Assembly (NCBI GenBank): GCA_913057685.1
Contig: CAJXOA010000011.1
Location: 1-61,958 of the forward strand
Direction: 5' to 3'
DNA length: 61,958 nucleotides
Source of the DNA: an uncultured Trueperaceae bacterium
GTDB taxonomy: Bacteria; Deinococcota; Deinococci; Deinococcales; Trueperaceae
In this document: piece after piece, positions 1 through 61,958 of the stretch
How the letters are laid out: every line of letters starts with the position of its first letter
How positions within the stretch are numbered: position 1 is the first letter of the stretch
Translations under genes and position numbers: made by a program
Notes under the pieces: model-generated
Told to the model about the DNA's origin: nothing
The model's input: the letters and a program-made list of their open reading frames with translations, nothing else
The model's database searches: none

Positions 1-1
1 C

Positions 2-1066
2 GCGGGGCCGCTGCGGCGCGCCGCGGTGCGGCACGACGCGGTCGCGTGGGCGCGGGACCTGGTGGACGCGCCCGCCAACCGGATGACGCCGGACGACCTG
101 GCGCGCGCCGCGGCGGCGATGGGGCGCGAGGTCGGGTGGGACGTCACGGTGTACGACGAGGCGTGGATCGAGGCGAACGGCTTCGGGGCGTTGGCGGCGG
201 TGGGCCGGGGGTCGGCCCACCCGCCGCGCCTGGTGGTGCTCCGCACCCCCGAGGACGCCGTGCCGGCGGACGCGCCGACGTTGGCGTGGGTCGGCAAGGG
301 CGTCACCTTCGATTCCGGCGGCCTGTCGCTCAAGGGGCGCGACGCGATGCCGCCGATGAAGGGCGACATGGCGGGCGCCGCGGCGGTGCTCGGGGCGACG
401 CGGGCGGTCGCGCGGGAACGGACGCCGGTGCGGGTCGTGAGCGTCGTCGCGTGCGTCGAGAACATGCCGGACGGGGCCGCCTACCGGCCCTCCGACGTCG
501 TGCGGGCGTCGGACGGGACCGCGATCGAGATCGTTTCGACCGACGCGGAGGGCCGCCTGGCGCTCGCCGATGCGTTGCGGCACGCCGCGGGCTTCGCGCC
601 CGACGCGACGGTCGACGTCGCGACCCTGACGGGGGGCGCCGTCGCGGCGCTCGGGCGGGGGACCGCCGCGGCGGCGTTCGCCGACGATGCGGGCTGGATG
701 GGGCAGGTGCGCGACGCCGGGCACGCGACCGGCGAGCGGGTGTGGCCGATGCCGCGCTTCGAGGCGTACCGGACGGCGCTCGCGAGCCGCGTGGCGGACC
801 TGAAGAACGGCGGCGTGAAGGAGGGGTCGGCCGGCGTCGCCGCGGTGTTCCTCGAGCGCTTCGCGCCGCGCCCGTGGGTGCACCTCGACGTCGCCGGCAT
901 GGGCGCCGTCGAGGCGCGGCAGGGGATCTGGAATCCCGGCGCGACGGGCTACGGCGTGCAGCTGTTGGCGGAGGTCGCGGCCGACGTCGCGGCGCGGGGG
1001 GTGCGCGCCGACGGGGTGCCGCTCGCGGGGGAGGACGGCGAGGAGGTCCGCCCGCAGGACGCCTGA
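2..1066 (+). CDS. pepA: Leucyl aminopeptidase (M17), 5'-truncated by the window edge
   Basis: A two-metal cytosolic exopeptidase that removes N-terminal residues from peptides. The frame is open to the window edge, so the start and the N-terminal domain lie outside; 354 residues of the catalytic domain are visible. All family landmarks are present: GKGVTFDSGG near nt 293 (metal-binding Lys and Asp), LSLK with the second active-site Lys, MKGDMAG (metal Asp), and TDAEGRL near nt 539 (metal Asp and Glu, catalytic Arg). The canonical NTDAEGRL reads STDAEGRL here, a mild change. The gene converges on the minus-strand block that starts at 1083, with a hairpin between. Family assignment is secure; the substrate range cannot be read from sequence. 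Confidence 0.93.
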   Translation, partial: AGPLRRAAVRHDAVAWARDLVDAPANRMTPDDLARAAAAMGREVGWDVTVYDEAWIEANGFGALAAVGRGSAHPPRLVVLRTPEDAVPADAPTLAWVGKGVTFDSGGLSLKGRDAMPPMKGDMAGAAAVLGATRAVARERTPVRVVSVVACVENMPDGAAYRPSDVVRASDGTAIEIVSTDAEGRLALADALRHAAGFAPDATVDVATLTGGAVAALGRGTAAAAFADDAGWMGQVRDAGHATGERVWPMPRFEAYRTALASRVADLKNGGVKEGSAGVAAVFLERFAPRPWVHLDVAGMGAVEARQGIWNPGATGYGVQLLAEVAADVAARGVRADGVPLAGEDGEEVRPQDA

Positions 1067-1077
1067 GGGCGTCCTGC
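1054..1077. terminator. Hairpin at the convergent pepA / minus-strand operon junction
   Basis: A perfect 10-bp inverted repeat (GCAGGACGCC / GGCGTCCTGC) with a TGAG loop overlaps the pepA stop codon. No T-tract follows on either strand. It sits 5 nt from the end of the facing gene, so it may act as a bidirectional terminator; that is inference. Confidence 0.5.
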
Positions 1078-1082
1078 GTCGC

Positions 1083-1487
1083 TCAGCCGAGCGGGCGGAG
1101 GTCCTCGACGATCTGCCAGCCGACGCCCTCGGGGGTCCGTTCGAGCGCCGCCTGGAGGGTTTCTGCGAGCCACGGCGCGTACCGGCCGGCCTCCTCCTCG
1201 CTGGCGGCGAAGGTCAGGACCGTCACCTGGTGGACGCGTTGGGTGGCGGCGAGGGTGCCGTCGTCGAAGAAGGTGAACGGCGGCGCCGGCAGTTCGTCCC
1301 AGAGGACGTGGATGTCGGGATCGAGGCGTTCGGGCAGGTACGCGCCGAGGTCGACGTCGGCCTCCTTCGGGAACCACAGGTAGCCCTGCAGGATGCGGAT
1401 GGGCCGCGGTTCGTCGGGGTCGTCCGCCGGCTCGTTCGCGATGGGCAGCGCCAGGTCGGGGTCGCGCCCGGGGTCGGCGGGGGTCAC
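1083..1487 (-). CDS. Uncharacterised 134-residue protein, last gene of the oxidase operon
   Basis: I do not recognise this family. The protein is acidic and soluble-looking, with no signal peptide or membrane segment. It carries aromatic-rich stretches (LQGYLWFPKEADVD, HVLWDELPAPPFTFF) and an amphipathic C-terminal helix. The GTG start at 1487 overlaps the TGA of the upstream HAD gene as GTGA, which fixes the start and argues for translational coupling. Only the last 134 codons of a longer open frame are taken as coding; the rest is the shadow of the HAD gene. Its place at the end of the cytochrome oxidase operon gives no firm functional clue. Confidence 0.7.
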   Translation of the reverse strand: MTPADPGRDPDLALPIANEPADDPDEPRPIRILQGYLWFPKEADVDLGAYLPERLDPDIHVLWDELPAPPFTFFDDGTLAATQRVHQVTVLTFAASEEEAGRYAPWLAETLQAALERTPEGVGWQIVEDLRPLG

Positions 1488-2116
1488 GCCCCGGCCGCCT
1501 CCCGGAGCGACGCGGGGATCGGCACGTCGGGCACCTGCGTCCGCCAGCCGTCCAGGAACGTCGCGAGGTCGGGCAGGTGGACGGGGTGCAGCCCGTACGC
1601 GCGGGCGGCGTCGACGTTGCGGGCGGCGTCGTCGACGAACACCGTCGCGTCCGCCGGCACGCCGAGCGCCCGCTCGAGCGCTTCGTAGGCGCGGGGGTCG
1701 GGCTTGCGGACGTGGATCTCGTTGCTGAACACCCAGTGCTCGACCCGCGCCATGCGCGGGTCGTCGCGCACGAGGTCGCACAACTCGGGCACGTTGTTCG
1801 AGAGGACGCCGACCGTGTAGTGGTCGGGGATCGCGTCGAGCAGGTCGATCATCGCCGGACGCTCGGGGATCGCACCGAGGAAGGTCGCGCGGAACGCGTT
1901 TGGTTCCAGCCCCAAGGCGACCGCCGCCTCGAGGCGGCGGTGGAGCTCGGCGAGGTCGAAGCGGCCCTCCTCGAACGGCGCCATCGCCTCGAGGTAGGGC
2001 CCCTCGAGGGTCGCCGCGTCGACGCCGGAGGCGTCGGCGAGGGCGCGCACGGCGGCGGCGTCGAAGGTCCCGTCGGTGAAGACGCCGCCCCAATCGAAGG
2101 CGATCGCGCGGATCAC
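1484..2116 (-). CDS. HAD-superfamily hydrolase (subfamily IA)
   Basis: A predicted cytosolic phosphatase of 210 residues. The HAD motifs appear in order: FDWGGVF at the N-terminus (nucleophile Asp), VLSNN (motif II Ser), KPDPRAYE (motif III Lys) and FVDDAARNV (motif IV acidic pair). The second position of motif I is Trp and the usual second Asp is replaced in DWGGV, as in many HAD-IA proteins of the FDxGGV type. The GTG start at 2116 overlaps the ctaG stop as GTGA, and its own stop overlaps the next gene the same way. The substrate is unknown. Linkage to oxidase assembly could be incidental. Confidence 0.85.
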   Translation of the reverse strand: MIRAIAFDWGGVFTDGTFDAAAVRALADASGVDAATLEGPYLEAMAPFEEGRFDLAELHRRLEAAVALGLEPNAFRATFLGAIPERPAMIDLLDAIPDHYTVGVLSNNVPELCDLVRDDPRMARVEHWVFSNEIHVRKPDPRAYEALERALGVPADATVFVDDAARNVDAARAYGLHPVHLPDLATFLDGWRTQVPDVPIPASLREAAGA

Positions 2117-2949
2117 GCCGGGTCGCCCGCGGGCGTGGCGTCGGTCGGCGCGACGCGGGGCGGCCCCTGCGGGCCGGACTCCTCGGCGTACCAGCGGAAG
2201 AAGATGACGGCGAAGGGGATGCCGAACGCCAGCAGGCCGCCGGTCTTCATGATCGCGCCGGCGAGGACCTGTTCGCTGTGCGGGTGCATGCCGAGGGTCC
2301 AGAAGGCGTTGGCGTACGTCGGGTAGAGGACCTGGTCGGCGAAGGTGATCGCGCCGAACGTGGGGATCTGCACCACCGGCAGCAGGAACAGGTAGGCGAG
2401 GCGCAGCACGTGCGGGAGGCGCGGCAGCTCCTCGAGGCGGCTCATCAGGGGCCACCACATCATGAGCGACGTGACCAGGAAGGCGACGTGTTCGGCGTGG
2501 TGCAACGTCGAGTTCCGCAGGGCGCCCTCGTAGATGGCGGGGACGTGCCAGGCGGAGAAGAAGAAGCTGAACGCGACGAAGCCGACGACCGGGTGCAGCA
2601 GGACCTTCGACACGCGGGCGCGGCCGCCGCCCAGCAGCAGCGGGCGGAGCATCCAGGTGGGGGTCGTGGCGATCAACGCGGGCGCGGCGACGTAGGCGAT
2701 GCCGAGGTGCTGCACCATGTGCGCGGTCAGCGAGTAGCGTTCGGCGAGGTCGTGCAGCGGCGACCCCTCGAACAGGTAGAGCAGCGCGAGGGTGCCGTAG
2801 AAGCCGGCCGCCGCCCGGCGGGGGAACGGCTCGCCGGGCGCGAGGCGCGCGCGGAGCGGGCCGGCGGCAAGGCCGTACACGACGGCCAGCGTCAGCAGGC
2901 TGCCGAGCAGCACGGGATCGGTTTGCCATCCGAGGTACAGCTCGGGCAT
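2113..2949 (-). CDS. ctaG: CtaG-family cytochrome c oxidase assembly protein
   Basis: A polytopic membrane protein of 278 residues from the caa3-type CtaG family (distinct from the mitochondrial Cox11-type CtaG), needed for assembly of the copper-haem oxidase. About seven hydrophobic segments are visible. Conserved-looking histidine-rich turns include HMVQHLG, HPVVGF, SAWHVPAIYEGAL and HHAEH, which suit metal handling. It lies 19 nt after the fused subunit IV gene inside the oxidase operon, which supports the call. The ATG start at 2949 follows a GAGG-type ribosome-binding site. The downstream HAD start overlaps its stop codon. Confidence 0.88.
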   Translation of the reverse strand: MPELYLGWQTDPVLLGSLLTLAVVYGLAAGPLRARLAPGEPFPRRAAAGFYGTLALLYLFEGSPLHDLAERYSLTAHMVQHLGIAYVAAPALIATTPTWMLRPLLLGGGRARVSKVLLHPVVGFVAFSFFFSAWHVPAIYEGALRNSTLHHAEHVAFLVTSLMMWWPLMSRLEELPRLPHVLRLAYLFLLPVVQIPTFGAITFADQVLYPTYANAFWTLGMHPHSEQVLAGAIMKTGGLLAFGIPFAVIFFRWYAEESGPQGPPRVAPTDATPAGDPA

Positions 2950-2968
2950 CGCGCCTCCTCGTCGGACG

Positions 2969-4060
2969 TCAGGGAAGGTCGAGGGCGTTCCGCAGCTCGT
3001 AGACGTCGGCGGCGGTCAGGCCACCGTCGCGCTGGGCGGCGACCTCCTCGGGCGTGAAGGGCGTGAAGTCGTCGGCGAGGAGCGCCTCGTTGCCCCACGC
3101 GGTCGCGGCGTGGTTCAGCGTGTTGGCGAGGACGTCGTCCCCGAGGTACCCCCAGGCGGGCATCACGCCGGCGTACGTCATGCCCTGCACCTCGATCTCG
3201 CCCTGCAGGCCGTACAGCAGCGAGGAGATCACGTAGGTGCGCCCCGCGTCGCTGGCGACGAGGGTCGGGAAATGCTCGGCGAGGGGCGGGAAGGCGCCGG
3301 GGAGGCCCGCGCCGTTCGCCTGGTGGCAGGAGGCGCAGTTCGCGGTGTACGCCGCTTCGGCGGCGGCGGGGTCGAACGACGCGACCTCGGTCGCCTGCGC
3401 CGCCTCGTCGGGGGCGGGTTCCGCGTCGGTGGGGGCCGGTGCGGCCTCCGCGGGGGCGGGCGCTTCGTCGCCGGCGGGGGCGGCTTCGGCGCGGGCGGCC
3501 CCGAAGGCCGGGGTGGAGAGGGCGACCGTCCAGCCGTCGCTCGCGGCGGCGGGCGGCGTGACGCGCAGCGTCTGATCCTTGGGCGGGCCTTCGCGCAGGA
3601 CGTCGCTCAGCGGGCGGCTGTAGCCGTCGCTCTCGATCGCCGCGCGGGTCTCCTCGGAGATGCCGCCCCCGTAGCCGCCTCCGTAGCCGTCGCCCTCGGC
3701 CTCCCCGTGCGCCGGTTGCGAGACGGTGAGGGCCGCCTGCCGGATTTCGGGAAGGCTGGCGGGCAGCGTCATCAGGAAGGTGAAGGCGACGAACGTTCCG
3801 AAGCCGATCACCATGCCGCTCGTGAAGAAGCCGGTGTAGGTGGCGTCGTCGTCCTTGAGGTGCATGAAGTAGGCGATGACCATCACGAACTTCGCGAGGC
3901 TGAGCGCGATCAGCCAGAAGAGGATGGCGCCCGGTCCGAGCCACGCGATCTCGTACTCGATGATCGCGAACTCGACGTAGGTGATGACGGCGAGGATCAG
4001 CGCGACGATGACGTAGCCGCGGATCCCGTGCGATTCGTGGGTGTCGTGCTCGCTGCTCAT
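2969..4060 (-). CDS. Cytochrome c oxidase subunit IV fused to a C-terminal cytochrome c domain
   Basis: Residues 1-105 match the bacterial subunit IV (COX4_pro/CtaF-like) fold: three membrane segments at about 14-34, 43-65 and 76-99, with the characteristic SLAKFVMVIAYFMHLK stretch. Residues about 106-235 form a low-complexity linker (GYGGGYGGG, then an Ala/Pro/Glu-rich run). Residues about 236-363 form a class I c-type cytochrome with CASCH at 242-246 and a probable distal Met at 300 (GVMPAW). Subunit IV alone is usually around 100 residues. Since CtaC already carries a haem-c domain, this complex would hold two c haems. Stop and start signals are clean, and no frameshift is needed to give the fusion. 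Confidence 0.87.
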   Translation of the reverse strand: MSSEHDTHESHGIRGYVIVALILAVITYVEFAIIEYEIAWLGPGAILFWLIALSLAKFVMVIAYFMHLKDDDATYTGFFTSGMVIGFGTFVAFTFLMTLPASLPEIRQAALTVSQPAHGEAEGDGYGGGYGGGISEETRAAIESDGYSRPLSDVLREGPPKDQTLRVTPPAAASDGWTVALSTPAFGAARAEAAPAGDEAPAPAEAAPAPTDAEPAPDEAAQATEVASFDPAAAEAAYTANCASCHQANGAGLPGAFPPLAEHFPTLVASDAGRTYVISSLLYGLQGEIEVQGMTYAGVMPAWGYLGDDVLANTLNHAATAWGNEALLADDFTPFTPEEVAAQRDGGLTAADVYELRNALDLP

Positions 4061-4067
4061 GGGAACC

Positions 4068-4700
4068 TCAGCCGCCCGCCCCGGGAACGAAGTCCACGAG
4101 GTAGACGAGGGTGAAGATGACGATCCAGACGACGTCGACGAAGTGCCAGTACAACCCGGCGACCTCGAGGTTCGTCGCGTCCTTCGACGTCCACGGGCGG
4201 ACGTAGCTGGCGACGACGATCGACAGCAGCCACAACACCCCGATCGCGACGTGCACGCCGTGCGTGCCGGTCAGGACGTAGAACGTGGTGCCGAACAGGT
4301 TGCCCTGCAGCGTGAGGCCGAGGTCGACGAAGTGGTTGAACTCGTACACCTGGAAGCCGAGGAAGATCGCGCCGAAGAAGGCGACCCCGAACGTCCACAG
4401 GCGGAACTTGCCGATGTCGTTGCGCTTGAGCGCGTCGAGGGCGATGACCATCAGGAACGAGCTCATCAGCAGCACGAAGGTGCTGACGGTCGTGAGGGGG
4501 ATGTCGAGGACGTCCTGCGGGTAGGGGCCGGTGAGGCTGCGGCCCTTGTAGATCAGGTAGGTGCCGATCAGGGTGCCGAAGAACATGATGTCGGACGCCA
4601 GGAAGATCCACATCATGAGCTTCATGTCGGGCAGCTTGCTGCTGCGCCAACCGTGCGCCGGGACGCTCGGGGCGGCGGTGGCGGGGGCGTCGGCGGCCAT
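4068..4700 (-). CDS. ctaE: Cytochrome c oxidase subunit III
   Basis: Membrane subunit of the haem-copper oxidase, 210 residues, five or so transmembrane segments; a short form lacking the first two helices of the mitochondrial subunit, as is common in caa3 enzymes. Diagnostic stretches include MWIFLASDIMFFGTLIG, GFQVYEFNHF, TGTHGVHVAIG and YWHFVDVVWIVIF. The ATG at 4700 overlaps the ctaD stop as TGATG (1 nt), so the genes are translationally linked. It ends 7 nt before the subunit IV fusion gene. Assignment is secure. Confidence 0.95.
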   Translation of the reverse strand: MAADAPATAAPSVPAHGWRSSKLPDMKLMMWIFLASDIMFFGTLIGTYLIYKGRSLTGPYPQDVLDIPLTTVSTFVLLMSSFLMVIALDALKRNDIGKFRLWTFGVAFFGAIFLGFQVYEFNHFVDLGLTLQGNLFGTTFYVLTGTHGVHVAIGVLWLLSIVVASYVRPWTSKDATNLEVAGLYWHFVDVVWIVIFTLVYLVDFVPGAGG

Positions 4701-6616
4701 CAGTCGCCCGCGCCCTCCGCCGCGTCGTCACCGGGGTGCACGTGGTGCCCACCGACGCCCTCGAACGCCCAGCCGTACGTCGCGCCGGTCAGGACGACCA
4801 GCATGAGGATCGACAGCGGCCAGTTCTCGAACAACAGCCCGTAGCCGGCGATGAAGATCGCGAGGGCGAGGAGGAACGGGTACCACGACTGGCCGGGCAT
4901 GTGGATGCCGTGCGAATCGAAGTCCACGCCCTCCCACTGCGAGCCGTCGTCGCCGTGCGACAGCTCGGGGTACTTCTGCGCCCAGAAGGCGTCGCGGTCG
5001 GTGACGATCGGTTGCTCGTCGAAGTTGTGGTGCTGCGGCGGGCTGGTGGCGGCCCACTCGAGGGTGCGCGCGTCCCACGGGTCGTTCCCGGCCGGTTGGC
5101 CCTTGCGGAAGGCGTAGATGACGCTGAACAGCAGCATGAACAGCGCCGTGCCCATCACGAACGTCCCGGCGGTGGAGACGAGGTTCCAGATCTCCAGGCC
5201 GATGCCCGCCTCGTACGTCTGCGTGCGGCGCGGCATGCCCATGAGGCCGGCGAAGTGCTGCGGCATGAAGATCATGTTGAAGCCGACGAACATCGCCCAG
5301 AAGGTGTACTGCCCGAAGCGTTCGGGGAGCAGCTTGCCGGTGAGTTTCGGGAACCAGTAGTAGACGCCGGCGAAGAAGGCGAACAGCGCGCCGCCGCCCA
5401 TGACGTAGTGGAAGTGCGCGACGACGAAGTAGCTGTCGGTCGCCTGCGCCGTGAACGGCGGCATGGCGAGCATGATGCCGGTGATCCCGCCGATCACGAA
5501 CATGAACAGGAACGCCATCGCGTACAGCATCGAGGTCGTGAAGCGCACCGAGCCGCCCCACATGGTGCCGAGCCAGTTGAAGATCTTCACGCCGGTCGGC
5601 ACGCCGATCACGAAGCTGGTGAGGGCGAAGGCGGTGTTCGCGACGGGCCCGAGGCCGGTCGTGAACATGTGGTGGCTCCAGACGGCGAAGCCCATGAAGC
5701 CGATGAAGATGCCCGACAGGATCATGACGGGGTAGCCGAAGATCGGCTTGCGGGAGAAGGTCGGGATGACCTCGCTGATGACCCCGAACGCCGGGAGGAT
5801 GACGATGTACACCTCCGGGTGCCCGAAGATCCAGAACAGGTGCTGCCACAGGATCGGCAGACCGCCGGCCTCGGGGACGTAGAACAACGTCCCGAAGGTG
5901 CGGTCGAAGACGATCTGCGTGAGCGCGATCGTGAGGGGCGGGAAGGCGAAGACGATCAGGAACGACGTCACCAGGATCATCCACACGAACACCGGCATGC
6001 GCATCATCGTCATGCCGGGCGCGCGCATGCTGAAGATCGTCACGATCAGGTTCATCGCCGTCACCAGGCTGCCGATCCCGCCGATCAGCAGGCCGATCAT
6101 GTAGAAGTCGGTGCCGTTGCCGGGGTTGTTCGACAGGCTCGTCAGCGGCGCGTAGGCGAACCAGCCGACGTCCGGCGCGCCGCCGAGGAAGAAGCTGCTG
6201 TAGACGAAGATTCCGCCCGCGGCGTACACCCAGTACCCGAAGGCGTTCAGGCGGGGGAAGGCGAGATCGCGCGCCCCGATCATGAGGGGCACGAAGTAGT
6301 TCGCGAAGCCGGTCCCGAGCGGCATGATCGCGAGGAAGATCATCGTCACGCCGTGCATCGTGAACAGCTGGTTGTAGACGTCGGGGCTGACGAGCTCCAT
6401 GCCCGGCGCCGCCAACTGCAGGCGGATGATGAACGCCTCGATGCTGGCGAGGCCCATGAAGGTGAACGACGTCAGGATGTACAGGATCCCGAGTCGCTTG
6501 TGGTCGACGGTCGTCAACCAACTACCGATCCCCTTCGTCCACGCCGGCCGGGCCAGCAGGCCGCCGCCGGCGTCCGGCGCGGCGGGGGCGGGAACGTCGC
6601 GTCTACCGATCGCCAT
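4700..6616 (-). CDS. ctaD: Cytochrome c oxidase subunit I (A1-type)
   Basis: Catalytic subunit, 638 residues, holding haem a, haem a3 and CuB. Visible landmarks: the helix II His in TMHGVTMIF; GHPEVYIVILP with the CuB His, the proton-channel Glu and the cross-linked Tyr; SHHMFTTG (CuB His pair); TGVKIFNW (K-channel Lys); ARDLAFPRLN (D-channel Asp); and AHFHYVMGG (haem ligands). This is the full A-type set. The C-terminus carries two additional membrane segments beyond the usual twelve. The ATG at 6616 follows GGAGG with 5-nt spacing. An upstream in-frame TTG at 6628 lies on that ribosome-binding site and is rejected. It overlaps ctaC by 14 nt. Confidence 0.97.
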   Translation of the reverse strand: MAIGRRDVPAPAAPDAGGGLLARPAWTKGIGSWLTTVDHKRLGILYILTSFTFMGLASIEAFIIRLQLAAPGMELVSPDVYNQLFTMHGVTMIFLAIMPLGTGFANYFVPLMIGARDLAFPRLNAFGYWVYAAGGIFVYSSFFLGGAPDVGWFAYAPLTSLSNNPGNGTDFYMIGLLIGGIGSLVTAMNLIVTIFSMRAPGMTMMRMPVFVWMILVTSFLIVFAFPPLTIALTQIVFDRTFGTLFYVPEAGGLPILWQHLFWIFGHPEVYIVILPAFGVISEVIPTFSRKPIFGYPVMILSGIFIGFMGFAVWSHHMFTTGLGPVANTAFALTSFVIGVPTGVKIFNWLGTMWGGSVRFTTSMLYAMAFLFMFVIGGITGIMLAMPPFTAQATDSYFVVAHFHYVMGGGALFAFFAGVYYWFPKLTGKLLPERFGQYTFWAMFVGFNMIFMPQHFAGLMGMPRRTQTYEAGIGLEIWNLVSTAGTFVMGTALFMLLFSVIYAFRKGQPAGNDPWDARTLEWAATSPPQHHNFDEQPIVTDRDAFWAQKYPELSHGDDGSQWEGVDFDSHGIHMPGQSWYPFLLALAIFIAGYGLLFENWPLSILMLVVLTGATYGWAFEGVGGHHVHPGDDAAEGAGD

Positions 6617-7700
6617 GGTCGCCTCCAACGAATGCGCGTGCTTCGGTCTCGTCCGGTGTGCCGAGGCTGAGCAGGTACGCCGCCACCGCGGCGATCTCCT
6701 CGTCCGCGTCGGGGTCGTCCTCCGACCACAACGCCGGCATGTAGTTGCCCGGCTTCAGCGCATCGGGGTCGCGCAGCCAGGCCTCGAGGTTCTCTTGGGT
6801 GTTGGGCAGGATCGCCGCGCCGAGCGTGGTGCGCGTCCCGAAGTTCGTCAGGTCGGGGAACTCCGGCGTGCCGACCGGGGTCGAGCGGTAGCCGTCGACC
6901 GTGTGGCAGGTGGTGCAGCCCTTCTGCGCGAACAGCTGGTGGCCGCGCTGCACCTGCGGGTCGGCCTGCACCCGCTGGGCGCCGTCGATGTCGAACGTGT
7001 CCGCCCACGCCTCGAAGGCGGCGGGCTCCTCGGAGATCACGCGGAACTTCATGTACGCGTGCGCGCCGAGGCACAACTCCGCGCACTGCCCGTAGTACTC
7101 GCCCGCCTCGGGGGCGGTGAACACCAGCTGGTTGTCCTGGTTCGGGATCATGTCGCGCTTGCCCGCCAGGCGCGGCACCCAGAAGCTGTGCAGGACGTCG
7201 GCGGAGTCGAGCTGCAGGACGACCCGCCGGTCGGTCGGGACGCGCAGTTCGTTGGCGGTGGTGATGCCGTACTCGGGGTACTCGAACTTCCACCACCACT
7301 GGTAGCCGGTCACCTTCACGACGAGGTCGTCCTCGGTGGGCGTCACCCGCGCTTCGGTCGCGAAGATCGTGCGGACGGTCGGGACCGCGACCATCACGAC
7401 GATGATGACCGGCACGATCGTCAACGCGATCTCGAGCTTCGGGTTGCCGTGGCTCTGTTCGGGGACGTCGGTGCGCTGCCCGCGGCGGTAGCGCAGGATG
7501 ACGTACGCGAGCACGCCGAACGTCCCGATCATCACCAGGGCGCTGAGCCAGAGCGACCAGTTGAACAGGTCCAGCTGCGCCTGCGCGATCGGGCCGGCGG
7601 GGTCGAGGGCGGACTGCGGTCCGGCGAAGTCGCATCCGGACAGCAGCAGCGCCGCGAGGATCGGCGGGACCGCCGATCGAAACCACCTCGTCATGGGCAC
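6603..7700 (-). CDS. ctaC: Cytochrome c oxidase subunit II with C-terminal cytochrome c (caa3 type)
   Basis: Periplasm-facing electron-entry subunit, 365 residues. A lipoprotein-type signal ends at LLLSGC (Cys about 23). Two membrane segments follow, then the cupredoxin domain with the CuA ligands: His in VLHSFWVP and GQCAELCLGAHAYM (two Cys, His, Met). A C-terminal haem-c domain has CTTCH and a likely distal Met in NYMPALW. The preferred start is GTG 7700, 8 nt after AGGAGG; an ATG two codons on is possible but badly spaced. This is the first gene of the operon, with promoter signals upstream. Confidence 0.96.
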   Translation of the reverse strand: MPMTRWFRSAVPPILAALLLSGCDFAGPQSALDPAGPIAQAQLDLFNWSLWLSALVMIGTFGVLAYVILRYRRGQRTDVPEQSHGNPKLEIALTIVPVIIVVMVAVPTVRTIFATEARVTPTEDDLVVKVTGYQWWWKFEYPEYGITTANELRVPTDRRVVLQLDSADVLHSFWVPRLAGKRDMIPNQDNQLVFTAPEAGEYYGQCAELCLGAHAYMKFRVISEEPAAFEAWADTFDIDGAQRVQADPQVQRGHQLFAQKGCTTCHTVDGYRSTPVGTPEFPDLTNFGTRTTLGAAILPNTQENLEAWLRDPDALKPGNYMPALWSEDDPDADEEIAAVAAYLLSLGTPDETEARAFVGGDHGDR

Positions 7701-7773
7701 GTTCGAATCCTCCTGGGGGGCGGGACGGGAGACGTGCGCGCGTGCGCGCGCGGGGGCTCTAAGCGACGCGCGT

Positions 7774-7779
7774 AATTTA
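7774..7779 (-). promoter_or_regulatory. Candidate extended -10 of the cytochrome oxidase operon
   Basis: Reading on the minus strand, TGATAAATT gives an extended -10 (TGn plus TAAATT). It lies in the only AT-rich patch of the intergenic region. No convincing -35 is seen. The predicted 5' leader of about 67 nt includes an alternating GCGCGC run. Confidence 0.45.
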
Positions 7780-7825
7780 TCACAAGGGACGGACGTCCCG
7801 ATGTGGCCGGGGGCTACGAACGAAG

Positions 7826-7858
7826 GCGCCCGCCCGCCGGTCGACGGCGGGCGGGCGC
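7826..7858 (-). terminator. Probable degV terminator
   Basis: A perfect 14-bp GC stem (GCGCCCGCCCGCCG and its complement) with a 5-nt loop lies 30 nt past the degV stop. On the minus strand it is followed by the mildly T-rich CTTCGTTCGT. It is strongly placed as a degV terminator and also separates degV from the oxidase promoter. Confidence 0.65.
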
Positions 7859-7887
7859 GGTGGCTGGACGGCGAGGCGGGGCCGGGG

Positions 7888-8760
7888 TCAGATCCCCAGG
7901 TCGGGCTGGTCGTCGGCGAACGCGTAGTAGCCGTGCGTGCCGGGCCCCACGTGCACCCCGACGACCGCGCCGAGCTCGTCGGTGCCGGCGTCCTCGAACT
8001 CGATGCCGGCGTCGCGCACCGCCTGGCGCACCCGGTCGGCGGCCGCCTCGTCCTGGATGTGCAGGAACGAGATGCGCAGCACCCCCTCGGGGTGCGCCTC
8101 GCGGTAGCTCGCGAGGCGGCCCACCATCTCCTTCATCGCCTTCTTCGCGCCGCGCGCCTTCCCGGCCGGCTCGACCGTGCCGCCGTCGAGCGTCAGGATC
8201 GGCTTGATGTTCAGCAGGCTCCCGACCATCGCGCTGGCGCGGCCGATGCGGCCGCCCTTCTGCAGGAACTCGAGGGTGCCGACGGTGAACATGAGTTGCA
8301 TCCGGTCGCGCATGTGCTCGAGCGCCTCGCGGATGGCGCCCGCGTCGGCGCCGGCGTCGCGCATCGCAGCGGCGCGGCGCACCATCATCCCCGATCCGAG
8401 GCTGGCGTTCTCGCTGTCGACGACCGTGACGGGGACCGGCGCGTCCTTCGCCGCCAACGTCGCCGACTGGTAGGTGCCCGACAGGTTCGAGGCGATCGTG
8501 ACGACCACGATCGCGTCGGCGCCGGCGTCCGCCGCTTCGCGGTAGGCGACCCCGAAGTCCTCCGGCGTCGGTTGGCTGGTCGTGGGCGGGTCGGCGCCCT
8601 CCTGGATCCCCTTCACCAGGTCGGCGGGGGTGATCTCGATCCAGTCCTGGAACGTCTCGCCGCGGAAGTGCACGTACAGCGGGACGCGGCGAACCTGCAG
8701 CCGCTCGAGCTCGGCGGCGGACAGGTCGCAGGTGGAGTCGGTGACGACGGCAATACCCAT
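7888..8760 (-). CDS. degV: DegV-family fatty-acid-binding protein
   Basis: A 290-residue two-domain EDD-fold protein. Members bind fatty acyl chains and hand them to fatty-acid kinase (FakB role) in firmicutes; the role here is inferred from the family. Signature regions are visible: VVTDSTCDL at the N-terminus, the PTTSQPTPEDF loop, IASNLSGTYQSA, and the acyl-binding region GRIGRASAMVGSLLNIKPIL. The ATG at 8760 follows GGAGG with 8-nt spacing. It is monocistronic and divergent from ydcF. No fakA-like gene is in the window. Confidence 0.93.
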   Translation of the reverse strand: MGIAVVTDSTCDLSAAELERLQVRRVPLYVHFRGETFQDWIEITPADLVKGIQEGADPPTTSQPTPEDFGVAYREAADAGADAIVVVTIASNLSGTYQSATLAAKDAPVPVTVVDSENASLGSGMMVRRAAAMRDAGADAGAIREALEHMRDRMQLMFTVGTLEFLQKGGRIGRASAMVGSLLNIKPILTLDGGTVEPAGKARGAKKAMKEMVGRLASYREAHPEGVLRISFLHIQDEAAADRVRQAVRDAGIEFEDAGTDELGAVVGVHVGPGTHGYYAFADDQPDLGI

Positions 8761-8828
8761 GCAGAACACCTCCGGAAACGATGATGGCGACGGCCCGAGG
8801 CCGCGCCCGACGGCGTGGTATGCCGGGG

Positions 8829-8834
8829 AGTATA
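8829..8834 (-). promoter_or_regulatory. -10 box (TATACT) of degV
   Basis: TATACT on the minus strand, about 70 nt before the degV ATG, closely matches TATAAT. It would give a 5' leader of about 60 nt containing the GGAGG site. No clear -35 is seen. Confidence 0.5.
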
Positions 8835-8887
8835 CGGGGCGGCGCGGCGCCGCGCTACGCAGGCCGCCGCAGGAAGGGGAGAGCGAC

Positions 8888-9775
8888 GTGAGCGACGCCA
8901 CCTGGTGGCTGCTGCAACCGAGCAGCCTGCTGCTCGTGATCCTCGCCCTGTCGGCGTTCGCCGCCCTCGTCGGCGCCCGCCGCACGGCGGCGCGCAGCGT
9001 CGCGTTCGTCGTGCTCGTCTGGGCGGCCGCCACCGCGCTGCCCCTCGCCGCCTGGCTCGCCGCGCCGCTCGAGGCCCGCCACCCCCTCCCCAGCACCCTC
9101 CCCGCCGAGGTCGACGGGATCGTCGTGCTCGGCGGCGCCGTCGATGGGCGCGCCAGCGCCGCGCGCGGCCAGTTGACGCTCGGCGCGACGGGGGAACGGA
9201 TGATCGCCGGCGCCGCCCTCGCGCGCCGCTACCCGGACGCGACGGTGGTGCTGCCCGCCGTCACCGCCGAAGCGATCGCCGCCGACTTCCGCGACGCCCC
9301 GAACGCCGCGTCGTTCTTCTTCGGGCCCGCCTTCGCCGACCGTCGGCCGCTGCTACTGCCCGGCGCCGCCAGCACCTACGACGAGGCGACGACGTTCCTG
9401 GAGCGCGTCGCGCCGCGCACCGGCTCCACCTGGCTGCTCGTCACGTCCGCCTGGCACATGCCGCGCGCCTGGGCGACGTTCGCGACCGCCGGCATCGAGA
9501 CCGTCCCCTACCCGGTCGACGCGCTCGCCGCCGCGCCGCGCTACGGCGTCGAGACGCTGCCCGGCGCCGCCGCCCGCCTCGCGGAGCTCGACACGATCGT
9601 GCGCGAGTGGGGCGCCGTGCTCGTCTACCGCCGAACCGGCCGCATCGCCCCCGAGGCGTGGGCGGCGGGCGCCCGCGGCACGCCGGCGGCGGCGCCGACC
9701 GGCCCCACCGACGTCGTCCCGGTCGACCCGGGCGAGGGCGACCTCAGCCGGACGCCGGCCCGCTCGCGGCGGTGA
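8888..9775 (+). CDS. YdcF-like DUF218 membrane protein
   Basis: A 295-residue protein with two hydrophobic segments at the N-terminus (about residues 10-30 and 35-60), then a DUF218/YdcF Rossmann-like domain. Recognisable stretches are VDGIVVLGGAVDG, SRTYDEA-like STYDEATTF, and TSAWHMPRAWATF. ElyC/SanA relatives are linked to envelope biogenesis, but no reaction is established. The GTG at 8888 follows an AGGGGA site. The C-terminal tail is Pro/Ala-rich, and the last 32 nt overlap the convergent asd gene. Confidence 0.85.
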   Translation: MSDATWWLLQPSSLLLVILALSAFAALVGARRTAARSVAFVVLVWAAATALPLAAWLAAPLEARHPLPSTLPAEVDGIVVLGGAVDGRASAARGQLTLGATGERMIAGAALARRYPDATVVLPAVTAEAIAADFRDAPNAASFFFGPAFADRRPLLLPGAASTYDEATTFLERVAPRTGSTWLLVTSAWHMPRAWATFATAGIETVPYPVDALAAAPRYGVETLPGAAARLAELDTIVREWGAVLVYRRTGRIAPEAWAAGARGTPAAAPTGPTDVVPVDPGEGDLSRTPARSRR

Positions 9776-10757
9776 GGCGTTCGGCGATCTGCACGGCGTT
9801 CAACGCCGCGCCCTTGCGGATCTGATCGCCGGCCAGGAACAACGCCAGTCCGCCCGGCCGACTGACGTCCTCGCGCAGCCGGCCGACCAGGACCGCGTCG
9901 CGACCCGACGCGGCGCGCGGCGTCGGGAAGCGGTTCGCGGCGGGGTCGTCGACCAGCTCCACGCCGGGCGCGGCGGCGAGCACCTCGCGCGCCGCGTCCG
10001 GCGCGACCGCCTGCGCGAACTCGGCGTGGATCGCTTCGGCGTGCGCGCGGTAGACCGGCACGCGGATCGCGGTGGCGCTCATGCGCAGGTCCGGCGCGTC
10101 CAGGATCTTGCGGGACTCCAGCAGCAGCTTGCGTTCCTCGAGGTTGTAGCCGTCCTCGCCGACCTCGCTGTCGTGACTGAAGAGGTTGAAGGCGATCGTG
10201 TCCGCGAACGTCTCCGGCGTCTCCGCCTCCCCCGCGAGCGCCGCCCGGGTGAGGCGCGTCAACTCGTCGATGCCGGTCGCGCCCGCGCCCGAGACCGCCT
10301 GGTACGTCGCGACCGTCGCGCGCTGCAGGCCGAACGCCCGGTGCAGCGGCGCCAACGCCATCAACGCCAGGATCGTCGAGCAGTTCGGGTTCGCCACGAT
10401 CCCCCGGTGCCGCTCCGCCGCCGCACCGTTCACCTCCGGGACGACCAGCGGCGTCTCGGGATCGAGCCGCCAGGCGCTCGTGTTGTCGATCACCACCGCA
10501 CCGTGCGACGCCCACCGTTTCGCTTCGCGTGTCGAGAGGCCCCCGCCGGCCGAACTGAACACGACGTCCGCCCCCAGGTCGCCGTCCTCGGGCAGCGCCT
10601 CGACGACGAGGTCGCCGCCGGCGTACGGCACCCGCCGCCCCGCGGACCGCGGGGACGCGAAGGCGCGGACCTCGGTGGCGGGGAAGGCCCGCTCGTGCAG
10701 CAGCTGCAGGAGTTCCTGTCCGACGGCGCCGGTGGCGCCCACGACGGCGATGCGCAC
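9744..10757 (-). CDS. asd: Aspartate-semialdehyde dehydrogenase
   Basis: NADP-dependent reductive dephosphorylation of aspartyl phosphate to aspartate semialdehyde, the branch point to Lys, Met and Thr. The 337-residue protein shows the Rossmann GATGAVGQELL, the catalytic Cys in ANPNCSTI, the catalytic His region in ATAIRVPVYRAHAEAI, and QAVSGAGATGIDEL. The GTG at 10757 is preceded by GGGAGG. An extra upstream in-frame stretch is not conserved and is excluded. Its 3' end overlaps the convergent ydcF-like gene by 32 nt, so the two C-termini are encoded on opposite strands of the same DNA. Confidence 0.95.
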   Translation of the reverse strand: MRIAVVGATGAVGQELLQLLHERAFPATEVRAFASPRSAGRRVPYAGGDLVVEALPEDGDLGADVVFSSAGGGLSTREAKRWASHGAVVIDNTSAWRLDPETPLVVPEVNGAAAERHRGIVANPNCSTILALMALAPLHRAFGLQRATVATYQAVSGAGATGIDELTRLTRAALAGEAETPETFADTIAFNLFSHDSEVGEDGYNLEERKLLLESRKILDAPDLRMSATAIRVPVYRAHAEAIHAEFAQAVAPDAAREVLAAAPGVELVDDPAANRFPTPRAASGRDAVLVGRLREDVSRPGGLALFLAGDQIRKGAALNAVQIAERLTAASGPASG

Positions 10758-10798
10758 GTCGCCTCCCTTCCGTCGGGCGTCGCCCGAACGTGCGCGCG

Positions 10799-10804
10799 AG
10801 GCTA
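10799..10804 (-). promoter_or_regulatory. -10 box (TAGCCT) of asd
   Basis: TGC-TAGCCT on the minus strand fits an extended TA-N3-T -10, about 42 nt before the asd GTG. It faces the proB -10 at 10832 across about 27 bp. Confidence 0.5.
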
Positions 10805-10831
10805 GCACGCCGGGCGTCGCGCGAACGGCGG

Positions 10832-10837
10832 TAGCAT
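10832..10837 (+). promoter_or_regulatory. Leaderless -10 (TAGCAT) of proB
   Basis: TAGCAT lies 6 nt before the proB ATG, and no ribosome-binding site lies between. Transcription would start at or next to the A of ATG. Confidence 0.65.
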
Positions 10838-10843
10838 GCCGTC

Positions 10844-11962
10844 ATGGACGCCCCCCCGCAGCGCCCCGCCGGCCCGTCGCGGGTCGTGGTGAAGGTCGGC
10901 ACCAGCTCGATTACCGACGCGTCGGGCCGCCTCGACGACGCCCGCATGCGGGCGGTCGCCGACGGCCTGACCGCCCTCGAGGCGGCGACGGGCACGACGC
11001 CGGTCCTGGTGTCGTCCGGCGCCGGCGCGGCCGGCCGCGAACGCCTCGGGCTGGTCGGCCCCCTCACGCTACCGGCGAAACAGGCGGCCGCCGCGGTCGG
11101 GCAGACCCTCCTGATGGCCCGCTGGGACGCGGCGTTCCCCGCCCGCCCCGTCGCGCAGTTGTTGTTGTCCGCCGACGACGTCCGCGACCGCGCCCGCTAC
11201 GTCAACGCCAAGCACGCGCTGCAGGCCAGCCTCCAGGCGGGCGCGATCCCGATCGTCAACGAGAACGATTCGGTCGCGACGAGCGAACTCAAGCTGGGCG
11301 ACAACGACACCCTGTCCGCCTGGGTCGCCTACCTCGCCGGCGCCGACACCCTCCTCGTGCTCACCGACGTCGACGGCCTCTACGACCGCGACCCCCGCCA
11401 GCACCCCGGCGCCCGCGTCGTCGAGGTCGTCGACGACCTCGACGCGGCGGCGGCGCGGGTCGGCCCGAGCGCCGGCCGGCACGGGACCGGCGGGATGGCG
11501 ACGAAGCTCCGCGCGGCGCGCATCGCGCGGGACGCCGGCATCGCCACGCGCATCCTCGGGGGCGGCGGGGCGGCGCTCGCGGCGGTCGCCGGCGGGGCGA
11601 CGCCCGGCACCCTCGTGCCGCCCGCCGCGGATGCGCCGGGCGCGCGCAAGGCGTGGATCGCGCAACAGCCCCCCCGCGGGCGGGTCCTCGTCGACGCCGG
11701 CGCGGTCGACGCGCTGCGCGACGGTCGCAGCCTCCTCCCGCGCGGCGTGACGGGGGCGGAGGGGACGTTCGCGTTCGGGGACGCCGTCGACGTCGTCGAG
11801 CCCGGCGGCGCGACCGTCGCGCGGGGGCTGGTGAACTACGACGCCGCCGCGGTCGCCGCCGTCGCGGGCCGGCACACCCGCGACGTCACCGAGGTGCTCG
11901 GCGCGCACGACTTCGACGAGGTCGTGCACCGCGACAACCTCGTCGTGCTCGCCGCCCGGTGA
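10844..11962 (+). CDS. proB: Glutamate 5-kinase
   Basis: ATP-dependent phosphorylation of glutamate, the first step of proline synthesis. The 372-residue protein has an N-terminal amino-acid-kinase domain (VVVKVGTSSIT, SSGAGAAGRERLG, IPIVNENDSVAT, DNDTLSAWVA, LTDVDGLYDRDPR, GTGGMATKLRAARIA) and a C-terminal PUA domain (about residues 280-365). The usual SSGAI/V is SSGAG here. The ATG is leaderless. proA is not in the window. Product inhibition by proline is the family norm. Confidence 0.95.
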   Translation: MDAPPQRPAGPSRVVVKVGTSSITDASGRLDDARMRAVADGLTALEAATGTTPVLVSSGAGAAGRERLGLVGPLTLPAKQAAAAVGQTLLMARWDAAFPARPVAQLLLSADDVRDRARYVNAKHALQASLQAGAIPIVNENDSVATSELKLGDNDTLSAWVAYLAGADTLLVLTDVDGLYDRDPRQHPGARVVEVVDDLDAAAARVGPSAGRHGTGGMATKLRAARIARDAGIATRILGGGGAALAAVAGGATPGTLVPPAADAPGARKAWIAQQPPRGRVLVDAGAVDALRDGRSLLPRGVTGAEGTFAFGDAVDVVEPGGATVARGLVNYDAAAVAAVAGRHTRDVTEVLGAHDFDEVVHRDNLVVLAAR

Positions 11963-11995
11963 GCGCGCGCGCCGCCCGACCCCGAGGGGACGCGG

Positions 11996-12001
11996 TACGC
12001 T
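11996..12001 (+). promoter_or_regulatory. -10 box (TACGCT) before the hisZ mini-ORF
   Basis: TACGCT ends 8 nt before an ATG at 12010 that opens a 28-codon frame, but about 90 nt before hisZ. The spacing suits a leaderless mini-ORF rather than hisZ itself. Confidence 0.5.
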
Positions 12002-12009
12002 TCCCGGCG

Positions 12010-12096
12010 ATGCGTCCGGCCCCCCGTTCCCCCCACCGCCCCACGCCCCGCCGCACCGCCCCCGGGACGACGGCGCGCCCCGCGGGGGCGCCGTGA
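12010..12096 (+). CDS. Putative 28-codon leader ORF coupled to hisZ
   Basis: A short frame (begins MRPAPRSPHRPTPRR) with 8 Pro and 6 Arg codons and a single His. Its TGA overlaps the hisZ GTG as GTGA. The -10 just upstream would make it leaderless. It is not a classic histidine attenuator peptide, which would carry a run of His codons. It could serve only to bring ribosomes to hisZ by termination-reinitiation, with proline/arginine codons slowing them. Chance occurrence is possible in DNA this GC-rich. Confidence 0.35.
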   Translation: MRPAPRSPHRPTPRRTAPGTTARPAGAP

Positions 12097-13298
12097 CGCG
12101 CGGCCCGGTCGACGGGACGCGCGCCTACCTGCCCGACGCCGCCACCGCCCGGCGCGGCTTCCGGCGGGCGCTGCACGCCCTCTACGAGGGGTGGGGCTAC
12201 CGCCCGGTGGAGGTGCCCGCCCTCGAGCGCTACGACCCCGACCACCCCCGCGCCGACCAGTCGTTCAAGTTGAGCGATACCGGCGGCGACGTCCTGGCGT
12301 TGCGCAGCGACGTCACGCCCGCCGTCGCCCGCCTCGTGCGCGGCGCCTGGCCGCGCCTCGCCGACCCCGCCGCCGCCCCGCGTCCGGTCCGGCTGCAGGT
12401 CGACGCCACCGTCTGGCAGGCGTCCCGCCCGGAGATCGAGCGGATCCGCGAGTTCACGCAGGTCGGCGTGGAACTCCTCGGCGTCCGCCACCCCCGCGCC
12501 GACGCGGAACTCATCCACCTCGCGCGCGAGTCGGTCCGCACCGTCGGGCTGGAGCCGCGCGTCGAGATCGGCAGTCCCGGCTTCGTCAAGGCCTCGATGG
12601 ACGCCGCCGGCGTCCCCGCCGTCGCCCGCGACGCGGTCGCCGACGCCCTCGACCGCAAGGACCCGCGCGGCGTCGACGCCGCCCTGCGCGCCGCCGGCGC
12701 GACCGGCCCGGCGGCGGACGCGCTCCGCGCGATCCCCGACCTGTACGGCGGCGTCGAGCTCGTCGAGACCGCCCGCGAGGTGGCGGTCGGCGACGCGGCG
12801 CACGCCGCCCTCGACCACCTCGCCGGCGTCCTCGCGGAGTTCGAGGACGACCGCGAACTGCTGCTGGACCTCGGCATGGCGCGGCGGCTCTCGTACTACA
12901 CCGGCGTCACCTTCCGCGCCTACACCGTCGATTACGGCCAACCCCTCCTCGGTGGGGGGCGTTACGACGGCGCCTGGCTGCCGTACGCCGCGGGCTTCTC
13001 GTTGGGCCTCGAACGGCTCCGCGCGGCGTTGGACGCCCGCGACGCGGCGCACCCCGGCGCCGACGTCGTCGCCCTCGACGACGCCGGTGCGCGCGCCCTG
13101 CGCCGCGCCGGCCTGCGCGTCGCCCGCGCGATCGCAGCGGACGTCGCCGGCGCCCGCGCCGAGGCGCGCCGCCAGGAGGCCCCCTGGGTGCTGGTCGAGG
13201 GCCGGATCGAACCCACCGACCCCGATGCGGAGCCCTCCCCCGAGGCGCACGCCGAACGCGCCCGCCTGGAGGCGGCGTTGGAGGCCGGCGATGGCTGA
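12093..13298 (+). CDS. hisZ: ATP phosphoribosyltransferase regulatory subunit
   Basis: A histidyl-tRNA-synthetase-like paralogue that activates the short-form HisG. The 401-residue protein shows the class II synthetase core: [10 protein letters not shown] near the N-terminus, LRSDVTP (motif 2 Arg), [10 protein letters not shown], and the C-terminal LLGGGRYDG. It lacks the anticodon-binding domain and ends in a charged helical tail. The GTG at 12093 overlaps the stop of a mini-ORF. The end overlaps hisG by 8 nt (ATGGCTGA). The obligate pairing with a 205-residue HisG right downstream confirms the role. Confidence 0.93.
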
Positions 13299-13908
13299 CG
13301 CCGGACGCCCCCTCGTCGTCGCGCTGCCCAAGGGGCGGGTGCTGGAGCAGGCGCTCGGGGCGTTGCGCGCCGCCGGCCTCGACCTGCGCGTCGAGGGGGG
13401 CGAGCGGGTGCTGCGGCACGAGGGGCCGGGCGGCACGGTCCTGCTGATGCGCAACGCCGACGTCCCGACGTTCGTCGGGCTGGGCGTGGCGGACGCCGGC
13501 GTCGTCGGCAAGGACGTCCTGAACGAGGCGGACGCGTCGGTCTACGAACCCGTCGACCTCGGCTTCGCCGCCTGCCGTATGTCGCTCGTGCGGCCCGCCG
13601 GCGCGCACGGGCCCATCCGGCGGGTGGCGAGCAAGTACCCGCGCGTCACCGCGCGCTACCTCGCCGAGGTCGGCAGCGACGCGGAGATCGTCGCGCTGAA
13701 GGGCAACGTCGAACTCGCGGCCCTCACCGGCCTCGCCGACGCGGTCGTCGACGTCGTGCAGACCGGCGCGACGCTGGAGGCGAACGACCTTTCGGAGGTC
13801 GACGTGCTGTTCACCTCCACCGCCCGCTTCGTCGTCAACCGCGCGGCGTTGAAGGTGCGCGCGGCGGAGATGAAACCGTTGATCGCCCGGTTACGCTCCG
13901 GCGCATGA
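13291..13908 (+). CDS. hisG: ATP phosphoribosyltransferase, short form
   Basis: Catalytic subunit for the first step of histidine synthesis (ATP plus PRPP). At 205 residues it is the short form without the C-terminal regulatory domain, and so depends on HisZ. Landmarks: [12 protein letters not shown] at the N-terminus, [24 protein letters not shown], and the PRPP-binding [18 protein letters not shown]. It is translationally coupled to hisZ and to the following M24 peptidase (ATGA). No other his genes are in the window. Confidence 0.95.
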
Positions 13909-15095
13909 CCGACGCCACCCTCGCCCGCATGCGCGACGAACTCCACCGCGCCGACCTCGACGCCTGGCTGCTGTACGACTTCCGCGGGACGAACCCGGTC
14001 GCGGGCCGCCTGCTGGACCTCGACGCCGGCCTCCTCAGCCGCCGCATCTTCGCGCTGGTCCCGCGCGAGGGCCCGCCGCGCCTCCTGGTCAGCCGCCTCG
14101 AGGTCGGCTCGCTCCGCGCGCCCGGGTTCGACGTGCGGGCGTACGGCGGCCGCGCGGAGCTCGAGCGGGAGCTCCGCGCGCTCCTGCCCGAGGGCGGGCG
14201 GGTCGCGATGGAGTTCAGCCCGCGCGCCGACCTACCCTACGTCTCGCACGTCGACGCCGGCACCGTGCAGCTGCTCGAGGCCCTCCTCGCCGAGACCGGC
14301 GGGTCGCTGCACGGCTCCGCGAACCTCTTGCAGGCGTTCGCCGCCTGGACGCCGGCGCAGGTCGCGGCGCACCGCGAGGCGGCCGACGCCGTCATGGAGG
14401 TCCTCGAGGGGGCGTGGGCGCGGATCGACGCGCGCCTCGCGGCGGGGGAGACCGTCCGCGAAACCGAGGTGCAGGCCCACGTGGCGGACGCCTTCGACGC
14501 GCGCGGCTTCACCTACGCCCACCGCGCCATCGTGGCCTTCGGGCCGCACGGCGGCGACCCGCACTACGTCCCCCGCGCCGGGGAGGACCGCGCCCTCGCG
14601 CCGGGCGACCCGGTGTTGATCGACCTGTTCGCGCGCCGGCCCGAGGTCGGCGCGCCGTACGCCGACGTCACCTGGATGGGGGTGTACGGCGCCCCCGACC
14701 CCGCCTTCGCGGCCGCCTGGGAGGCGGTGCGCGACGCCCGCGAGGTGGGCGTCGCGACGCTCGAGGCGGCGTTCGCCGCCGGCCGAGCGATCCAGGGGTG
14801 GGAGGTCGACCGCGCCGTCCGGACGCACCTCGCCGACGCCGGCTACGCCGAGGCGTTCGTGCACCGCACGGGCCACTCGCTCGGCTCGGAGCACACGCAC
14901 GGCGACGCGGTGCACTTCGACGACTTCGAGACGTTCGACACCCGCGAGGTGCGGCCCGACCTGGGCCTCACGATCGAGCCCGGCGTCTACCTGCCGGCGT
15001 TCGGGGTGCGCAGCGAACTGGACGTCCTGATCACCGACGCGGGCGTCGAGGTGACGACCGGTCGGCAGGCGGACCTGCGCGTCGTCGGGGGGTGA
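13905..15095 (+). CDS. M24-family metallopeptidase (Xaa-Pro peptidase-like)
   Basis: A 396-residue two-domain protein: a creatinase-like N-terminal domain (about 1-150) and a pita-bread catalytic domain. Candidate metal ligands are Asp in VLIDLFAR, Asp in YADVTW, His in [13 protein letters not shown], Glu in TIEPGVY and Glu in RSELDVL, the full M24 set in order. The ATGA overlap with hisG fixes the start. It sits just before a peptide importer, suggesting use on imported proline-containing peptides; that is inference. Creatinase-type activity cannot be excluded. Confidence 0.85.
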
Positions 15096-15143
15096 CGCCG
15101 CAGCGGGCCGCGCGGGTCGGCGCAGGCCGCCGCGCCGCCCCTT

Positions 15144-15162
15144 GCGCGGGCCATTCCCGCGC
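15144..15162 (+). terminator. Candidate terminator after the M24 peptidase gene
   Basis: GCGCGGG and CCCGCGC form a 7-bp stem with a CCATT loop, followed by CCCCTTCC. It lies between the his block and the importer promoter. There is no true T-tract, so support is moderate. Confidence 0.4.
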
Positions 15163-15189
15163 CCCCTTCCCGAACGTTACGCGGACGTG

Positions 15190-15195
15190 TAAGGT
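15190..15195 (+). promoter_or_regulatory. Candidate -10 (TAAGGT) of the peptide importer operon
   Basis: TAAGGT lies in a locally AT-richer stretch, 30 nt before the GTG of the binding-protein gene. It gives a short leader holding the strong AAGGAGG site at 15211-15217. No -35 is evident. Confidence 0.4.
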
Positions 15196-15225
15196 TATGC
15201 GCAACCCTTGAAGGAGGTGTTGCCG

Positions 15226-16758
15226 GTGACCGCACTCCGCGTCATTCCCTGGCTGTTCACGATCGCGCTTCTGCTGGGAAGCGCCGTTGGACAGGAAACC
15301 TTCCGCATCGCGATCGGCGTCGATCCCGATACGCTCGACCCGCAACAGAGCACCACGACGACCGTGGACAACATCATGGACTACGTCGTGGAGGGCCTCG
15401 TCACGATCGACGCGAACGGCCGGACGCAACCGGCGCTCGCGACCTCCTGGACGACGAGCGACGACGGGCTGACGCTCGACGTCGAGCTGCGCCAGGGCGT
15501 GACGTTCCACGACGGCACCCCGTTCACCTCCGCCGAGGTCGTCTGGACCTTCGAGCGCCTGCTCGACCCCGACGTGCGCAACCCGCGCCGCGGCCCGATC
15601 GCCGCGATCGAGTCGGTCGAAGCGACCGGCGAGCACGCCGTCCGCTTCAACCTCTCCGAGCCCGCGCCGTACCTCGTCGGGGCGCTGTCGATGACGACGA
15701 ACGTCATCCTCCCGCCGTCCATCGTGGACGTCGAGGGCAACAGCTACGAGAACATCACCCACCTCGTCGGCACCGGCCCCTACCGCTTCGTCGAACGCGC
15801 CTTGGGCGAAAACGTCGTCGTCGAACGCTTCGACGGCTACTGGGGCGAGATGCCGTACTACGAGCAGGTCGTCTTCCAGGTGGTCCCCGAGGCCACCACC
15901 CGCCAGAGCCTCGTGCTCGCCGGGCAGGTCGACCTGGCGATCCTCCCGCCGACCTCCGACATCCCCGCGCTCGAGGCGAACCCCCGCACCGAAGTGGTGC
16001 TCGGGCCCAGCAACCGCACGATCTTCATCGCCATCAACAACGACGACCCGGCGCTCGACGACCCGCGCGTCCGGCAGGCGCTCAACTACGCCGTCGACAA
16101 GGAGGCCATCATCCAGGGCATCCTCTTCGGCGCGGCGGAGCCGATGGACGCCCCCATGGCGGACAGCCTGTTCGGGTACGAAGAGGTCGGCATGTACCCC
16201 TACGACCCCGAGCGGGCCCGCGAACTCCTCGCCGAGGCCGGCATCGAGGAGGGCGAGCTCGAGCTCGACTTCATGGCCCCCACCGGCCGGTACGTGCAGG
16301 ACTTCCCCGCCGCCCAAGCGATCGCGAACTTCCTGCGCGAGGTCGGCATCGACACGCAGGTCCGCACCATGGATTGGCCGACGTACGTCGGCACGATGCT
16401 CGAGCCGCCGGAATCGAACACGACGCAACTCCACCTGCTCGGGTGGGCGCCGTCGTACATGGATTCCGCGCAGCAGATGGAGCAGTTCCAGAGTGGGCAG
16501 CACCCGCCGAACGGCCTGGCGACCTCGTTCTACGAGAACCCCGAGGTCGACGCGCTGATCGACGAGGCCGCCCGCGAACTCGATCCGGACCGGCGTGCGT
16601 CGCTGTACGGCGAGGCCGGCCGACAGATTTGGGAGGACGCCCCCTGGATCTTCCTGTGGGTGCAGAGCTTCCCGATGGTTCACTCCGCCGAGGTCACCAA
16701 CATCGGTGGCTTCCCGAACGAGAAGTTCGACGCGATCTACGCGCGTCCCGCCGATTGA
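15226..16758 (+). CDS. Peptide ABC transporter substrate-binding protein
   Basis: A 510-residue secreted binding protein of the DppA/OppA class (SBP_bac_5). A signal peptide (IPWLFTIALLLGSAVGQ) likely ends near residue 26 without a lipobox Cys. The mature part shows IAIGVDPDTLDPQQ, the family core TFHDGTPFTSAEVVWTFERLLDP, NLSEPAPYLVGAL, HLVGTGPYRF, and DPRVRQALNYAVDKEAI. The GTG at 15226 is 8 nt after AAGGAGG; a TTG 18 nt upstream covers that site and is rejected. Peptides are the expected ligands, but glutathione, nickel or other oligopeptide-like ligands are possible. Confidence 0.9.
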   Translation: MTALRVIPWLFTIALLLGSAVGQETFRIAIGVDPDTLDPQQSTTTTVDNIMDYVVEGLVTIDANGRTQPALATSWTTSDDGLTLDVELRQGVTFHDGTPFTSAEVVWTFERLLDPDVRNPRRGPIAAIESVEATGEHAVRFNLSEPAPYLVGALSMTTNVILPPSIVDVEGNSYENITHLVGTGPYRFVERALGENVVVERFDGYWGEMPYYEQVVFQVVPEATTRQSLVLAGQVDLAILPPTSDIPALEANPRTEVVLGPSNRTIFIAINNDDPALDDPRVRQALNYAVDKEAIIQGILFGAAEPMDAPMADSLFGYEEVGMYPYDPERARELLAEAGIEEGELELDFMAPTGRYVQDFPAAQAIANFLREVGIDTQVRTMDWPTYVGTMLEPPESNTTQLHLLGWAPSYMDSAQQMEQFQSGQHPPNGLATSFYENPEVDALIDEAARELDPDRRASLYGEAGRQIWEDAPWIFLWVQSFPMVHSAEVTNIGGFPNEKFDAIYARPAD

Positions 16759-16770
16759 GGCACCGCGTCC

Positions 16771-16794
16771 GGGAGGGGCCTTCGGGCCCCTCCC
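16771..16794 (+). other. Very stable cUUCGg hairpin between binding-protein and permease genes
   Basis: GGGAGGGGCC and GGCCCCTCCC pair perfectly (10 bp) around a UUCG tetraloop closed by C-G, the most stable RNA tetraloop known. It lies 12 nt after the binding-protein stop and 15 nt before the permease start. It fits partial termination or 3'-end protection, giving excess binding protein over permease, as in many ABC operons. Confidence 0.7.
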
Positions 16795-16809
16795 CCTCGC
16801 CTATTTGAC

Positions 16810-17739
16810 ATGTCGGGATTCCTGAGCTATCTCCTCCAACGCATCCTCGGTCTGTTCGTCACGGTCCTCGCCGTGGCGGTCACGATCTTCCTCATGGTCC
16901 GGCTCCTGCCCGGCGACCCGGCGCGCGTCATCGCCGGCGTCCTCGCCACCGAACAGGACGTCGCCCGGATCCGCGTCCAGTTGGGCCTCGACCAACCGAT
17001 GATCGTGCAGGCCGGCATCTTCCTGCGCGACCTGTTCCAAGGCGACCTCGGCGTCAGCGCCCGCACGAGCGCCCCGGTGCTCGCCGAGATCGGCGCTCGC
17101 CTCCCCGCCACCCTCACCCTCGCGGCGGCCGGCATGCTGATGGCGATCGCCATCGGCGTCCCGCTCGGGGCGTGGGCGGCCGCCCGCGCCGGCAGTCTCG
17201 GCGACGTCGTCGTCTCCACCCTCGTCCTGTTCGGCATCAGCATGCCGGTCTACTGGCTGGGCCTGATGCTGATCATCCTCTTCGCGATCAACCTCCGCTG
17301 GTTGCCCGCCGCCGGCGCCGACGGCTTCGCGTCGTTGATCCTCCCCGCCGTGACGTTGGCGGCGTTCAGTGTCGCCTTCATCGCCCGCATCACACGAAGT
17401 TCGATGCTCGAGGTGCTCCGCCAGGACTACGTCCGCACCGCCCACGCCAAGGGCGTCGACCGACGCACCGTCGAGTGGCGGCACGCGCTGCGCAACGCCC
17501 TCCCGCCGGTCGTGACCGTCATCGGCCTGCAGTTCGGGCAGTTGTTGGGCGGCGCGATCCTCACCGAAACCGTGTTCGGGTGGCCCGGCCTCGGGCGGCT
17601 GCTGGTCGACTCGATCTTCGCGCGGGACTACCCGATGGTGCAGGGCCTCGTCATCGTGTTCGCCGCGATGTTCGCGTTCGTGAACCTGCTGGTCGACCTG
17701 ACGTACGAACGCATCGACCCGAGGGTCCGGTATGGCTGA
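16810..17739 (+). CDS. Peptide ABC transporter permease (DppB-like)
   Basis: Inner-membrane permease, 309 residues, six predicted membrane segments. The N-terminus (YLLQRILGLFVTVLAVAVTIF) and MVRLLPGDPA are typical of DppB/OppB. The EAA loop, which docks the ATPase, reads DYVRTAHAKGVDRRTVEWRH. It starts with ATG after the UUCG hairpin and overlaps the next permease by 8 nt (ATGGCTGA). No ATPase genes accompany it, so the ATP-binding subunits must be encoded elsewhere or shared. Confidence 0.93.
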   Translation: MSGFLSYLLQRILGLFVTVLAVAVTIFLMVRLLPGDPARVIAGVLATEQDVARIRVQLGLDQPMIVQAGIFLRDLFQGDLGVSARTSAPVLAEIGARLPATLTLAAAGMLMAIAIGVPLGAWAAARAGSLGDVVVSTLVLFGISMPVYWLGLMLIILFAINLRWLPAAGADGFASLILPAVTLAAFSVAFIARITRSSMLEVLRQDYVRTAHAKGVDRRTVEWRHALRNALPPVVTVIGLQFGQLLGGAILTETVFGWPGLGRLLVDSIFARDYPMVQGLVIVFAAMFAFVNLLVDLTYERIDPRVRYG

Positions 17740-18568
17740 GGTCGCCAAGCGCCTCCGCCGCAACCCGTCCGCCGTCGCCGGCGGGACGCTGGTCGGCCTC
17801 CTCGTCCTCGCCGGCCTGTTCGCGCCGCTCCTGACGCCCTACGACCCGACGAAGCAGGAGTTGCTCAACGTCCTGCAGGGCCCCTCGTGGGCGCACCCGT
17901 TGGGCACCGACAACCTCGGGCGCGACATCCTCGCGCGGCTGTTGTACGGCGCCCGGTTGACGCTGTTCATGGGGGTCTTCGCCGTCGGGGTCGGCCTCGT
18001 CGTCGGCGTCCCCCTCGGGGTGCTGTCCGGCTACTACCGCGGCTGGGTCGACATGGCGATCCAACGCGTGATGGACCTGATGCTCTCCTTCACGACGTTC
18101 CTGCTCGCGCTCGCCCTCGTCTCGCTGCTCGGGGTCGGCCTGATCAACGTCATCGTCGCCGTCGGGATCAGCACGATCCCCCGCTTCGCACGACTCGTGC
18201 GCAGCAGCGTCCTGACGATCCGCGAGGTCGCCTACGTCGAGGCGAGCTCCGCGCTCGGGGCGCGCGACGGCCGCATCCTCTGGCGGCACGTCCTCCCCAA
18301 CGCCCTCGCCCCCGTCATCATCCAAGCGACCCTGTCGATGGGCGCGACGATCCTCACCGCCGCCGGCCTCGGCTTCCTCGGGCTCGGCGTGCAGCCCCCC
18401 ACCCCCGAGTGGGGCGCGATGCTCGGCGAGGGCCGCAACTACATCTTCACCAGCCCCAACGTCACGACGTTCCCCGGCCTCGCGATCTTCGCCGCGGTGC
18501 TGGGCTTCAACCTGCTCGGGGACGGCCTGCGCGACGCCCTCGACCCGCAACTCCGCGGCGCCCGCTGA
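17732..18568 (+). CDS. Peptide ABC transporter permease (DppC-like)
   Basis: Second permease, 278 residues. It has an N-terminal membrane segment and the DppC hallmark HPLGTDNLGRDILARLLYGARLT region, split here only by its own motif order. The EAA loop reads YVEASSALGARDGRILWRH, followed by VLPNALAPVIIQ and LGLGVQPPTPEWGAML. It is coupled to the first permease by an 8-nt overlap, and a 23-nt gap with its own GGAGG site leads to the amidohydrolase gene. Confidence 0.93.
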   Translation: MAEVAKRLRRNPSAVAGGTLVGLLVLAGLFAPLLTPYDPTKQELLNVLQGPSWAHPLGTDNLGRDILARLLYGARLTLFMGVFAVGVGLVVGVPLGVLSGYYRGWVDMAIQRVMDLMLSFTTFLLALALVSLLGVGLINVIVAVGISTIPRFARLVRSSVLTIREVAYVEASSALGARDGRILWRHVLPNALAPVIIQATLSMGATILTAAGLGFLGLGVQPPTPEWGAMLGEGRNYIFTSPNVTTFPGLAIFAAVLGFNLLGDGLRDALDPQLRGAR

Positions 18569-18591
18569 CGCCCCGACCTCCGGAGGTCCCC

Positions 18592-19782
18592 ATGTCCGAA
18601 CCCCGCACCGCCCTGTTCCACGGCACCTTCCTCGGCCTCGAGGGCGCCCCCACCGACGCCCGCGAGGGCTGGCTGCGCGTCGAGGACGGCCGCATCGCCG
18701 CCTTCCACGACGCCGCCCCCGCCGACGCCGACGCCGCGACGCCCCTGGCGGGCGTCACGATGCCGGGCCTGATCGACGCGCACGTCCACCTCGCCATGGA
18801 CGGCGGCGCGGACCCCGCCGGCCGCCTGCGCGGCGAAACGCAGAACGCGACCGTGCTCGGCGCGATCGAGCGCATGGGCTGGCAGCTGGACGCCGGCGTC
18901 ACCACCGTCCGCGACCTCGGTGGGCCGTACGGCCTGGCGCAGGACCTCGCCGCCGCCGTCGACGCCGGCCGCCTGGAGGGCCCCCGCGTGGTCGGCTGCG
19001 GCCGCAACGTCGTGATGACCGGCGGGCACGGGCACTTCCTCGGCGTCGAGGCGGACGGCCCCGACGGCGTCCGCCGCGCGGTGCGCGGCGAACTCAAGGC
19101 CGGCGCCGCGGTCGTCAAGCTGATGGCGACCGGCGGCGTCCTCACGCAGGGCGTGCGCGCCGGCGCGGAGCAGTTCACCGAAGCGGAGTTGCGGGCCGGC
19201 ATCGAGGAGGCGCACAAGGCCGACCGCCGCACCGCCACCCACGCGCAGGGGCTGGCCGGCATCAAGAACGCGCTGCGCGCCGGGATCGACACGATCGAGC
19301 ACGGCGCCTTCGACCACTGGGACGACGAAGCGTTCACGCTGCTGACCGACGGCGCCCAGCCCCGCTGGGTGGTGCCGACCCTCGCCGCGCCCGACGGCAT
19401 CCTCAAGGGGGAGGGGCGCGTCCCCGCCTGGGCGATCGCGAAAACGAAACCGATCGGCGAACGCCACCGCGCCAACATCGCCGAGGCCTACCGGGCGGGC
19501 GTGACGCTCGCCGCCGGCACCGACGCCGGCACGCCGCTCAACCCGCACGGTGGCCTGCCGCGCGAACTCGAACTCATGCACGAGGTCGGCGTCGCGCTGG
19601 AGGACGTCTTCGCGGCGGTCACGCGGCACGCCGCCGCCGCCCTCGACCGCGCCGGCGCGATCGGGACGTTGGCGCCCGGCGCGCACGCCGACCTCGTCAC
19701 CCTCGACGGCGACCCCCTGCAGGACGTGCACGCGTACGCCCGCCCGACGGCGGTCGTGCACGGCGGACGCCGCGTCCGCTGA
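18592..19782 (+). CDS. Metal-dependent amidohydrolase (prolidase/imidazolonepropionase-like)
   Basis: A 396-residue amidohydrolase-superfamily TIM barrel. Metal ligands in order: DAHVH (HxH, near residue 60), the probable carboxylated Lys in VVKLMATGG, His in ATHAQG, His in TIEHG and Asp in AAGTDAG. This pattern matches the group that includes Xaa-Pro dipeptidases and arginine/lysine carboxypeptidases of the Sgx type. The ATG at 18592 follows GGAGG at 5 nt. Its position as last gene of a peptide importer operon supports a role in cleaving imported dipeptides. Exact specificity is unknown. Confidence 0.86.
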   Translation: MSEPRTALFHGTFLGLEGAPTDAREGWLRVEDGRIAAFHDAAPADADAATPLAGVTMPGLIDAHVHLAMDGGADPAGRLRGETQNATVLGAIERMGWQLDAGVTTVRDLGGPYGLAQDLAAAVDAGRLEGPRVVGCGRNVVMTGGHGHFLGVEADGPDGVRRAVRGELKAGAAVVKLMATGGVLTQGVRAGAEQFTEAELRAGIEEAHKADRRTATHAQGLAGIKNALRAGIDTIEHGAFDHWDDEAFTLLTDGAQPRWVVPTLAAPDGILKGEGRVPAWAIAKTKPIGERHRANIAEAYRAGVTLAAGTDAGTPLNPHGGLPRELELMHEVGVALEDVFAAVTRHAAAALDRAGAIGTLAPGAHADLVTLDGDPLQDVHAYARPTAVVHGGRRVR

Positions 19783-19796
19783 GCCCCCGCCGCCCC

Positions 19797-19835
19797 CACC
19801 GCGCCGGCCGCCACCGTCCTGCGGCCGGCGCGGTG
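19797..19835 (+). terminator. Strong hairpin terminator after the amidohydrolase gene
   Basis: CACCGCGCCGGCCGC and its exact complement form a 15-bp stem with a 9-nt loop. There is no T-tract. Its last base is two bases from the -10 of the next gene, so terminator and promoter are packed end to end. Confidence 0.6.
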
Positions 19836-19836
19836 C

Positions 19837-19842
19837 TACCTT
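19837..19842 (+). promoter_or_regulatory. Leaderless -10 (TACCTT) of the PfkB kinase gene
   Basis: TACCTT lies 6 nt before the ATG, with no ribosome-binding site between. It directly follows the upstream hairpin. Confidence 0.6.
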
Positions 19843-19848
19843 GACGCC

Positions 19849-20811
19849 ATGAACGACGCCCTCTGGGTCGTCGGCGATTTCGCCTGGGACGTCCTGATCC
19901 GCACCAACGCGCCGCTGCAGACCGGCGGCGACACGTACGGCGAGGTCGGCCTCGCCCCCGGCGGCTCCGCCGCCAACGCCGCGGTGTGGGCCGAACGGTG
20001 CGGCCGGCACGCGCACTTCGTCGGGAAGGTCGGCAGCGACCGGCTGGGCGACCTCGCCGCGGAGAACCTGGCGGAGGAGGGCGTCGAGGCGCTCCTCGTC
20101 CACGCCGACGCCCGCGCGACCGGGTCGGTGGCGGTGTGGATCGACCACACCGGGGAACGCTCGATGGTCTCCGGCAAGGGCGCCGACCACGACCTGCTGC
20201 CCTCCGAACTGCCCCGCGCCCGCCTCGCGGAGGCCGGCCACCTGCACCTCTCCGGCTGGTCGTTCTTCGCCGACCCGCCCCGCACCGCCGTGCGGGAGGC
20301 GGCGAAGATCGCCAAGGCGGGCGGCGCGACGGTGTCGTTCGACCCCGCCTCGTTCCAACTCATCGAAACGGTCGGCGTCGAGCGGTTCCTCGGGTTCCTC
20401 GCCGACCTGGAGATCGACCTGATCTTCCCGAACTACGAGGAGGGGGTCGTGCTGTCCGGTGAGCGCGAGCCCGAACGCATCGTCGAGGTCCTCGCCGAGC
20501 GTTGCGAGGTCGCGCAGGTCGTGCTGAAGCTCGACGCGCGCGGCGCCCGCGTGCAGACCGGGCCGGGGGAGAGCGTCGCCATCCCCGCCACCCCCAGCCA
20601 GATGGTGGACGCCACCGGGGCCGGCGACGCCTTCGCCGGCGCGTTCCTCGCCGATTGGCTGGAGCACCGCGACCCGGTGCGCGCCGCGACGTTCGCCGCC
20701 GACGTCTCCGCTTGGGTCGTCGAGCAGGCGGGCGCCCGCCCGAAACCGGATGCGCACCTCCGCCGCCGCCTCGTCGAGCACGGTCGCGCCGGCGAGGAGG
20801 TCGGCGGATGA
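19849..20811 (+). CDS. PfkB-family carbohydrate kinase
   Basis: A ribokinase-fold sugar or nucleoside kinase, 320 residues. It shows the N-terminal GDFAWDVLI, the substrate-loop motif GGSAANAAVWAERCG, GKVGSDRLG, and the C-terminal DATGAGDAFAGAF with the catalytic Asp and anion hole. The substrate is not deducible: 2-keto-3-deoxygluconate, ribose, adenosine or others are all open. It is coupled by ATGA to an FAD oxidoreductase gene, an association without an obvious shared pathway. Confidence 0.88.
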   Translation: MNDALWVVGDFAWDVLIRTNAPLQTGGDTYGEVGLAPGGSAANAAVWAERCGRHAHFVGKVGSDRLGDLAAENLAEEGVEALLVHADARATGSVAVWIDHTGERSMVSGKGADHDLLPSELPRARLAEAGHLHLSGWSFFADPPRTAVREAAKIAKAGGATVSFDPASFQLIETVGVERFLGFLADLEIDLIFPNYEEGVVLSGEREPERIVEVLAERCEVAQVVLKLDARGARVQTGPGESVAIPATPSQMVDATGAGDAFAGAFLADWLEHRDPVRAATFAADVSAWVVEQAGARPKPDAHLRRRLVEHGRAGEEVGG

Positions 20812-22139
20812 GCGACGCCCCGTCGGACCGCCCCGACGTCGACGTCGACGTCGCCGTCGTCGGCGCCGGCCTCGCGGGCCTGACCGCCGCCCGCGAGCTC
20901 CGTCGCGGCGGGCGCACCCCCCGCGTGCTGGAGGCGAGCGACCGGGTCGGGGGGCGGGTGACGAGCGACGTGCTGCCCGGCGGCTTCGTCCTCGACCGCG
21001 GCTTCCAGGTGCTGTTCCCCGCCTACCCCGCCTACCGCCGGCACCTGGGGCGGGGCGGCCCCCGCCTCGTGCGGCTCCCCCCGAGCGCGGTGCTGCGCGA
21101 CGGGCGCGGGCCCGTCGAGACGGTCGGCGATCCGCTCCGCGACCCGGCGGTCCGGCGACGGGTGCTGCGCCTCGACGCCCTCCCCCCGCTCGACCTGCTG
21201 CGCCTGGGGCGCCTCGCCGCCGAGGTCGTGCTGCTGCCCCCCGCCGTGCTCCTGTCCGGCCCGGACGAGCCCGCCCACGCCTTCCTGCGCCGCCGCGGCT
21301 TCTCCGATGCCGCCGTCGAGCGCTTCTTCGTGCCGTTCTTCGGAGGGGTGTTCCTCGAGCGCGACTTGCGCACCAGCGCCCGCCAACTCCGCTACGTCCT
21401 GCGCATGCTGCTGCTCGGCGGCGTCGCCCGCCCCGCGGGCGGCATGCGCCGGATCGGCGAGGCGCTCGCCGAAGGCCTCGACGTCCGCCTCGCAACCCCC
21501 GTCGCGCGGCTGGTGCCCGGTGGTGGGGAGGGCGGCGTCCGCGTCGAGTTCGAGGACGGCGGACACGTCACCGCCCGCGACGTCGTGGTCGCGACGCCGC
21601 CGCCCGAAGCGGCCCGCCTGACCGGCGCCGCCGTCCCGCCGATGCGGCCGGGCGGCACCTACCTGGCGTTCGACGCGCCCGCCGCCGCGGCGCGCGACCC
21701 GCGCCTGATGCTCGGCGACGGCGACCCCGTGGGGGACGCGACCTGGCTGTCGGCGTCGGACGCCACCCTGGCGCCCCCCGGTCGGGCGCTCCTGTCGGTC
21801 ACGGTGCTGCCCGAGGCCGACCCCGCCCCCGAACCCCCGGACGACGACCGTGACGCGGCCCTCGAGGCGCGCGTCCGCGCGACGCTGCGCAGCTGGTTCG
21901 GGCCCGACGCCGACGCCTGGCCGCGCTTGGCGCTGCACCGCATCGCGCAGGCGCAGACCGACCAGCCGCCCGGCATGGCGGGCCTGCTGGCGTCGGTCCG
22001 TACGCCGCTCGCGCACGTGTGGCTCGCGAGCGAAGCGACGCGCGGCAGTTCGATCCAGGCGGCGATGGAGGCCGGCGAGCAGGCGGCCGCCGCGATCCTC
22101 GGCGACGCCGCGGTCCTCGGGCGGCCGCGGGGCGCCTGA
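20808..22139 (+). CDS. FAD-dependent amine oxidase / desaturase-like oxidoreductase
   Basis: A 443-residue flavoprotein. The N-terminal Rossmann motif is VAVVGAGLAGLTAARELRRGG, followed by the GG-doublet LEASDRVGGRV, and the C-terminal FAD motif region is IQAAMEAGEQAAAAIL. Internal regions (GFQVLFPAYPAYRR, RPAGGMRRIGEALAEG, FFVPFFGGVFLERDL) resemble the phytoene-desaturase/HpnE/protoporphyrinogen-oxidase side of the family. The substrate is unknown; a carotenoid or squalene-related role is possible but unproved. ATGA overlap with the kinase gene fixes the start. Confidence 0.85.
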   Translation: MSDAPSDRPDVDVDVAVVGAGLAGLTAARELRRGGRTPRVLEASDRVGGRVTSDVLPGGFVLDRGFQVLFPAYPAYRRHLGRGGPRLVRLPPSAVLRDGRGPVETVGDPLRDPAVRRRVLRLDALPPLDLLRLGRLAAEVVLLPPAVLLSGPDEPAHAFLRRRGFSDAAVERFFVPFFGGVFLERDLRTSARQLRYVLRMLLLGGVARPAGGMRRIGEALAEGLDVRLATPVARLVPGGGEGGVRVEFEDGGHVTARDVVVATPPPEAARLTGAAVPPMRPGGTYLAFDAPAAAARDPRLMLGDGDPVGDATWLSASDATLAPPGRALLSVTVLPEADPAPEPPDDDRDAALEARVRATLRSWFGPDADAWPRLALHRIAQAQTDQPPGMAGLLASVRTPLAHVWLASEATRGSSIQAAMEAGEQAAAAILGDAAVLGRPRGA

Positions 22140-22202
22140 CGCCCCTCCCCCCACCCCGCGACCGGGCACCCGAGCGGAACCCCGTGCCGGGGGCCCTACG
22201 GG

Positions 22203-22242
22203 GGTCCGTGCACGGATCCCTGCACGGACCCGTGCACGGACC
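22203..22242. repeat. Three 12-bp tandem units forming a long inverted repeat
   Basis: Units TCCGTGCACGGA, TCCCTGCACGGA and CCCGTGCACGGA lie end to end (22205-22240). Each centres on a GTGCAC-like palindrome. The outer copies make the inverted repeat GGTCCGTGCACGG / CCGTGCACGGACC. The array lies between convergent genes (FAD oxidoreductase, ribBA), so it may act as a two-way terminator or a protein-binding array. Confidence 0.75.
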
Positions 22243-22251
22243 GGCGGTGCG

Positions 22252-23463
22252 TCAGTCGGGGAGGTGCCCCAGCTTTTCGGTCTTCGTCGCCAGGTAGCGC
22301 TCGTTGTGCCGCGTCTCGCCGACGTGCAGCGGCACGCGCTCCGCGATGTCGAGGCCGAACCCTTCGAGCCCCGCGACCTTCCGGGGGTTGTTCGTCAACA
22401 GCCGAAGGCGCCGCACCCCCAAGTCCGAGAGGATCTGCGCGCCGACGCCGTAGTCGCGGAGGTCGGGCGGGAACCCCAGCCGTTCGTTCGCCTCCACCGT
22501 GTCGGCGCCGGCGTCCTGCAGCGCGTACGCCTGCAGTTTCGGGATCAGGCCGATGCCGCGCCCCTCCTGACGCAGGTAGACGAGGACGCCGCGACCGGCG
22601 TCGGCGATCGCCGCCATCGCCGCGTCGCGCTGCGCCCCGCAGTCGCAACGCAGGCTGTGCAGCGCATCCCCCGTCAGGCACTCGCTGTGCATCCGCACCA
22701 GCACCGGGGCGTCGCCCGCGACGTCGCCCAACACCAGGGCGACGTGCTCGTCGCCGGTCTCGGTATCGCGGTAGCCGTGCACGACGAACGTCCCCTCGGG
22801 CGTCGGCAACGTCGCCTCCGCCTCGTGCCGGACGAAGCCGTCGTGGCGCGCGAGGCGGTAGGCGATCAGGTCGGCGATCGACCCGACCCGCAGGCCGTGC
22901 CGTTCGCCGAACGCCAGCAACGCCGGGAGCCGCATGAGGGTGCCGTCGTCGTGCATCAGTTCGCTGATCGCGCCGGCCGGCTCGAGGCCGGCGAGGCGGC
23001 ACAGGTCGACCGCCGCTTCGGTGTGCCCCGCACGCCGCAACACCCCGCCGTCCGCCGCGCGGAGGGGGAAGACGTGCCCGGGGCGCGCCAGGTCGTCGGG
23101 CCCCGACGTGGGGTCGGCGGCGGTGCGGATGGTGGTCGCGCGGTCCGCCGCGCTGATGCCGGTCGTCACGCCCTCCCGCGCCTCGATCGACACGGTGTAC
23201 GCCGTCTGCCGGCGGGCGGTGTTGCGCTCGACCATCATCGGGAGGTCGAGGCGGTCCGCCGTCTCGCCCGGCATCGCCAGGCACACGACCCCACCGGTGT
23301 GGCGGATCAGGAACGCCAGGGCGTCCTCGTCCGCGAACTGCGCGGGGAGGATCAGGTCCCCCTCGTTCTCGCGGTCCTCGTCGTCCACCACGATGACCGG
23401 CTTCCCGGCGCGCAGGTCCTCGAGGAGCGCGTCGACGTCGGCGAGGCGCACATCGCGGCTCAC
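22252..23463 (-). CDS. ribBA: Bifunctional DHBP synthase / GTP cyclohydrolase II
   Basis: Makes both riboflavin precursors: 3,4-dihydroxy-2-butanone 4-phosphate from ribulose 5-phosphate, and the pyrimidine from GTP. The 403-residue protein has an N-terminal RibB domain (DDEDRENEGDLI, GVTTGISAADRATT, RPGHVFPL) and a C-terminal RibA domain (HSECLTGDALHSLRCDCGAQ with the zinc Cys trio, YLRQEGRGIGL, LLTNNPRKVAGL). The GTG at 23463 overlaps the ribE stop as GTGA. It is the last gene of the riboswitch-controlled operon. Confidence 0.96.
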   Translation of the reverse strand: MSRDVRLADVDALLEDLRAGKPVIVVDDEDRENEGDLILPAQFADEDALAFLIRHTGGVVCLAMPGETADRLDLPMMVERNTARRQTAYTVSIEAREGVTTGISAADRATTIRTAADPTSGPDDLARPGHVFPLRAADGGVLRRAGHTEAAVDLCRLAGLEPAGAISELMHDDGTLMRLPALLAFGERHGLRVGSIADLIAYRLARHDGFVRHEAEATLPTPEGTFVVHGYRDTETGDEHVALVLGDVAGDAPVLVRMHSECLTGDALHSLRCDCGAQRDAAMAAIADAGRGVLVYLRQEGRGIGLIPKLQAYALQDAGADTVEANERLGFPPDLRDYGVGAQILSDLGVRRLRLLTNNPRKVAGLEGFGLDIAERVPLHVGETRHNERYLATKTEKLGHLPD

Positions 23464-24092
23464 GCGTCGTCCCCCCCGCCCAACGCCGCGGCGCGCGCGG
23501 CGTAGCGCGCCATCACGTCCGCCTCGAGGTTCACCGCGTCGCCCGGCTGGAGCTCCCCGAGGGTCGTGACGTCGAGGGTGTGCGGGATCAACCACAGCGT
23601 GAAGGCGTGCGCCGGGAGGTCGTCGCGCGTCCCGCCCGGCCCACCGACGTCGACGACCGTCAGGCTGACGCCGTCCACCGTCACGCTGCCCTTCGGGATC
23701 CACCAGCGCGCCAGCGCCGGGTCGCTCTCGACGGTCAGGATCGTCGCGCCGTCGACGTCCTCGCGGGCGGTGATGCGGCCGACGCCCTCGACGTGCCCCG
23801 CGACGACGTGCCCGCCGAAGCGGCCGTCGGCGGGCAGCGCCCGCTCGAGGTTCGTCGTCGCCCCCACCTCCCAGCGGGGGGCGGTCGCGCGGACGGTTTC
23901 GTCGGTCAACTCCACCTCGAAGCCGGTCGCGTCGACCGCGACGGCGGTCAGGCAGCAGCCGGACACGGCGACGGAGTCGCCGACCTTCAGGTCCTCGAGG
24001 ACGTGGGTCGCTTCGATCCGGACGCGCACGTCGCCGTGCGACCGTCCGACCGTCGCGACGCGTCCGACCTCCTCTACGATGCCGCTGAACAC
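23460..24092 (-). CDS. ribE: Riboflavin synthase alpha chain
   Basis: Dismutates two 6,7-dimethyl-8-ribityllumazine molecules into riboflavin and the pyrimidine. The 210-residue protein has two lumazine-binding repeats: FSGIVEEVG at the N-terminus with VSGCCLTAV, and FGGHVVAGHVEGVG with VDGVSLTVVDV. The GTG at 24092 (family start MFTGI/MFSGI) follows GGGAGG with 7-nt spacing; a longer upstream frame of 15 codons is not family-like and is rejected. It lies 34 nt after ribD. Confidence 0.95.
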   Translation of the reverse strand: MFSGIVEEVGRVATVGRSHGDVRVRIEATHVLEDLKVGDSVAVSGCCLTAVAVDATGFEVELTDETVRATAPRWEVGATTNLERALPADGRFGGHVVAGHVEGVGRITAREDVDGATILTVESDPALARWWIPKGSVTVDGVSLTVVDVGGPGGTRDDLPAHAFTLWLIPHTLDVTTLGELQPGDAVNLEADVMARYAARAAALGGGDDA

Positions 24093-24126
24093 GCTGCGGC
24101 CTCCCTTCTCGTGCGGGGCGCGCCAC

Positions 24127-25380
24127 TCACGGCGCACCTCCGGACGTCGTGCGGTCGGGGGTGGGGGACGCGCCCTCCGGCGCGCCCGTTCGGGGGGGTC
24201 GCGCGATGCGCCCCTCGATCAGTAGGTCGTCGCCGACCGCCTCGTAGTGGACGTCGGTCAAGTCCGTCGCGTCGATCATCCGCTCCGCGCCGGCGCCGGC
24301 GAGGGCGGTGGGGGCGTCCCCCCCGACCAGCTTCGGGGCGACGAACCAGGCGACCCGGTCGATCGCGTCGGCGGCGAGGAACGCCGCCGCCAGCGTGCCG
24401 CCCCCCTCCAGCAGCAGGCTACGGATCTCGCGCTCGTGCAGCGTCGCGAGGGCGGCGCGCACGTCGGGGCGCGCCGCCCCGCCCGGCGCGACGACGCGCG
24501 CGCCGGCGGCCTCCAGCGCGGCGGTGCGCTCGGCGGGGGCGTCGGTCCCGACGAAGATCGTCACGTCCGCGGGCCGCTTCGCCTCGTCGGGGAGGAACAA
24601 CGCCGCGTCGACCGGCGTGCGGGCGGCCCCGTCGAACACGACCTTGCGGGGGGTGGGGCCGTGGTCCCCGCGGGTCGTGAGGCGCGGGTCGTCCTGCAGG
24701 ACCGTCGCGACACCGACCGCGACGGCGTCGACGCCGCCGCGGAGGGCGTGCACCCGGTCGCGCGCCGCGTCGCCGGTCACCCAGCGGGCGTCGCCCGACG
24801 TCGCGGCGGTCCGGCCGTCGAGGCTGGTGGCGGTCTTGTACAGCACCCAGGGGCGCCCCTCGCGCTGGGCGGTCAGGTACGGCTCGTTCTGCGCTTCGGC
24901 CAGGTCGGCGAGGACGCCGACCTCCACCGGGATGCCCGCCGCGCGGAGGCGTTCGACGCCCCGCCCGCGGACGCGGGGGTCGGGATCGAGGGTGGCGACG
25001 ACGACCTTCGCGACGCCCGCCTCGATGAGCGCGTCGGTGCACGGGGGGGTGCGGCCGTGGTGGCTGCACGGTTCGAGCGTGACGTAGGCGGTCGCCCCCC
25101 GCGCGAAGCCCTCCGCCGCCTCCAGGGCCACGACCTCGGCGTGCGGTCCGCCGGCGACGGCGTGGTGGCCTCGCCCGACGATCGCGCCGTGGTCGGCGCC
25201 GGGGTGGGCGGGCTGCACCAGGACGCAGCCGACGAGGGGGTTCGGCGAGGTCGTCCCTCGCCCCTGCTCGGCGAGCTCGAGGGCGGTGGTCATGAAGCGT
25301 TCGTGGCCGGAGCGCGGCCGGTCGTTGTGGGGTTCGTACGTCACGACGGTCGCCGGCGCGACGCGCGCGCGGCGATTCAC
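24127..25380 (-). CDS. ribD: Riboflavin biosynthesis deaminase/reductase
   Basis: Bifunctional enzyme for steps two and three of riboflavin synthesis, about 417 residues. The N-terminal deaminase domain has PHAEVVALEAA and TLEPCSHHGRTPPC (zinc His and two Cys). The C-terminal reductase domain has TATSLDGRTAA, LLLEGGGTLAAAF and FVAPKLVGG. The start is uncertain: GTG 25380 lies 6 nt after GGGAG inside the riboswitch 3' end and is preferred, while a GTG at 25344 has no site. It is the first gene of ribD-ribE-ribBA. Confidence 0.93.
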   Translation of the reverse strand: MNRRARVAPATVVTYEPHNDRPRSGHERFMTTALELAEQGRGTTSPNPLVGCVLVQPAHPGADHGAIVGRGHHAVAGGPHAEVVALEAAEGFARGATAYVTLEPCSHHGRTPPCTDALIEAGVAKVVVATLDPDPRVRGRGVERLRAAGIPVEVGVLADLAEAQNEPYLTAQREGRPWVLYKTATSLDGRTAATSGDARWVTGDAARDRVHALRGGVDAVAVGVATVLQDDPRLTTRGDHGPTPRKVVFDGAARTPVDAALFLPDEAKRPADVTIFVGTDAPAERTAALEAAGARVVAPGGAARPDVRAALATLHEREIRSLLLEGGGTLAAAFLAADAIDRVAWFVAPKLVGGDAPTALAGAGAERMIDATDLTDVHYEAVGDDLLIEGRIARPPRTGAPEGASPTPDRTTSGGAP

Positions 25381-25382
25381 CT

Positions 25383-25507
25383 CCTTCTCCCATCCGGACT
25401 GTCACCGTCGGTACCGGAATCGCACCGGTTCGGGCCGTGTCGGCTTCGCGGACTCGGGCGCGCGTGCGCCCACACCGCCGGTCGGGAATTGCACCCTGCC
25501 CCGAAGG
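25383..25507 (-). promoter_or_regulatory. FMN riboswitch (RFN element)
   Basis: The minus strand carries the classic RFN blocks in order: CTTCGGGGCAGGGTG, ATTCCCGACCGGCGGT, AGTCCGCGA, CCGGTGCGATTCCGGTACCG, ACGGTGACAGTCCGG and ATGGGAGAAGGAG. The aptamer 3' strand contains the ribD ribosome-binding site, with GTG directly after, so FMN binding should block translation initiation. No separate terminator is seen between the aptamer and the gene. Confidence 0.95.
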
Positions 25508-25554
25508 AACGCGGATTGTCGGGCGGCGGCGCGGGCGCCGGCCGTCCACGGAAG

Positions 25555-25560
25555 AGTGTA
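25555..25560 (-). promoter_or_regulatory. -10 box (TACACT) of the rib operon
   Basis: TACACT on the minus strand lies about 48 nt before the first RFN block. No -35 is evident. The spacing leaves about 40 nt of leader before the aptamer. Confidence 0.5.
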
Positions 25561-25626
25561 GCGTCCCGCCGCCGCCCCATGGGAAGTGGGCGGACGTCCC
25601 GCCCGGTTCGTGGCATCCTGACCCCC

Positions 25627-26877
25627 ATGCCCGACGCACCGACCGATACCGACCTCCGACGCTACGCCGATCTCGCCGTGCACGTCGGCGTCGCCCTCCG
25701 CGAGGGGCAGCGCCTCGTCGTGCGCGCCCCGCTGCACGCCGCCCCGCTCGTGCACGCCGTGGCGCGCAGCGCCTACGCCGCCGGCGCGCCCTACGTCGAC
25801 GTCGACTGGAGCGACGAGACCCTCGCCCAAATCCGCTTCCTCGAGGCACCCGAGGGCACCTTCGAGGAGTTGCCCTACGGCCAAGCCGAGGCCAACCTCG
25901 GGCGCGCCGAGCGGGGCGACGCGTTCCTCTCCATCACCGGCGAGGACCCCGAAGCGCTCAAGGACGCCGACCCCGAACGGATCGCGACGTTCCGCGCGGC
26001 GGCGTCGAAGGCGAACAAGCCGTACCGCGCCTACGCGATGGCCGACCGCATCGCCTGGTCGGTGATCGCCGCACCGTCCCCCGGCTGGGCCCGCAAGGTG
26101 TTCCCCGACGCCGGCGAGGACGCCCCCGCACGGCTGTGGCAGGCGATCTTCGCCGCCACCCGCGCCGATCGCGACGACCCCGTCGCCGCCTGGCGCGAAC
26201 ACGTCGCGGAGCTCGACCGCCGCGCGGCGTTCCTCGAGGACCGCCGCTTCGACGCGTTGCACTTCCGCGGGCCGGGCACCGACCTACGGGTCGGCCTCGC
26301 TGAGCAGCACCGGTGGGCGTCCGGGGGCAGCACCACCCCCGAGGGACAGACGTTCGTGGCGAACATGCCGACCGAAGAGGTGTTCACCGCCCCGCACGCC
26401 GAGCGCGTGAACGGCACCGTCCGGGCCAGCGTCCCGCTGTCGCAGGGCGGGCACCTCATCGAGGACTTCGAGCTGCGCTTCGAGGGCGGCGTCGCGGTCG
26501 CCGCGTCCGCCGCGAAGGGCCAGGAGGTCCTCGACCGCCTGCTCGAGACCGACGACGGCGCCCGCCGCCTCGGCGAGGTCGCGCTCGTCTCCGCCGACAG
26601 CCCCATCCGCGACGGCGCGCCGCTGTTCTACAACACGCTGTTCGACGAGAACGCCGCGTCGCACGTCGCCCTGGGGCAGGGCTACCGCTTCTGCGTGCAC
26701 GGGGGGCCGGACGCCAGCGACGAGACGGTCGCGGGGTGGGGCCTGAACGACAGCCTCATCCACGTCGACTTCATGATCGGCTCCGCCGCGATGGACGTCG
26801 ACGGCGTGCACGGCGACCCCGAGCGCGATGATGCGACCCGCACCCCGCTCATGCGCGAGGGGCGCTTCGTGATCTGA
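25627..26877 (+). CDS. M29-family aminopeptidase (thermophilic AmpS/PepS type)
   Basis: A cytosolic two-metal aminopeptidase, 416 residues, the usual length. The metal-binding and catalytic landmarks of family M29 are visible: Glu in [11 protein letters not shown], a second Glu/His region near GQEVLD and [14 protein letters not shown], and [15 protein letters not shown] with the paired His and Asp. Families T and S aminopeptidases were first described from Thermus and Bacillus. The ATG at 25627 has no ribosome-binding site; a weak CATCCT box lies 7 nt upstream, so it may also be leaderless. Confidence 0.92.
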
Positions 26878-26942
26878 GGCCCGGCTCGGCCGCCCGCCGC
26901 CCGGTCCGCGCCGGGGCGGGCGGTGCGGAGCGGGGGTCCTGG

Positions 26943-26948
26943 TACCGT
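26943..26948 (+). promoter_or_regulatory. Leaderless -10 (TACCGT) of recQ
   Basis: TACCGT lies 5 nt before the recQ ATG, and no ribosome-binding site is seen. Spacing is at the short end for a leaderless start. Confidence 0.5.
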
Positions 26949-26953
26949 CGCGC

Positions 26954-28810
26954 ATGCCCGACCGCCCCCGCGAACCCACCCCCAGCACCCGCGCACGGGC
27001 GCTCGAGATCCTGCAGCGCACGTGGGGGTACGACGCCTTCCGCGGCGACCAGGGCGACGTCGTCGTCCGCGTCGCGGAGGGCGGCGACGCGTTGGTCCTG
27101 ATGCCGACGGGGGGCGGGAAGTCGCTCTGCTACCAACTCCCCGCCCTCCTGCGCGACGGCACCGCCGTCGTCGTCTCGCCGTTGATCGCGTTGATGCAGG
27201 ACCAGGTCGCCGCCCTCCGCGAGCTCGGGGTGCGCGCCCGCTACCTCAACAGCAGCCTCACGCCCGAGGCGCGGCGCGAGGTGGAGGACGACCTCCTCGC
27301 CGGCCGGCTCGACCTGGTGTACGTCGCACCGGAACGGCTCCTGAACGAGCCCACCCTCGCCCTCCTCGAGCGGATCCCGCTGGCGCTCTTCGCGATCGAC
27401 GAGGCGCACTGCGTCTCGCAGTGGGGGCACGACTTCCGGCCGGAGTACCTGCAGCTCGCCGTCCTCGCCGAACGCTTTCCCGGCGTCCCCCGCATTGCCC
27501 TGACCGCCACCGCCGACGGCGTCACCCGCCGCGAAATGCGCGAGAAGTTGCGGTTGGAGGAGGCCCGCACGTACGTCTCCAGCTTCGACCGGCCCAACAT
27601 CCGCTACCAGGTGACCGACAAACGCAACGCCCGCCAGCAGTTCCTGGCGTTCTACCGCGAGAAGCACGTCGGGGACGCCGGCATCGTCTACGCCATGACC
27701 CGCAAGACCGTCGACCGCACCGCGGAGTGGTTGCAGGCGCAGGGCGTCGACGCGCTGCCCTACCACGCCGGCCTCGACCGCGAGGTCCGCGCGGCGCACC
27801 AGGAACGCTTCCTGCGCGAGGACGGCGTCGTCGTCGTCGCGACGATCGCGTTCGGAATGGGAATCGACAAGCCCGACGTCCGCTTCGTCGCGCACCTCGA
27901 CCTCCCCAAGAGCCTCGAGGGGTACTACCAGGAGACCGGCCGCGCCGGCCGCGACGGCGCGCCCGCCGACGCCTTCCTGACGTACGGCCTGCAGGACGTC
28001 GTGCAGGTCCGTCGCCTCCTCGCCTCGGGCGAGGGGGACGAGGCGTACCAGCGCGTCACCCGGCAGCGCCTCGAGGCGCTCCTGGGGTACTGCGAGACCT
28101 CCAGCTGCCGCCGCCAGGTGCTCCTGCGCTACTTCGGGGAGGACCTCGAGCACCCGTGCGGGAACTGCGACACCTGCCTCGATCCCGTCCCCACCTTCGA
28201 CGGGACGGTGCCCGCCCAGAAGCTCCTCTCCACCGTCGTGCGGACCGGGCAACGCTTCGGTGCGGGGCACCTCGTCGACGTGCTGCTCGGCAAGCGCACG
28301 CCCCGCGTCGAACGGTTCGGGCACGACGACGTCTCGACGTTCGGCATCGGTCGCGACCTCGACGAACACGCCTGGCGCTCCGTCGTCCGCCAGCTCGTCG
28401 CCTCGGGGCACCTCGTCACCGACGACGAGGGGCACGGCTCCCTCCGCGTCGGGCCCGCCGCCGCCCCGCTCCTGAAGGGGGAGACCACCCTCGAACTGCG
28501 CGAGGATCGCGCCGCCCCCGGCACGACCGGCGGGCGGACCGCCCCGGCGCCCCGGCGCCGGGAGGCGGCGGTCGCCGACCTGGACGACGACGACGACCGC
28601 GCCCGCTTCGAGCGGCTTCGCGCGGTCCGCACCGAACTGGCGCGCGAGGCGGGCGTCCCGCCGTACGTCGTGTTCCACGACGCGACCTTGCGCGAGATGG
28701 CGGTCCGCCGGCCCCGCGACGAGGCGGGCCTCGCCGACATCCAGGGGGTGGGCGCGGCGAAGTTGGCGCGCTACGGCGCGCGGTTCCTCGCCGCCCTCGC
28801 CGAGGGCTGA
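26954..28810 (+). CDS. recQ: ATP-dependent DNA helicase RecQ
   Basis: A 3'-5' SF2 helicase for recombination and fork repair, 618 residues. Walker A is MPTGGGKS; the DEAH box is in [20 protein letters not shown] with the RecQ aromatic loop; motif VI is [10 protein letters not shown]. The zinc-binding Cys quartet appears as CETSSC and CGNCDTC (about residues 378-402). A winged-helix region and a single C-terminal HRDC domain (about 560-618) follow. It has one HRDC, unlike the three-HRDC RecQ of Deinococcus radiodurans. Its last 40 nt overlap the convergent META-domain gene. Confidence 0.95.
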
Positions 28811-29298
28811 CCGCCGCCCGGCTTCGCGCGGGGCCGGGCGCCGTGCGGGGCGGCGACCGGCCGCATCGTCACGTCCCCCTCCGGACCGAGCAGCCGCAGG
28901 CGGTCCGCGTCCACCTGCAGCGTCGTCGCGGCCGACGCCGCCCGCACGAACGCCGCCCCCAGGCCGTCGTCGGCGCACGCCGCCCGCGTCATCGCGAGCG
29001 GCCCGAAGGCGCGCGGCCCGGCGTCGGCGAGGCGCCCGGCGTAGCGGTTGCAGGCCGCCGCCCCGAACACGTCGCTCCCCGACACCGTCAGCGTGTAGCG
29101 CGCCCCCGGCGCGGGGGTCCGCACCCCCGCCGGCGTCGCCAGGCGCACGAGCGCCCACGACCCCTCGGGCACCCCCGCGCCCGCCCCGCCCGGGTGGCCA
29201 CCCGCCGTGCTACCCGCCGCGCCGGCGAGCGGGAGGGCGGACGCCGCGACGACGGCCAGCGCGAGGGCGACCGCCCCCGCGCGACCGGTGCGCCTCAC
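28771..29298 (-). CDS. Secreted META-domain (HslJ-like) protein
   Basis: A 175-residue exported protein. An N-terminal signal peptide ([20 protein letters not shown]) is followed by a META/DUF306 domain: EGSWALVRL, then [11 protein letters not shown], then [11 protein letters not shown], the family's CNxYxG and TxxAC motifs. E. coli HslJ is linked to heat and novobiocin tolerance; no reaction is known. The GTG at 29298 overlaps the metG stop as GTGA. The 3' end overlaps the convergent recQ gene by 40 nt and encodes a basic tail of doubtful importance. Confidence 0.8.
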
Positions 29299-31220
29299 CG
29301 CACCTCGGAGCCGGGCGCCAACGGCCGGTCCAGGCCGGCGAGCGACAGCGTGCCCTCCGCGTCCTCCGCAGCGAGGATCATCCCCTGCGAGGTCACGCCC
29401 CGCAGCTTCGCCGGCGCCAGGTTCGCGACCACGATCACGGTCGTTCCCACCAGTTGCTCGGCGGTGTAGTGCGCCTTGATGCCCGAGACGACCGTCCGCG
29501 TCTCCGGCCCCAGGTCGACGGTCAAGACCCACAACCGGTCGGCGTTCGGGTGGTCCTCCGCCGCGGTGATGGTGCCGACGCGCAACTCCACCTTCGCGAA
29601 GTCGTCGATGGCGATCTCCGGCTTGTGCGGAAGCGGGGCCTCCACCGCCTCCGCGGGGGCGTCCGCCCCGTCCCCGACCTCCATCGTCGCCTTGAGCGCC
29701 TCGAGGTCGACGCGGGGGAACAGCGCCTCGCCCGCCTCGACACGGGTGCCCTCCGGCACCCGGTCCCACGCCGCGGCGTCGTCGAGGTGCACGTCGCCCG
29801 GCACCCCCAACCGCGCCCGCAACGTCGCCATGCGTTCCGGCATCACCGGATCGAGCAGCACCGACGTCGCGTACAGCGCCTCGGCGCAGGTGCGCAGCAC
29901 CGTGTCCAGCTCCCCGGCGCGGGCCGCCTCCTTCGCCAGCTCCCACGGCGCGCGGTCGCTGACGTACCGGTTCGCCTCCGACACCGCCGCCATCACCGCC
30001 GCCAACGCCTCGTCGTAGTGCAGCGCCTCGACGTGCCGCAGGACCGCGTCGGGCAGCGCGGCGAACGTCGCTTGCAGCGCGCGGTCGGCGTCCTCGCGCG
30101 GCCCGAACGCCGGCACGACGCCGCCTCGGTACTTGCCCAGCATCCCGACGGTGCGCGCCAGTAGGTTCCCGAGGTCGTTGGCGAGGTCGGCGTTGACGCG
30201 TTCGGCGAGCCCGAGCTCGTGGAACGAGGCGTCCAAGCCGAAGCGCATGTCGCGCAGCAGGAAGTAGCGGAAGGCGTCGTTGCCGTAGCGGTCCACCAGG
30301 TCCAACGGCCGCACGACGTTGCCGACCGACTTGCTCATCTTGCGGTCCTCGACCAACCAGTAGCCGTGCACGTTCAGGTGCCGGAACAGCGGGAGGCCCG
30401 CCGCCTTCAGCATCGTCGGCCAGAACACCCCGTGCGGCTTGAGGATGTCCTTGGCGATGAAGTGCTCCGCCGCCGGCCAGTAGCGCTCCTCGAGGCCGTG
30501 ACTGACGAGGTCCGACCAGTAGTTCAGGAGCGCGTCGAACCACACGTACGTCACGTGCTCCTCGTCCCACGGCAGCGGGATGCCCCACGGCACCCGCGCC
30601 TTGGGGCGACTGATCGACAGGTCCCCGATCGGCTCGCGCAGCATCGCGAGGACCTCGTTGCGGTACCCCTCGGGCCGGATCAGGTCCGGGTTCGTCTCCA
30701 GCTGCTCGCGCAACCAGGGGCGGTACGTCTCCATGCGGAAGAAGTAGTTCGCTTCGCTGCGGTACTCCGGCGCGATGCCGTGCTGCGGGCAGGTGCCGTC
30801 CTCCAGCTCCTTCTCGGTGTAGTAGCGTTCGCACTTCACGCAGTACAGCCCGCCGTACTCGCCGTAGATGATGTCGCCCTGGTCGTAGACGCGCTGCAGG
30901 ACCTCCTGCACGACCGCCTGGTGGCGCGGCTCCGTCGTGCGGATGAAGGCGTCGTAGGCGATTCCCAGTTCGTCCCAGGCGGAGCGGAACTGCGCGGAGA
31001 CCTCGTCGACGTACGCCTGCGGCGTCGTCCCCGCCGCCTCCGCCGCCTTGGCGATCTTCTCGCCGTGCTCGTCGGTGCCGGTCAGGAAACGCACGTCGCG
31101 CCCCGCGAGCCGCTGGTAGCGGCTGGCGACGTCGACGAGGATGGTCGTGTACGCGTGGCCGATGTGCGGCGCGGCGTTGACGTAGAAGATCGGCGTGGTG
31201 GCGTAGTACGGCTCGGCCAT
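29295..31220 (-). CDS. metG: Methionyl-tRNA synthetase
   Basis: Class I synthetase, 641 residues. The N-terminal catalytic domain has the HIGH-type PHIGHAYTT and the KMSKS loop DRKMSKSVGN. A zinc-binding insertion shows CVKCERYY and GTCPQHG. An anticodon-binding helical domain follows, and the C-terminus (about 540-641) is a tRNA-binding OB domain (FAKVELRVGTI, NLAPAKLRGVTSQGMILA) that normally drives dimerisation. The ATG at 31220 follows GGGAGGG. The META-domain gene is coupled downstream. Confidence 0.97.
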   Translation of the reverse strand: MAEPYYATTPIFYVNAAPHIGHAYTTILVDVASRYQRLAGRDVRFLTGTDEHGEKIAKAAEAAGTTPQAYVDEVSAQFRSAWDELGIAYDAFIRTTEPRHQAVVQEVLQRVYDQGDIIYGEYGGLYCVKCERYYTEKELEDGTCPQHGIAPEYRSEANYFFRMETYRPWLREQLETNPDLIRPEGYRNEVLAMLREPIGDLSISRPKARVPWGIPLPWDEEHVTYVWFDALLNYWSDLVSHGLEERYWPAAEHFIAKDILKPHGVFWPTMLKAAGLPLFRHLNVHGYWLVEDRKMSKSVGNVVRPLDLVDRYGNDAFRYFLLRDMRFGLDASFHELGLAERVNADLANDLGNLLARTVGMLGKYRGGVVPAFGPREDADRALQATFAALPDAVLRHVEALHYDEALAAVMAAVSEANRYVSDRAPWELAKEAARAGELDTVLRTCAEALYATSVLLDPVMPERMATLRARLGVPGDVHLDDAAAWDRVPEGTRVEAGEALFPRVDLEALKATMEVGDGADAPAEAVEAPLPHKPEIAIDDFAKVELRVGTITAAEDHPNADRLWVLTVDLGPETRTVVSGIKAHYTAEQLVGTTVIVVANLAPAKLRGVTSQGMILAAEDAEGTLSLAGLDRPLAPGSEVR

Positions 31221-31254
31221 GAACCCTCCCGGACGCCCCGTGGGCGCGTGAGGG

Positions 31255-31260
31255 AGGGTA
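31255..31260 (-). promoter_or_regulatory. -10 box (TACCCT) of metG
   Basis: TGC-TACCCT on the minus strand gives an extended TA-N3-T -10 about 35 nt before the metG ATG, leaving room for the GGGAGGG site. Confidence 0.5.
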
Positions 31261-31308
31261 GCAGATGCACCCGCGGCCCGCGCCCCGGACGCCCCCGGGC
31301 GCGGCGGG

Positions 31309-31314
31309 TATGCT
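31309..31314 (+). promoter_or_regulatory. -10 box (TATGCT) of the lipoprotein-USP operon
   Basis: TATGCT matches TA-N3-T and predicts a start near 31321, giving a leader of about 48 nt with GGGAGG before the ATG. It is divergent from metG. Confidence 0.5.
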
Positions 31315-31368
31315 CAACGGTGGCCGGCCGCCCCGCGGCCGCAGCGAACCCCGCGAAGGGAGGCCACG

Positions 31369-32087
31369 ATGGCTTGGTCGGCGAACGCCCACCGGACGGT
31401 GCGGACGCGGCGCGGCGTGCTGCGCGGCCCCCTGGCCGCCCTCCTGGCCGCGGTCCTACTGGTCGCGGGCTGCTCCTCGAACGCGCCGGTCGGCCCCCCG
31501 CAGGTGCTGTACTTCTACGATTCGTACTTCGTGCAGGGCGAGGACCCGTACGTGCTCGACGCCCTGTTCGACGCGGGCTACCTCGTGCGCCGCACGAACG
31601 ACGTCGAGGTCTTCGACGCCGAACTCCGCAGCGGACGGCCCGACCTCGTCGTCGCCCTCGTGCAGGCCGACGGCACGACCGCCCTCCCGCTCGACGCCGA
31701 CGTCTTCGACACCTACCTCGCGCGCGGCGGGCGCGTCCTGCTGGCCGACTGGCGTCGCGACCCCACCCTCGCCGCCGTCATGGACGCCGCCTACACGGGC
31801 GCGACGAACCTGCGCGTCGCCCGCCTCGACGACCCCGCCCTCGAGGAGGGCATCGGCGAACGCGTCGTGCTGCGCGAACCGGGCTGGTTGACGTTCTCGA
31901 TGGGCCTACGCCCCCTGGACGAGGGGACCGCCGCCTGCGCCTTCGAGAACGACGACGCCTGCCTCGTCGTCGGCAACGACGGCCGCAGCGCCCTCCTCGG
32001 GATGCTGGGCGACACGCTGCCGACCGACGTCGGCGCGACCTTCTTCGAGAACCTCACGCGCCGCCTGCTGGACGACCCCCCACGCCC

Positions 32088-32091
<4 letters not shown>
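31369..32091 (+). CDS. Uncharacterised lipoprotein
   Basis: A 240-residue protein with a basic N-terminus, a hydrophobic stretch and the lipobox LLVAGC (Cys about 35), so probably anchored in the membrane. The mature part (LYFYDSYFVQGEDPYVLDALFDAGY, then GGRVLLADWRRDP) suggests an alpha/beta fold reminiscent of glutamine-amidotransferase-like or ThuA-like sheets, but I do not assign a family. ATG 31369 follows GGGAGG at 5 nt. Its stop overlaps the ParB-like/USP gene as GTGA, so the two are co-translated. Confidence 0.75.
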
Positions 32092-35331
<3,240 letters not shown>

Positions 35332-35372
35332 GCGCCCGCCCGCCCGCGGGCCGTACGAGCGGGTGCCGGACG

Positions 35373-35407
35373 AGCGCGCCCCCGACCGGACCGGTCGGGG
35401 GCGCGCT
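35373..35407. terminator. Bidirectional terminator between proS and ilvE
   Basis: AGCGCGCCCCCGACC and its exact complement form a 15-bp stem around a GGACC loop. It lies centrally between convergent genes ending at 35331 and 35440. The plus strand continues TACATCCC, with no T-tract. Confidence 0.75.
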
Positions 35408-35439
35408 ACATCCCGGGGGCGTCCACGCCCGCCGGTTCC

Positions 35440-36384
35440 TCAGTCGATCCGCGTCAACCAGGATTCGAAGCGTGCGTCGCGTCCCTCGACGACGTCCAGG
35501 TAGGCGCGGCGCAGGTCCAGCGTCACCGGGCCGGCGACGCCGGCCCCGATCGTGCGCCGGTCGATCTCCGCGATCGGCGCGACCTCCGCGGCGCTGCCCA
35601 CCATGAACACCTCGTGCGCGCCGTACAGCTCGTCGCGGGTCGCCATCGCCTCGCGGACCTCGCGACCGTCGGCCTCCGCGATGCGGATCACGCTGTCGCG
35701 GGTGATGCCGCGCAGGTTCACCGAGTGGCGAATGGCGTGCACCACGCCGTCGTGCACGAAGAACAGGTTCTCCCCCGAGCCCTCCGCGACGAACCCGGCG
35801 TGATCCAACAGGATCGCCTCGTCGTAGCCGTGATCGCGGGCCTCCATGTTGGCGAGGACGCTGTTGACGTAGTTCCCGCCCGCCTTCGCCTTCGTCGCCA
35901 GCACGTCGGGGGGGCTGCGCCGCCAACTCGACGTCATGACCTTCGCCCCCTCGCGGATCGCGTCGTCGCCCAAGTACGTGCCCCACGGCCAGGTCGCGAC
36001 CATGAAGTGCACGCTCGTCCCGCGCGGGTTGATGCCGAGCGACTCGGGGCCGTGCCACAACAGCGGCCGGACGTAGCAGGCGGTCCGCTCGTTCGCCCGC
36101 ACCGTCGCGACGACCGCCTCGCGGATCGTCTCCACGCTCGGGAGGTTCGGCATGCCCATGATGCGCGCCGACGCGAGCAGGCGCTCGGCGTGCTCCTGCA
36201 GCCGGAACACCGCCGCGCCCGACCCGGTGTCGTACGCGCGGATCCCCTCGAAGACGCTGGTGCCGTAGTGCAGCGCGTGGCTCAGGACCGAGACGGTGGC
36301 CCGCTCCTGCGGAACCAGTTCGCCGTCCATCCAGATCAGCCCGGCATCGAGGCCGGGGGCGGGCGTAGGGGTGGGGTCGGCCAT
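35440..36384 (-). CDS. ilvE: Branched-chain amino acid aminotransferase
   Basis: Class IV PLP aminotransferase, 314 residues, the last step of Leu, Ile and Val synthesis. Landmarks: LSHALHYGTSVFEGIRAY, YVRPLLWHG, the PLP Lys in ATKAKAGGNYVNSVLA, AEGSGENLFFV and GITRDSVIRIA. The ATG at 36384 follows GGGAGG at 8 nt. It is monocistronic, between a terminator hairpin downstream and a divergent galE upstream. Confidence 0.95.
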   Translation of the reverse strand: MADPTPTPAPGLDAGLIWMDGELVPQERATVSVLSHALHYGTSVFEGIRAYDTGSGAAVFRLQEHAERLLASARIMGMPNLPSVETIREAVVATVRANERTACYVRPLLWHGPESLGINPRGTSVHFMVATWPWGTYLGDDAIREGAKVMTSSWRRSPPDVLATKAKAGGNYVNSVLANMEARDHGYDEAILLDHAGFVAEGSGENLFFVHDGVVHAIRHSVNLRGITRDSVIRIAEADGREVREAMATRDELYGAHEVFMVGSAAEVAPIAEIDRRTIGAGVAGPVTLDLRRAYLDVVEGRDARFESWLTRID

Positions 36385-36415
36385 GCGCGCATCCTCCCGA
36401 GGTGGCGTTCCGCGC

Positions 36416-36421
36416 ATCCTA
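36416..36421 (-). promoter_or_regulatory. -10 box (TAGGAT) of ilvE
   Basis: TAGGAT on the minus strand lies 31 nt before the ilvE ATG and predicts a short leader holding the GGGAGG site. A perfect 22-bp palindrome begins 10 bp upstream of it. Confidence 0.5.
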
Positions 36422-36431
36422 CCCGCCGGAC

Positions 36432-36453
36432 GCCCGCCCGCCGGCGGGCGGGC
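36432..36453. other. Perfect 22-bp palindrome between ilvE and galE promoters
   Basis: GCCCGCCCGCC followed directly by GGCGGGCGGGC, with no spacer. It lies between the divergent -10 boxes. With zero loop it is a poor terminator, so it is better read as a possible two-fold operator or a cruciform-prone site. Confidence 0.55.
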
Positions 36454-36483
36454 CGGCGCACCGCCCCCGCCCGGCACCGGGGG

Positions 36484-36489
36484 TACCAT
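36484..36489 (+). promoter_or_regulatory. Leaderless -10 (TACCAT) of galE
   Basis: TACCAT lies 7 nt before the ATG at 36497, with no ribosome-binding site. An in-frame ATG at 36488 overlaps the box and is rejected. Confidence 0.6.
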
Positions 36490-36496
36490 GCCGCCC

Positions 36497-37483
36497 ATGC
36501 GCATCCTCGTCACCGGCGGCGCCGGCTACATCGGTAGCGTCACGACCGCCACCCTCCTCGCGCGCGGGCACGACGTCGTCGTCCTCGACGACCTGCGGAC
36601 CGGACACCGCGCCGCCGTCCCCGACGGCGCGACGTTCGTCCACGCCGACGTCGCCGACCGCGCCGTCGTCGAGACGACGCTCGCGGCGCACGACGCCGAC
36701 GCGATCGTGCACTTCGCCGCCAGCTCCCTCGTCGGCGAATCGATGCGGGACCCGATGGCGTACTTCGGCAACAACGCCGCCGGCAGCATCCACCTCCTCG
36801 AGGCCGCCCGCGCGGTCGGCGTCGACCGGTTCGTGTTCTCCAGCACCGCCGCGCTGTACGGCACGCCCGACGACGTCCCCATCCCCGAAACCGCAGAGCT
36901 GCGGCCCGAAAGCGTCTACGGCGCCTCGAAGCTCGCCGTCGAGCGGGTCCTCGACTGGCTGTCGCGCACGACGCCGTTCGGCGCGATCGCCCTGCGCTAC
37001 TTCAACGCCGCCGGCGCCACCGACGCGCTCGGGGAGGACCACCGCCCCGAGACGCACCTGGTGCCGATCGTGCTGCAGGCTGCCGCCGGTCGGCGCGACG
37101 AGGTCCGTATCTACGGCGACGACTACCCCACGCCCGACGGCACCGCGATCCGCGACTACGTGCACGTCGCCGACCTCGCCGAGGCGCACGCCCTCGCCGT
37201 CGAGGCGGCGACGCCGGGCCGGTTCGAGGCGTACAACCTCGGGAGCGGCGTCGGCTACAGCGTCCGCGAGGTGATCGACACCGTCCGCGAGGTCACCGAC
37301 CGCGACGTCCCGAGCCGCGTCGACGCACGCCGCGCCGGCGACCCGCCACGCCTCGTCGCCGACGCCTCGAAGGTCGCCGCCGCGCTCGGTTGGGCGCCGC
37401 GCCATAGCGACCTCCACGCCATCGTCGCGTCCGCCTGGGCCTGGCACCAGGCCCACCCGGACGGGTACGCTGACCGACCGTGA
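36497..37483 (+). CDS. galE: UDP-glucose 4-epimerase
   Basis: Extended short-chain dehydrogenase, 328 residues, interconverting UDP-glucose and UDP-galactose for envelope sugars. Landmarks: TGGAGYIGS (NAD), HFAASSLVGESM, SSTAALYGTP (catalytic Ser/Thr region), YGASKLAVERVL (catalytic Tyr and Lys), LRYFNAAGA, and DYVHVADLAEAH. This matches GalE closely, though related epimerases with UDP-GlcNAc activity look similar. It is leaderless and followed by a secreted unknown after 64 nt. Confidence 0.93.
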   Translation: MRILVTGGAGYIGSVTTATLLARGHDVVVLDDLRTGHRAAVPDGATFVHADVADRAVVETTLAAHDADAIVHFAASSLVGESMRDPMAYFGNNAAGSIHLLEAARAVGVDRFVFSSTAALYGTPDDVPIPETAELRPESVYGASKLAVERVLDWLSRTTPFGAIALRYFNAAGATDALGEDHRPETHLVPIVLQAAAGRRDEVRIYGDDYPTPDGTAIRDYVHVADLAEAHALAVEAATPGRFEAYNLGSGVGYSVREVIDTVREVTDRDVPSRVDARRAGDPPRLVADASKVAAALGWAPRHSDLHAIVASAWAWHQAHPDGYADRP

Positions 37484-37506
37484 ATCCGTCCGGGGCCGCC
37501 ACGTGA

Positions 37507-37512
37507 TATACC
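37507..37512 (+). promoter_or_regulatory. Candidate extended -10 (TGA-TATACC)
   Basis: TGATATACC stands out in the 64-nt gap after galE. It would start a leader of about 30 nt into the secreted-protein gene. Confidence 0.4.
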
Positions 37513-37547
37513 CGGAGGCGCCCACGACCCCACGAGGGAGAGAGTCC

Positions 37548-38177
37548 ATGCGACGAACGCCCGTCCGTACCTTCCCACTGCTGCTCGCGCTCCTGGCCGT
37601 CGCCGGGATCGCCCTCGCGCAGCGCGACGCCGCGATCGCCGGCGTCATCGACAGCGAGATCCCCTTGCCCGACGGCGTCCGCGTCGGCGTGCAGCTGTTC
37701 GACGCCGACCAACGGCCCGTCGAGGAGATCGCCAGCACCGTCCCGGTCGGCGGCACCTTCACCGTCGAGTTCGGGGAGGTCGACGAGGACCGGCTGCTGC
37801 CGTTCCGCAGCGGCGCGGAGTTGCTTCCCGGCCTCCTGAACGAGTACCTCGTCGAGCCCGAGGGCGTTCGGTACGTCCGCGGGACGTTGTGGATGTACGT
37901 CGACGCCGACGCCGACGGCACCTGGACGCGGAGCGTCTCCGGCGCCGGCGAGCCGTACTTCCTGGCGTTCTCGCAACTCGAGCGGCCGCCCGGCTTCTTC
38001 TCGCTGTTGTACGTCGACCGCGAAGCGCGCATGACCGCCGCCGGCGTCGACCTGACGCTGCAGCCCGGCTGGAACCTGTTCACGCTCCGCGTCGGCGAGG
38101 ACGGCGTCGCGACGTACGAGATCCACGACCGCATCGGGGACGCCGCCCTCGACGTCATCGACCTCGTCGGTCGCTGA
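37548..38177 (+). CDS. Uncharacterised secreted protein
   Basis: A 209-residue protein of unrecognised family. The signal peptide (RRTPVRTFPLLLALLAVAGIALA) is clear, with predicted cleavage before QRD. The mature part is acidic and beta-rich (GVQLFDADQRPVEE, GTLWMYVDADADGTWTR, LTLQPGWNLFTLRV), like an extracellular beta-sandwich. The ATG at 37548 follows AGGGAG. It ends 4 nt before ribH, so co-transcription with ribH is likely but a joint function is not evident. Confidence 0.75.
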   Translation: MRRTPVRTFPLLLALLAVAGIALAQRDAAIAGVIDSEIPLPDGVRVGVQLFDADQRPVEEIASTVPVGGTFTVEFGEVDEDRLLPFRSGAELLPGLLNEYLVEPEGVRYVRGTLWMYVDADADGTWTRSVSGAGEPYFLAFSQLERPPGFFSLLYVDREARMTAAGVDLTLQPGWNLFTLRVGEDGVATYEIHDRIGDAALDVIDLVGR

Positions 38178-38181
38178 GCCC

Positions 38182-38694
38182 GTGGCGCGCCCCGACGCCC
38201 CCACGTCCCCCAGCGCGAACGCCGCGCAGGCGTTGCGCGGTCGCCTCGACGGCGCCGGCCTGCGGGTCGGCGTCGCCTTCGCGCCGTACGACCGCGCGAT
38301 CGTCGATCCGTTGCTGGACGGCGCCCTGGCGGTGCTCGCCGAGGCGGGCGTCGCGCAGGACGGACGGCACGTCGTCGAGGTGCCCGGCGCGGTGGAGCTG
38401 CCGCTCGCCGCGAGGGCGTTGATCGACGCCGCCGACGTCGACGCGGTCGTGACGCTCGGTGCGGTCGTGCGGGGCGCCACCGACCACTACGACTACGTGT
38501 GCGACATGGTCGCGCGCGGCGTCGAACGCGTCGCGCTCGACACCGGCCGGCCCGTCGCCTTCGGGGTGCTCACGAGCCCCACCCGCGAGCTGGCGCTCGC
38601 CCGCGCCGGCGGGGAGGCGGGGAACAAGGGCGCCGAAGCGGCGGAGGCCGCGGTCCGCATGGCCGACCTGCTCCGCCGCCTCCCGCACGGCTGA
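38182..38694 (+). CDS. ribH: 6,7-dimethyl-8-ribityllumazine synthase
   Basis: Condenses the two RibA/RibB-derived precursors into lumazine. The 170-residue protein shows VPGAVELPLAA, GAVVRGATDHYDYVC with the catalytic His, FGVLTSPTRELALAR and GNKGAEAAEAAVRM, and an N-terminal extension of about 20 residues. It starts at GTG 38182, 4 nt past the preceding stop. It is separated from the riboswitch-controlled rib operon by 13 kb and shows no riboswitch of its own. Confidence 0.94.
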   Translation: MARPDAPTSPSANAAQALRGRLDGAGLRVGVAFAPYDRAIVDPLLDGALAVLAEAGVAQDGRHVVEVPGAVELPLAARALIDAADVDAVVTLGAVVRGATDHYDYVCDMVARGVERVALDTGRPVAFGVLTSPTRELALARAGGEAGNKGAEAAEAAVRMADLLRRLPHG

Positions 38695-38697
38695 GGC

Positions 38698-39480
38698 GTG
38701 CCGGTCGCGCCCGCCGACCGCGTCCGCCAGGGCGTCGTGGTGGCCTCCGTCGTCGCCACGATCGTCGGCAACGGCCTCGCCAACGCCCTGCCCTTCTTCG
38801 GGCGCACCACCGCCGACGTCTCCGCCGCCTACCCGACCGCGTTCACGCCGGCCGGGTACGTCTTCGCCATCTGGATCGTGATCTACCTGGCGCTCCTCAC
38901 CTTCGCCGGTTGGCAGGCGCGCCCCGCCCGCGCCGACGACCCCCGCCTCCGGGCGGCCGGCCCCTGGATCGTGGCGAGCGGCGCGGTGAACGTCGGCTGG
39001 TTGCTCGCCTGGCACGCCGACCGCATCCTCCTCTCCACCGTCCTGCTGGCCGCCCTCGTCGTCGTGCTGATCCGCATCGACGAGCACCTCCGCGGCGGCC
39101 CCGCCCATGCGACGCCGCAGCGCGAGCGCGCCTTCGCGGCGTTCGCCCGCACGCCGTTCCGGATCTACCTCGGCTGGGCGTCGGTCGCGACCGCCGCGAA
39201 CGTCGCGGTCGCCGGCGTCGCCCTCGGGTGGGACGGCGCGCCCCTCGCGCCGGAGACGTGGGCGATCCTCGTGGTCGCCGTCGCGACCCTCATCGCCCTG
39301 GCCCGCCTCGCGACCCGCGCGGACGTGCCGTTCGCCCTGGTCGCCATCTGGGCGTTCGTCGGCATCGCGGTGCGCGCCGGGATCCCCGGCCCGCTGCCGT
39401 TCGCGGCGTTCGTTGCCGTCGCGCTGCTTGCGGGCGCGACGATCGGGCGGGTCGTGCGCCCCGCGGGGGGGCGGGCGTGA
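38698..39480 (+). CDS. TspO/MBR-related tryptophan-rich membrane protein
   Basis: A 260-residue polytopic protein, longer than classic TspO (about 160). The N-terminal half shows FTPAGYVFAIWIVIYLAL and AAGPWIVASGAVNVGWLLAWH, typical of the long bacterial TspO-related group. Seven or so membrane segments are visible. TspO proteins bind tetrapyrroles and sense light or oxygen; the ligand of the long form is not known to me. The GTG start lies 4 nt after ribH, and its stop overlaps the zinc-finger gene as GTGA. Confidence 0.78.
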   Translation: MPVAPADRVRQGVVVASVVATIVGNGLANALPFFGRTTADVSAAYPTAFTPAGYVFAIWIVIYLALLTFAGWQARPARADDPRLRAAGPWIVASGAVNVGWLLAWHADRILLSTVLLAALVVVLIRIDEHLRGGPAHATPQRERAFAAFARTPFRIYLGWASVATAANVAVAGVALGWDGAPLAPETWAILVVAVATLIALARLATRADVPFALVAIWAFVGIAVRAGIPGPLPFAAFVAVALLAGATIGRVVRPAGGRA

Positions 39481-39887
39481 CGTCCCCCGGCAACGGCTCG
39501 GGCGGCTCCGGCGGCGGCGACTGGACCGACCGCGACATCGTCCTCGAGTACTTCCCCGCCACCCACGACCGGCTGGTCCCCCGCGTCCTGCGCTACCGCC
39601 TCGACGACGTCGGGGACGGCGCGGTCGAGGTCCGCGAACGCGACGACGGGGAGGTTGCGCTGCGCCTTCAGGCGGTCGCTCCCGCCGGCAACCCCACCGG
39701 TGAACTGTGTTGCGACCTGTGCCAACGGACCGGAACCCGGCGGTTCCTGCGGGTCTACCGCGCGGAGGTCCCCGGGACGCACGGTCGCCGCTACCGCTAC
39801 CTCACCGCCTGCCTCGACCGGCGCGGCTGCGAGGCGCGCCGCATCGACGACGCGCCCCTCGACGTCCTGCTCGACACCGACGCCTGA
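39477..39887 (+). CDS. Small protein with a treble-clef-like zinc-binding C-terminus
   Basis: A 136-residue protein of unknown function. A Gly/Ser-rich start is followed by a beta-rich domain, and residues about 78-120 carry CCDLC and, about 40 residues on, ACLDRRGC, a Cys pair pattern that suits one zinc site. The stretch CQRTGTRRFLRVYRAEV resembles rRNA- or factor-binding treble clefs such as the FBP C-terminal domain, but I cannot assert homology. The start is fixed by GTGA overlap with the TspO-like gene. Confidence 0.7.
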   Translation: MTSPGNGSGGSGGGDWTDRDIVLEYFPATHDRLVPRVLRYRLDDVGDGAVEVRERDDGEVALRLQAVAPAGNPTGELCCDLCQRTGTRRFLRVYRAEVPGTHGRRYRYLTACLDRRGCEARRIDDAPLDVLLDTDA

Positions 39888-39902
39888 CGCACGCCCGCGC
39901 GG

Positions 39903-39908
39903 TAGCAT
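39903..39908 (+). promoter_or_regulatory. Leaderless -10 (TAGCAT) of the aminotransferase gene
   Basis: TAGCAT is followed by 7 nt and then ATG, nearly identical to the proB start region (GGTAGCATGCCG then ATG). Confidence 0.6.
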
Positions 39909-39915
39909 GCCGCTC

Positions 39916-41103
39916 ATGACGACGTCGTTCGCATCGAAGCGGGTCGCGGCGATGCCCGACTCGGTGTTCGCGGTGATGGACGCCGCCAAACGCGAGCTGC
40001 GTGCGGCCGGCCGGACGCCGATCGACCTGTCGATCGGCTCCACCGACCTGCCGCCGCCCCCCGCGGCGCTCGACGCGATCGCGGCGGCCGCGCACGACCC
40101 CACCGCGCACGGCTACACCCTCCACGCCGCCACCGCGCCGTTGCGGGAGGCGGCGGTCGCCTGGTACGCCGACCGCTACGGGATCGCGCTCGACGCCGAC
40201 GCCGAAGCGCTCGTCACGATCGGCGGGCAGGAGGCGTTCGCCCACCTGCTGTTCGCCGTCGCCGACCCCGGCGACGCGGTGCTGCTGCCGGAGCCGGGCT
40301 ACCCCAGCTGGTTCGGGGCGGTCGCCCTCGCCGGCCTCGAGCGGGTCGCCCTCCCGCTACGCCCGGAGAACCGCTTCCTGCCCGACCTGGCGGCCGTCCC
40401 CACCGACGCCGCGGCGCGCGCGAAGGTCCTCGTCCTCAGCTACCCCAGCAACCCGACCGCCGCCCTCGCCCCCGCGTCGTTCTTCGCCGACGCGGTCGCC
40501 TTCGCCGAGGCGCACGACCTGCTGGTCGTGCACGACTTCCCCTACGTCGACCTGGTCTTCGACGGCGGCGACGCCCCGTCGGCGCTCGCGGCGCCCGGCG
40601 GGCGGGAGCGGGTCGTCGAGCTCTACACGCTCAGCAAGTCGTTCCACATGCCCGGCTACCGCATCGGCTTCGCCCTCGGGCACCCCGGCGCCCTCGCGGC
40701 GTTGGCGAAGGCCAAGGGCGCGATCGACTTCAACGCCTGGCGCGGGATTCAGCGGGGGGCGGTCGCCGCCCTCGCGACGCCCCGCGAACGCCTGCGCGCC
40801 GACGCGGAGGTCTACCGCGGACGGCGCGACGCGCTCGTCGACGCCCTCAACGCGGCCGGCGTCCCCACCGAGCGGCCCGAGGCCAGCATGTACGTCTGGA
40901 CCCGCCTGCCGGGCGGCGCGCAGGACTCCGTCGCCGCCGCCCTCGCGCTGCTCCGCGCGACCGACGTCGCGGTCGCACCCGGCGTCGGCTTCGGTGCGTC
41001 GGGGGAGGGCTGGATGCGCTTCGCGCTGGTGCGTGACGAAGCGACCCTGCGCGACGCGGCGCGGCGGATCGGCGACGCGGCGCCGGACCTCGCCGGCCTC
41101 TAG
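39916..41103 (+). CDS. Class I/II PLP aminotransferase
   Basis: A 395-residue fold-type I aminotransferase. Landmarks: LSIGSTDLPPPPAALDA, EPGYPSWFGAV, LSYPSNPTAAL, VVHDFPYVDLVF, and the PLP Lys in LSKSFHMPGYRIGFALG. It resembles the DapL/AlaC-type group; substrate candidates include alanine, aromatic or diaminopimelate-type amino acids. The leaderless ATG is at 39916. Its TAG stop shares the tetranucleotide CTAG with the convergent CPBP gene. Confidence 0.88.
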   Translation: MTTSFASKRVAAMPDSVFAVMDAAKRELRAAGRTPIDLSIGSTDLPPPPAALDAIAAAAHDPTAHGYTLHAATAPLREAAVAWYADRYGIALDADAEALVTIGGQEAFAHLLFAVADPGDAVLLPEPGYPSWFGAVALAGLERVALPLRPENRFLPDLAAVPTDAAARAKVLVLSYPSNPTAALAPASFFADAVAFAEAHDLLVVHDFPYVDLVFDGGDAPSALAAPGGRERVVELYTLSKSFHMPGYRIGFALGHPGALAALAKAKGAIDFNAWRGIQRGAVAALATPRERLRADAEVYRGRRDALVDALNAAGVPTERPEASMYVWTRLPGGAQDSVAAALALLRATDVAVAPGVGFGASGEGWMRFALVRDEATLRDAARRIGDAAPDLAGL

Positions 41104-41732
41104 TCGCTCGCGTCCCCATCGGCTTCGCCGTCGGCGTCCCCGTCGGCGTCCCCGTCGGCGGTGCGGCGGTGGGCCCGCCGGCCCGCCCGCACCCCGCGCA
41201 GGAGCCCCACGAGGTTCACGACGAGGTGCGCCGTGATCGCGGGCGCCAACCGGCCGCTGGCCGCGACGAGCGCCCCGAAGGCGAGGCCCGCGAGGGCGGT
41301 GAACACCGGGTAGCTCCAGCCGCGCCGACCGGCGGGGTGCGCCAGGCCGAACAGGAGCGCTTGCGGCCCCAGTCCGAGGGTCGCGAGCAGCATCCCGCGG
41401 AACAGGATCTCCTCCCCGACCGACGTCGCGACCGCCAGCGCCACGGCGGTGGGGGTGGAGGGGCGAAGCTGCGCGAGCGCCCGCTCGGTGCGCCGCGCGA
41501 CGTACGCGAAGGAGGGCACGAAGCGGGTGGCGGCCTCCCCGGCCGCCAGCACCAGCACGCCGGTCGCGAGGCCCGCCGCGACGCTCGGACCGAGCGGCCA
41601 GACCGGCGTGCGGTCGGGGGGCGCGAGCCCCCACCAGGCGAGCCCGATCGCGCCGGCCGCCAGGCTCGGAGCGAAGGCGAGCGCCAGCGCCGTGCGGCGG
41701 GCGCCGCGACGCGTCCGCCCGACCCCCCTCAC
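41100..41732 (-). CDS. CPBP-family intramembrane metalloprotease
   Basis: A 210-residue membrane protein of the Abi/CAAX-prenyl-protease-like family. Motif 1 is GEEILFRGML (paired Glu, Arg), motif 2 is FGLAH, and motif 3 is AHLVVN. Several hydrophobic segments are present. The target is unknown. The C-terminus is an odd acidic tail of four DGDA/DGEA units encoded by 12-bp tandem repeats. The GTG at 41732 overlaps the CCA-adding gene stop as GTGA. The stop is shared as CTAG with the facing aminotransferase gene. Confidence 0.84.
   Translation of the reverse strand: MRGVGRTRRGARRTALALAFAPSLAAGAIGLAWWGLAPPDRTPVWPLGPSVAAGLATGVLVLAAGEAATRFVPSFAYVARRTERALAQLRPSTPTAVALAVATSVGEEILFRGMLLATLGLGPQALLFGLAHPAGRRGWSYPVFTALAGLAFGALVAASGRLAPAITAHLVVNLVGLLRGVRAGRRAHRRTADGDADGDADGEADGDASD
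41109..41156 (-). repeat. Four 12-bp tandem repeats encoding an acidic DGDA tail
   Basis: Two exact copies of GACGGGGACGCC are followed by two diverged copies (GACGGCGAAGCC, GATGGGGACGCG). They encode DGDA, DGDA, DGEA, DGDA at the end of the CPBP protease. Copy number could vary by slippage. Confidence 0.85.
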
Positions 41733-43150
41733 GACGCCCGCCAGCCGCGCCGGTCGGCGTAGCGCCGCAGCGCCGCGCGCGCCTCGTCCGCGTCGCGGAC
41801 GTCCCCGACCGCGCGGGCCTCCTCGACGAAACGAAGCGCCTCGCCGACCCGCGGACCCGGCGGCAGGTCGAGGAGCGCCATGACGTCCTCGCCGCGTAGG
41901 AGCGGAGCGGGGGGCGGGGCGGCCTCGTGCACCGCCAGGACCCGCCCGACCGCCTCGCGGTAGCGGCGGCGCGACGCCTCGTTCGCGAGGCGCCCGCGGG
42001 CCGCCTCGCGGTCGGCGAGCATCAACGCCAGCAGGTCGGGCAGCAGCTCGGCGCGGCGGTGCACGAAGCGGCGGGCGGCGCGTTCGGTCGTCGGCAGCGG
42101 CACCATGTGCGCGCCCACGAGCGCCGCGGCGCGGCGGACGGTCGCGCGGGGGAAGCGCAGGCGCCGCAACGCCGCGGCGGTGAGGGTGGCGCCGTGTTCC
42201 GCGTGCCCGTGGAAGGTGCGCCGGCCCATCGGGCCGCGCGCCGCGCAGGCGGGCTTGCCGACGTCGTGCAGCAGCGTCGCGAGGCGCAGGTCGGTGCCGG
42301 CGTCGGGGAACGCCGCGACGAGGCGGTCGAGCGCCTCGAGCTGGTGGTGGAGGACGTCGCGGTGGTGGAGGCCGCCCTGGGCGACGCCCTCGCCCGCCAC
42401 CAGGTCGGGCAGTAGCAGCGCCAACCACCCCAGCGCGTGCGCGTCGGCGAGCGCCGTGCCGGGCCGGGGGGCGCCCAGCAGTTCGGTCAGTTCGTCGCGG
42501 AGGCGTTCCGCCGCCGGGCGGGGGAGGGTGCCGGCCGCGAGGCGGTCCGCGACGTCGGCGGCGGCGGCGCGCGTGGCGGGCTCCCAGGCGAGGGCGTGCG
42601 TCGCCGCCAGGCGGACGCCGCGCAGTCCCCGGATCGGGTCGTCGGCGAGGACGTCCGGGCCGCAGGCGACGAGGCGGCCCGCCGCCAGGTCGTCGGCCCC
42701 CCCGAGCGGGTCGACGGGCCCGTCGGGCCCGACCGCCATCGCGTTCACGGTGTAGTCGCGGCGCGCCAGGTCCGCCTCCAGCGGGCCGGCGAGGGGGGCG
42801 AGGTCGAGGGTGCGGCCGCCTGCGGTGGCGACCCGCCAGTGCCCCCGCTCGGCGTCCATCTCGACCGGCGTGCCGTCCACCCGCTCCGCCAACGCGTGGG
42901 CGGCGGCGGCGGGGTCGGGCACCAGCCAATCGACGTCGCGGACCGCCCGCCCGAGCCGCGCGTCCCGCACCGCGCCGCCCACCACCACGCCGCCGTCGGG
43001 GACCGGCGCGAACGCGTCGCGCGTCGGCCACGGCGCCAGCGTGCCGCGGCGCGCCGCGCCGTGGCGGAGGCGCGCGAGGAGCGCGCGGAGCGGTCCACGC
43101 GCCGCGCGGTCCGCCGGTCCGCGGGCCGGGTCGGGCGGGGGACGCGTCAC
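41729..43150 (-). CDS. cca: CCA tRNA nucleotidyltransferase / poly(A) polymerase family
   Basis: A 473-residue class II nucleotidyltransferase. The head has VVVGGAVRDARLG and the metal pair in RDVDWLV; RRDYTVNAMA, DDPIRGLRGVRLAA and the neck region follow. An HD phosphohydrolase-type domain in the middle shows HHRDVLHH, LLHDVGKP and HGHAEHG. The HD domain suggests the bifunctional type with 2',3'-phosphatase activity. Whether it adds the full CCA, only CC or A, or poly(A), cannot be told from sequence alone. The GTG at 43150 is leaderless. Confidence 0.88.
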   Translation of the reverse strand: MTRPPPDPARGPADRAARGPLRALLARLRHGAARRGTLAPWPTRDAFAPVPDGGVVVGGAVRDARLGRAVRDVDWLVPDPAAAAHALAERVDGTPVEMDAERGHWRVATAGGRTLDLAPLAGPLEADLARRDYTVNAMAVGPDGPVDPLGGADDLAAGRLVACGPDVLADDPIRGLRGVRLAATHALAWEPATRAAAADVADRLAAGTLPRPAAERLRDELTELLGAPRPGTALADAHALGWLALLLPDLVAGEGVAQGGLHHRDVLHHQLEALDRLVAAFPDAGTDLRLATLLHDVGKPACAARGPMGRRTFHGHAEHGATLTAAALRRLRFPRATVRRAAALVGAHMVPLPTTERAARRFVHRRAELLPDLLALMLADREAARGRLANEASRRRYREAVGRVLAVHEAAPPPAPLLRGEDVMALLDLPPGPRVGEALRFVEEARAVGDVRDADEARAALRRYADRRGWRAS

Positions 43151-43156
43151 GGGGGC

Positions 43157-43162
43157 AGGCTA
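43157..43162 (-). promoter_or_regulatory. Leaderless -10 (TAGCCT) of cca
   Basis: TAGCCT on the minus strand is followed by six bases and then the GTG start. It lies within the 39-bp space shared with the divergent coaE gene. Confidence 0.6.
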
Positions 43163-43189
43163 GCGCAGCGTGGTCCAATGACCGGCGTG

Positions 43190-43801
43190 ATGCGTCTCGG
43201 GCTCACCGGCACCGTGGGGGCGGGCAAGTCGACGGTCGCGGCGATGCTGCGCGACCGGGGGGCGGCGGTGATCGACGCCGACGCCCTCGCGCGCGACGTG
43301 GTGCGCGACCCCGCCGTGCTCGACGCCATCGCCGCGGCGCTCGGGGCGGACCTGATCGCGGAGGGCGACGGGGGGCCGGTCCTCGACCGCGCCGCGACCG
43401 CCGCGCGGGTGTTCGACGACCCCGCGGCGCGCGAGCGGCTCGAAGCGATCGTGCACCCGCGGGTGCGGGCCGCCGCGGCGGACGCCCGCGCGGCGTGGGC
43501 GCGACGCCCGGACCCGCCCGCCGTCGTCGTCGAGGACGTGCCGTTGTTGTTCGAGACCGGTCGCGACGCGGAGATGGACGTCACGGTCGTCGTCGACGCG
43601 CCGTTCGAGCTGCGCGCCGCCCGCCTGGCGGAGCGCGCCGGCCTCGACGAAGCGGCGGTCCGGGCGCGCGACGCGGCGCAGTGGTCGGCGGCGGACAAGC
43701 GCGCCGCCGCCGATCACGTGATCGTGAACGACGGCGACGTCGCGACGCTCGAGGCGCGCGTCGACGCGCTCTGGCGGGCGGTGCGCCCGGCGGAGCGCTA
43801 G
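43190..43801 (+). CDS. coaE: Dephospho-CoA kinase
   Basis: Last step of coenzyme A synthesis, 203 residues. P-loop GLTGTVGAGKST at the N-terminus, then IDADALARDVV, VEDVPLLFETG, and a LID region with the AAVRARDAAQWSAADKRAAADHV stretch split by motif. The second ATG (43190) gives the family-like MRLGLTG start; ATG 43178 and GTG 43187 are in-frame alternatives, and no clear ribosome-binding site decides. Its stop is shared as CTAG with the convergent transketolase gene. Confidence 0.93.
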   Translation: MRLGLTGTVGAGKSTVAAMLRDRGAAVIDADALARDVVRDPAVLDAIAAALGADLIAEGDGGPVLDRAATAARVFDDPAARERLEAIVHPRVRAAAADARAAWARRPDPPAVVVEDVPLLFETGRDAEMDVTVVVDAPFELRAARLAERAGLDEAAVRARDAAQWSAADKRAAADHVIVNDGDVATLEARVDALWRAVRPAER

Positions 43802-45804
43802 GCGTTCAGGAGGGCGCGGGCGCGCTCCGCGACGTGCTCGGGGGTGAAGCCGAACGCCGCCAGGACCTCGCCCCCCGGTGCGGACGCGCCGTAGTCCTCG
43901 ACGCCGAGCACGTCGCCGCCGTCGCCCACGAGGCGGTGCCACCCGAGCGGGACCGCCGCCTCGACGGCGAGGCGGGGCACGTCGCCGCCCAGTACCTCGC
44001 GGACGTGGTCGGCGTCGTGCGCGAGGAAGGTCTCGACGTCGGGGAGGGAGACGACGCGGCTGGGGAGGCCGGCGTCGGCCAACCGCTCCTGCGCCGCGAG
44101 GCACAGCCCGACCTCGGACCCGCTGGCGAGGAGCGCGACGCGGGGGGCGCCGTCCCCGAGGTCGCGCTGGACGTACCCGCCGCGCGCGACCGCGCCGGCG
44201 GGCACCTCGAGGGTGGGGACGCCCTGCCGGGTGAGGATCAACGCCGTCGGGCCGTCGGTGCGCGCGATCGCTTCGCGCCACGCCTGCGCCGTCTCGTTCG
44301 CGTCGGCGGGGCGGAGGACGCGGAGGTTCGGGATGGCGCGCAACGACGCCAGGTGCGCTTCGGGCTGGTGGGTGGGGCCGTCGCCGCCCAAGCCGATCGA
44401 GTCGTGCGTGAAGACGTACGTCACCGGCTGCTTCATCAACGCCGACAGGCGCAGGGCGGGCCGCAGGTAGTCGGAGAACACGAGGAACGTCGCGACGAAC
44501 GGCCGGAGGCCGCCGTGCAGCGCCGCGCCGTTGGCGATCGCCGCCATGGCGTGCTCGCGCACCCCGAAGCGCACGATGCGGCCGCCCGGCGTGTCGGCCC
44601 CGAACGGCGTTTCCCCCTCGAGGTCGGTGAGGTTGCTGCCGGCCAGGTCGGCGGAGCCACCGACCAGCTCGGGGAGGGCGTCCGCGAGCGCCCCCAACGC
44701 CGCTTGGCTCGCCTTGCGCGTCGCGAGGTCGCTGCCGGGCGCCCAGGTGGGGAGGTCGGCGTCCCACCCGTCGGGCCGTTCGCCGTACATGCGCCGCGTG
44801 AAGGCGGCGGCGTCCTCGGGGTAGGCGGCCTGGTAGCGCTGCCACGTCTGGGTCCAGGCGGCGTACGCGTCGGCGCCGGCGGTGCGGATCGCGGCGGTCT
44901 CCTCGCGCAGGGCGTCCGGGACGGTGAAGGCGGGCCAGTCGATGCCGAGCGCCGCCTTCGTCGCGGCGGTCTCCTCCTCGCCGAGGCGGGCCCCGTGCAC
45001 CTTCGAGGTCCCGGCGCGGTTGGGGGAGCCGTAGCCGATGACGGTCCGCACCGCGATGAGGGTGGGGCGTTCGGTGTCGGCGCGGGCGGCCTCGAGCGCC
45101 TCCAGGATGGCGTCGGCGTCGTCGCCCGCCTCGACGCGCAGGACCTGCCAGCCGTACGCGGCGTAGCGCGCGAGGACGTCCTCGGTGAAGGTCGCGTCGG
45201 TCGTGCCGTCGATCGTGATGCGGTTGTCGTCGTAGAGGACCGTCAACTTTCCGAGCTTCCAGGTGCCGGCCAACGACGATGCTTCGGACGTCACGCCCTC
45301 CATCAGGTCGCCGTCGCCGGCGATCACCCAGGTGCGGTGGTCGACGATCGTCAGGTCGTCGCGGTTGAAGCGGGCGGCGAGGTGCGCTTCGGCGAACGCC
45401 ATGCCGACGGCGGTGGCGAGCCCCTGCCCGAGGGGGCCGGTGGTCGTCTCGACGCCGGGGGTGTGGCCGACCTCGGGGTGGCCGGGCGTGCGGCTGCCGA
45501 ACTGCCGGTAGCCGCGCAGGTCGTCCATGCCGACGTCGTACCCGGAGAGGTGCAGGAGGGCGTACTGCAGCATCGATCCGTGCCCGGCGGACTGCACGTA
45601 GCGGTCGCGGTTCCACCAGTCGGGGACGGCGGGGTCGTGCCGCATCGCGTGCCGGTACAGCGCCCAGCCCATGGGGGCGGCGCCCATCGGCATGCCGGGG
45701 TGCCCGTCGCCGCTCGCCTCGACGGCGTCGAGGGTCAGGGCGCGGATGGCGTCCGCGGCGAGGCGGTCGCGGTCGCGGCGGGAGGTCGGATCGGTCGGCG
45801 TCAT
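43798..45804 (-). CDS. tkt: Transketolase
   Basis: Thiamine-diphosphate enzyme of the pentose phosphate pathway, 668 residues, the normal length. Landmarks: GDGHPGMPMGAAP, SAGHGSMLQYALLH, the TPP motif GDGDLMEGVTSEA, the Pyr-domain glutamate in FGVREHAMAAIANG, THDSIGLGGDGPTHQPEAH, and RPADANETAQAW. The ATG at 45804 follows AGGAGG at 7 nt. Monocistronic; the end overlaps coaE by 4 nt. Confidence 0.96.
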   Translation of the reverse strand: MTPTDPTSRRDRDRLAADAIRALTLDAVEASGDGHPGMPMGAAPMGWALYRHAMRHDPAVPDWWNRDRYVQSAGHGSMLQYALLHLSGYDVGMDDLRGYRQFGSRTPGHPEVGHTPGVETTTGPLGQGLATAVGMAFAEAHLAARFNRDDLTIVDHRTWVIAGDGDLMEGVTSEASSLAGTWKLGKLTVLYDDNRITIDGTTDATFTEDVLARYAAYGWQVLRVEAGDDADAILEALEAARADTERPTLIAVRTVIGYGSPNRAGTSKVHGARLGEEETAATKAALGIDWPAFTVPDALREETAAIRTAGADAYAAWTQTWQRYQAAYPEDAAAFTRRMYGERPDGWDADLPTWAPGSDLATRKASQAALGALADALPELVGGSADLAGSNLTDLEGETPFGADTPGGRIVRFGVREHAMAAIANGAALHGGLRPFVATFLVFSDYLRPALRLSALMKQPVTYVFTHDSIGLGGDGPTHQPEAHLASLRAIPNLRVLRPADANETAQAWREAIARTDGPTALILTRQGVPTLEVPAGAVARGGYVQRDLGDGAPRVALLASGSEVGLCLAAQERLADAGLPSRVVSLPDVETFLAHDADHVREVLGGDVPRLAVEAAVPLGWHRLVGDGGDVLGVEDYGASAPGGEVLAAFGFTPEHVAERARALLNA

Positions 45805-45851
45805 GGTCGGGCCTCCTGGAGGGCGCGGCTGCGCGTGTGGGTGCGCTCGCC

Positions 45852-45857
45852 ATGCTA
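45852..45857 (-). promoter_or_regulatory. Extended -10 (TGC-TAGCAT) of tkt
   Basis: TGCTAGCAT on the minus strand lies about 48 nt before the tkt ATG. It is divergent from the bioY promoter, about 28 bp away. Confidence 0.5.
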
Positions 45858-45884
45858 GCAGGCGGCACCCGGCGCGGCGCGTGC

Positions 45885-45890
45885 TACCCT
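45885..45890 (+). promoter_or_regulatory. Extended -10 (TGC-TACCCT) of bioY-lysN
   Basis: TGCTACCCT precedes a short leader carrying GGAGG 7 nt before the bioY ATG. No BirA-type operator palindrome was seen. Confidence 0.5.
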
Positions 45891-45919
45891 CCGGGACATT
45901 CGTCTCTGGAGGTGTCGCC

Positions 45920-46537
45920 ATGGCGCACGTCGGTCCGTCCGCCCCGCCCGTCCCGTCGGTCCCCCACCCCGTCCTCGCCGACCGGCTCCGCCTGCCGGTC
46001 GACGCCCGCCTGGCCGCCGCCCTCAAGGTCGCGGTCGGCGTGGCGATCCTCGCCGCCCTCGCGCAGGTCCGTCTGCAGGTCGGCCCGGTGCCGATCACCG
46101 GCTCGACGCTCGCGGTCCTGGCGATCGGTGCCGGGTACGGCGCGACCCTCGGCGCGACCACGATGCTGGCCTACCTCGCGGTCGGCGCCCTCGGGGTCGG
46201 CGTGTTCGCCGGCGGCGCCGCGGGCCTCGCTGCGCTCACCGGCCCGACCGCCGGCTACCTGCTCGCCTACCCGTTCGCCGCCGCCCTCGTCGGCGCGCTC
46301 GCGCGCCGCGGCTGGGACCGGCGGGTGGGCGCGACCGTCGCGGCGATGACCGCGGGGAACCTGGTGATCTACGCGCTGGGGCTCGCGTGGCTGGCGCGCT
46401 TCGCACCCGACCTGGGCACCACCCTCGCCTGGGGCTTGTGGCCGTTCCTGGCCGGCGACGCGGTGAAGATCGCGCTCGCCGCCGCCGCCCTACCGGCGGC
46501 GTGGCGCCTGACGGCGCGCGGGCGCGCGCGGCGATGA
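45920..46537 (+). CDS. bioY: Biotin transporter S component
   Basis: Substrate-binding membrane subunit of an ECF-type vitamin importer, 205 residues, about six membrane segments. Landmarks: QVRLQVGPVPITGSTLAVL (the BioY GPVPxT signature), GALGVGVFAGGAAGLAALTGPTAGYLLAYP and the C-terminal FLAGDAVKIALAAA. No EcfA or EcfT gene is adjacent, so it either uses a shared ECF module or works alone. The lysN-like gene is coupled by ATGA. Confidence 0.93.
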   Translation: MAHVGPSAPPVPSVPHPVLADRLRLPVDARLAAALKVAVGVAILAALAQVRLQVGPVPITGSTLAVLAIGAGYGATLGATTMLAYLAVGALGVGVFAGGAAGLAALTGPTAGYLLAYPFAAALVGALARRGWDRRVGATVAAMTAGNLVIYALGLAWLARFAPDLGTTLAWGLWPFLAGDAVKIALAAAALPAAWRLTARGRARR

Positions 46538-47757
46538 CGGCGGCGGCCGGGGGCGCGGTCGCGGTCGCGAACGGCGGCACGGCCGCCTCCCAGCACGACG
46601 TGCGCCTCGCCGCCCGCACGGAGCGGATGCGGCCCTCCGCCATCCGCGAGATCCTCAAGCTGACCGATCGCGGCGACGTGCTGTCGCTCGCCGGCGGGCT
46701 TCCCGCCGCCGAGCTGTTCCCCGTCGACGCCGTCGCGGAGGCCACCCAGCGGGCGTTGGCGGCGAACGGCGTGCGGGCGCTGCAGTACGGCCCCTCCGCC
46801 GGCCTCCCCGAACTCCGCGCCTGGGTGGCCGAACGCCACGCCCTCGAGGATCCCGACCGGGTGGTGGTGACGTCGGGATCGCAGCAGGGCCTCGACCTCG
46901 TCGGCAAGATCCTGCTCGACCCGGGCGACCGCGTCGCCCTCTCCGCGCCGGCGTACATGGGGGCGTTGCGGGCGTTCGACCCGTACCAACCGACCTACGC
47001 CCCCGTCGCGATGGACGACGAGGGGCTCGACCCCGACGCGTTGGACGCGGTCCTCGCGGAGGGGGCGTCGTTCCTGTACGCCGTGCCGGACTTCGACAAC
47101 CCCTCGGGCCGCCGGGCGGGCCTCGCGCGCCGCGAAGCGATCCTGGAGGTCTGCGCGAAGCACGACGTGCTCGTCGTCGAGGACGCCCCCTACCGGGAGT
47201 TGCGCTTCGACGACGTCGAACACCCCCCGCTCGCGGCGCTCGCGCCCGACCGGGTGGTGCACCTCGGGAGCCTCTCGAAGACGTTGGCGCCCGGCATGCG
47301 GGTCGCGTGGATGATCGTCCCGGACGGCCTCGAGGAGATCACCGAACAGGCGAAGCAGGCCACGGATCTGCACACCGGGACGTTCGCGCAGGCGGTCGCC
47401 TACGAACTGGTGCGCGACGGCGCGCTCGAGGCGCGCTTCCCGCACCTACGGACGCACTACCGCGACCAACGCGACCGCCTCACCGCGGCGCTCGCGCGGC
47501 ACGTCGGCGGGCGACTCACCTACGAGGTGCCGCCCGGCGGGATGTTCCTGTGGGGCCGCTTTGGCGACGGCGTCGACGCCAACGCGCTCCTGCGCGAGGC
47601 GATCGATCGCGGCGTCGCGTTCGTGCCCGGCGACGCCTTCTACCCCGGCGACGGCCCGCCCGAAACCGTCCGCCTCAGCTTCTCGTTGCTCGACGAGGCT
47701 GGCTTCGACGAGGCCGCCCGGCGGCTCGCCGCCGCCCTCGACGCGTACGGCGCCTGA
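46534..47757 (+). CDS. lysN: LysN-like PLP aminotransferase
   Basis: A 407-residue fold-type I aminotransferase very like Thermus LysN (2-aminoadipate aminotransferase of the AAA lysine route): IREILKLTDRGDVLSLAGGLPAAELFP, TSGSQQGLDLVGKILLDPGD, PDFDNPSGRRAGL, VVEDAPYREL, the PLP Lys in SLSKTLAPGMRVAW, and PPGGMFLWG. Such enzymes are often broad and can also act on aromatic or branched substrates, so the pathway role is inferred. The ATG overlaps the bioY stop. Pairing with a biotin transporter is unexplained. Confidence 0.85.
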   Translation: MTAAAGGAVAVANGGTAASQHDVRLAARTERMRPSAIREILKLTDRGDVLSLAGGLPAAELFPVDAVAEATQRALAANGVRALQYGPSAGLPELRAWVAERHALEDPDRVVVTSGSQQGLDLVGKILLDPGDRVALSAPAYMGALRAFDPYQPTYAPVAMDDEGLDPDALDAVLAEGASFLYAVPDFDNPSGRRAGLARREAILEVCAKHDVLVVEDAPYRELRFDDVEHPPLAALAPDRVVHLGSLSKTLAPGMRVAWMIVPDGLEEITEQAKQATDLHTGTFAQAVAYELVRDGALEARFPHLRTHYRDQRDRLTAALARHVGGRLTYEVPPGGMFLWGRFGDGVDANALLREAIDRGVAFVPGDAFYPGDGPPETVRLSFSLLDEAGFDEAARRLAAALDAYGA

Positions 47758-47818
47758 GCGACCGGCGTCGCCCCCCGACCCGCGCGTCCGCTCGACCCCA
47801 CGGCTGCGAGACGGAGAA

Positions 47819-47844
47819 CGCCCCCGCGCAAGAGCGCGGGGGCG
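47819..47844. terminator. Hairpin at the 3' ends of lysN and the minus-strand RNA candidate
   Basis: CGCCCCCGCGC and its complement form an 11-bp stem around an AAGA loop (TCTT on the minus strand). On the minus strand it is followed by TTCTCCGTCT, so it terminates better in that direction. Confidence 0.6.
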
Positions 47845-47977
47845 CGGTGCACCGCGTGGACTCGAGGGGCCGCGTACGGCCGCCCGGGTCCGTCTAGGAC
47901 ACCCGGTTACCCTCGGCGGGCACCTCCACTGATCCTTCGGTTCGGTACGTCTATCTGGACCACCTCCTTTCCGTGGT
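47819..47977 (-). ncRNA. Putative orphan small RNA or micro-ORF transcript
   Basis: A minus-strand unit with its own -10 (TACCCT, 47984-47989) and an end hairpin. The predicted RNA opens with ACCAC-GGAAAGGAG-GTGGT, a 5-bp stem that puts a perfect Shine-Dalgarno core in the loop. AAAGGAGGTGGTCCAG pairs with the 16S rRNA 3' end over 16 nt with one G-U. An 18-codon frame could start at GTG 47963 (VVQIDVPNRR...), but the GTG is inside the site itself. A second hairpin (CCGGGTGTCC/GGACCCGG) lies near 47885-47907. No minus-strand gene follows. No known RNA family was recognised. Confidence 0.4.
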
Positions 47978-47983
47978 GAGCCA

Positions 47984-47989
47984 AGGGTA
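47984..47989 (-). promoter_or_regulatory. -10 box (TACCCT) of the orphan minus-strand transcript
   Basis: GCTACCCT is the same octamer seen before bioY and metG. Six bases later lies the predicted start (A at 47977). Confidence 0.45.
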
Positions 47990-48030
47990 GCGGACGGCGC
48001 CCGGGCCGCGATGTGGTCTTTCTTACGGAC

Positions 48031-48188
48031 GCCGCCGCGCACCCCCGCTCCGCACCCCCTCCTTCCGGACCCCCCTTCCGTCCCCGCCCCGCACCCCCGC
48101 TCCGCCCCCCCGCCCCGCACCCCCCCGTGCGCCCCGTCCCCTCCGCACCCCCGCCCTGCACCCCCCGGTGCGCCCCGTCCCCGTCCCG
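48031..48188. repeat. C-rich low-complexity tract (G-rich on minus strand)
   Basis: About 158 bp of C-runs separated by G or T, with internal direct repeats: GCACCCCCGCTCCGC at 48039 and 48091, and GTGCGCCCCGTCCCC twice near 48127 and 48169. The minus strand has many GGGG/GGGGG runs able to form quadruplexes. No gene is apparent in it. Confidence 0.8.
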
Positions 48189-48211
48189 CGCGGCGACCCC
48201 ACCCCGCGGGC

Positions 48212-48217
48212 TATCCT
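48212..48217 (+). promoter_or_regulatory. Leaderless -10 (TATCCT) of the Fe-S oxidoreductase gene
   Basis: TATCCT lies 6 nt before the ATG, with no ribosome-binding site. The C-rich tract ends about 24 nt upstream. Confidence 0.6.
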
Positions 48218-48223
48218 CGCCCC

Positions 48224-50311
48224 ATGGTCACCCCCGCCGAGAAGCTGGCGTTCGCCCTGTTGGCCGCCTTCGCGTTCGCCTTCGCCTACGGCGGGTTCGA
48301 GCGGGTGGCGCGCGCCGTCGCCGCCGGCGCGCGGGGCGGCACCGACCGCACGCGCGACCTGCCGCGCCGCATCGGCGCGGCGGTCGTCACGACCCTCGCG
48401 CAACGCACGACGTTCCGCGACCGCCCCTGGGTCGGCGTCGCGCACGCCGCCGTGTTCTACGGCTTCGTCTTCTACCTGCTCGTCAACCTCGTCGACGCCG
48501 CCGTCGGCCTCCTTCCCCCCGCCTGGACGGCGTGGGTGCACGGCCCCTGGGCGGGGCCGTACCGGCTCGCCGCGGACCTGTTCAGCGTCGCGGTGCTGCT
48601 CGGCGTCGCGGCGTTGCTCGCCCGCCGCTTCCTGCGCCGCGACCCGGCCCTCGCCCCCGACGTCGCGCTGCACGAGGACGCCGCGGCCGGCGGCGTCCGC
48701 CGCGACTCGGCCCTCGTCGGCGGGTTCATCCTCCTGCACGTCGGGATGCGCCTCACCGGCGAGGGGTTCTTCCTCGCCGCGGAGGGGCACGCCGACGCCT
48801 GGCAGCCGTTCGCCAGCGCCGTCGCCGGCGCGGTCGGGCACGACCCCTCCCGCATCGTCGGCTGGCACGTCGCCTGGTGGGGGGCGCTCGGCTCGATCCT
48901 CGTGTTCCTGCCGTACTTCCCGCGCAGCAAGCACCTGCACCTGATCGCCGCGCCCGTCAACTTCGCGCTCGCGCGGCGCGACGCGGACGGCACCCCGACC
49001 TCCACCGGGACGCTCGAGCCGCTGGACCTCGAGGACGAGACGCGCGAGACGTTCGGCGCGGCGTACCTCGAGGAGCTCCCCTACGCGCAGATCCTCGACG
49101 CGTACGCCTGCATCCAGTGCCACCGCTGCACCGACGCCTGCCCGGCGCACGCGACCGGCAAGGCGTTGTCGCCGTCGGCGCTGGAGATCAACAAACGCTA
49201 CGAACTGCGGCTGCACGCCGGCGCCCTCGCCGAGGGCGGCGGGACGCCCCGCCCGCTGCTGGCGTACGCCCTCGACGAGGAACAGATCTGGGCGTGCACG
49301 ACGTGCGGCGCCTGCATCGACGCCTGCCCGGTCGGCAACGAACCGATGCTCGACATCGTCGACATGCGCCGCGAGCGGGTGTTGATGGAGGGGGCGTTCC
49401 CCGACGACCTGCAGTCCGCGTTCCGCGGCATGGAGCGCACCGGCAACCCCTGGGGGTTGGGGCACGACGCGCGCATGGCGTGGGCCGAACCGCTGGCCGA
49501 GGCGGGCCTCGAGGTCCCCACCGTCGAGACCGACCCCGACTTCGAGGTGTTGTTCTGGGTCGGGTGCGCCGGCGCGTACGACGCGACGGCGCAGGAGACG
49601 ACGCGCGCGATGGCGCGCATCCTCGATCACGCCGGCGTCCGCTACGCGGTGCTCGGTAAGGGCGAACGCTGCACCGGCGATCCGGCCCGGCGGGCGGGGA
49701 ACGAGTACCTGTACTACCAGCTGGCCAGCGAGAACGTCGCGACCCTCGACGCCGCCCTCGCCCAGGACCTCCTCGACGAGGCCGCCCCCAAGCGGGTCGT
49801 GACGGCGTGCGCGCACTGCTACAACGCCCTCCTGAACGACTACCCGCAGTTGGGCGGGACGTACGACGTCGTGCACCACACCGAACTGCTCGACGAGCTC
49901 GTGCGCGCCGGTCGGCTCCCGCCGCTCGATCTCGGGGGCGGCACGACGTACCACGACCCCTGCTACCTGGGGCGCCACAACGGCGTGTTCGACGCGCCGC
50001 GCGACGTCCTCGCGAGCGGCGGCGGCGAGGTCCAGGAGATGCCGCGCTCCAAGGGGCACGGCTTCTGTTGCGGCGCGGGGGGCGCGCAGTTCTGGAAGGA
50101 GGAGGAGGCCGGCGACGGCGCCGTCGCCGACGCCCGCATGCGCGAGGCGCGCGACACCGGGGCGGACACCGTCGCGGTGGCGTGCCCCTTCTGCGCCTCG
50201 ATGCTCGGCTCCAGCGGGGTGGCGGCGGAGGACGACGCGCCGGAGGTCGTCGACGTCGCGGTGCTGTACGACCGGTCGCTCCGCGCGATCGGGGAGCGCC
50301 TGCGCGCCTGA
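48224..50311 (+). CDS. Membrane-bound Fe-S oxidoreductase (HdrD/FadF-like)
   Basis: A 695-residue protein: an N-terminal NarI-like membrane domain (about five segments, residues 5-235, several His), a two-cluster ferredoxin domain with Cys at 296-306 (CIQCHRCTDACP) and 358-368 (CTTCGACIDACP), and two CCG domains (ACAHCYNALL, then YHDPCYLGRHNG and FCCGAGGAQFW). This layout fits proteins proposed as electron-transfer-flavoprotein:menaquinone oxidoreductases, linking acyl-CoA dehydrogenase electrons to the quinone pool. No etf genes are nearby, so that role is inference. Confidence 0.88.
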   Translation: MVTPAEKLAFALLAAFAFAFAYGGFERVARAVAAGARGGTDRTRDLPRRIGAAVVTTLAQRTTFRDRPWVGVAHAAVFYGFVFYLLVNLVDAAVGLLPPAWTAWVHGPWAGPYRLAADLFSVAVLLGVAALLARRFLRRDPALAPDVALHEDAAAGGVRRDSALVGGFILLHVGMRLTGEGFFLAAEGHADAWQPFASAVAGAVGHDPSRIVGWHVAWWGALGSILVFLPYFPRSKHLHLIAAPVNFALARRDADGTPTSTGTLEPLDLEDETRETFGAAYLEELPYAQILDAYACIQCHRCTDACPAHATGKALSPSALEINKRYELRLHAGALAEGGGTPRPLLAYALDEEQIWACTTCGACIDACPVGNEPMLDIVDMRRERVLMEGAFPDDLQSAFRGMERTGNPWGLGHDARMAWAEPLAEAGLEVPTVETDPDFEVLFWVGCAGAYDATAQETTRAMARILDHAGVRYAVLGKGERCTGDPARRAGNEYLYYQLASENVATLDAALAQDLLDEAAPKRVVTACAHCYNALLNDYPQLGGTYDVVHHTELLDELVRAGRLPPLDLGGGTTYHDPCYLGRHNGVFDAPRDVLASGGGEVQEMPRSKGHGFCCGAGGAQFWKEEEAGDGAVADARMREARDTGADTVAVACPFCASMLGSSGVAAEDDAPEVVDVAVLYDRSLRAIGERLRA

Positions 50312-50349
50312 CGCGTCGCGCGGGCGCCCCCGGCGCCGGCGCGGGTGGG

Positions 50350-50355
50350 TATCGT
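50350..50355 (+). promoter_or_regulatory. Leaderless -10 (TATCGT) of the sco gene
   Basis: TATCGT then TTTTCC then GTG. The six-base spacing and lack of a ribosome-binding site predict a leaderless GTG start. Confidence 0.6.
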
Positions 50356-50361
50356 TTTTCC

Positions 50362-50976
50362 GTGACGCCTCGCACCGCCCGCGCCCTCCGCATCGGGATC
50401 GTGCTCGCCGCCGCCGCCCTCGCGGCGGTCGCCGCGTTCACCGCCGGTCGCCTCCTCGCGCCCGCCCCCGAGCGGGTCGGCACGATCCTCACCAACCCCC
50501 AGCCGGTCGCCGACCTCCCCCTCGCGCGGGGGCCGGAGGGGCGCGAGACGACGATCGGCGCGTTCGCGGGCGGTGCGGACTGGACGTTGGTGTTCTTCGG
50601 CTTCACGAACTGTCCCGACGTCTGCCCCCTCACGATGGGCAGCCTGGCGGAAACCTACCGCGACCTCGGCGAACCCGACGCCCTCCAGGTCGCGATGATC
50701 ACGGTCGACCCGCAGAACGACGACGCCGCCCGCACGCACGCCTACGCCGCCGGCTTCCACCCGGCGTTCGTCGGCTTCGCCGGCAGCGCCGAGCAGATCG
50801 CCGCCGCCGCGCAGCGGTTCTTCGTCGGCTACGCCGGCGAGGGCCGCGACATCGTGCACACCGAAGCGGTCGGCCTCGTCGACCGCGACGGGGTCCTGCG
50901 CGCGGTGTACGCGGCCGACGCCGTGCCGCGGATCGGCGACGACCTCGTCGACCTGGTCGCCGGCGACCCGCTCTGA
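50362..50976 (+). CDS. Sco-family copper chaperone
   Basis: A 204-residue membrane-anchored thioredoxin-fold protein (N-terminal segment about residues 9-32). The copper ligands are present: CPDVC at 84-88 in FFGFTNCPDVCPLTMG, and His 166 in DIVHTEAV. It is expected to deliver copper to the CuA site of CtaC, encoded 43 kb away in this window. It is a leaderless GTG start. A hairpin separates it from the convergent pyrC. Confidence 0.92.
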   Translation: MTPRTARALRIGIVLAAAALAAVAAFTAGRLLAPAPERVGTILTNPQPVADLPLARGPEGRETTIGAFAGGADWTLVFFGFTNCPDVCPLTMGSLAETYRDLGEPDALQVAMITVDPQNDDAARTHAYAAGFHPAFVGFAGSAEQIAAAAQRFFVGYAGEGRDIVHTEAVGLVDRDGVLRAVYAADAVPRIGDDLVDLVAGDPL

Positions 50977-51001
50977 GCCCGCCCCCTCAGGGGGTGCGGG
51001 C
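50977..51001. terminator. Hairpin between sco and pyrC
   Basis: GCCCGC-CCCC and GGGG-GCGGGC pair (6 plus 4 bp, one bulged T) around TCAG. The hairpin starts one base after the sco stop and covers the pyrC stop codon, so it could end both transcripts. Confidence 0.55.
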
Positions 51002-52269
51002 GAACACCTCGCGCCCCGCCACGAACGTCCGCATCGGCCACCCGCGCAGGACCTCGCCGTCCCACGGCCCGAACGCCGCCTTGCTGCGTTGCGTCGCGGG
51101 ATCGACCGGCCGGGGGGTCTCGAGGTCCAGCAGCACCACGTCGGCGGGCGCACCGACCTCGAGGCGGGGTGCGTCCCACCCCAACACCCGCGCGGGGCCG
51201 TCCTGCAGGAGCTCCAGGAGGCGCGCCAGCGGCCAGTCGCCGGAGGCGACGAAGCGTTCGTACAACAGCGGGACGCTCACCTCGAGGTTGGCGATGCCGA
51301 ACGGCGCGGTGAGGAGGTCCATGCGTTTCTCGCTGCGCGTGTGCGGCGCGTGGTCGGTCCCGATGCAGTCCACCAGGCCGCTCGCCACCGCCTCCCGGAG
51401 GGCCGCGACGTCGTCGGGGGTGCGCAGCGGCGGCGCGACCTTGACGATCGGATCGTAGTCGGCGAGCGCCGTGTGGTCGAGGGTCAGGTGGTGCGGCGTC
51501 ACCTCGCACGTGACCGGCGCCCCGCGCGCCTTGAAGAAGGCGATGACCTCGAGCGCCGCGCGGGTCGTGACGTGCGCGATGTGCACCCGCGCGCCGGTCG
51601 TCCGCGCGATCTCCGCGTCGCGGTACACCATCACCGCCTCCGCCGCGGCGGGGTTGCCGGGCAGCCCCAAGCGTTCGCTGACCTCGCCCTCGTGCATCAC
51701 GCCGTCCGCGCGCAGGTCGGGATCCTCGGAGTGCGTCTGGATGGGCACGTCCAGCGCCGCCGCCCACTCCGCGGCGCGGCGCATGACCTCGGCGTTCGCG
51801 ACGGGGATGCCGTCGTCGGTCAGCAGCACCGCGCCGGCCTCGACGAGGCCGGCGGCGTCGCTCAGGCGCGTCCCTTCGAGGCCCATCGTCAGGGCGGCGG
51901 CGGGCCGGAGGCGCGCGCCGGGGAGGGCGGCGGCGCGCTCCCGAAGGGAGCGCACCAGGTCGGGGTCGTCGATCACCGGGTCGGTGTTCGCCATCGAGAC
52001 GACCGTCCCGTAGCCGCCGGCCGCCGCCGCGGCGAGGCCGGAGGCGAGGTCCTCCTTCGCTTCGAAGCCGGGGTCGCGCAGGTGGACGTGCGGGTCGACG
52101 AACGCCGCGGTGCCGACGAGGCCGGTCGCGTCGACCTCGCGGTCGACCGGCCCGTCGGGCGTCGCGCCCTCGATGCGGCCGCCGGCGAGCACGAGGTCGT
52201 GGACGCCCTCGTCGGCGTGCGCGCTCACCCAGCGGGCGCCGCGCAGCAGGATGCGTTCGTGGGGGCCGG

Positions 52270-52273
<4 letters not shown>
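50987..52273 (-). CDS. pyrC: Dihydroorotase (class I)
   Basis: Third step of pyrimidine synthesis. The 428-residue amidohydrolase has DPHVHLRDPGFEAKED (metal HxH), TTDD-like LLTDDGIPV, IQTHSEDP, VHIAHVTTRAAL, and CIGTDHAPH (metal Asp). All metal positions are present, so it is an active dihydroorotase rather than the inactive PyrC' of some ATCase complexes. The ATG at 52273 overlaps the pyrB stop (ATGA) and follows AAAGGAGG. Confidence 0.94.
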
Positions 52274-55218
<2,945 letters not shown>

Positions 55219-55221
55219 GTT

Positions 55222-55257
55222 GGCTCCTTCTCGGCCTCACGGGACCGGGTTAAAGGC
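55222..55257 (-). promoter_or_regulatory. PyrR-binding RNA hairpin
   Basis: GGUCCCGUGAGGCC (55246-55233, minus strand) fits the Bacillus PyrR loop consensus ARUCCNGNGAGGYU at 12 of 14 positions; the two differing ends covary from A-U to G-C. An outer stem CCUU/AAGG includes the leader-peptide ribosome-binding site. The flanks CUUUAACCC and GAGAAGG also match known PyrR sites. Confidence 0.85.
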
Positions 55258-55263
55258 ACCGGG

Positions 55264-55269
55264 AGCGTA
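55264..55269 (-). promoter_or_regulatory. -10 box (TACGCT) of the pyr operon
   Basis: TACGCT on the minus strand predicts transcription from about 55257, so the RNA begins almost exactly at the PyrR hairpin. Confidence 0.6.
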
Positions 55270-55312
55270 CCACGGGCGTGCGAGCGTCGGTCCGGGACGC
55301 CGGGGGGCGTGG

Positions 55313-55318
55313 TAGCGT
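55313..55318 (+). promoter_or_regulatory. -10 box (TAGCGT) of the Ser/Thr kinase gene
   Basis: TAGCGT lies 52 nt before the kinase GTG, which has its own GGGAGG. It is divergent from the pyr promoter about 44 bp away. Confidence 0.45.
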
Positions 55319-55369
55319 CCGCGCGTCGCGCAGCGGACGCGAGGGGCGGACGCCCGACGGGAGGGCGAC

Positions 55370-56377
55370 GTGGAGCCGAAGGACGTGGAGCCGAACGACG
55401 CCGTGGAGCGCAGCGATGCGACGTGGACGCCCGACGGGTACGAGCGGTTGCGCCGCCTCGGGACCGGCCGAACGTCGGTCGTGTACCTCGCGCGGCACCC
55501 GCGCTTCGGCGAGGTCGCGCTGAAGCTGCCGCGCGCCGGCCTGCAGGGCGACCCCAGCTTCCGCCGCATGTTCGAAACCGAGGTCGTCCTCACCCTCCGC
55601 TTCGACCACCCGCACGTCGTGCGCGGCCTCGACGGCCACCCCACCGGAGCGGGCGCCTACCTGGCGCTCGAGTACTGCGCCGGCGGGACGTTGGATCAGC
55701 ACCTGCTCGAGCGGGGGCGCCTGAAGGTCGCGCGGGCGCTGGAGATCGTCGAGCAGATCGCGACCGGCCTCGCGCACGTCCACGCCCGGCGGGTGCTGCA
55801 CCGCGACGTCAAGCCCGCCAACGTCTTCCTCGACGCGGCGGGGCACGCCAAGCTCGGCGATTTCGGGACCGGCGCGCCGATCGGGGAGACGGGCGACGCG
55901 CGGGTCGGGACGGCGTTCTACATGGCGCCGGAACTGTTCGAGGGGCAGCCCGCCACCGTCCGCAGCGACGTCTACGCCTTGGGCGTCGCGACGTTCGAGG
56001 TGGTGACCGGGGAGCGTCCGTTCCAGGGCGACGACTACGACGCGCTGATGCACGCCCACACGAGCGGCGTGCTGCGCGACCCGCGGGCGGTGCGCGAGGG
56101 GGTCCCCGACGGCCTCGCGGAGCTCGTGCGCCGGGCGATGGCCCGCACCGCCGACGCCCGCTTCGAGGACGTCGAAGGGTTCTTGGCGGCGTTGCGCGCG
56201 GCGGCCGGGCGGCCCGGGGCGGCGGCGGATGCGCCCCGCTACGGGCGGGCGTCGCGCCGCCGCGCGGCGGCGGAGGACGGCGCGAAGGCCGACCGGGCGG
56301 CGGACGCGGAGGACGTGTCCGCGGCGTCCGAGGGGCGGCGTCCCTGGTGGCGTCGGGGACCGACCCGCGAATCCTGA
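55370..56377 (+). CDS. Soluble Hanks-type Ser/Thr protein kinase
   Basis: A 335-residue kinase. Gly-loop LGTGRTSVVYLA (30-41), VALK with the ATP Lys 52, catalytic HRDVKPAN (144-151), DFG (164-166) and APELF. All catalytic residues are present. There is no membrane segment or PASTA/sensor domain; the C-terminal 65 residues form a charged, low-complexity tail ending in WWRRGPTRES. The GTG at 55370 follows GGGAGG at 5 nt. Targets are unknown. It is flanked by pyr (divergent) and suf (downstream), with its own promoter. Confidence 0.92.
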   Translation: MEPKDVEPNDAVERSDATWTPDGYERLRRLGTGRTSVVYLARHPRFGEVALKLPRAGLQGDPSFRRMFETEVVLTLRFDHPHVVRGLDGHPTGAGAYLALEYCAGGTLDQHLLERGRLKVARALEIVEQIATGLAHVHARRVLHRDVKPANVFLDAAGHAKLGDFGTGAPIGETGDARVGTAFYMAPELFEGQPATVRSDVYALGVATFEVVTGERPFQGDDYDALMHAHTSGVLRDPRAVREGVPDGLAELVRRAMARTADARFEDVEGFLAALRAAAGRPGAAADAPRYGRASRRRAAAEDGAKADRAADAEDVSAASEGRRPWWRRGPTRES

Positions 56378-56412
56378 GCGTCGCACTACACGTTCGAGCC
56401 GGGTCGGTCTGC

Positions 56413-56418
56413 TACACT
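56413..56418 (+). promoter_or_regulatory. Extended -10 (TGC-TACACT) of the suf operon
   Basis: TGCTACACT fits an extended TA-N3-T box, with a predicted start near 56425 and a leader of about 90 nt to the sufC GTG. Confidence 0.55.
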
Positions 56419-56420
56419 CC

Positions 56421-56442
56421 AACTCGGAACGCTTCCGAAGTT
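56421..56442. promoter_or_regulatory. Inverted repeat at the suf transcription start
   Basis: AACT-CGGAA-CGC-TTCCG-AAGTT is a near-perfect palindrome (one extra A) centred on the predicted start site. It is well placed for a dimeric repressor; an Fe-S- or iron-sensing regulator is only a guess. Confidence 0.5.
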
Positions 56443-56513
56443 TGGGCGACCGCTCGCCCCCGCTTCGCGGCGTATCCTCCGTCGAATCCAATCCAACCCC
56501 ACGAGGTGGCACC

Positions 56514-57290
56514 GTGAGTGAAAACCGACTCGAGATCCGCAACCTGCACGCCCGCATCGCCGGCGGCGTCGACATCCTCAAGGGCGTGGACCTGACCGTC
56601 CCCGCCGGCGAGGTGCACGCCCTCATGGGCCAGAACGGCTCGGGCAAGTCGACCCTGGCGAAGGTCATGGCCGGCGACCCCGCCTACGAGATCACCGACG
56701 GCGACATCCTCATCGACGGCGAATCGGTCCTCGAGATGGAGCCCGACGAGCGCGCCCGCGCCGGGCTGTACCTGGCGTTCCAGTACCCCGTCGAGGTGCC
56801 CGGCGTCTCGATCGCCAACTTCCTTCGCCTCGCCCTCAACGCCCGCCGCGACGAGGACGACGAGATCGGCGTCATGGAGTTCTACACGAAGCTCCAGGGG
56901 GCCGTGAAGGAACTCGACTGGGACGAATCGATCATCGAACGCAACCTGCACGAAGGGTTCTCCGGCGGCGAGAAGAAGCGCAGCGAGATCCTGCAGCTCC
57001 TCGTCCTCGAGCCGAAGTACGCGATCCTCGACGAGACCGACTCCGGCCTCGACGTCGACGCCCTCAAGGTCGTGGCGCACGGCGTGAACGCCGCGCGCGG
57101 CGACGCCTTCGGCGCGCTCGTCATCACGCACTACCAGCGCCTGCTGAACTACATCGTGCCCGACCGCGTGCACGTCATGGCCGAGGGCCGCGTGATCACC
57201 AGCGGCGACAAGGAGCTCGCCATGGAGCTCGACGACAAGGGCTACGACTGGATCAAGAACGAGGTCGCCTCCGGCGCGGCCCCCGCCTGA
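56514..57290 (+). CDS. sufC: Fe-S cluster assembly ATPase SufC
   Basis: ABC-type ATPase of the SUF scaffold, 258 residues. Walker A is GQNGSGKST, signature motif FSGGEKKRSEILQ, Walker B YAILDETDSGLDVDAL (the SufC-specific DETDSGLD), then the His switch in VITHYQRLL. The GTG at 56514 follows GAGGT at about 7 nt. It is the first gene of sufC-sufB-sufD; the desulfurase SufS and the SufU/SufE partner are not in the window. Confidence 0.96.
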   Translation: MSENRLEIRNLHARIAGGVDILKGVDLTVPAGEVHALMGQNGSGKSTLAKVMAGDPAYEITDGDILIDGESVLEMEPDERARAGLYLAFQYPVEVPGVSIANFLRLALNARRDEDDEIGVMEFYTKLQGAVKELDWDESIIERNLHEGFSGGEKKRSEILQLLVLEPKYAILDETDSGLDVDALKVVAHGVNAARGDAFGALVITHYQRLLNYIVPDRVHVMAEGRVITSGDKELAMELDDKGYDWIKNEVASGAAPA

Positions 57291-57353
57291 CGTCCGCCCA
57301 CCCGACCGACGCCCCCACCGTGCGACGCCCCGCACGCGAACAGGAGGAATCCC

Positions 57354-58787
57354 GTGGCTGACGCCCCGATGCAGCACCCCGACGCCGACAAGCTCGTCGG
57401 CATGGAGCACGAGAAGCAGTACGACTTCCAGCTCCCCGAGGAGTACTTCTACAAGTCCGAGAAGGGCCTCACCCCCGAGGTCATCGAGAAGATCAGCGCC
57501 TTCAAGGGCGAACCGCAGTGGATGCTGGACTTCCGCCTGAAGTCGCTCGAGATCGCCATGAAGAAGGGCGCCCCGACGTGGGGGCCCGACCTCTCCGGCC
57601 TCGACTTCGACGACATCTACTTCTACGTCCGCCCCAACGAGGAGCAGGGCACCACCAACTCGTGGGACGACATCCCCGAGGAGGTGCGCGCCACCTACCA
57701 GCGGCTCGGCATCCCCGAAGCGGAACAGAAGGTCCTCGCCGGCGTCGGCGCGCAGTACGAAAGCGAGATGGTCTACCACTCCCTCAAGGAGGAGTGGGAG
57801 AAGCAGGGCGTCATCTTCCTCGACACCGACACCGGCCTGCAGGAGCACGAGGAGCTGTTCAAGGAGTACTTCGCGACCGTCGTCCCGCCGAACGACAACT
57901 ACTACGCCGCCGTCAACAGCGCCGTCTGGTCGGGCGGGTCGTTCGTGTACGTCCCCAAGGGCGTCGAGGTCGACGTGCCGCTGCAGGCGTACTTCCTGCT
58001 CAACGCCCAGAACATCGGGCAGTTCGAACGCACCCTCATCATCGTCGAGGAGGGCGCGAAGGCGCACTACATCGAGGGCTGCACCGCCCCGACGTACGCC
58101 TCCGACAGCTTCCACAGCGGCGTGATCGAGATCATCGCGAAGGACAACGCCAACGTCCGCTACTCGACGATCCAGAACTGGTCGCACAACGTCTACAACC
58201 TCGTCACCCAGCGCGCCCTCGTGCACTCCGGCGCCAGCATGGGGTGGCTCGACGGCAACCTCGGCTCGAAGGTCACCATGAAGTACCCCAGCTGCTACCT
58301 GCTCGGGCCCGGCGCGCACGGCGAGGTGCTCTCGATCGCCTTCGCCGGCGACGGCCAGCACCAGGACGCCGGCGCGAAGGTCATCCACGCCGCCCCGAAC
58401 ACCAGCTCCAGCGTCGTCTCGAAGTCGATCAGCAAGGGCGAGGGCACCAGCAGCTACCGCGGCCTCGTGCAGATCCACGAGGGCGCGGAGAACGCGAAGT
58501 CGAACGTCGAGTGCGACGCGCTGCTGTTGGACGACACCTCGAAGACGAACACCTACCCCTACATCGAGATCGACGAGAAGAGCGCGCACGTCGGGCACGA
58601 GGCGACGGTGTCGAAGCTCAACGAGGAGCAGATCTTCTACCTCATGTCGCGCGGCCTCGCCGAGGACGAAGCGATGGCGTTGATCGTCCGCGGCTTCCTC
58701 GAGCCGGTCGCCAAGGAGCTGCCGCTCGAGTACGCCGTCGAACTCAACCGCCTCATCGAGCTGGAGATGGAAGGGAGCGTCGGGTAG
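57354..58787 (+). CDS. sufB: Fe-S cluster assembly protein SufB
   Basis: Scaffold subunit that builds the nascent cluster, 477 residues. Landmarks: [88 protein letters not shown] (conserved Cys), and [20 protein letters not shown]. The beta-helix core is evident. The GTG at 57354 is 6 nt after AGGAGG. Its stop overlaps the sufD start (TAGTG). Confidence 0.97.
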
Positions 58788-60109
58788 TGGCGACGCTGAC
58801 CGACAACCCCCTGCTCAGCGCGGGGGCGCTCGAAGCGCTGATCCGTTCCGGCGGCGAGCCCGACTGGCTCGCCGAGGAACGGCGCGCGGCCCTACGCACG
58901 TTCGACGCCACGCCGTGGCCCACCGAACGCGACGAGGCGTGGCGCTACAGCGACCTGAAGCGCTTCGCCGTCGACGGCCTCGAGCCGACCGACGGGCCCG
59001 ACGACGACGCCGTGTCGGACCGCATCCGCATGCGCATGACCGACTCCGACGCCGAAGGCATCCTCGTGCACAAGAACGGCCGCACGATCGAGCGGCAGCT
59101 CGCCGTGCGCGAGGCGGGCGTCCTCGTCACCGACCTGCGGACCGCCGTCACGGAGCACGAGGACCTCGTCCGCGAGCACCTCTACGCCGCCGTCGACGCG
59201 CACGCCGGGAAGTACCACGCCCTCAACGCCGCCTTCTGGCGCGACGGCACGTTCGTGTACGTCCCGAAGAACGTCGAGGTCGAACTGCCGCTCGGGGCGT
59301 TCACCAGCGCCGATCGCGGCGGGCTGTCGATGGGCCGCACGCTGATCGTCGTCGAGGACAACGCCAAGGTCACCTTCCTCGACGAGTACACGAGCGACAC
59401 GTTCGACGCCCGCCTGTTCCACGGCGCCGTCACCGAACTCGTCCTCGGGCCCGGCGCGAAGGTCCGCTACCTGGCGCTGCAGAACTGGGGGCGCAACGTC
59501 GCGCACATGCAACGCGTCGCCGCGAAACTGGACCGCGACGCCCGCCTCGAGTCGCTCACCGTCAGCGTCGGCGGGGACGCCGCCCGCGCCGAGGTGGAGT
59601 CCACCATGCAGGGCCCCGGCTCCGAATCGGAGATGTTGGGGTTGTACTTCGGCGACGAGGGCCAGCACTTCGACCAGTTCACCGTCCAGCACCACGAGGC
59701 CGACCACGCGTTCAGCGACGTGCTGTTCAAGGGCGCCGTGCGCGACGCCAGCCACTCGGTGTACAGCGGCGTGATCATCGTCGACGAAGGCGCGCAGAAG
59801 ACCGACGCCTACCAGACGAACCGCAACCTGCTGCTCGACGACGACTCCGAAGCGGTCAGCATCCCGCAGCTGCAGATCGGCGCGAACGACGTCCGCTGCT
59901 CGCACGGCTCCACCACCGGCCCGGTGCCGGAGGACCAACGCTTCTACCTCATGAGTCGCGGCATGCCCCCCGAGGTCGCCGAGCACCTGCTCGTCACCGG
60001 CTTCCTCTACGAGGTCATGAGCCGCGTGACGCTGCCGAAGGCCGCGGAGTACGTCGAGCGCGTCGTGCAAGCCAAACTGGGCGTCCCCGGCGTCAAGGAG
60101 AAGCTCTAG
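58787..60109 (+). CDS. sufD: Fe-S cluster assembly protein SufD
   Basis: SufB paralogue and partner in the SufBC2D complex, 440 residues. Landmarks: DEAWRYSDLKRF, FWRDGTFVYVPKNVEVELPL, EYTSDTFDARLFHG, RYLALQNWGRNV, VQHHEADHAFSDVLFKGAV (the conserved His region) and CSHGSTTGPVPEDQRFYLMSRG. The GTG at 58787 shares a base with the sufB stop and is about 9 nt after AGGGAG. The Rieske gene is coupled in the same TAGTG manner. Confidence 0.96.
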   Translation: MATLTDNPLLSAGALEALIRSGGEPDWLAEERRAALRTFDATPWPTERDEAWRYSDLKRFAVDGLEPTDGPDDDAVSDRIRMRMTDSDAEGILVHKNGRTIERQLAVREAGVLVTDLRTAVTEHEDLVREHLYAAVDAHAGKYHALNAAFWRDGTFVYVPKNVEVELPLGAFTSADRGGLSMGRTLIVVEDNAKVTFLDEYTSDTFDARLFHGAVTELVLGPGAKVRYLALQNWGRNVAHMQRVAAKLDRDARLESLTVSVGGDAARAEVESTMQGPGSESEMLGLYFGDEGQHFDQFTVQHHEADHAFSDVLFKGAVRDASHSVYSGVIIVDEGAQKTDAYQTNRNLLLDDDSEAVSIPQLQIGANDVRCSHGSTTGPVPEDQRFYLMSRGMPPEVAEHLLVTGFLYEVMSRVTLPKAAEYVERVVQAKLGVPGVKEKL

Positions 60110-60432
60110 TGGCGAAGGTCACGGAGCACGACGTCGGCCCCGCCGACGCCTTCGCGGAGGACACCATCACCGCCGTCACCGTCGACGACCGCGAGCTGGT
60201 GATCGTTCGGCAGGACGGGCGCGTCTACGCCATGCCCGATCGCTGTACGCACGCCAAGAAGCCGCTGCACGACGGCGAGCTCGACGTCCCGGGGAAGATC
60301 ACCTGCATCCACCACGGTGCGACGTTCGACCTCGAGACCGGCGCGCCCACCATGCCGGCCCTCAAGAAGCTGCAGCTGTTCGACGCCGCCATCCGCGACG
60401 GCCGCGTCGTCGTCACCCTGCAGGAGGCCTGA
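60109..60432 (+). CDS. Rieske-type [2Fe-2S] ferredoxin
   Basis: A 107-residue soluble protein. Cluster ligands are Cys46-His48 (DRCTHAKKPLHDGEL) and Cys66-His69 (ITCIHHGATFDLETG). This is the small-ferredoxin type seen with dioxygenases, here coupled to sufD (TAGTG) and so likely to serve or depend on Fe-S assembly. Similar Rieske genes are found at the ends of suf operons in several bacteria. Electron partners are unknown. A strong hairpin ends the operon. Confidence 0.93.
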   Translation: MAKVTEHDVGPADAFAEDTITAVTVDDRELVIVRQDGRVYAMPDRCTHAKKPLHDGELDVPGKITCIHHGATFDLETGAPTMPALKKLQLFDAAIRDGRVVVTLQEA

Positions 60433-60462
60433 GGGCACCGCAGCGGTCCACCCCCGACGCAG

Positions 60463-60490
60463 GACGGCCCACCGCACGCGGTGGGCCGTC
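60463..60490. terminator. Bidirectional terminator between suf operon and ispF
   Basis: GACGGCCCACCG and its exact complement form a 12-bp stem around CACG. It lies between the Rieske stop (60432) and the ispF stop (60518). Confidence 0.7.
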
Positions 60491-60517
60491 GCCGTTCCGG
60501 GGATGGGGAAGGGGACC

Positions 60518-61009
60518 TCAGGTCCCGCCGTCGCGGTCGCGCAGCAGCACCGTCACGCGCGCCTGCACGTGCCGGGGCGCCAACCCCTCGCTCGTCTTGA
60601 AGCCCAACCCCACGCGGCTCGGCTCGATCGCCAGCAGCTCCGCGACGGTGCGTTGGATGTCGACCCGGTGCGGCCCCAACTTCGGGCGGTCGAGCGTCAC
60701 GACCCCCGCGACGTTCACGACCTCCGGGTCGCCCGCGGCGTCCACCAGGTGCTCCTGCACCGTCTGCAGGATCACTTGGCTGGCGAGGCCGGCGTAGTTC
60801 GGGTTGCTGGGCGGGAAGTACTGCCCGATGTCCCCCAGCCCGTAGGCGGACAACAGCGCGTCGCACAGGGCGTGCAGGAGCACGTCCCCGTCGCTGTGCG
60901 CCGCCGCCCCCACGGGACTCTCGGGGATCTCCAGGCCACCGAGCACGAGCGGCCGGCCGCTCTCCAGCCGGTGCGCGTCCTCGCCGAAACCGATGCGTGA
61001 GACGTCCAT
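60518..61009 (-). CDS. ispF: 2-C-methyl-D-erythritol 2,4-cyclodiphosphate synthase
   Basis: MEP-pathway enzyme for isoprenoid precursors, 163 residues, the standard length. Landmarks: [21 protein letters not shown] (zinc Asp and His), [17 protein letters not shown] (zinc His), [12 protein letters not shown], and [12 protein letters not shown]. Residues that bind the metal and the cyclodiphosphate are intact. ispD, often next to it, is absent. The ATG at 61009 appears leaderless. Confidence 0.96.
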
Positions 61010-61017
61010 GAACCGCC

Positions 61018-61023
61018 AGCCTA
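61018..61023 (-). promoter_or_regulatory. Leaderless -10 (TAGGCT) of ispF
   Basis: TAGGCT on the minus strand lies 8 nt before the ispF ATG, and no ribosome-binding site intervenes. Confidence 0.5.
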
Positions 61024-61117
61024 CCCGTTCCCCGCGGCCCGCCCCCGGGACGGGCGTCCGCGACCCACCCCCACCCGCGCGACCGCGCGGGTGCGCGGGC
61101 GTGGGATGATGCCCGCC

Positions 61118-61958
61118 ATGTCGTTCCGCGTCGCCGTCGCCGCCCTCGTCGGCGTCACCCTCGTGTGGGGCACGACCTTCGTCGTCGTCAAGGGCGCGCT
61201 CGACGTCCTCCCCGTCCCGCTGCTGCTGGCGTTGCGCTTCTCCCTCGCCGCGGCGTTCTTCGTCGGCGTGCCCTTCCGCCGCGCCGCCCTCCGGCCCGCC
61301 CTCGTCCTCGGCCTCCTGGCGTTCGCCGGCTTCGCGACGCAAACGATCGGGTTGTCCCTCACCACCGCCTCCAAGGCGGCGTTCATCACGGGCCTGTCGG
61401 TCGTGCTGACACCGATGGTGGCCGCCGCCGCCCTGCGCGCCCGCGTGCCCGGGCGCGCCTGGGCGGCCGCCGCCCTCGCGGTCGCCGGGTTGGGCCTCAT
61501 GACGCTGCGCGGGGGGGCCGCCACCCCCCCGAACGCCGGCGACGTCTGGCTCCTCGGGACCGCCCTGGCGTACGCGGTGTACATCGTGTACCTCGGCCGC
61601 GTCGCCGACGCCGCCCCCGCCCTGTCGCTCGCCGGCATGCAGCACCTCCCCATGGCCGCCCTCGCCTGGGGGTGGGCGCTGCCCCACCTGGGGACCCTCG
61701 AGGGCGTCCCGTGGGAGGCGTACGCCGCGGTCGTCTACCTCGCCCTGGTCGCGACGGCCGGCGTCGCGATCGTGCAGACGGTCGCGCAGCGGGTCGTGCC
61801 CGCCCACCTGGCCGCCCTCATCTTCGTCCTCGAACCGGTCTTCGCCGCCGGCTTCGCCTACGTGCTGCTCGACGAACGGCTGGGGCCCGCCGGCCTCGCC
61901 GGCGCCGCCCTCGTGCTCGTCGCGATGCTCGTCGCGGAGCTCCGGCCGAAACGGCGGG
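61118..61958 (+). CDS. EamA/DMT-family transporter, 3'-truncated by the window edge
   Basis: A ten-segment drug/metabolite transporter made of two EamA repeats; 280 residues are visible and the stop lies outside. The N-terminal repeat opens with [30 protein letters not shown] follows, and the second repeat shows [21 protein letters not shown] and [24 protein letters not shown], both hallmark turns. Export of an amino acid or metabolite is typical, but the substrate is unknown. A weak GATGAT box lies 7 nt before the ATG. Confidence 0.9.

Follow-up and report, generated by a model that had tools for sequence, protein, structure and literature searches.

Cytochrome c552 fused to subunit IV of a caa3-type oxidase in Trueperaceae: a candidate tethered electron shuttle

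In Thermus, cytochrome c552 is reported to serve as physiological electron donor to the ba3 oxidase as well as to the caa3 oxidase; when isolated, the c552-like part of diheme cytochrome c550, a protein that passes electrons to c552 in the sulfite pathway, is quickly oxidised by the same two enzymes (PMC3561395). Rhodobacter cytochrome cy serves between complex III and the oxidase with a haem-c head on a linker of 69 residues, of which about 45 are enough for respiration, and an engineered CcoP-linker-cy fusion works (PMC7876108). A mobile ActA haem head has been proposed as the bridge from alternative complex III to the aa3 oxidase of Flavobacterium (PMC8552683), and in Rhodothermus alternative complex III and a caa3 oxidase form a supercomplex placed for direct haem-to-haem transfer (PMC5928083). 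An additional haem c can also serve as a branch point, as in the Neisseria CcoP cited in PMC8552683.

Fusions among oxidase genes are familiar. The available part of one survey describes COX2-cytochrome c, COX1-COX3 and COX1-COX4 fusions and, in that part, makes no mention of a subunit IV-cytochrome c fusion (PMC4013037); appendix Table A3 of PMC8756737 contains two entries, PKB63614.1 and PIQ26724.1, with a cytochrome domain and COX IV in one open reading frame. Our full-text literature search, largely of open-access papers, returned no description of a subunit IV-c552 fusion. To our knowledge, the known subunits IV of caa3 oxidases carry no haem. Here we describe such a fusion in a Trueperaceae genome. 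Its parts are all known and their arrangement seems to be undescribed; an earlier sequence-only reading had likewise not known the architecture as standard for caa3 enzymes, in line with its absence from the caa3 literature searched.

The window, a stretch of 61,958 nucleotides from an uncultured Trueperaceae bacterium, contains an oxidase operon in the order ctaC, ctaD, ctaE, IV-c552 fusion, ctaG, with the fused gene between ctaE and ctaG (Table 1). CtaD scores 711 bits against the A1-type CtaD/CoxA model TIGR02891 (cut-off 670.75) and carries the GHPEV motif. CtaC exceeds the cut-offs of COX2, COX2_TM and Cytochrom_C, the last marking the C-terminal haem-c domain (CTTCH) that the sequence-only reading had pointed out, and contains the CuA motif CAELCLGAHAYM. 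By sequence, these features identify the operon as one for an A1-type caa3 haem-copper oxidase. Across the 21 operons examined the neighbours of the fused gene are unchanged, and CtaC has one CXXCH wherever it was retrieved. The HAD-family hydrolase downstream of ctaG probably has an unrelated function.

Table 1 Positions of the features discussed, in the window unless another contig is named.
Feature	Position	Strand	Evidence or content
HAD-family hydrolase	1484..2116	minus	PF00702; follows ctaG in most family operons
ctaG, caa3 assembly factor	2113..2949	minus	PF09678, 1.3e-47
Subunit IV (COX4_pro)-linker-cytochrome c552 domain fusion	2969..4060	minus	single frame, 363 aa; coding 4060..2972
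Subunit IV part, residues 1-98	3767..4060	minus	PF03626, 33.9 bits; AF2 helices 11-35, 43-68, 72-98; 8f68_D
Linker, residues 99-227	3380..3766	minus	pLDDT < 50, composition, conservation
Cytochrome c552 domain, residues 228-363	2972..3379	minus	phmmer to 1c52/2fwl; Foldseek 1c52; invariant haem ligands
ctaE, cytochrome oxidase subunit III	4068..4700	minus	PF00510, 1.6e-14
ctaD, cytochrome oxidase subunit I	4700..6613	minus	TIGR02891; A1-type GHPEV motif at 264
ctaC, subunit II, CuA motif and C-terminal haem-c domain	6603..7700	minus	COX2_TM, COX2, Cytochrom_C; CTTCH at 262
Alternative complex III operon	contig 40, L227:6335-13890 and L233:3872-4582		ActA-like, ActB, ActC, ActD, ActE, ActF, then TM-anchored c552
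Diheme protein	contig 49, L228:7701-9095		N-terminal CQQCH domain, C-terminal c552 domain
ba3 CuA subunit with C-terminal c552 domain, then ba3 subunit I gene	contig 16, L229:6027-8638		PF09125 and COX2

The fused gene is read without interruption through both of its domains. COX4_pro (PF03626) covers residues 17-85 above its curated Pfam cut-off of 28.9 bits; together with three predicted transmembrane helices and the adjoining ctaE, this places the N-terminal part in that family. The narrower subunit IV subfamily caa3_sub_IV (TIGR02229) is not reached (18.5 bits, cut-off 37.25), and we file the subunit IV part under COX4_pro only. From residue 233 onward Cytochrom_C is also above its Pfam cut-off, and residues 236-360 align by phmmer with almost the full length of Thermus thermophilus cytochrome c552 in the Protein Data Bank (E about 4e-34). 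The haem motif CASCH occupies residues 242-246 and Met300, which aligns with the methionine of the c552 GVM motif, would be the axial ligand; C242, C245, H246 and M300 are invariant in all ten aligned full-length fusions. A generic cytochrome c identity for the head was dropped on the phmmer and Foldseek evidence, which assigns it to the Thermus-type c552 family, C-terminal extension, CXXCH and axial methionine included. The fusion as a protein does not itself qualify as a Thermus-type c552, since its head is attached to a membrane subunit with three helices, whereas that cytochrome is a soluble periplasmic carrier.

The sequence-only reading had proposed a three-helix subunit IV continued by a 130-residue low-complexity linker into a complete haem-c domain (CASCH, Met300), and from this two c-haem sites on different subunits of one operon. 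The domain matches and predicted helices bear this out, with CASCH in the fusion and CTTCH in CtaC. The linker is rich in A, P, G and E and predicted to be disordered, and its length is corrected to 129 residues (about 99-227).

An AlphaFold2 monomer model, built with nine related sequences and of moderate confidence, has the head folded, with pLDDT mostly 70-90; the overall mean of only 58 is driven down by the linker. Searched with Foldseek, the model ranks Thermus c552 (1c52) first, with a TMt of 0.84 and 49% identity, and gives a weak match to Escherichia coli CyoD, subunit IV of the bo3 oxidase (8f68_D; E 1.4, TMt 0.66). In CyoD the C-terminus lies on the periplasmic side. The three helices of the fusion, and the positive charges at its N-terminus and in the loop at 68-72, argue for the same orientation, so that the haem head would be periplasmic. 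Among family fusions the linkers vary between about 65 and 273 residues and are rich in A, P, G, E, T and D, while both flanking domains are conserved, as would be expected of a tether; for the linker in the window a worm-like-chain estimate gives a root-mean-square span of about 6-8 nm. One segment of it, 'DGYSRPL...PPKDQTLRVTPPAA' (residues about 145-172, window about 3545-3630), is weakly conserved, recognisable in many family members, and could be a docking motif. Compared with two relatives of the same genus, dN/dS is 0.22-0.42 across the three parts of the fusion, with its minimum in the membrane part and its maximum in the linker; this indicates purifying selection on each of them.

The arrangement is not confined to this genome: it extends through the family and turns up again in a different phylum. 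Our family sample comprised 39 genomes; COX4_pro scores above its cut-off in 31 of them, and all 31 show the fused arrangement. The frame runs on complete into the c552 domain in 28 of these, and CXXCH lies in the same frame in 29; of the incomplete frames, that of G008 ends at a contig end after CXXCH, that of G016 ends before it, and that of G025 is broken by a run of N. Fusions were found in single-contig genomes, including G012, G021 and one of 3,260,398 bases. One genome, G002, has an extra unfused COX4_pro copy of 88 residues, and in three (G007, G009 and G030) the fusion protein bears two c552 heads, so that each oxidase would have three sites for haem c. In other genomes c552 domains also stand in tandem, two or three to a protein (G002:C11:29576-30973, G028:C105:38980-39846, G032:C235:6106-7113 and L096), with no subunit IV fusion as far as seen. 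Matched named loci have record titles that are mostly Trueperaceae. In the remainder of the class COX4_pro is unfused; its frames measure 115-166 residues, apart from a single frame of 273 residues that has no haem motif.

Outside the family, a scan of named genomes revealed one fusion, L100, whose record is titled 'uncultured proteobacterium'. Sampling of the phylum of that genome (hereafter the second phylum) yielded a full-length match to the L100-type fusion in 15 of 284 genomes, the gene lying between ctaE and ctaG in the cases retrieved. A quick tree of few columns has a branch, with an SH-aLRT support of 99%, that separates the haem domains of the Trueperaceae fusions from those of the second phylum, and the second-phylum fusion is therefore most likely of separate origin from the c552 fusion of Trueperaceae. 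Two further second-phylum proteins, L200 and L203, join COX4_pro to other cytochromes, with both Pfam domains over their cut-offs. A single origin of all COX4-cytochrome fusions was considered and rejected on the strength of that branch and of the different cytochromes in these two proteins. In four second-phylum genomes (the phylum of G111), a stand-alone cytochrome with a lipoprotein-type N-terminus adjoins ctaE (L217, L219, L222 and L224), and shares with the fused cytochrome the pre-haem motif CNAWV..YCSSP or close variants of it. We read the stand-alone and fused forms as a visible fusion or fission of an oxidase-associated cytochrome; the occurrence of the same cytochrome as a lipoprotein beside ctaE supports this identity for the fused head. 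Among the matches listed for 298 genomes of a third phylum (reached via G112, a record titled Gemmatimonadota), none spans both domains. The joining of a haem c to subunit IV is thus recurrent but lineage-restricted.

Two haem-copper oxidases were found in the genome of the window, the caa3 enzyme of the fusion operon and one of ba3 type on contig 16. Cytochrome b (PF00033) had no match in this genome, with Thermus and Deinobacterium matching as positive controls; a bc1 complex was consequently set aside as donor, and an alternative complex III was sought and found on contig 40. ActD matches PF11821 (221 bits), ActC is of NrfD type (PF03916) and an ActB-like Fe-S/molybdopterin-fold protein is encoded; the ActA-like protein has five CXXCH motifs and is devoid of an extra mobile haem domain. 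The ActE-like lipoprotein cytochrome and the ActF-like membrane protein were assigned by position and sequence. With ActB, NrfD-type ActC, ActD and haem subunits all present, the locus qualifies as an alternative complex III, and its operon ends with a c552 on a single-helix anchor. ActD is present in 36 of the 39 family genomes, with a c552 match about 2.5 kb away in those compared by coordinates. It also occurs in many class genomes that lack the fusion, and the proposition that the fusion accompanies alternative complex III was reduced to a loose association.

Altogether the genome encodes five c552 domains: on subunit IV, on the anchored protein, on a diheme c550-like protein (L003), as a soluble protein (L005) and fused to the ba3 CuA subunit. 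This last fusion and that of subunit IV mean that c552 has been built into both oxidases in Trueperaceae. The diheme protein of contig 49 resembles the Thermus diheme c550 of the sulfite pathway. The ba3 CuA subunit-c552 fusion is likewise present in G024 (L032) and in Trueperaceae bin86 (L091). On the ba3 contig, L229:1262-4039 (minus strand) encodes a large secreted protein with Ig-like repeats and C-terminal repeats, 'DTTSVTSLRRTFAGATAFDRDLGAWDVGNVT', that by eye are of the DUF285/BspA kind.

Taken together, the fusion, its conservation, the identities of its domains, the operon and the alternative complex III genes, all assigned from sequence, lead us to favor, at a probability of roughly 0.6, a tethered electron shuttle within the caa3 oxidase, subunit IV having captured a c552 carrier as a covalent head. 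We infer haem loading, topology, assembly into the oxidase, and the direction and partners of electron transfer as follows. The three COX4 helices would anchor the fusion in the membrane domain of the oxidase with the C-terminus in the periplasm, and the disordered linker, reaching 6-8 nm, would allow the haem head to move back and forth from a membrane-associated donor to the entry side of the oxidase. The donor would most likely be alternative complex III with its own membrane-anchored c552, and the acceptor the haem c or CuA of CtaC. Such a head would be a built-in shuttle, one per enzyme, that replaces or speeds the diffusion of soluble c552; and, the ActA of this genome being devoid of an extra haem domain, the mobile head would be supplied from the oxidase side. 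By analogy, the best explanation is that the head works like the membrane-anchored cytochrome cy. Three observations count against the tethered shuttle. The extra head could be redundant beside the haem-c entry domain that CtaC already has; the soluble c552-like L005 means that a tethered head is not the sole possible donor; and alternative complex III, shared with many fusion-free genomes of the class, does not by itself explain the fusion.

The second entry site that the sequence-only reading had offered is the strongest of the alternatives, although we consider it unlikely. Here the head would admit electrons from other dehydrogenases, for example from sulfite oxidoreductase via the diheme c550-like protein, or pass them out to another acceptor. 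The spread of c552 domains over five different proteins, L003 with its likeness to the Thermus sulfite-pathway carrier among them, is in keeping with such a branch, for which the additional haem of Neisseria CcoP (cited in PMC8552683) is a precedent; however, in every genome the partner of the head is a subunit encoded in the oxidase operon, whatever other donors that genome has. A fixed or structural role, in which the head is permanently docked on CtaC or on a partner complex and lengthens the haem chain or holds a complex III-oxidase supercomplex together, is improbable. The Rhodothermus supercomplex (PMC5928083) would be a model for it, and the short conserved segment in mid-linker could do the docking, but the linker is long, variable in length and predicted to be disordered, some homologues have two heads in series, and a docked wire needs no such slack. 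The 'longer wire' of the sequence-only reading accordingly gives way to a mobile donor on a tether. We regard as very improbable that the polypeptide is cleaved after translation into subunit IV and a free c552-type carrier, the fusion securing one-to-one expression: the long linker is probably accessible to proteases and soluble c552 relatives do occur in the family (L005, L033), yet no cleavage site was identified, and the unfused second-phylum cytochrome, with its lipoprotein-type N-terminus, would stay attached to the membrane rather than be set free. Finally, an assembly error or frameshift joining two genes, which the sequence-only reading had allowed for and which a draft genome of 74 contigs might invite, is ruled out for practical purposes by a complete or nearly complete fused frame in 29 genomes, some of them single-contig.

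Supercomplex research is actively asking how an oxidase receives electrons from complex III when no free carrier takes part, and under the tethered-shuttle reading Trueperaceae would supply a naturally occurring oxidase that incorporates its own physiological donor. The natural series of linker lengths (65-273 residues) and head numbers (one or two) makes the idea directly testable, and carriers of the fusion probably include a cultivated species. Subunit IV, usually considered a haem-free accessory, emerges as a recurrent attachment place for redox heads. We venture, tentatively and as something we hold rather less probable than not, the wider notion of a class of haem-copper oxidases in which subunit IV bears, as a swinging arm, the cytochrome c that feeds the enzyme. 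Such oxidases would have arisen repeatedly, those of Trueperaceae using c552 and those of the second phylum three other types of cytochrome, and some lineages would carry two heads. Electrons from alternative complex III would then be delivered intramolecularly, with no dependence on soluble cytochrome c.

Set against known systems, the enzyme shares with the caa3 oxidases of Thermus, Bacillus and Rhodothermus subunits I, II (CuA and C-terminal haem c) and III, a small subunit IV and CtaG, with the same operon content; it differs in the c552 head on subunit IV, which would bring at least two c haems onto two subunits (three haems in three genomes). The head belongs with Thermus thermophilus c552 (1c52, 2fwl) over the full domain, with the C-terminal extension and the ligands kept, and is tethered to an oxidase subunit where the Thermus protein is separate, soluble and periplasmic. 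With Rhodobacter capsulatus cytochrome cy the fusion has in common the design of a membrane anchor, a long flexible linker and a haem-c head moving from complex III to the oxidase. The likeness is one of linker and head logic only, and we do not place the fusion among the cytochromes cy, in which the anchor is a single helix and no oxidase subunit is involved, unlike the three-helix COX4_pro subunit and c552-family head found here. The N-terminal haem-c domain of Flavobacterium johnsoniae ActA is likewise a tethered mobile head, proposed to link alternative complex III to an aa3-type oxidase, but it sits on the donor complex and not on the oxidase, and the ActA of this genome has its five CXXCH motifs and no such domain. 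Gene fusions among oxidase subunits and c-type cytochromes are, in general, common (PMC4013037).
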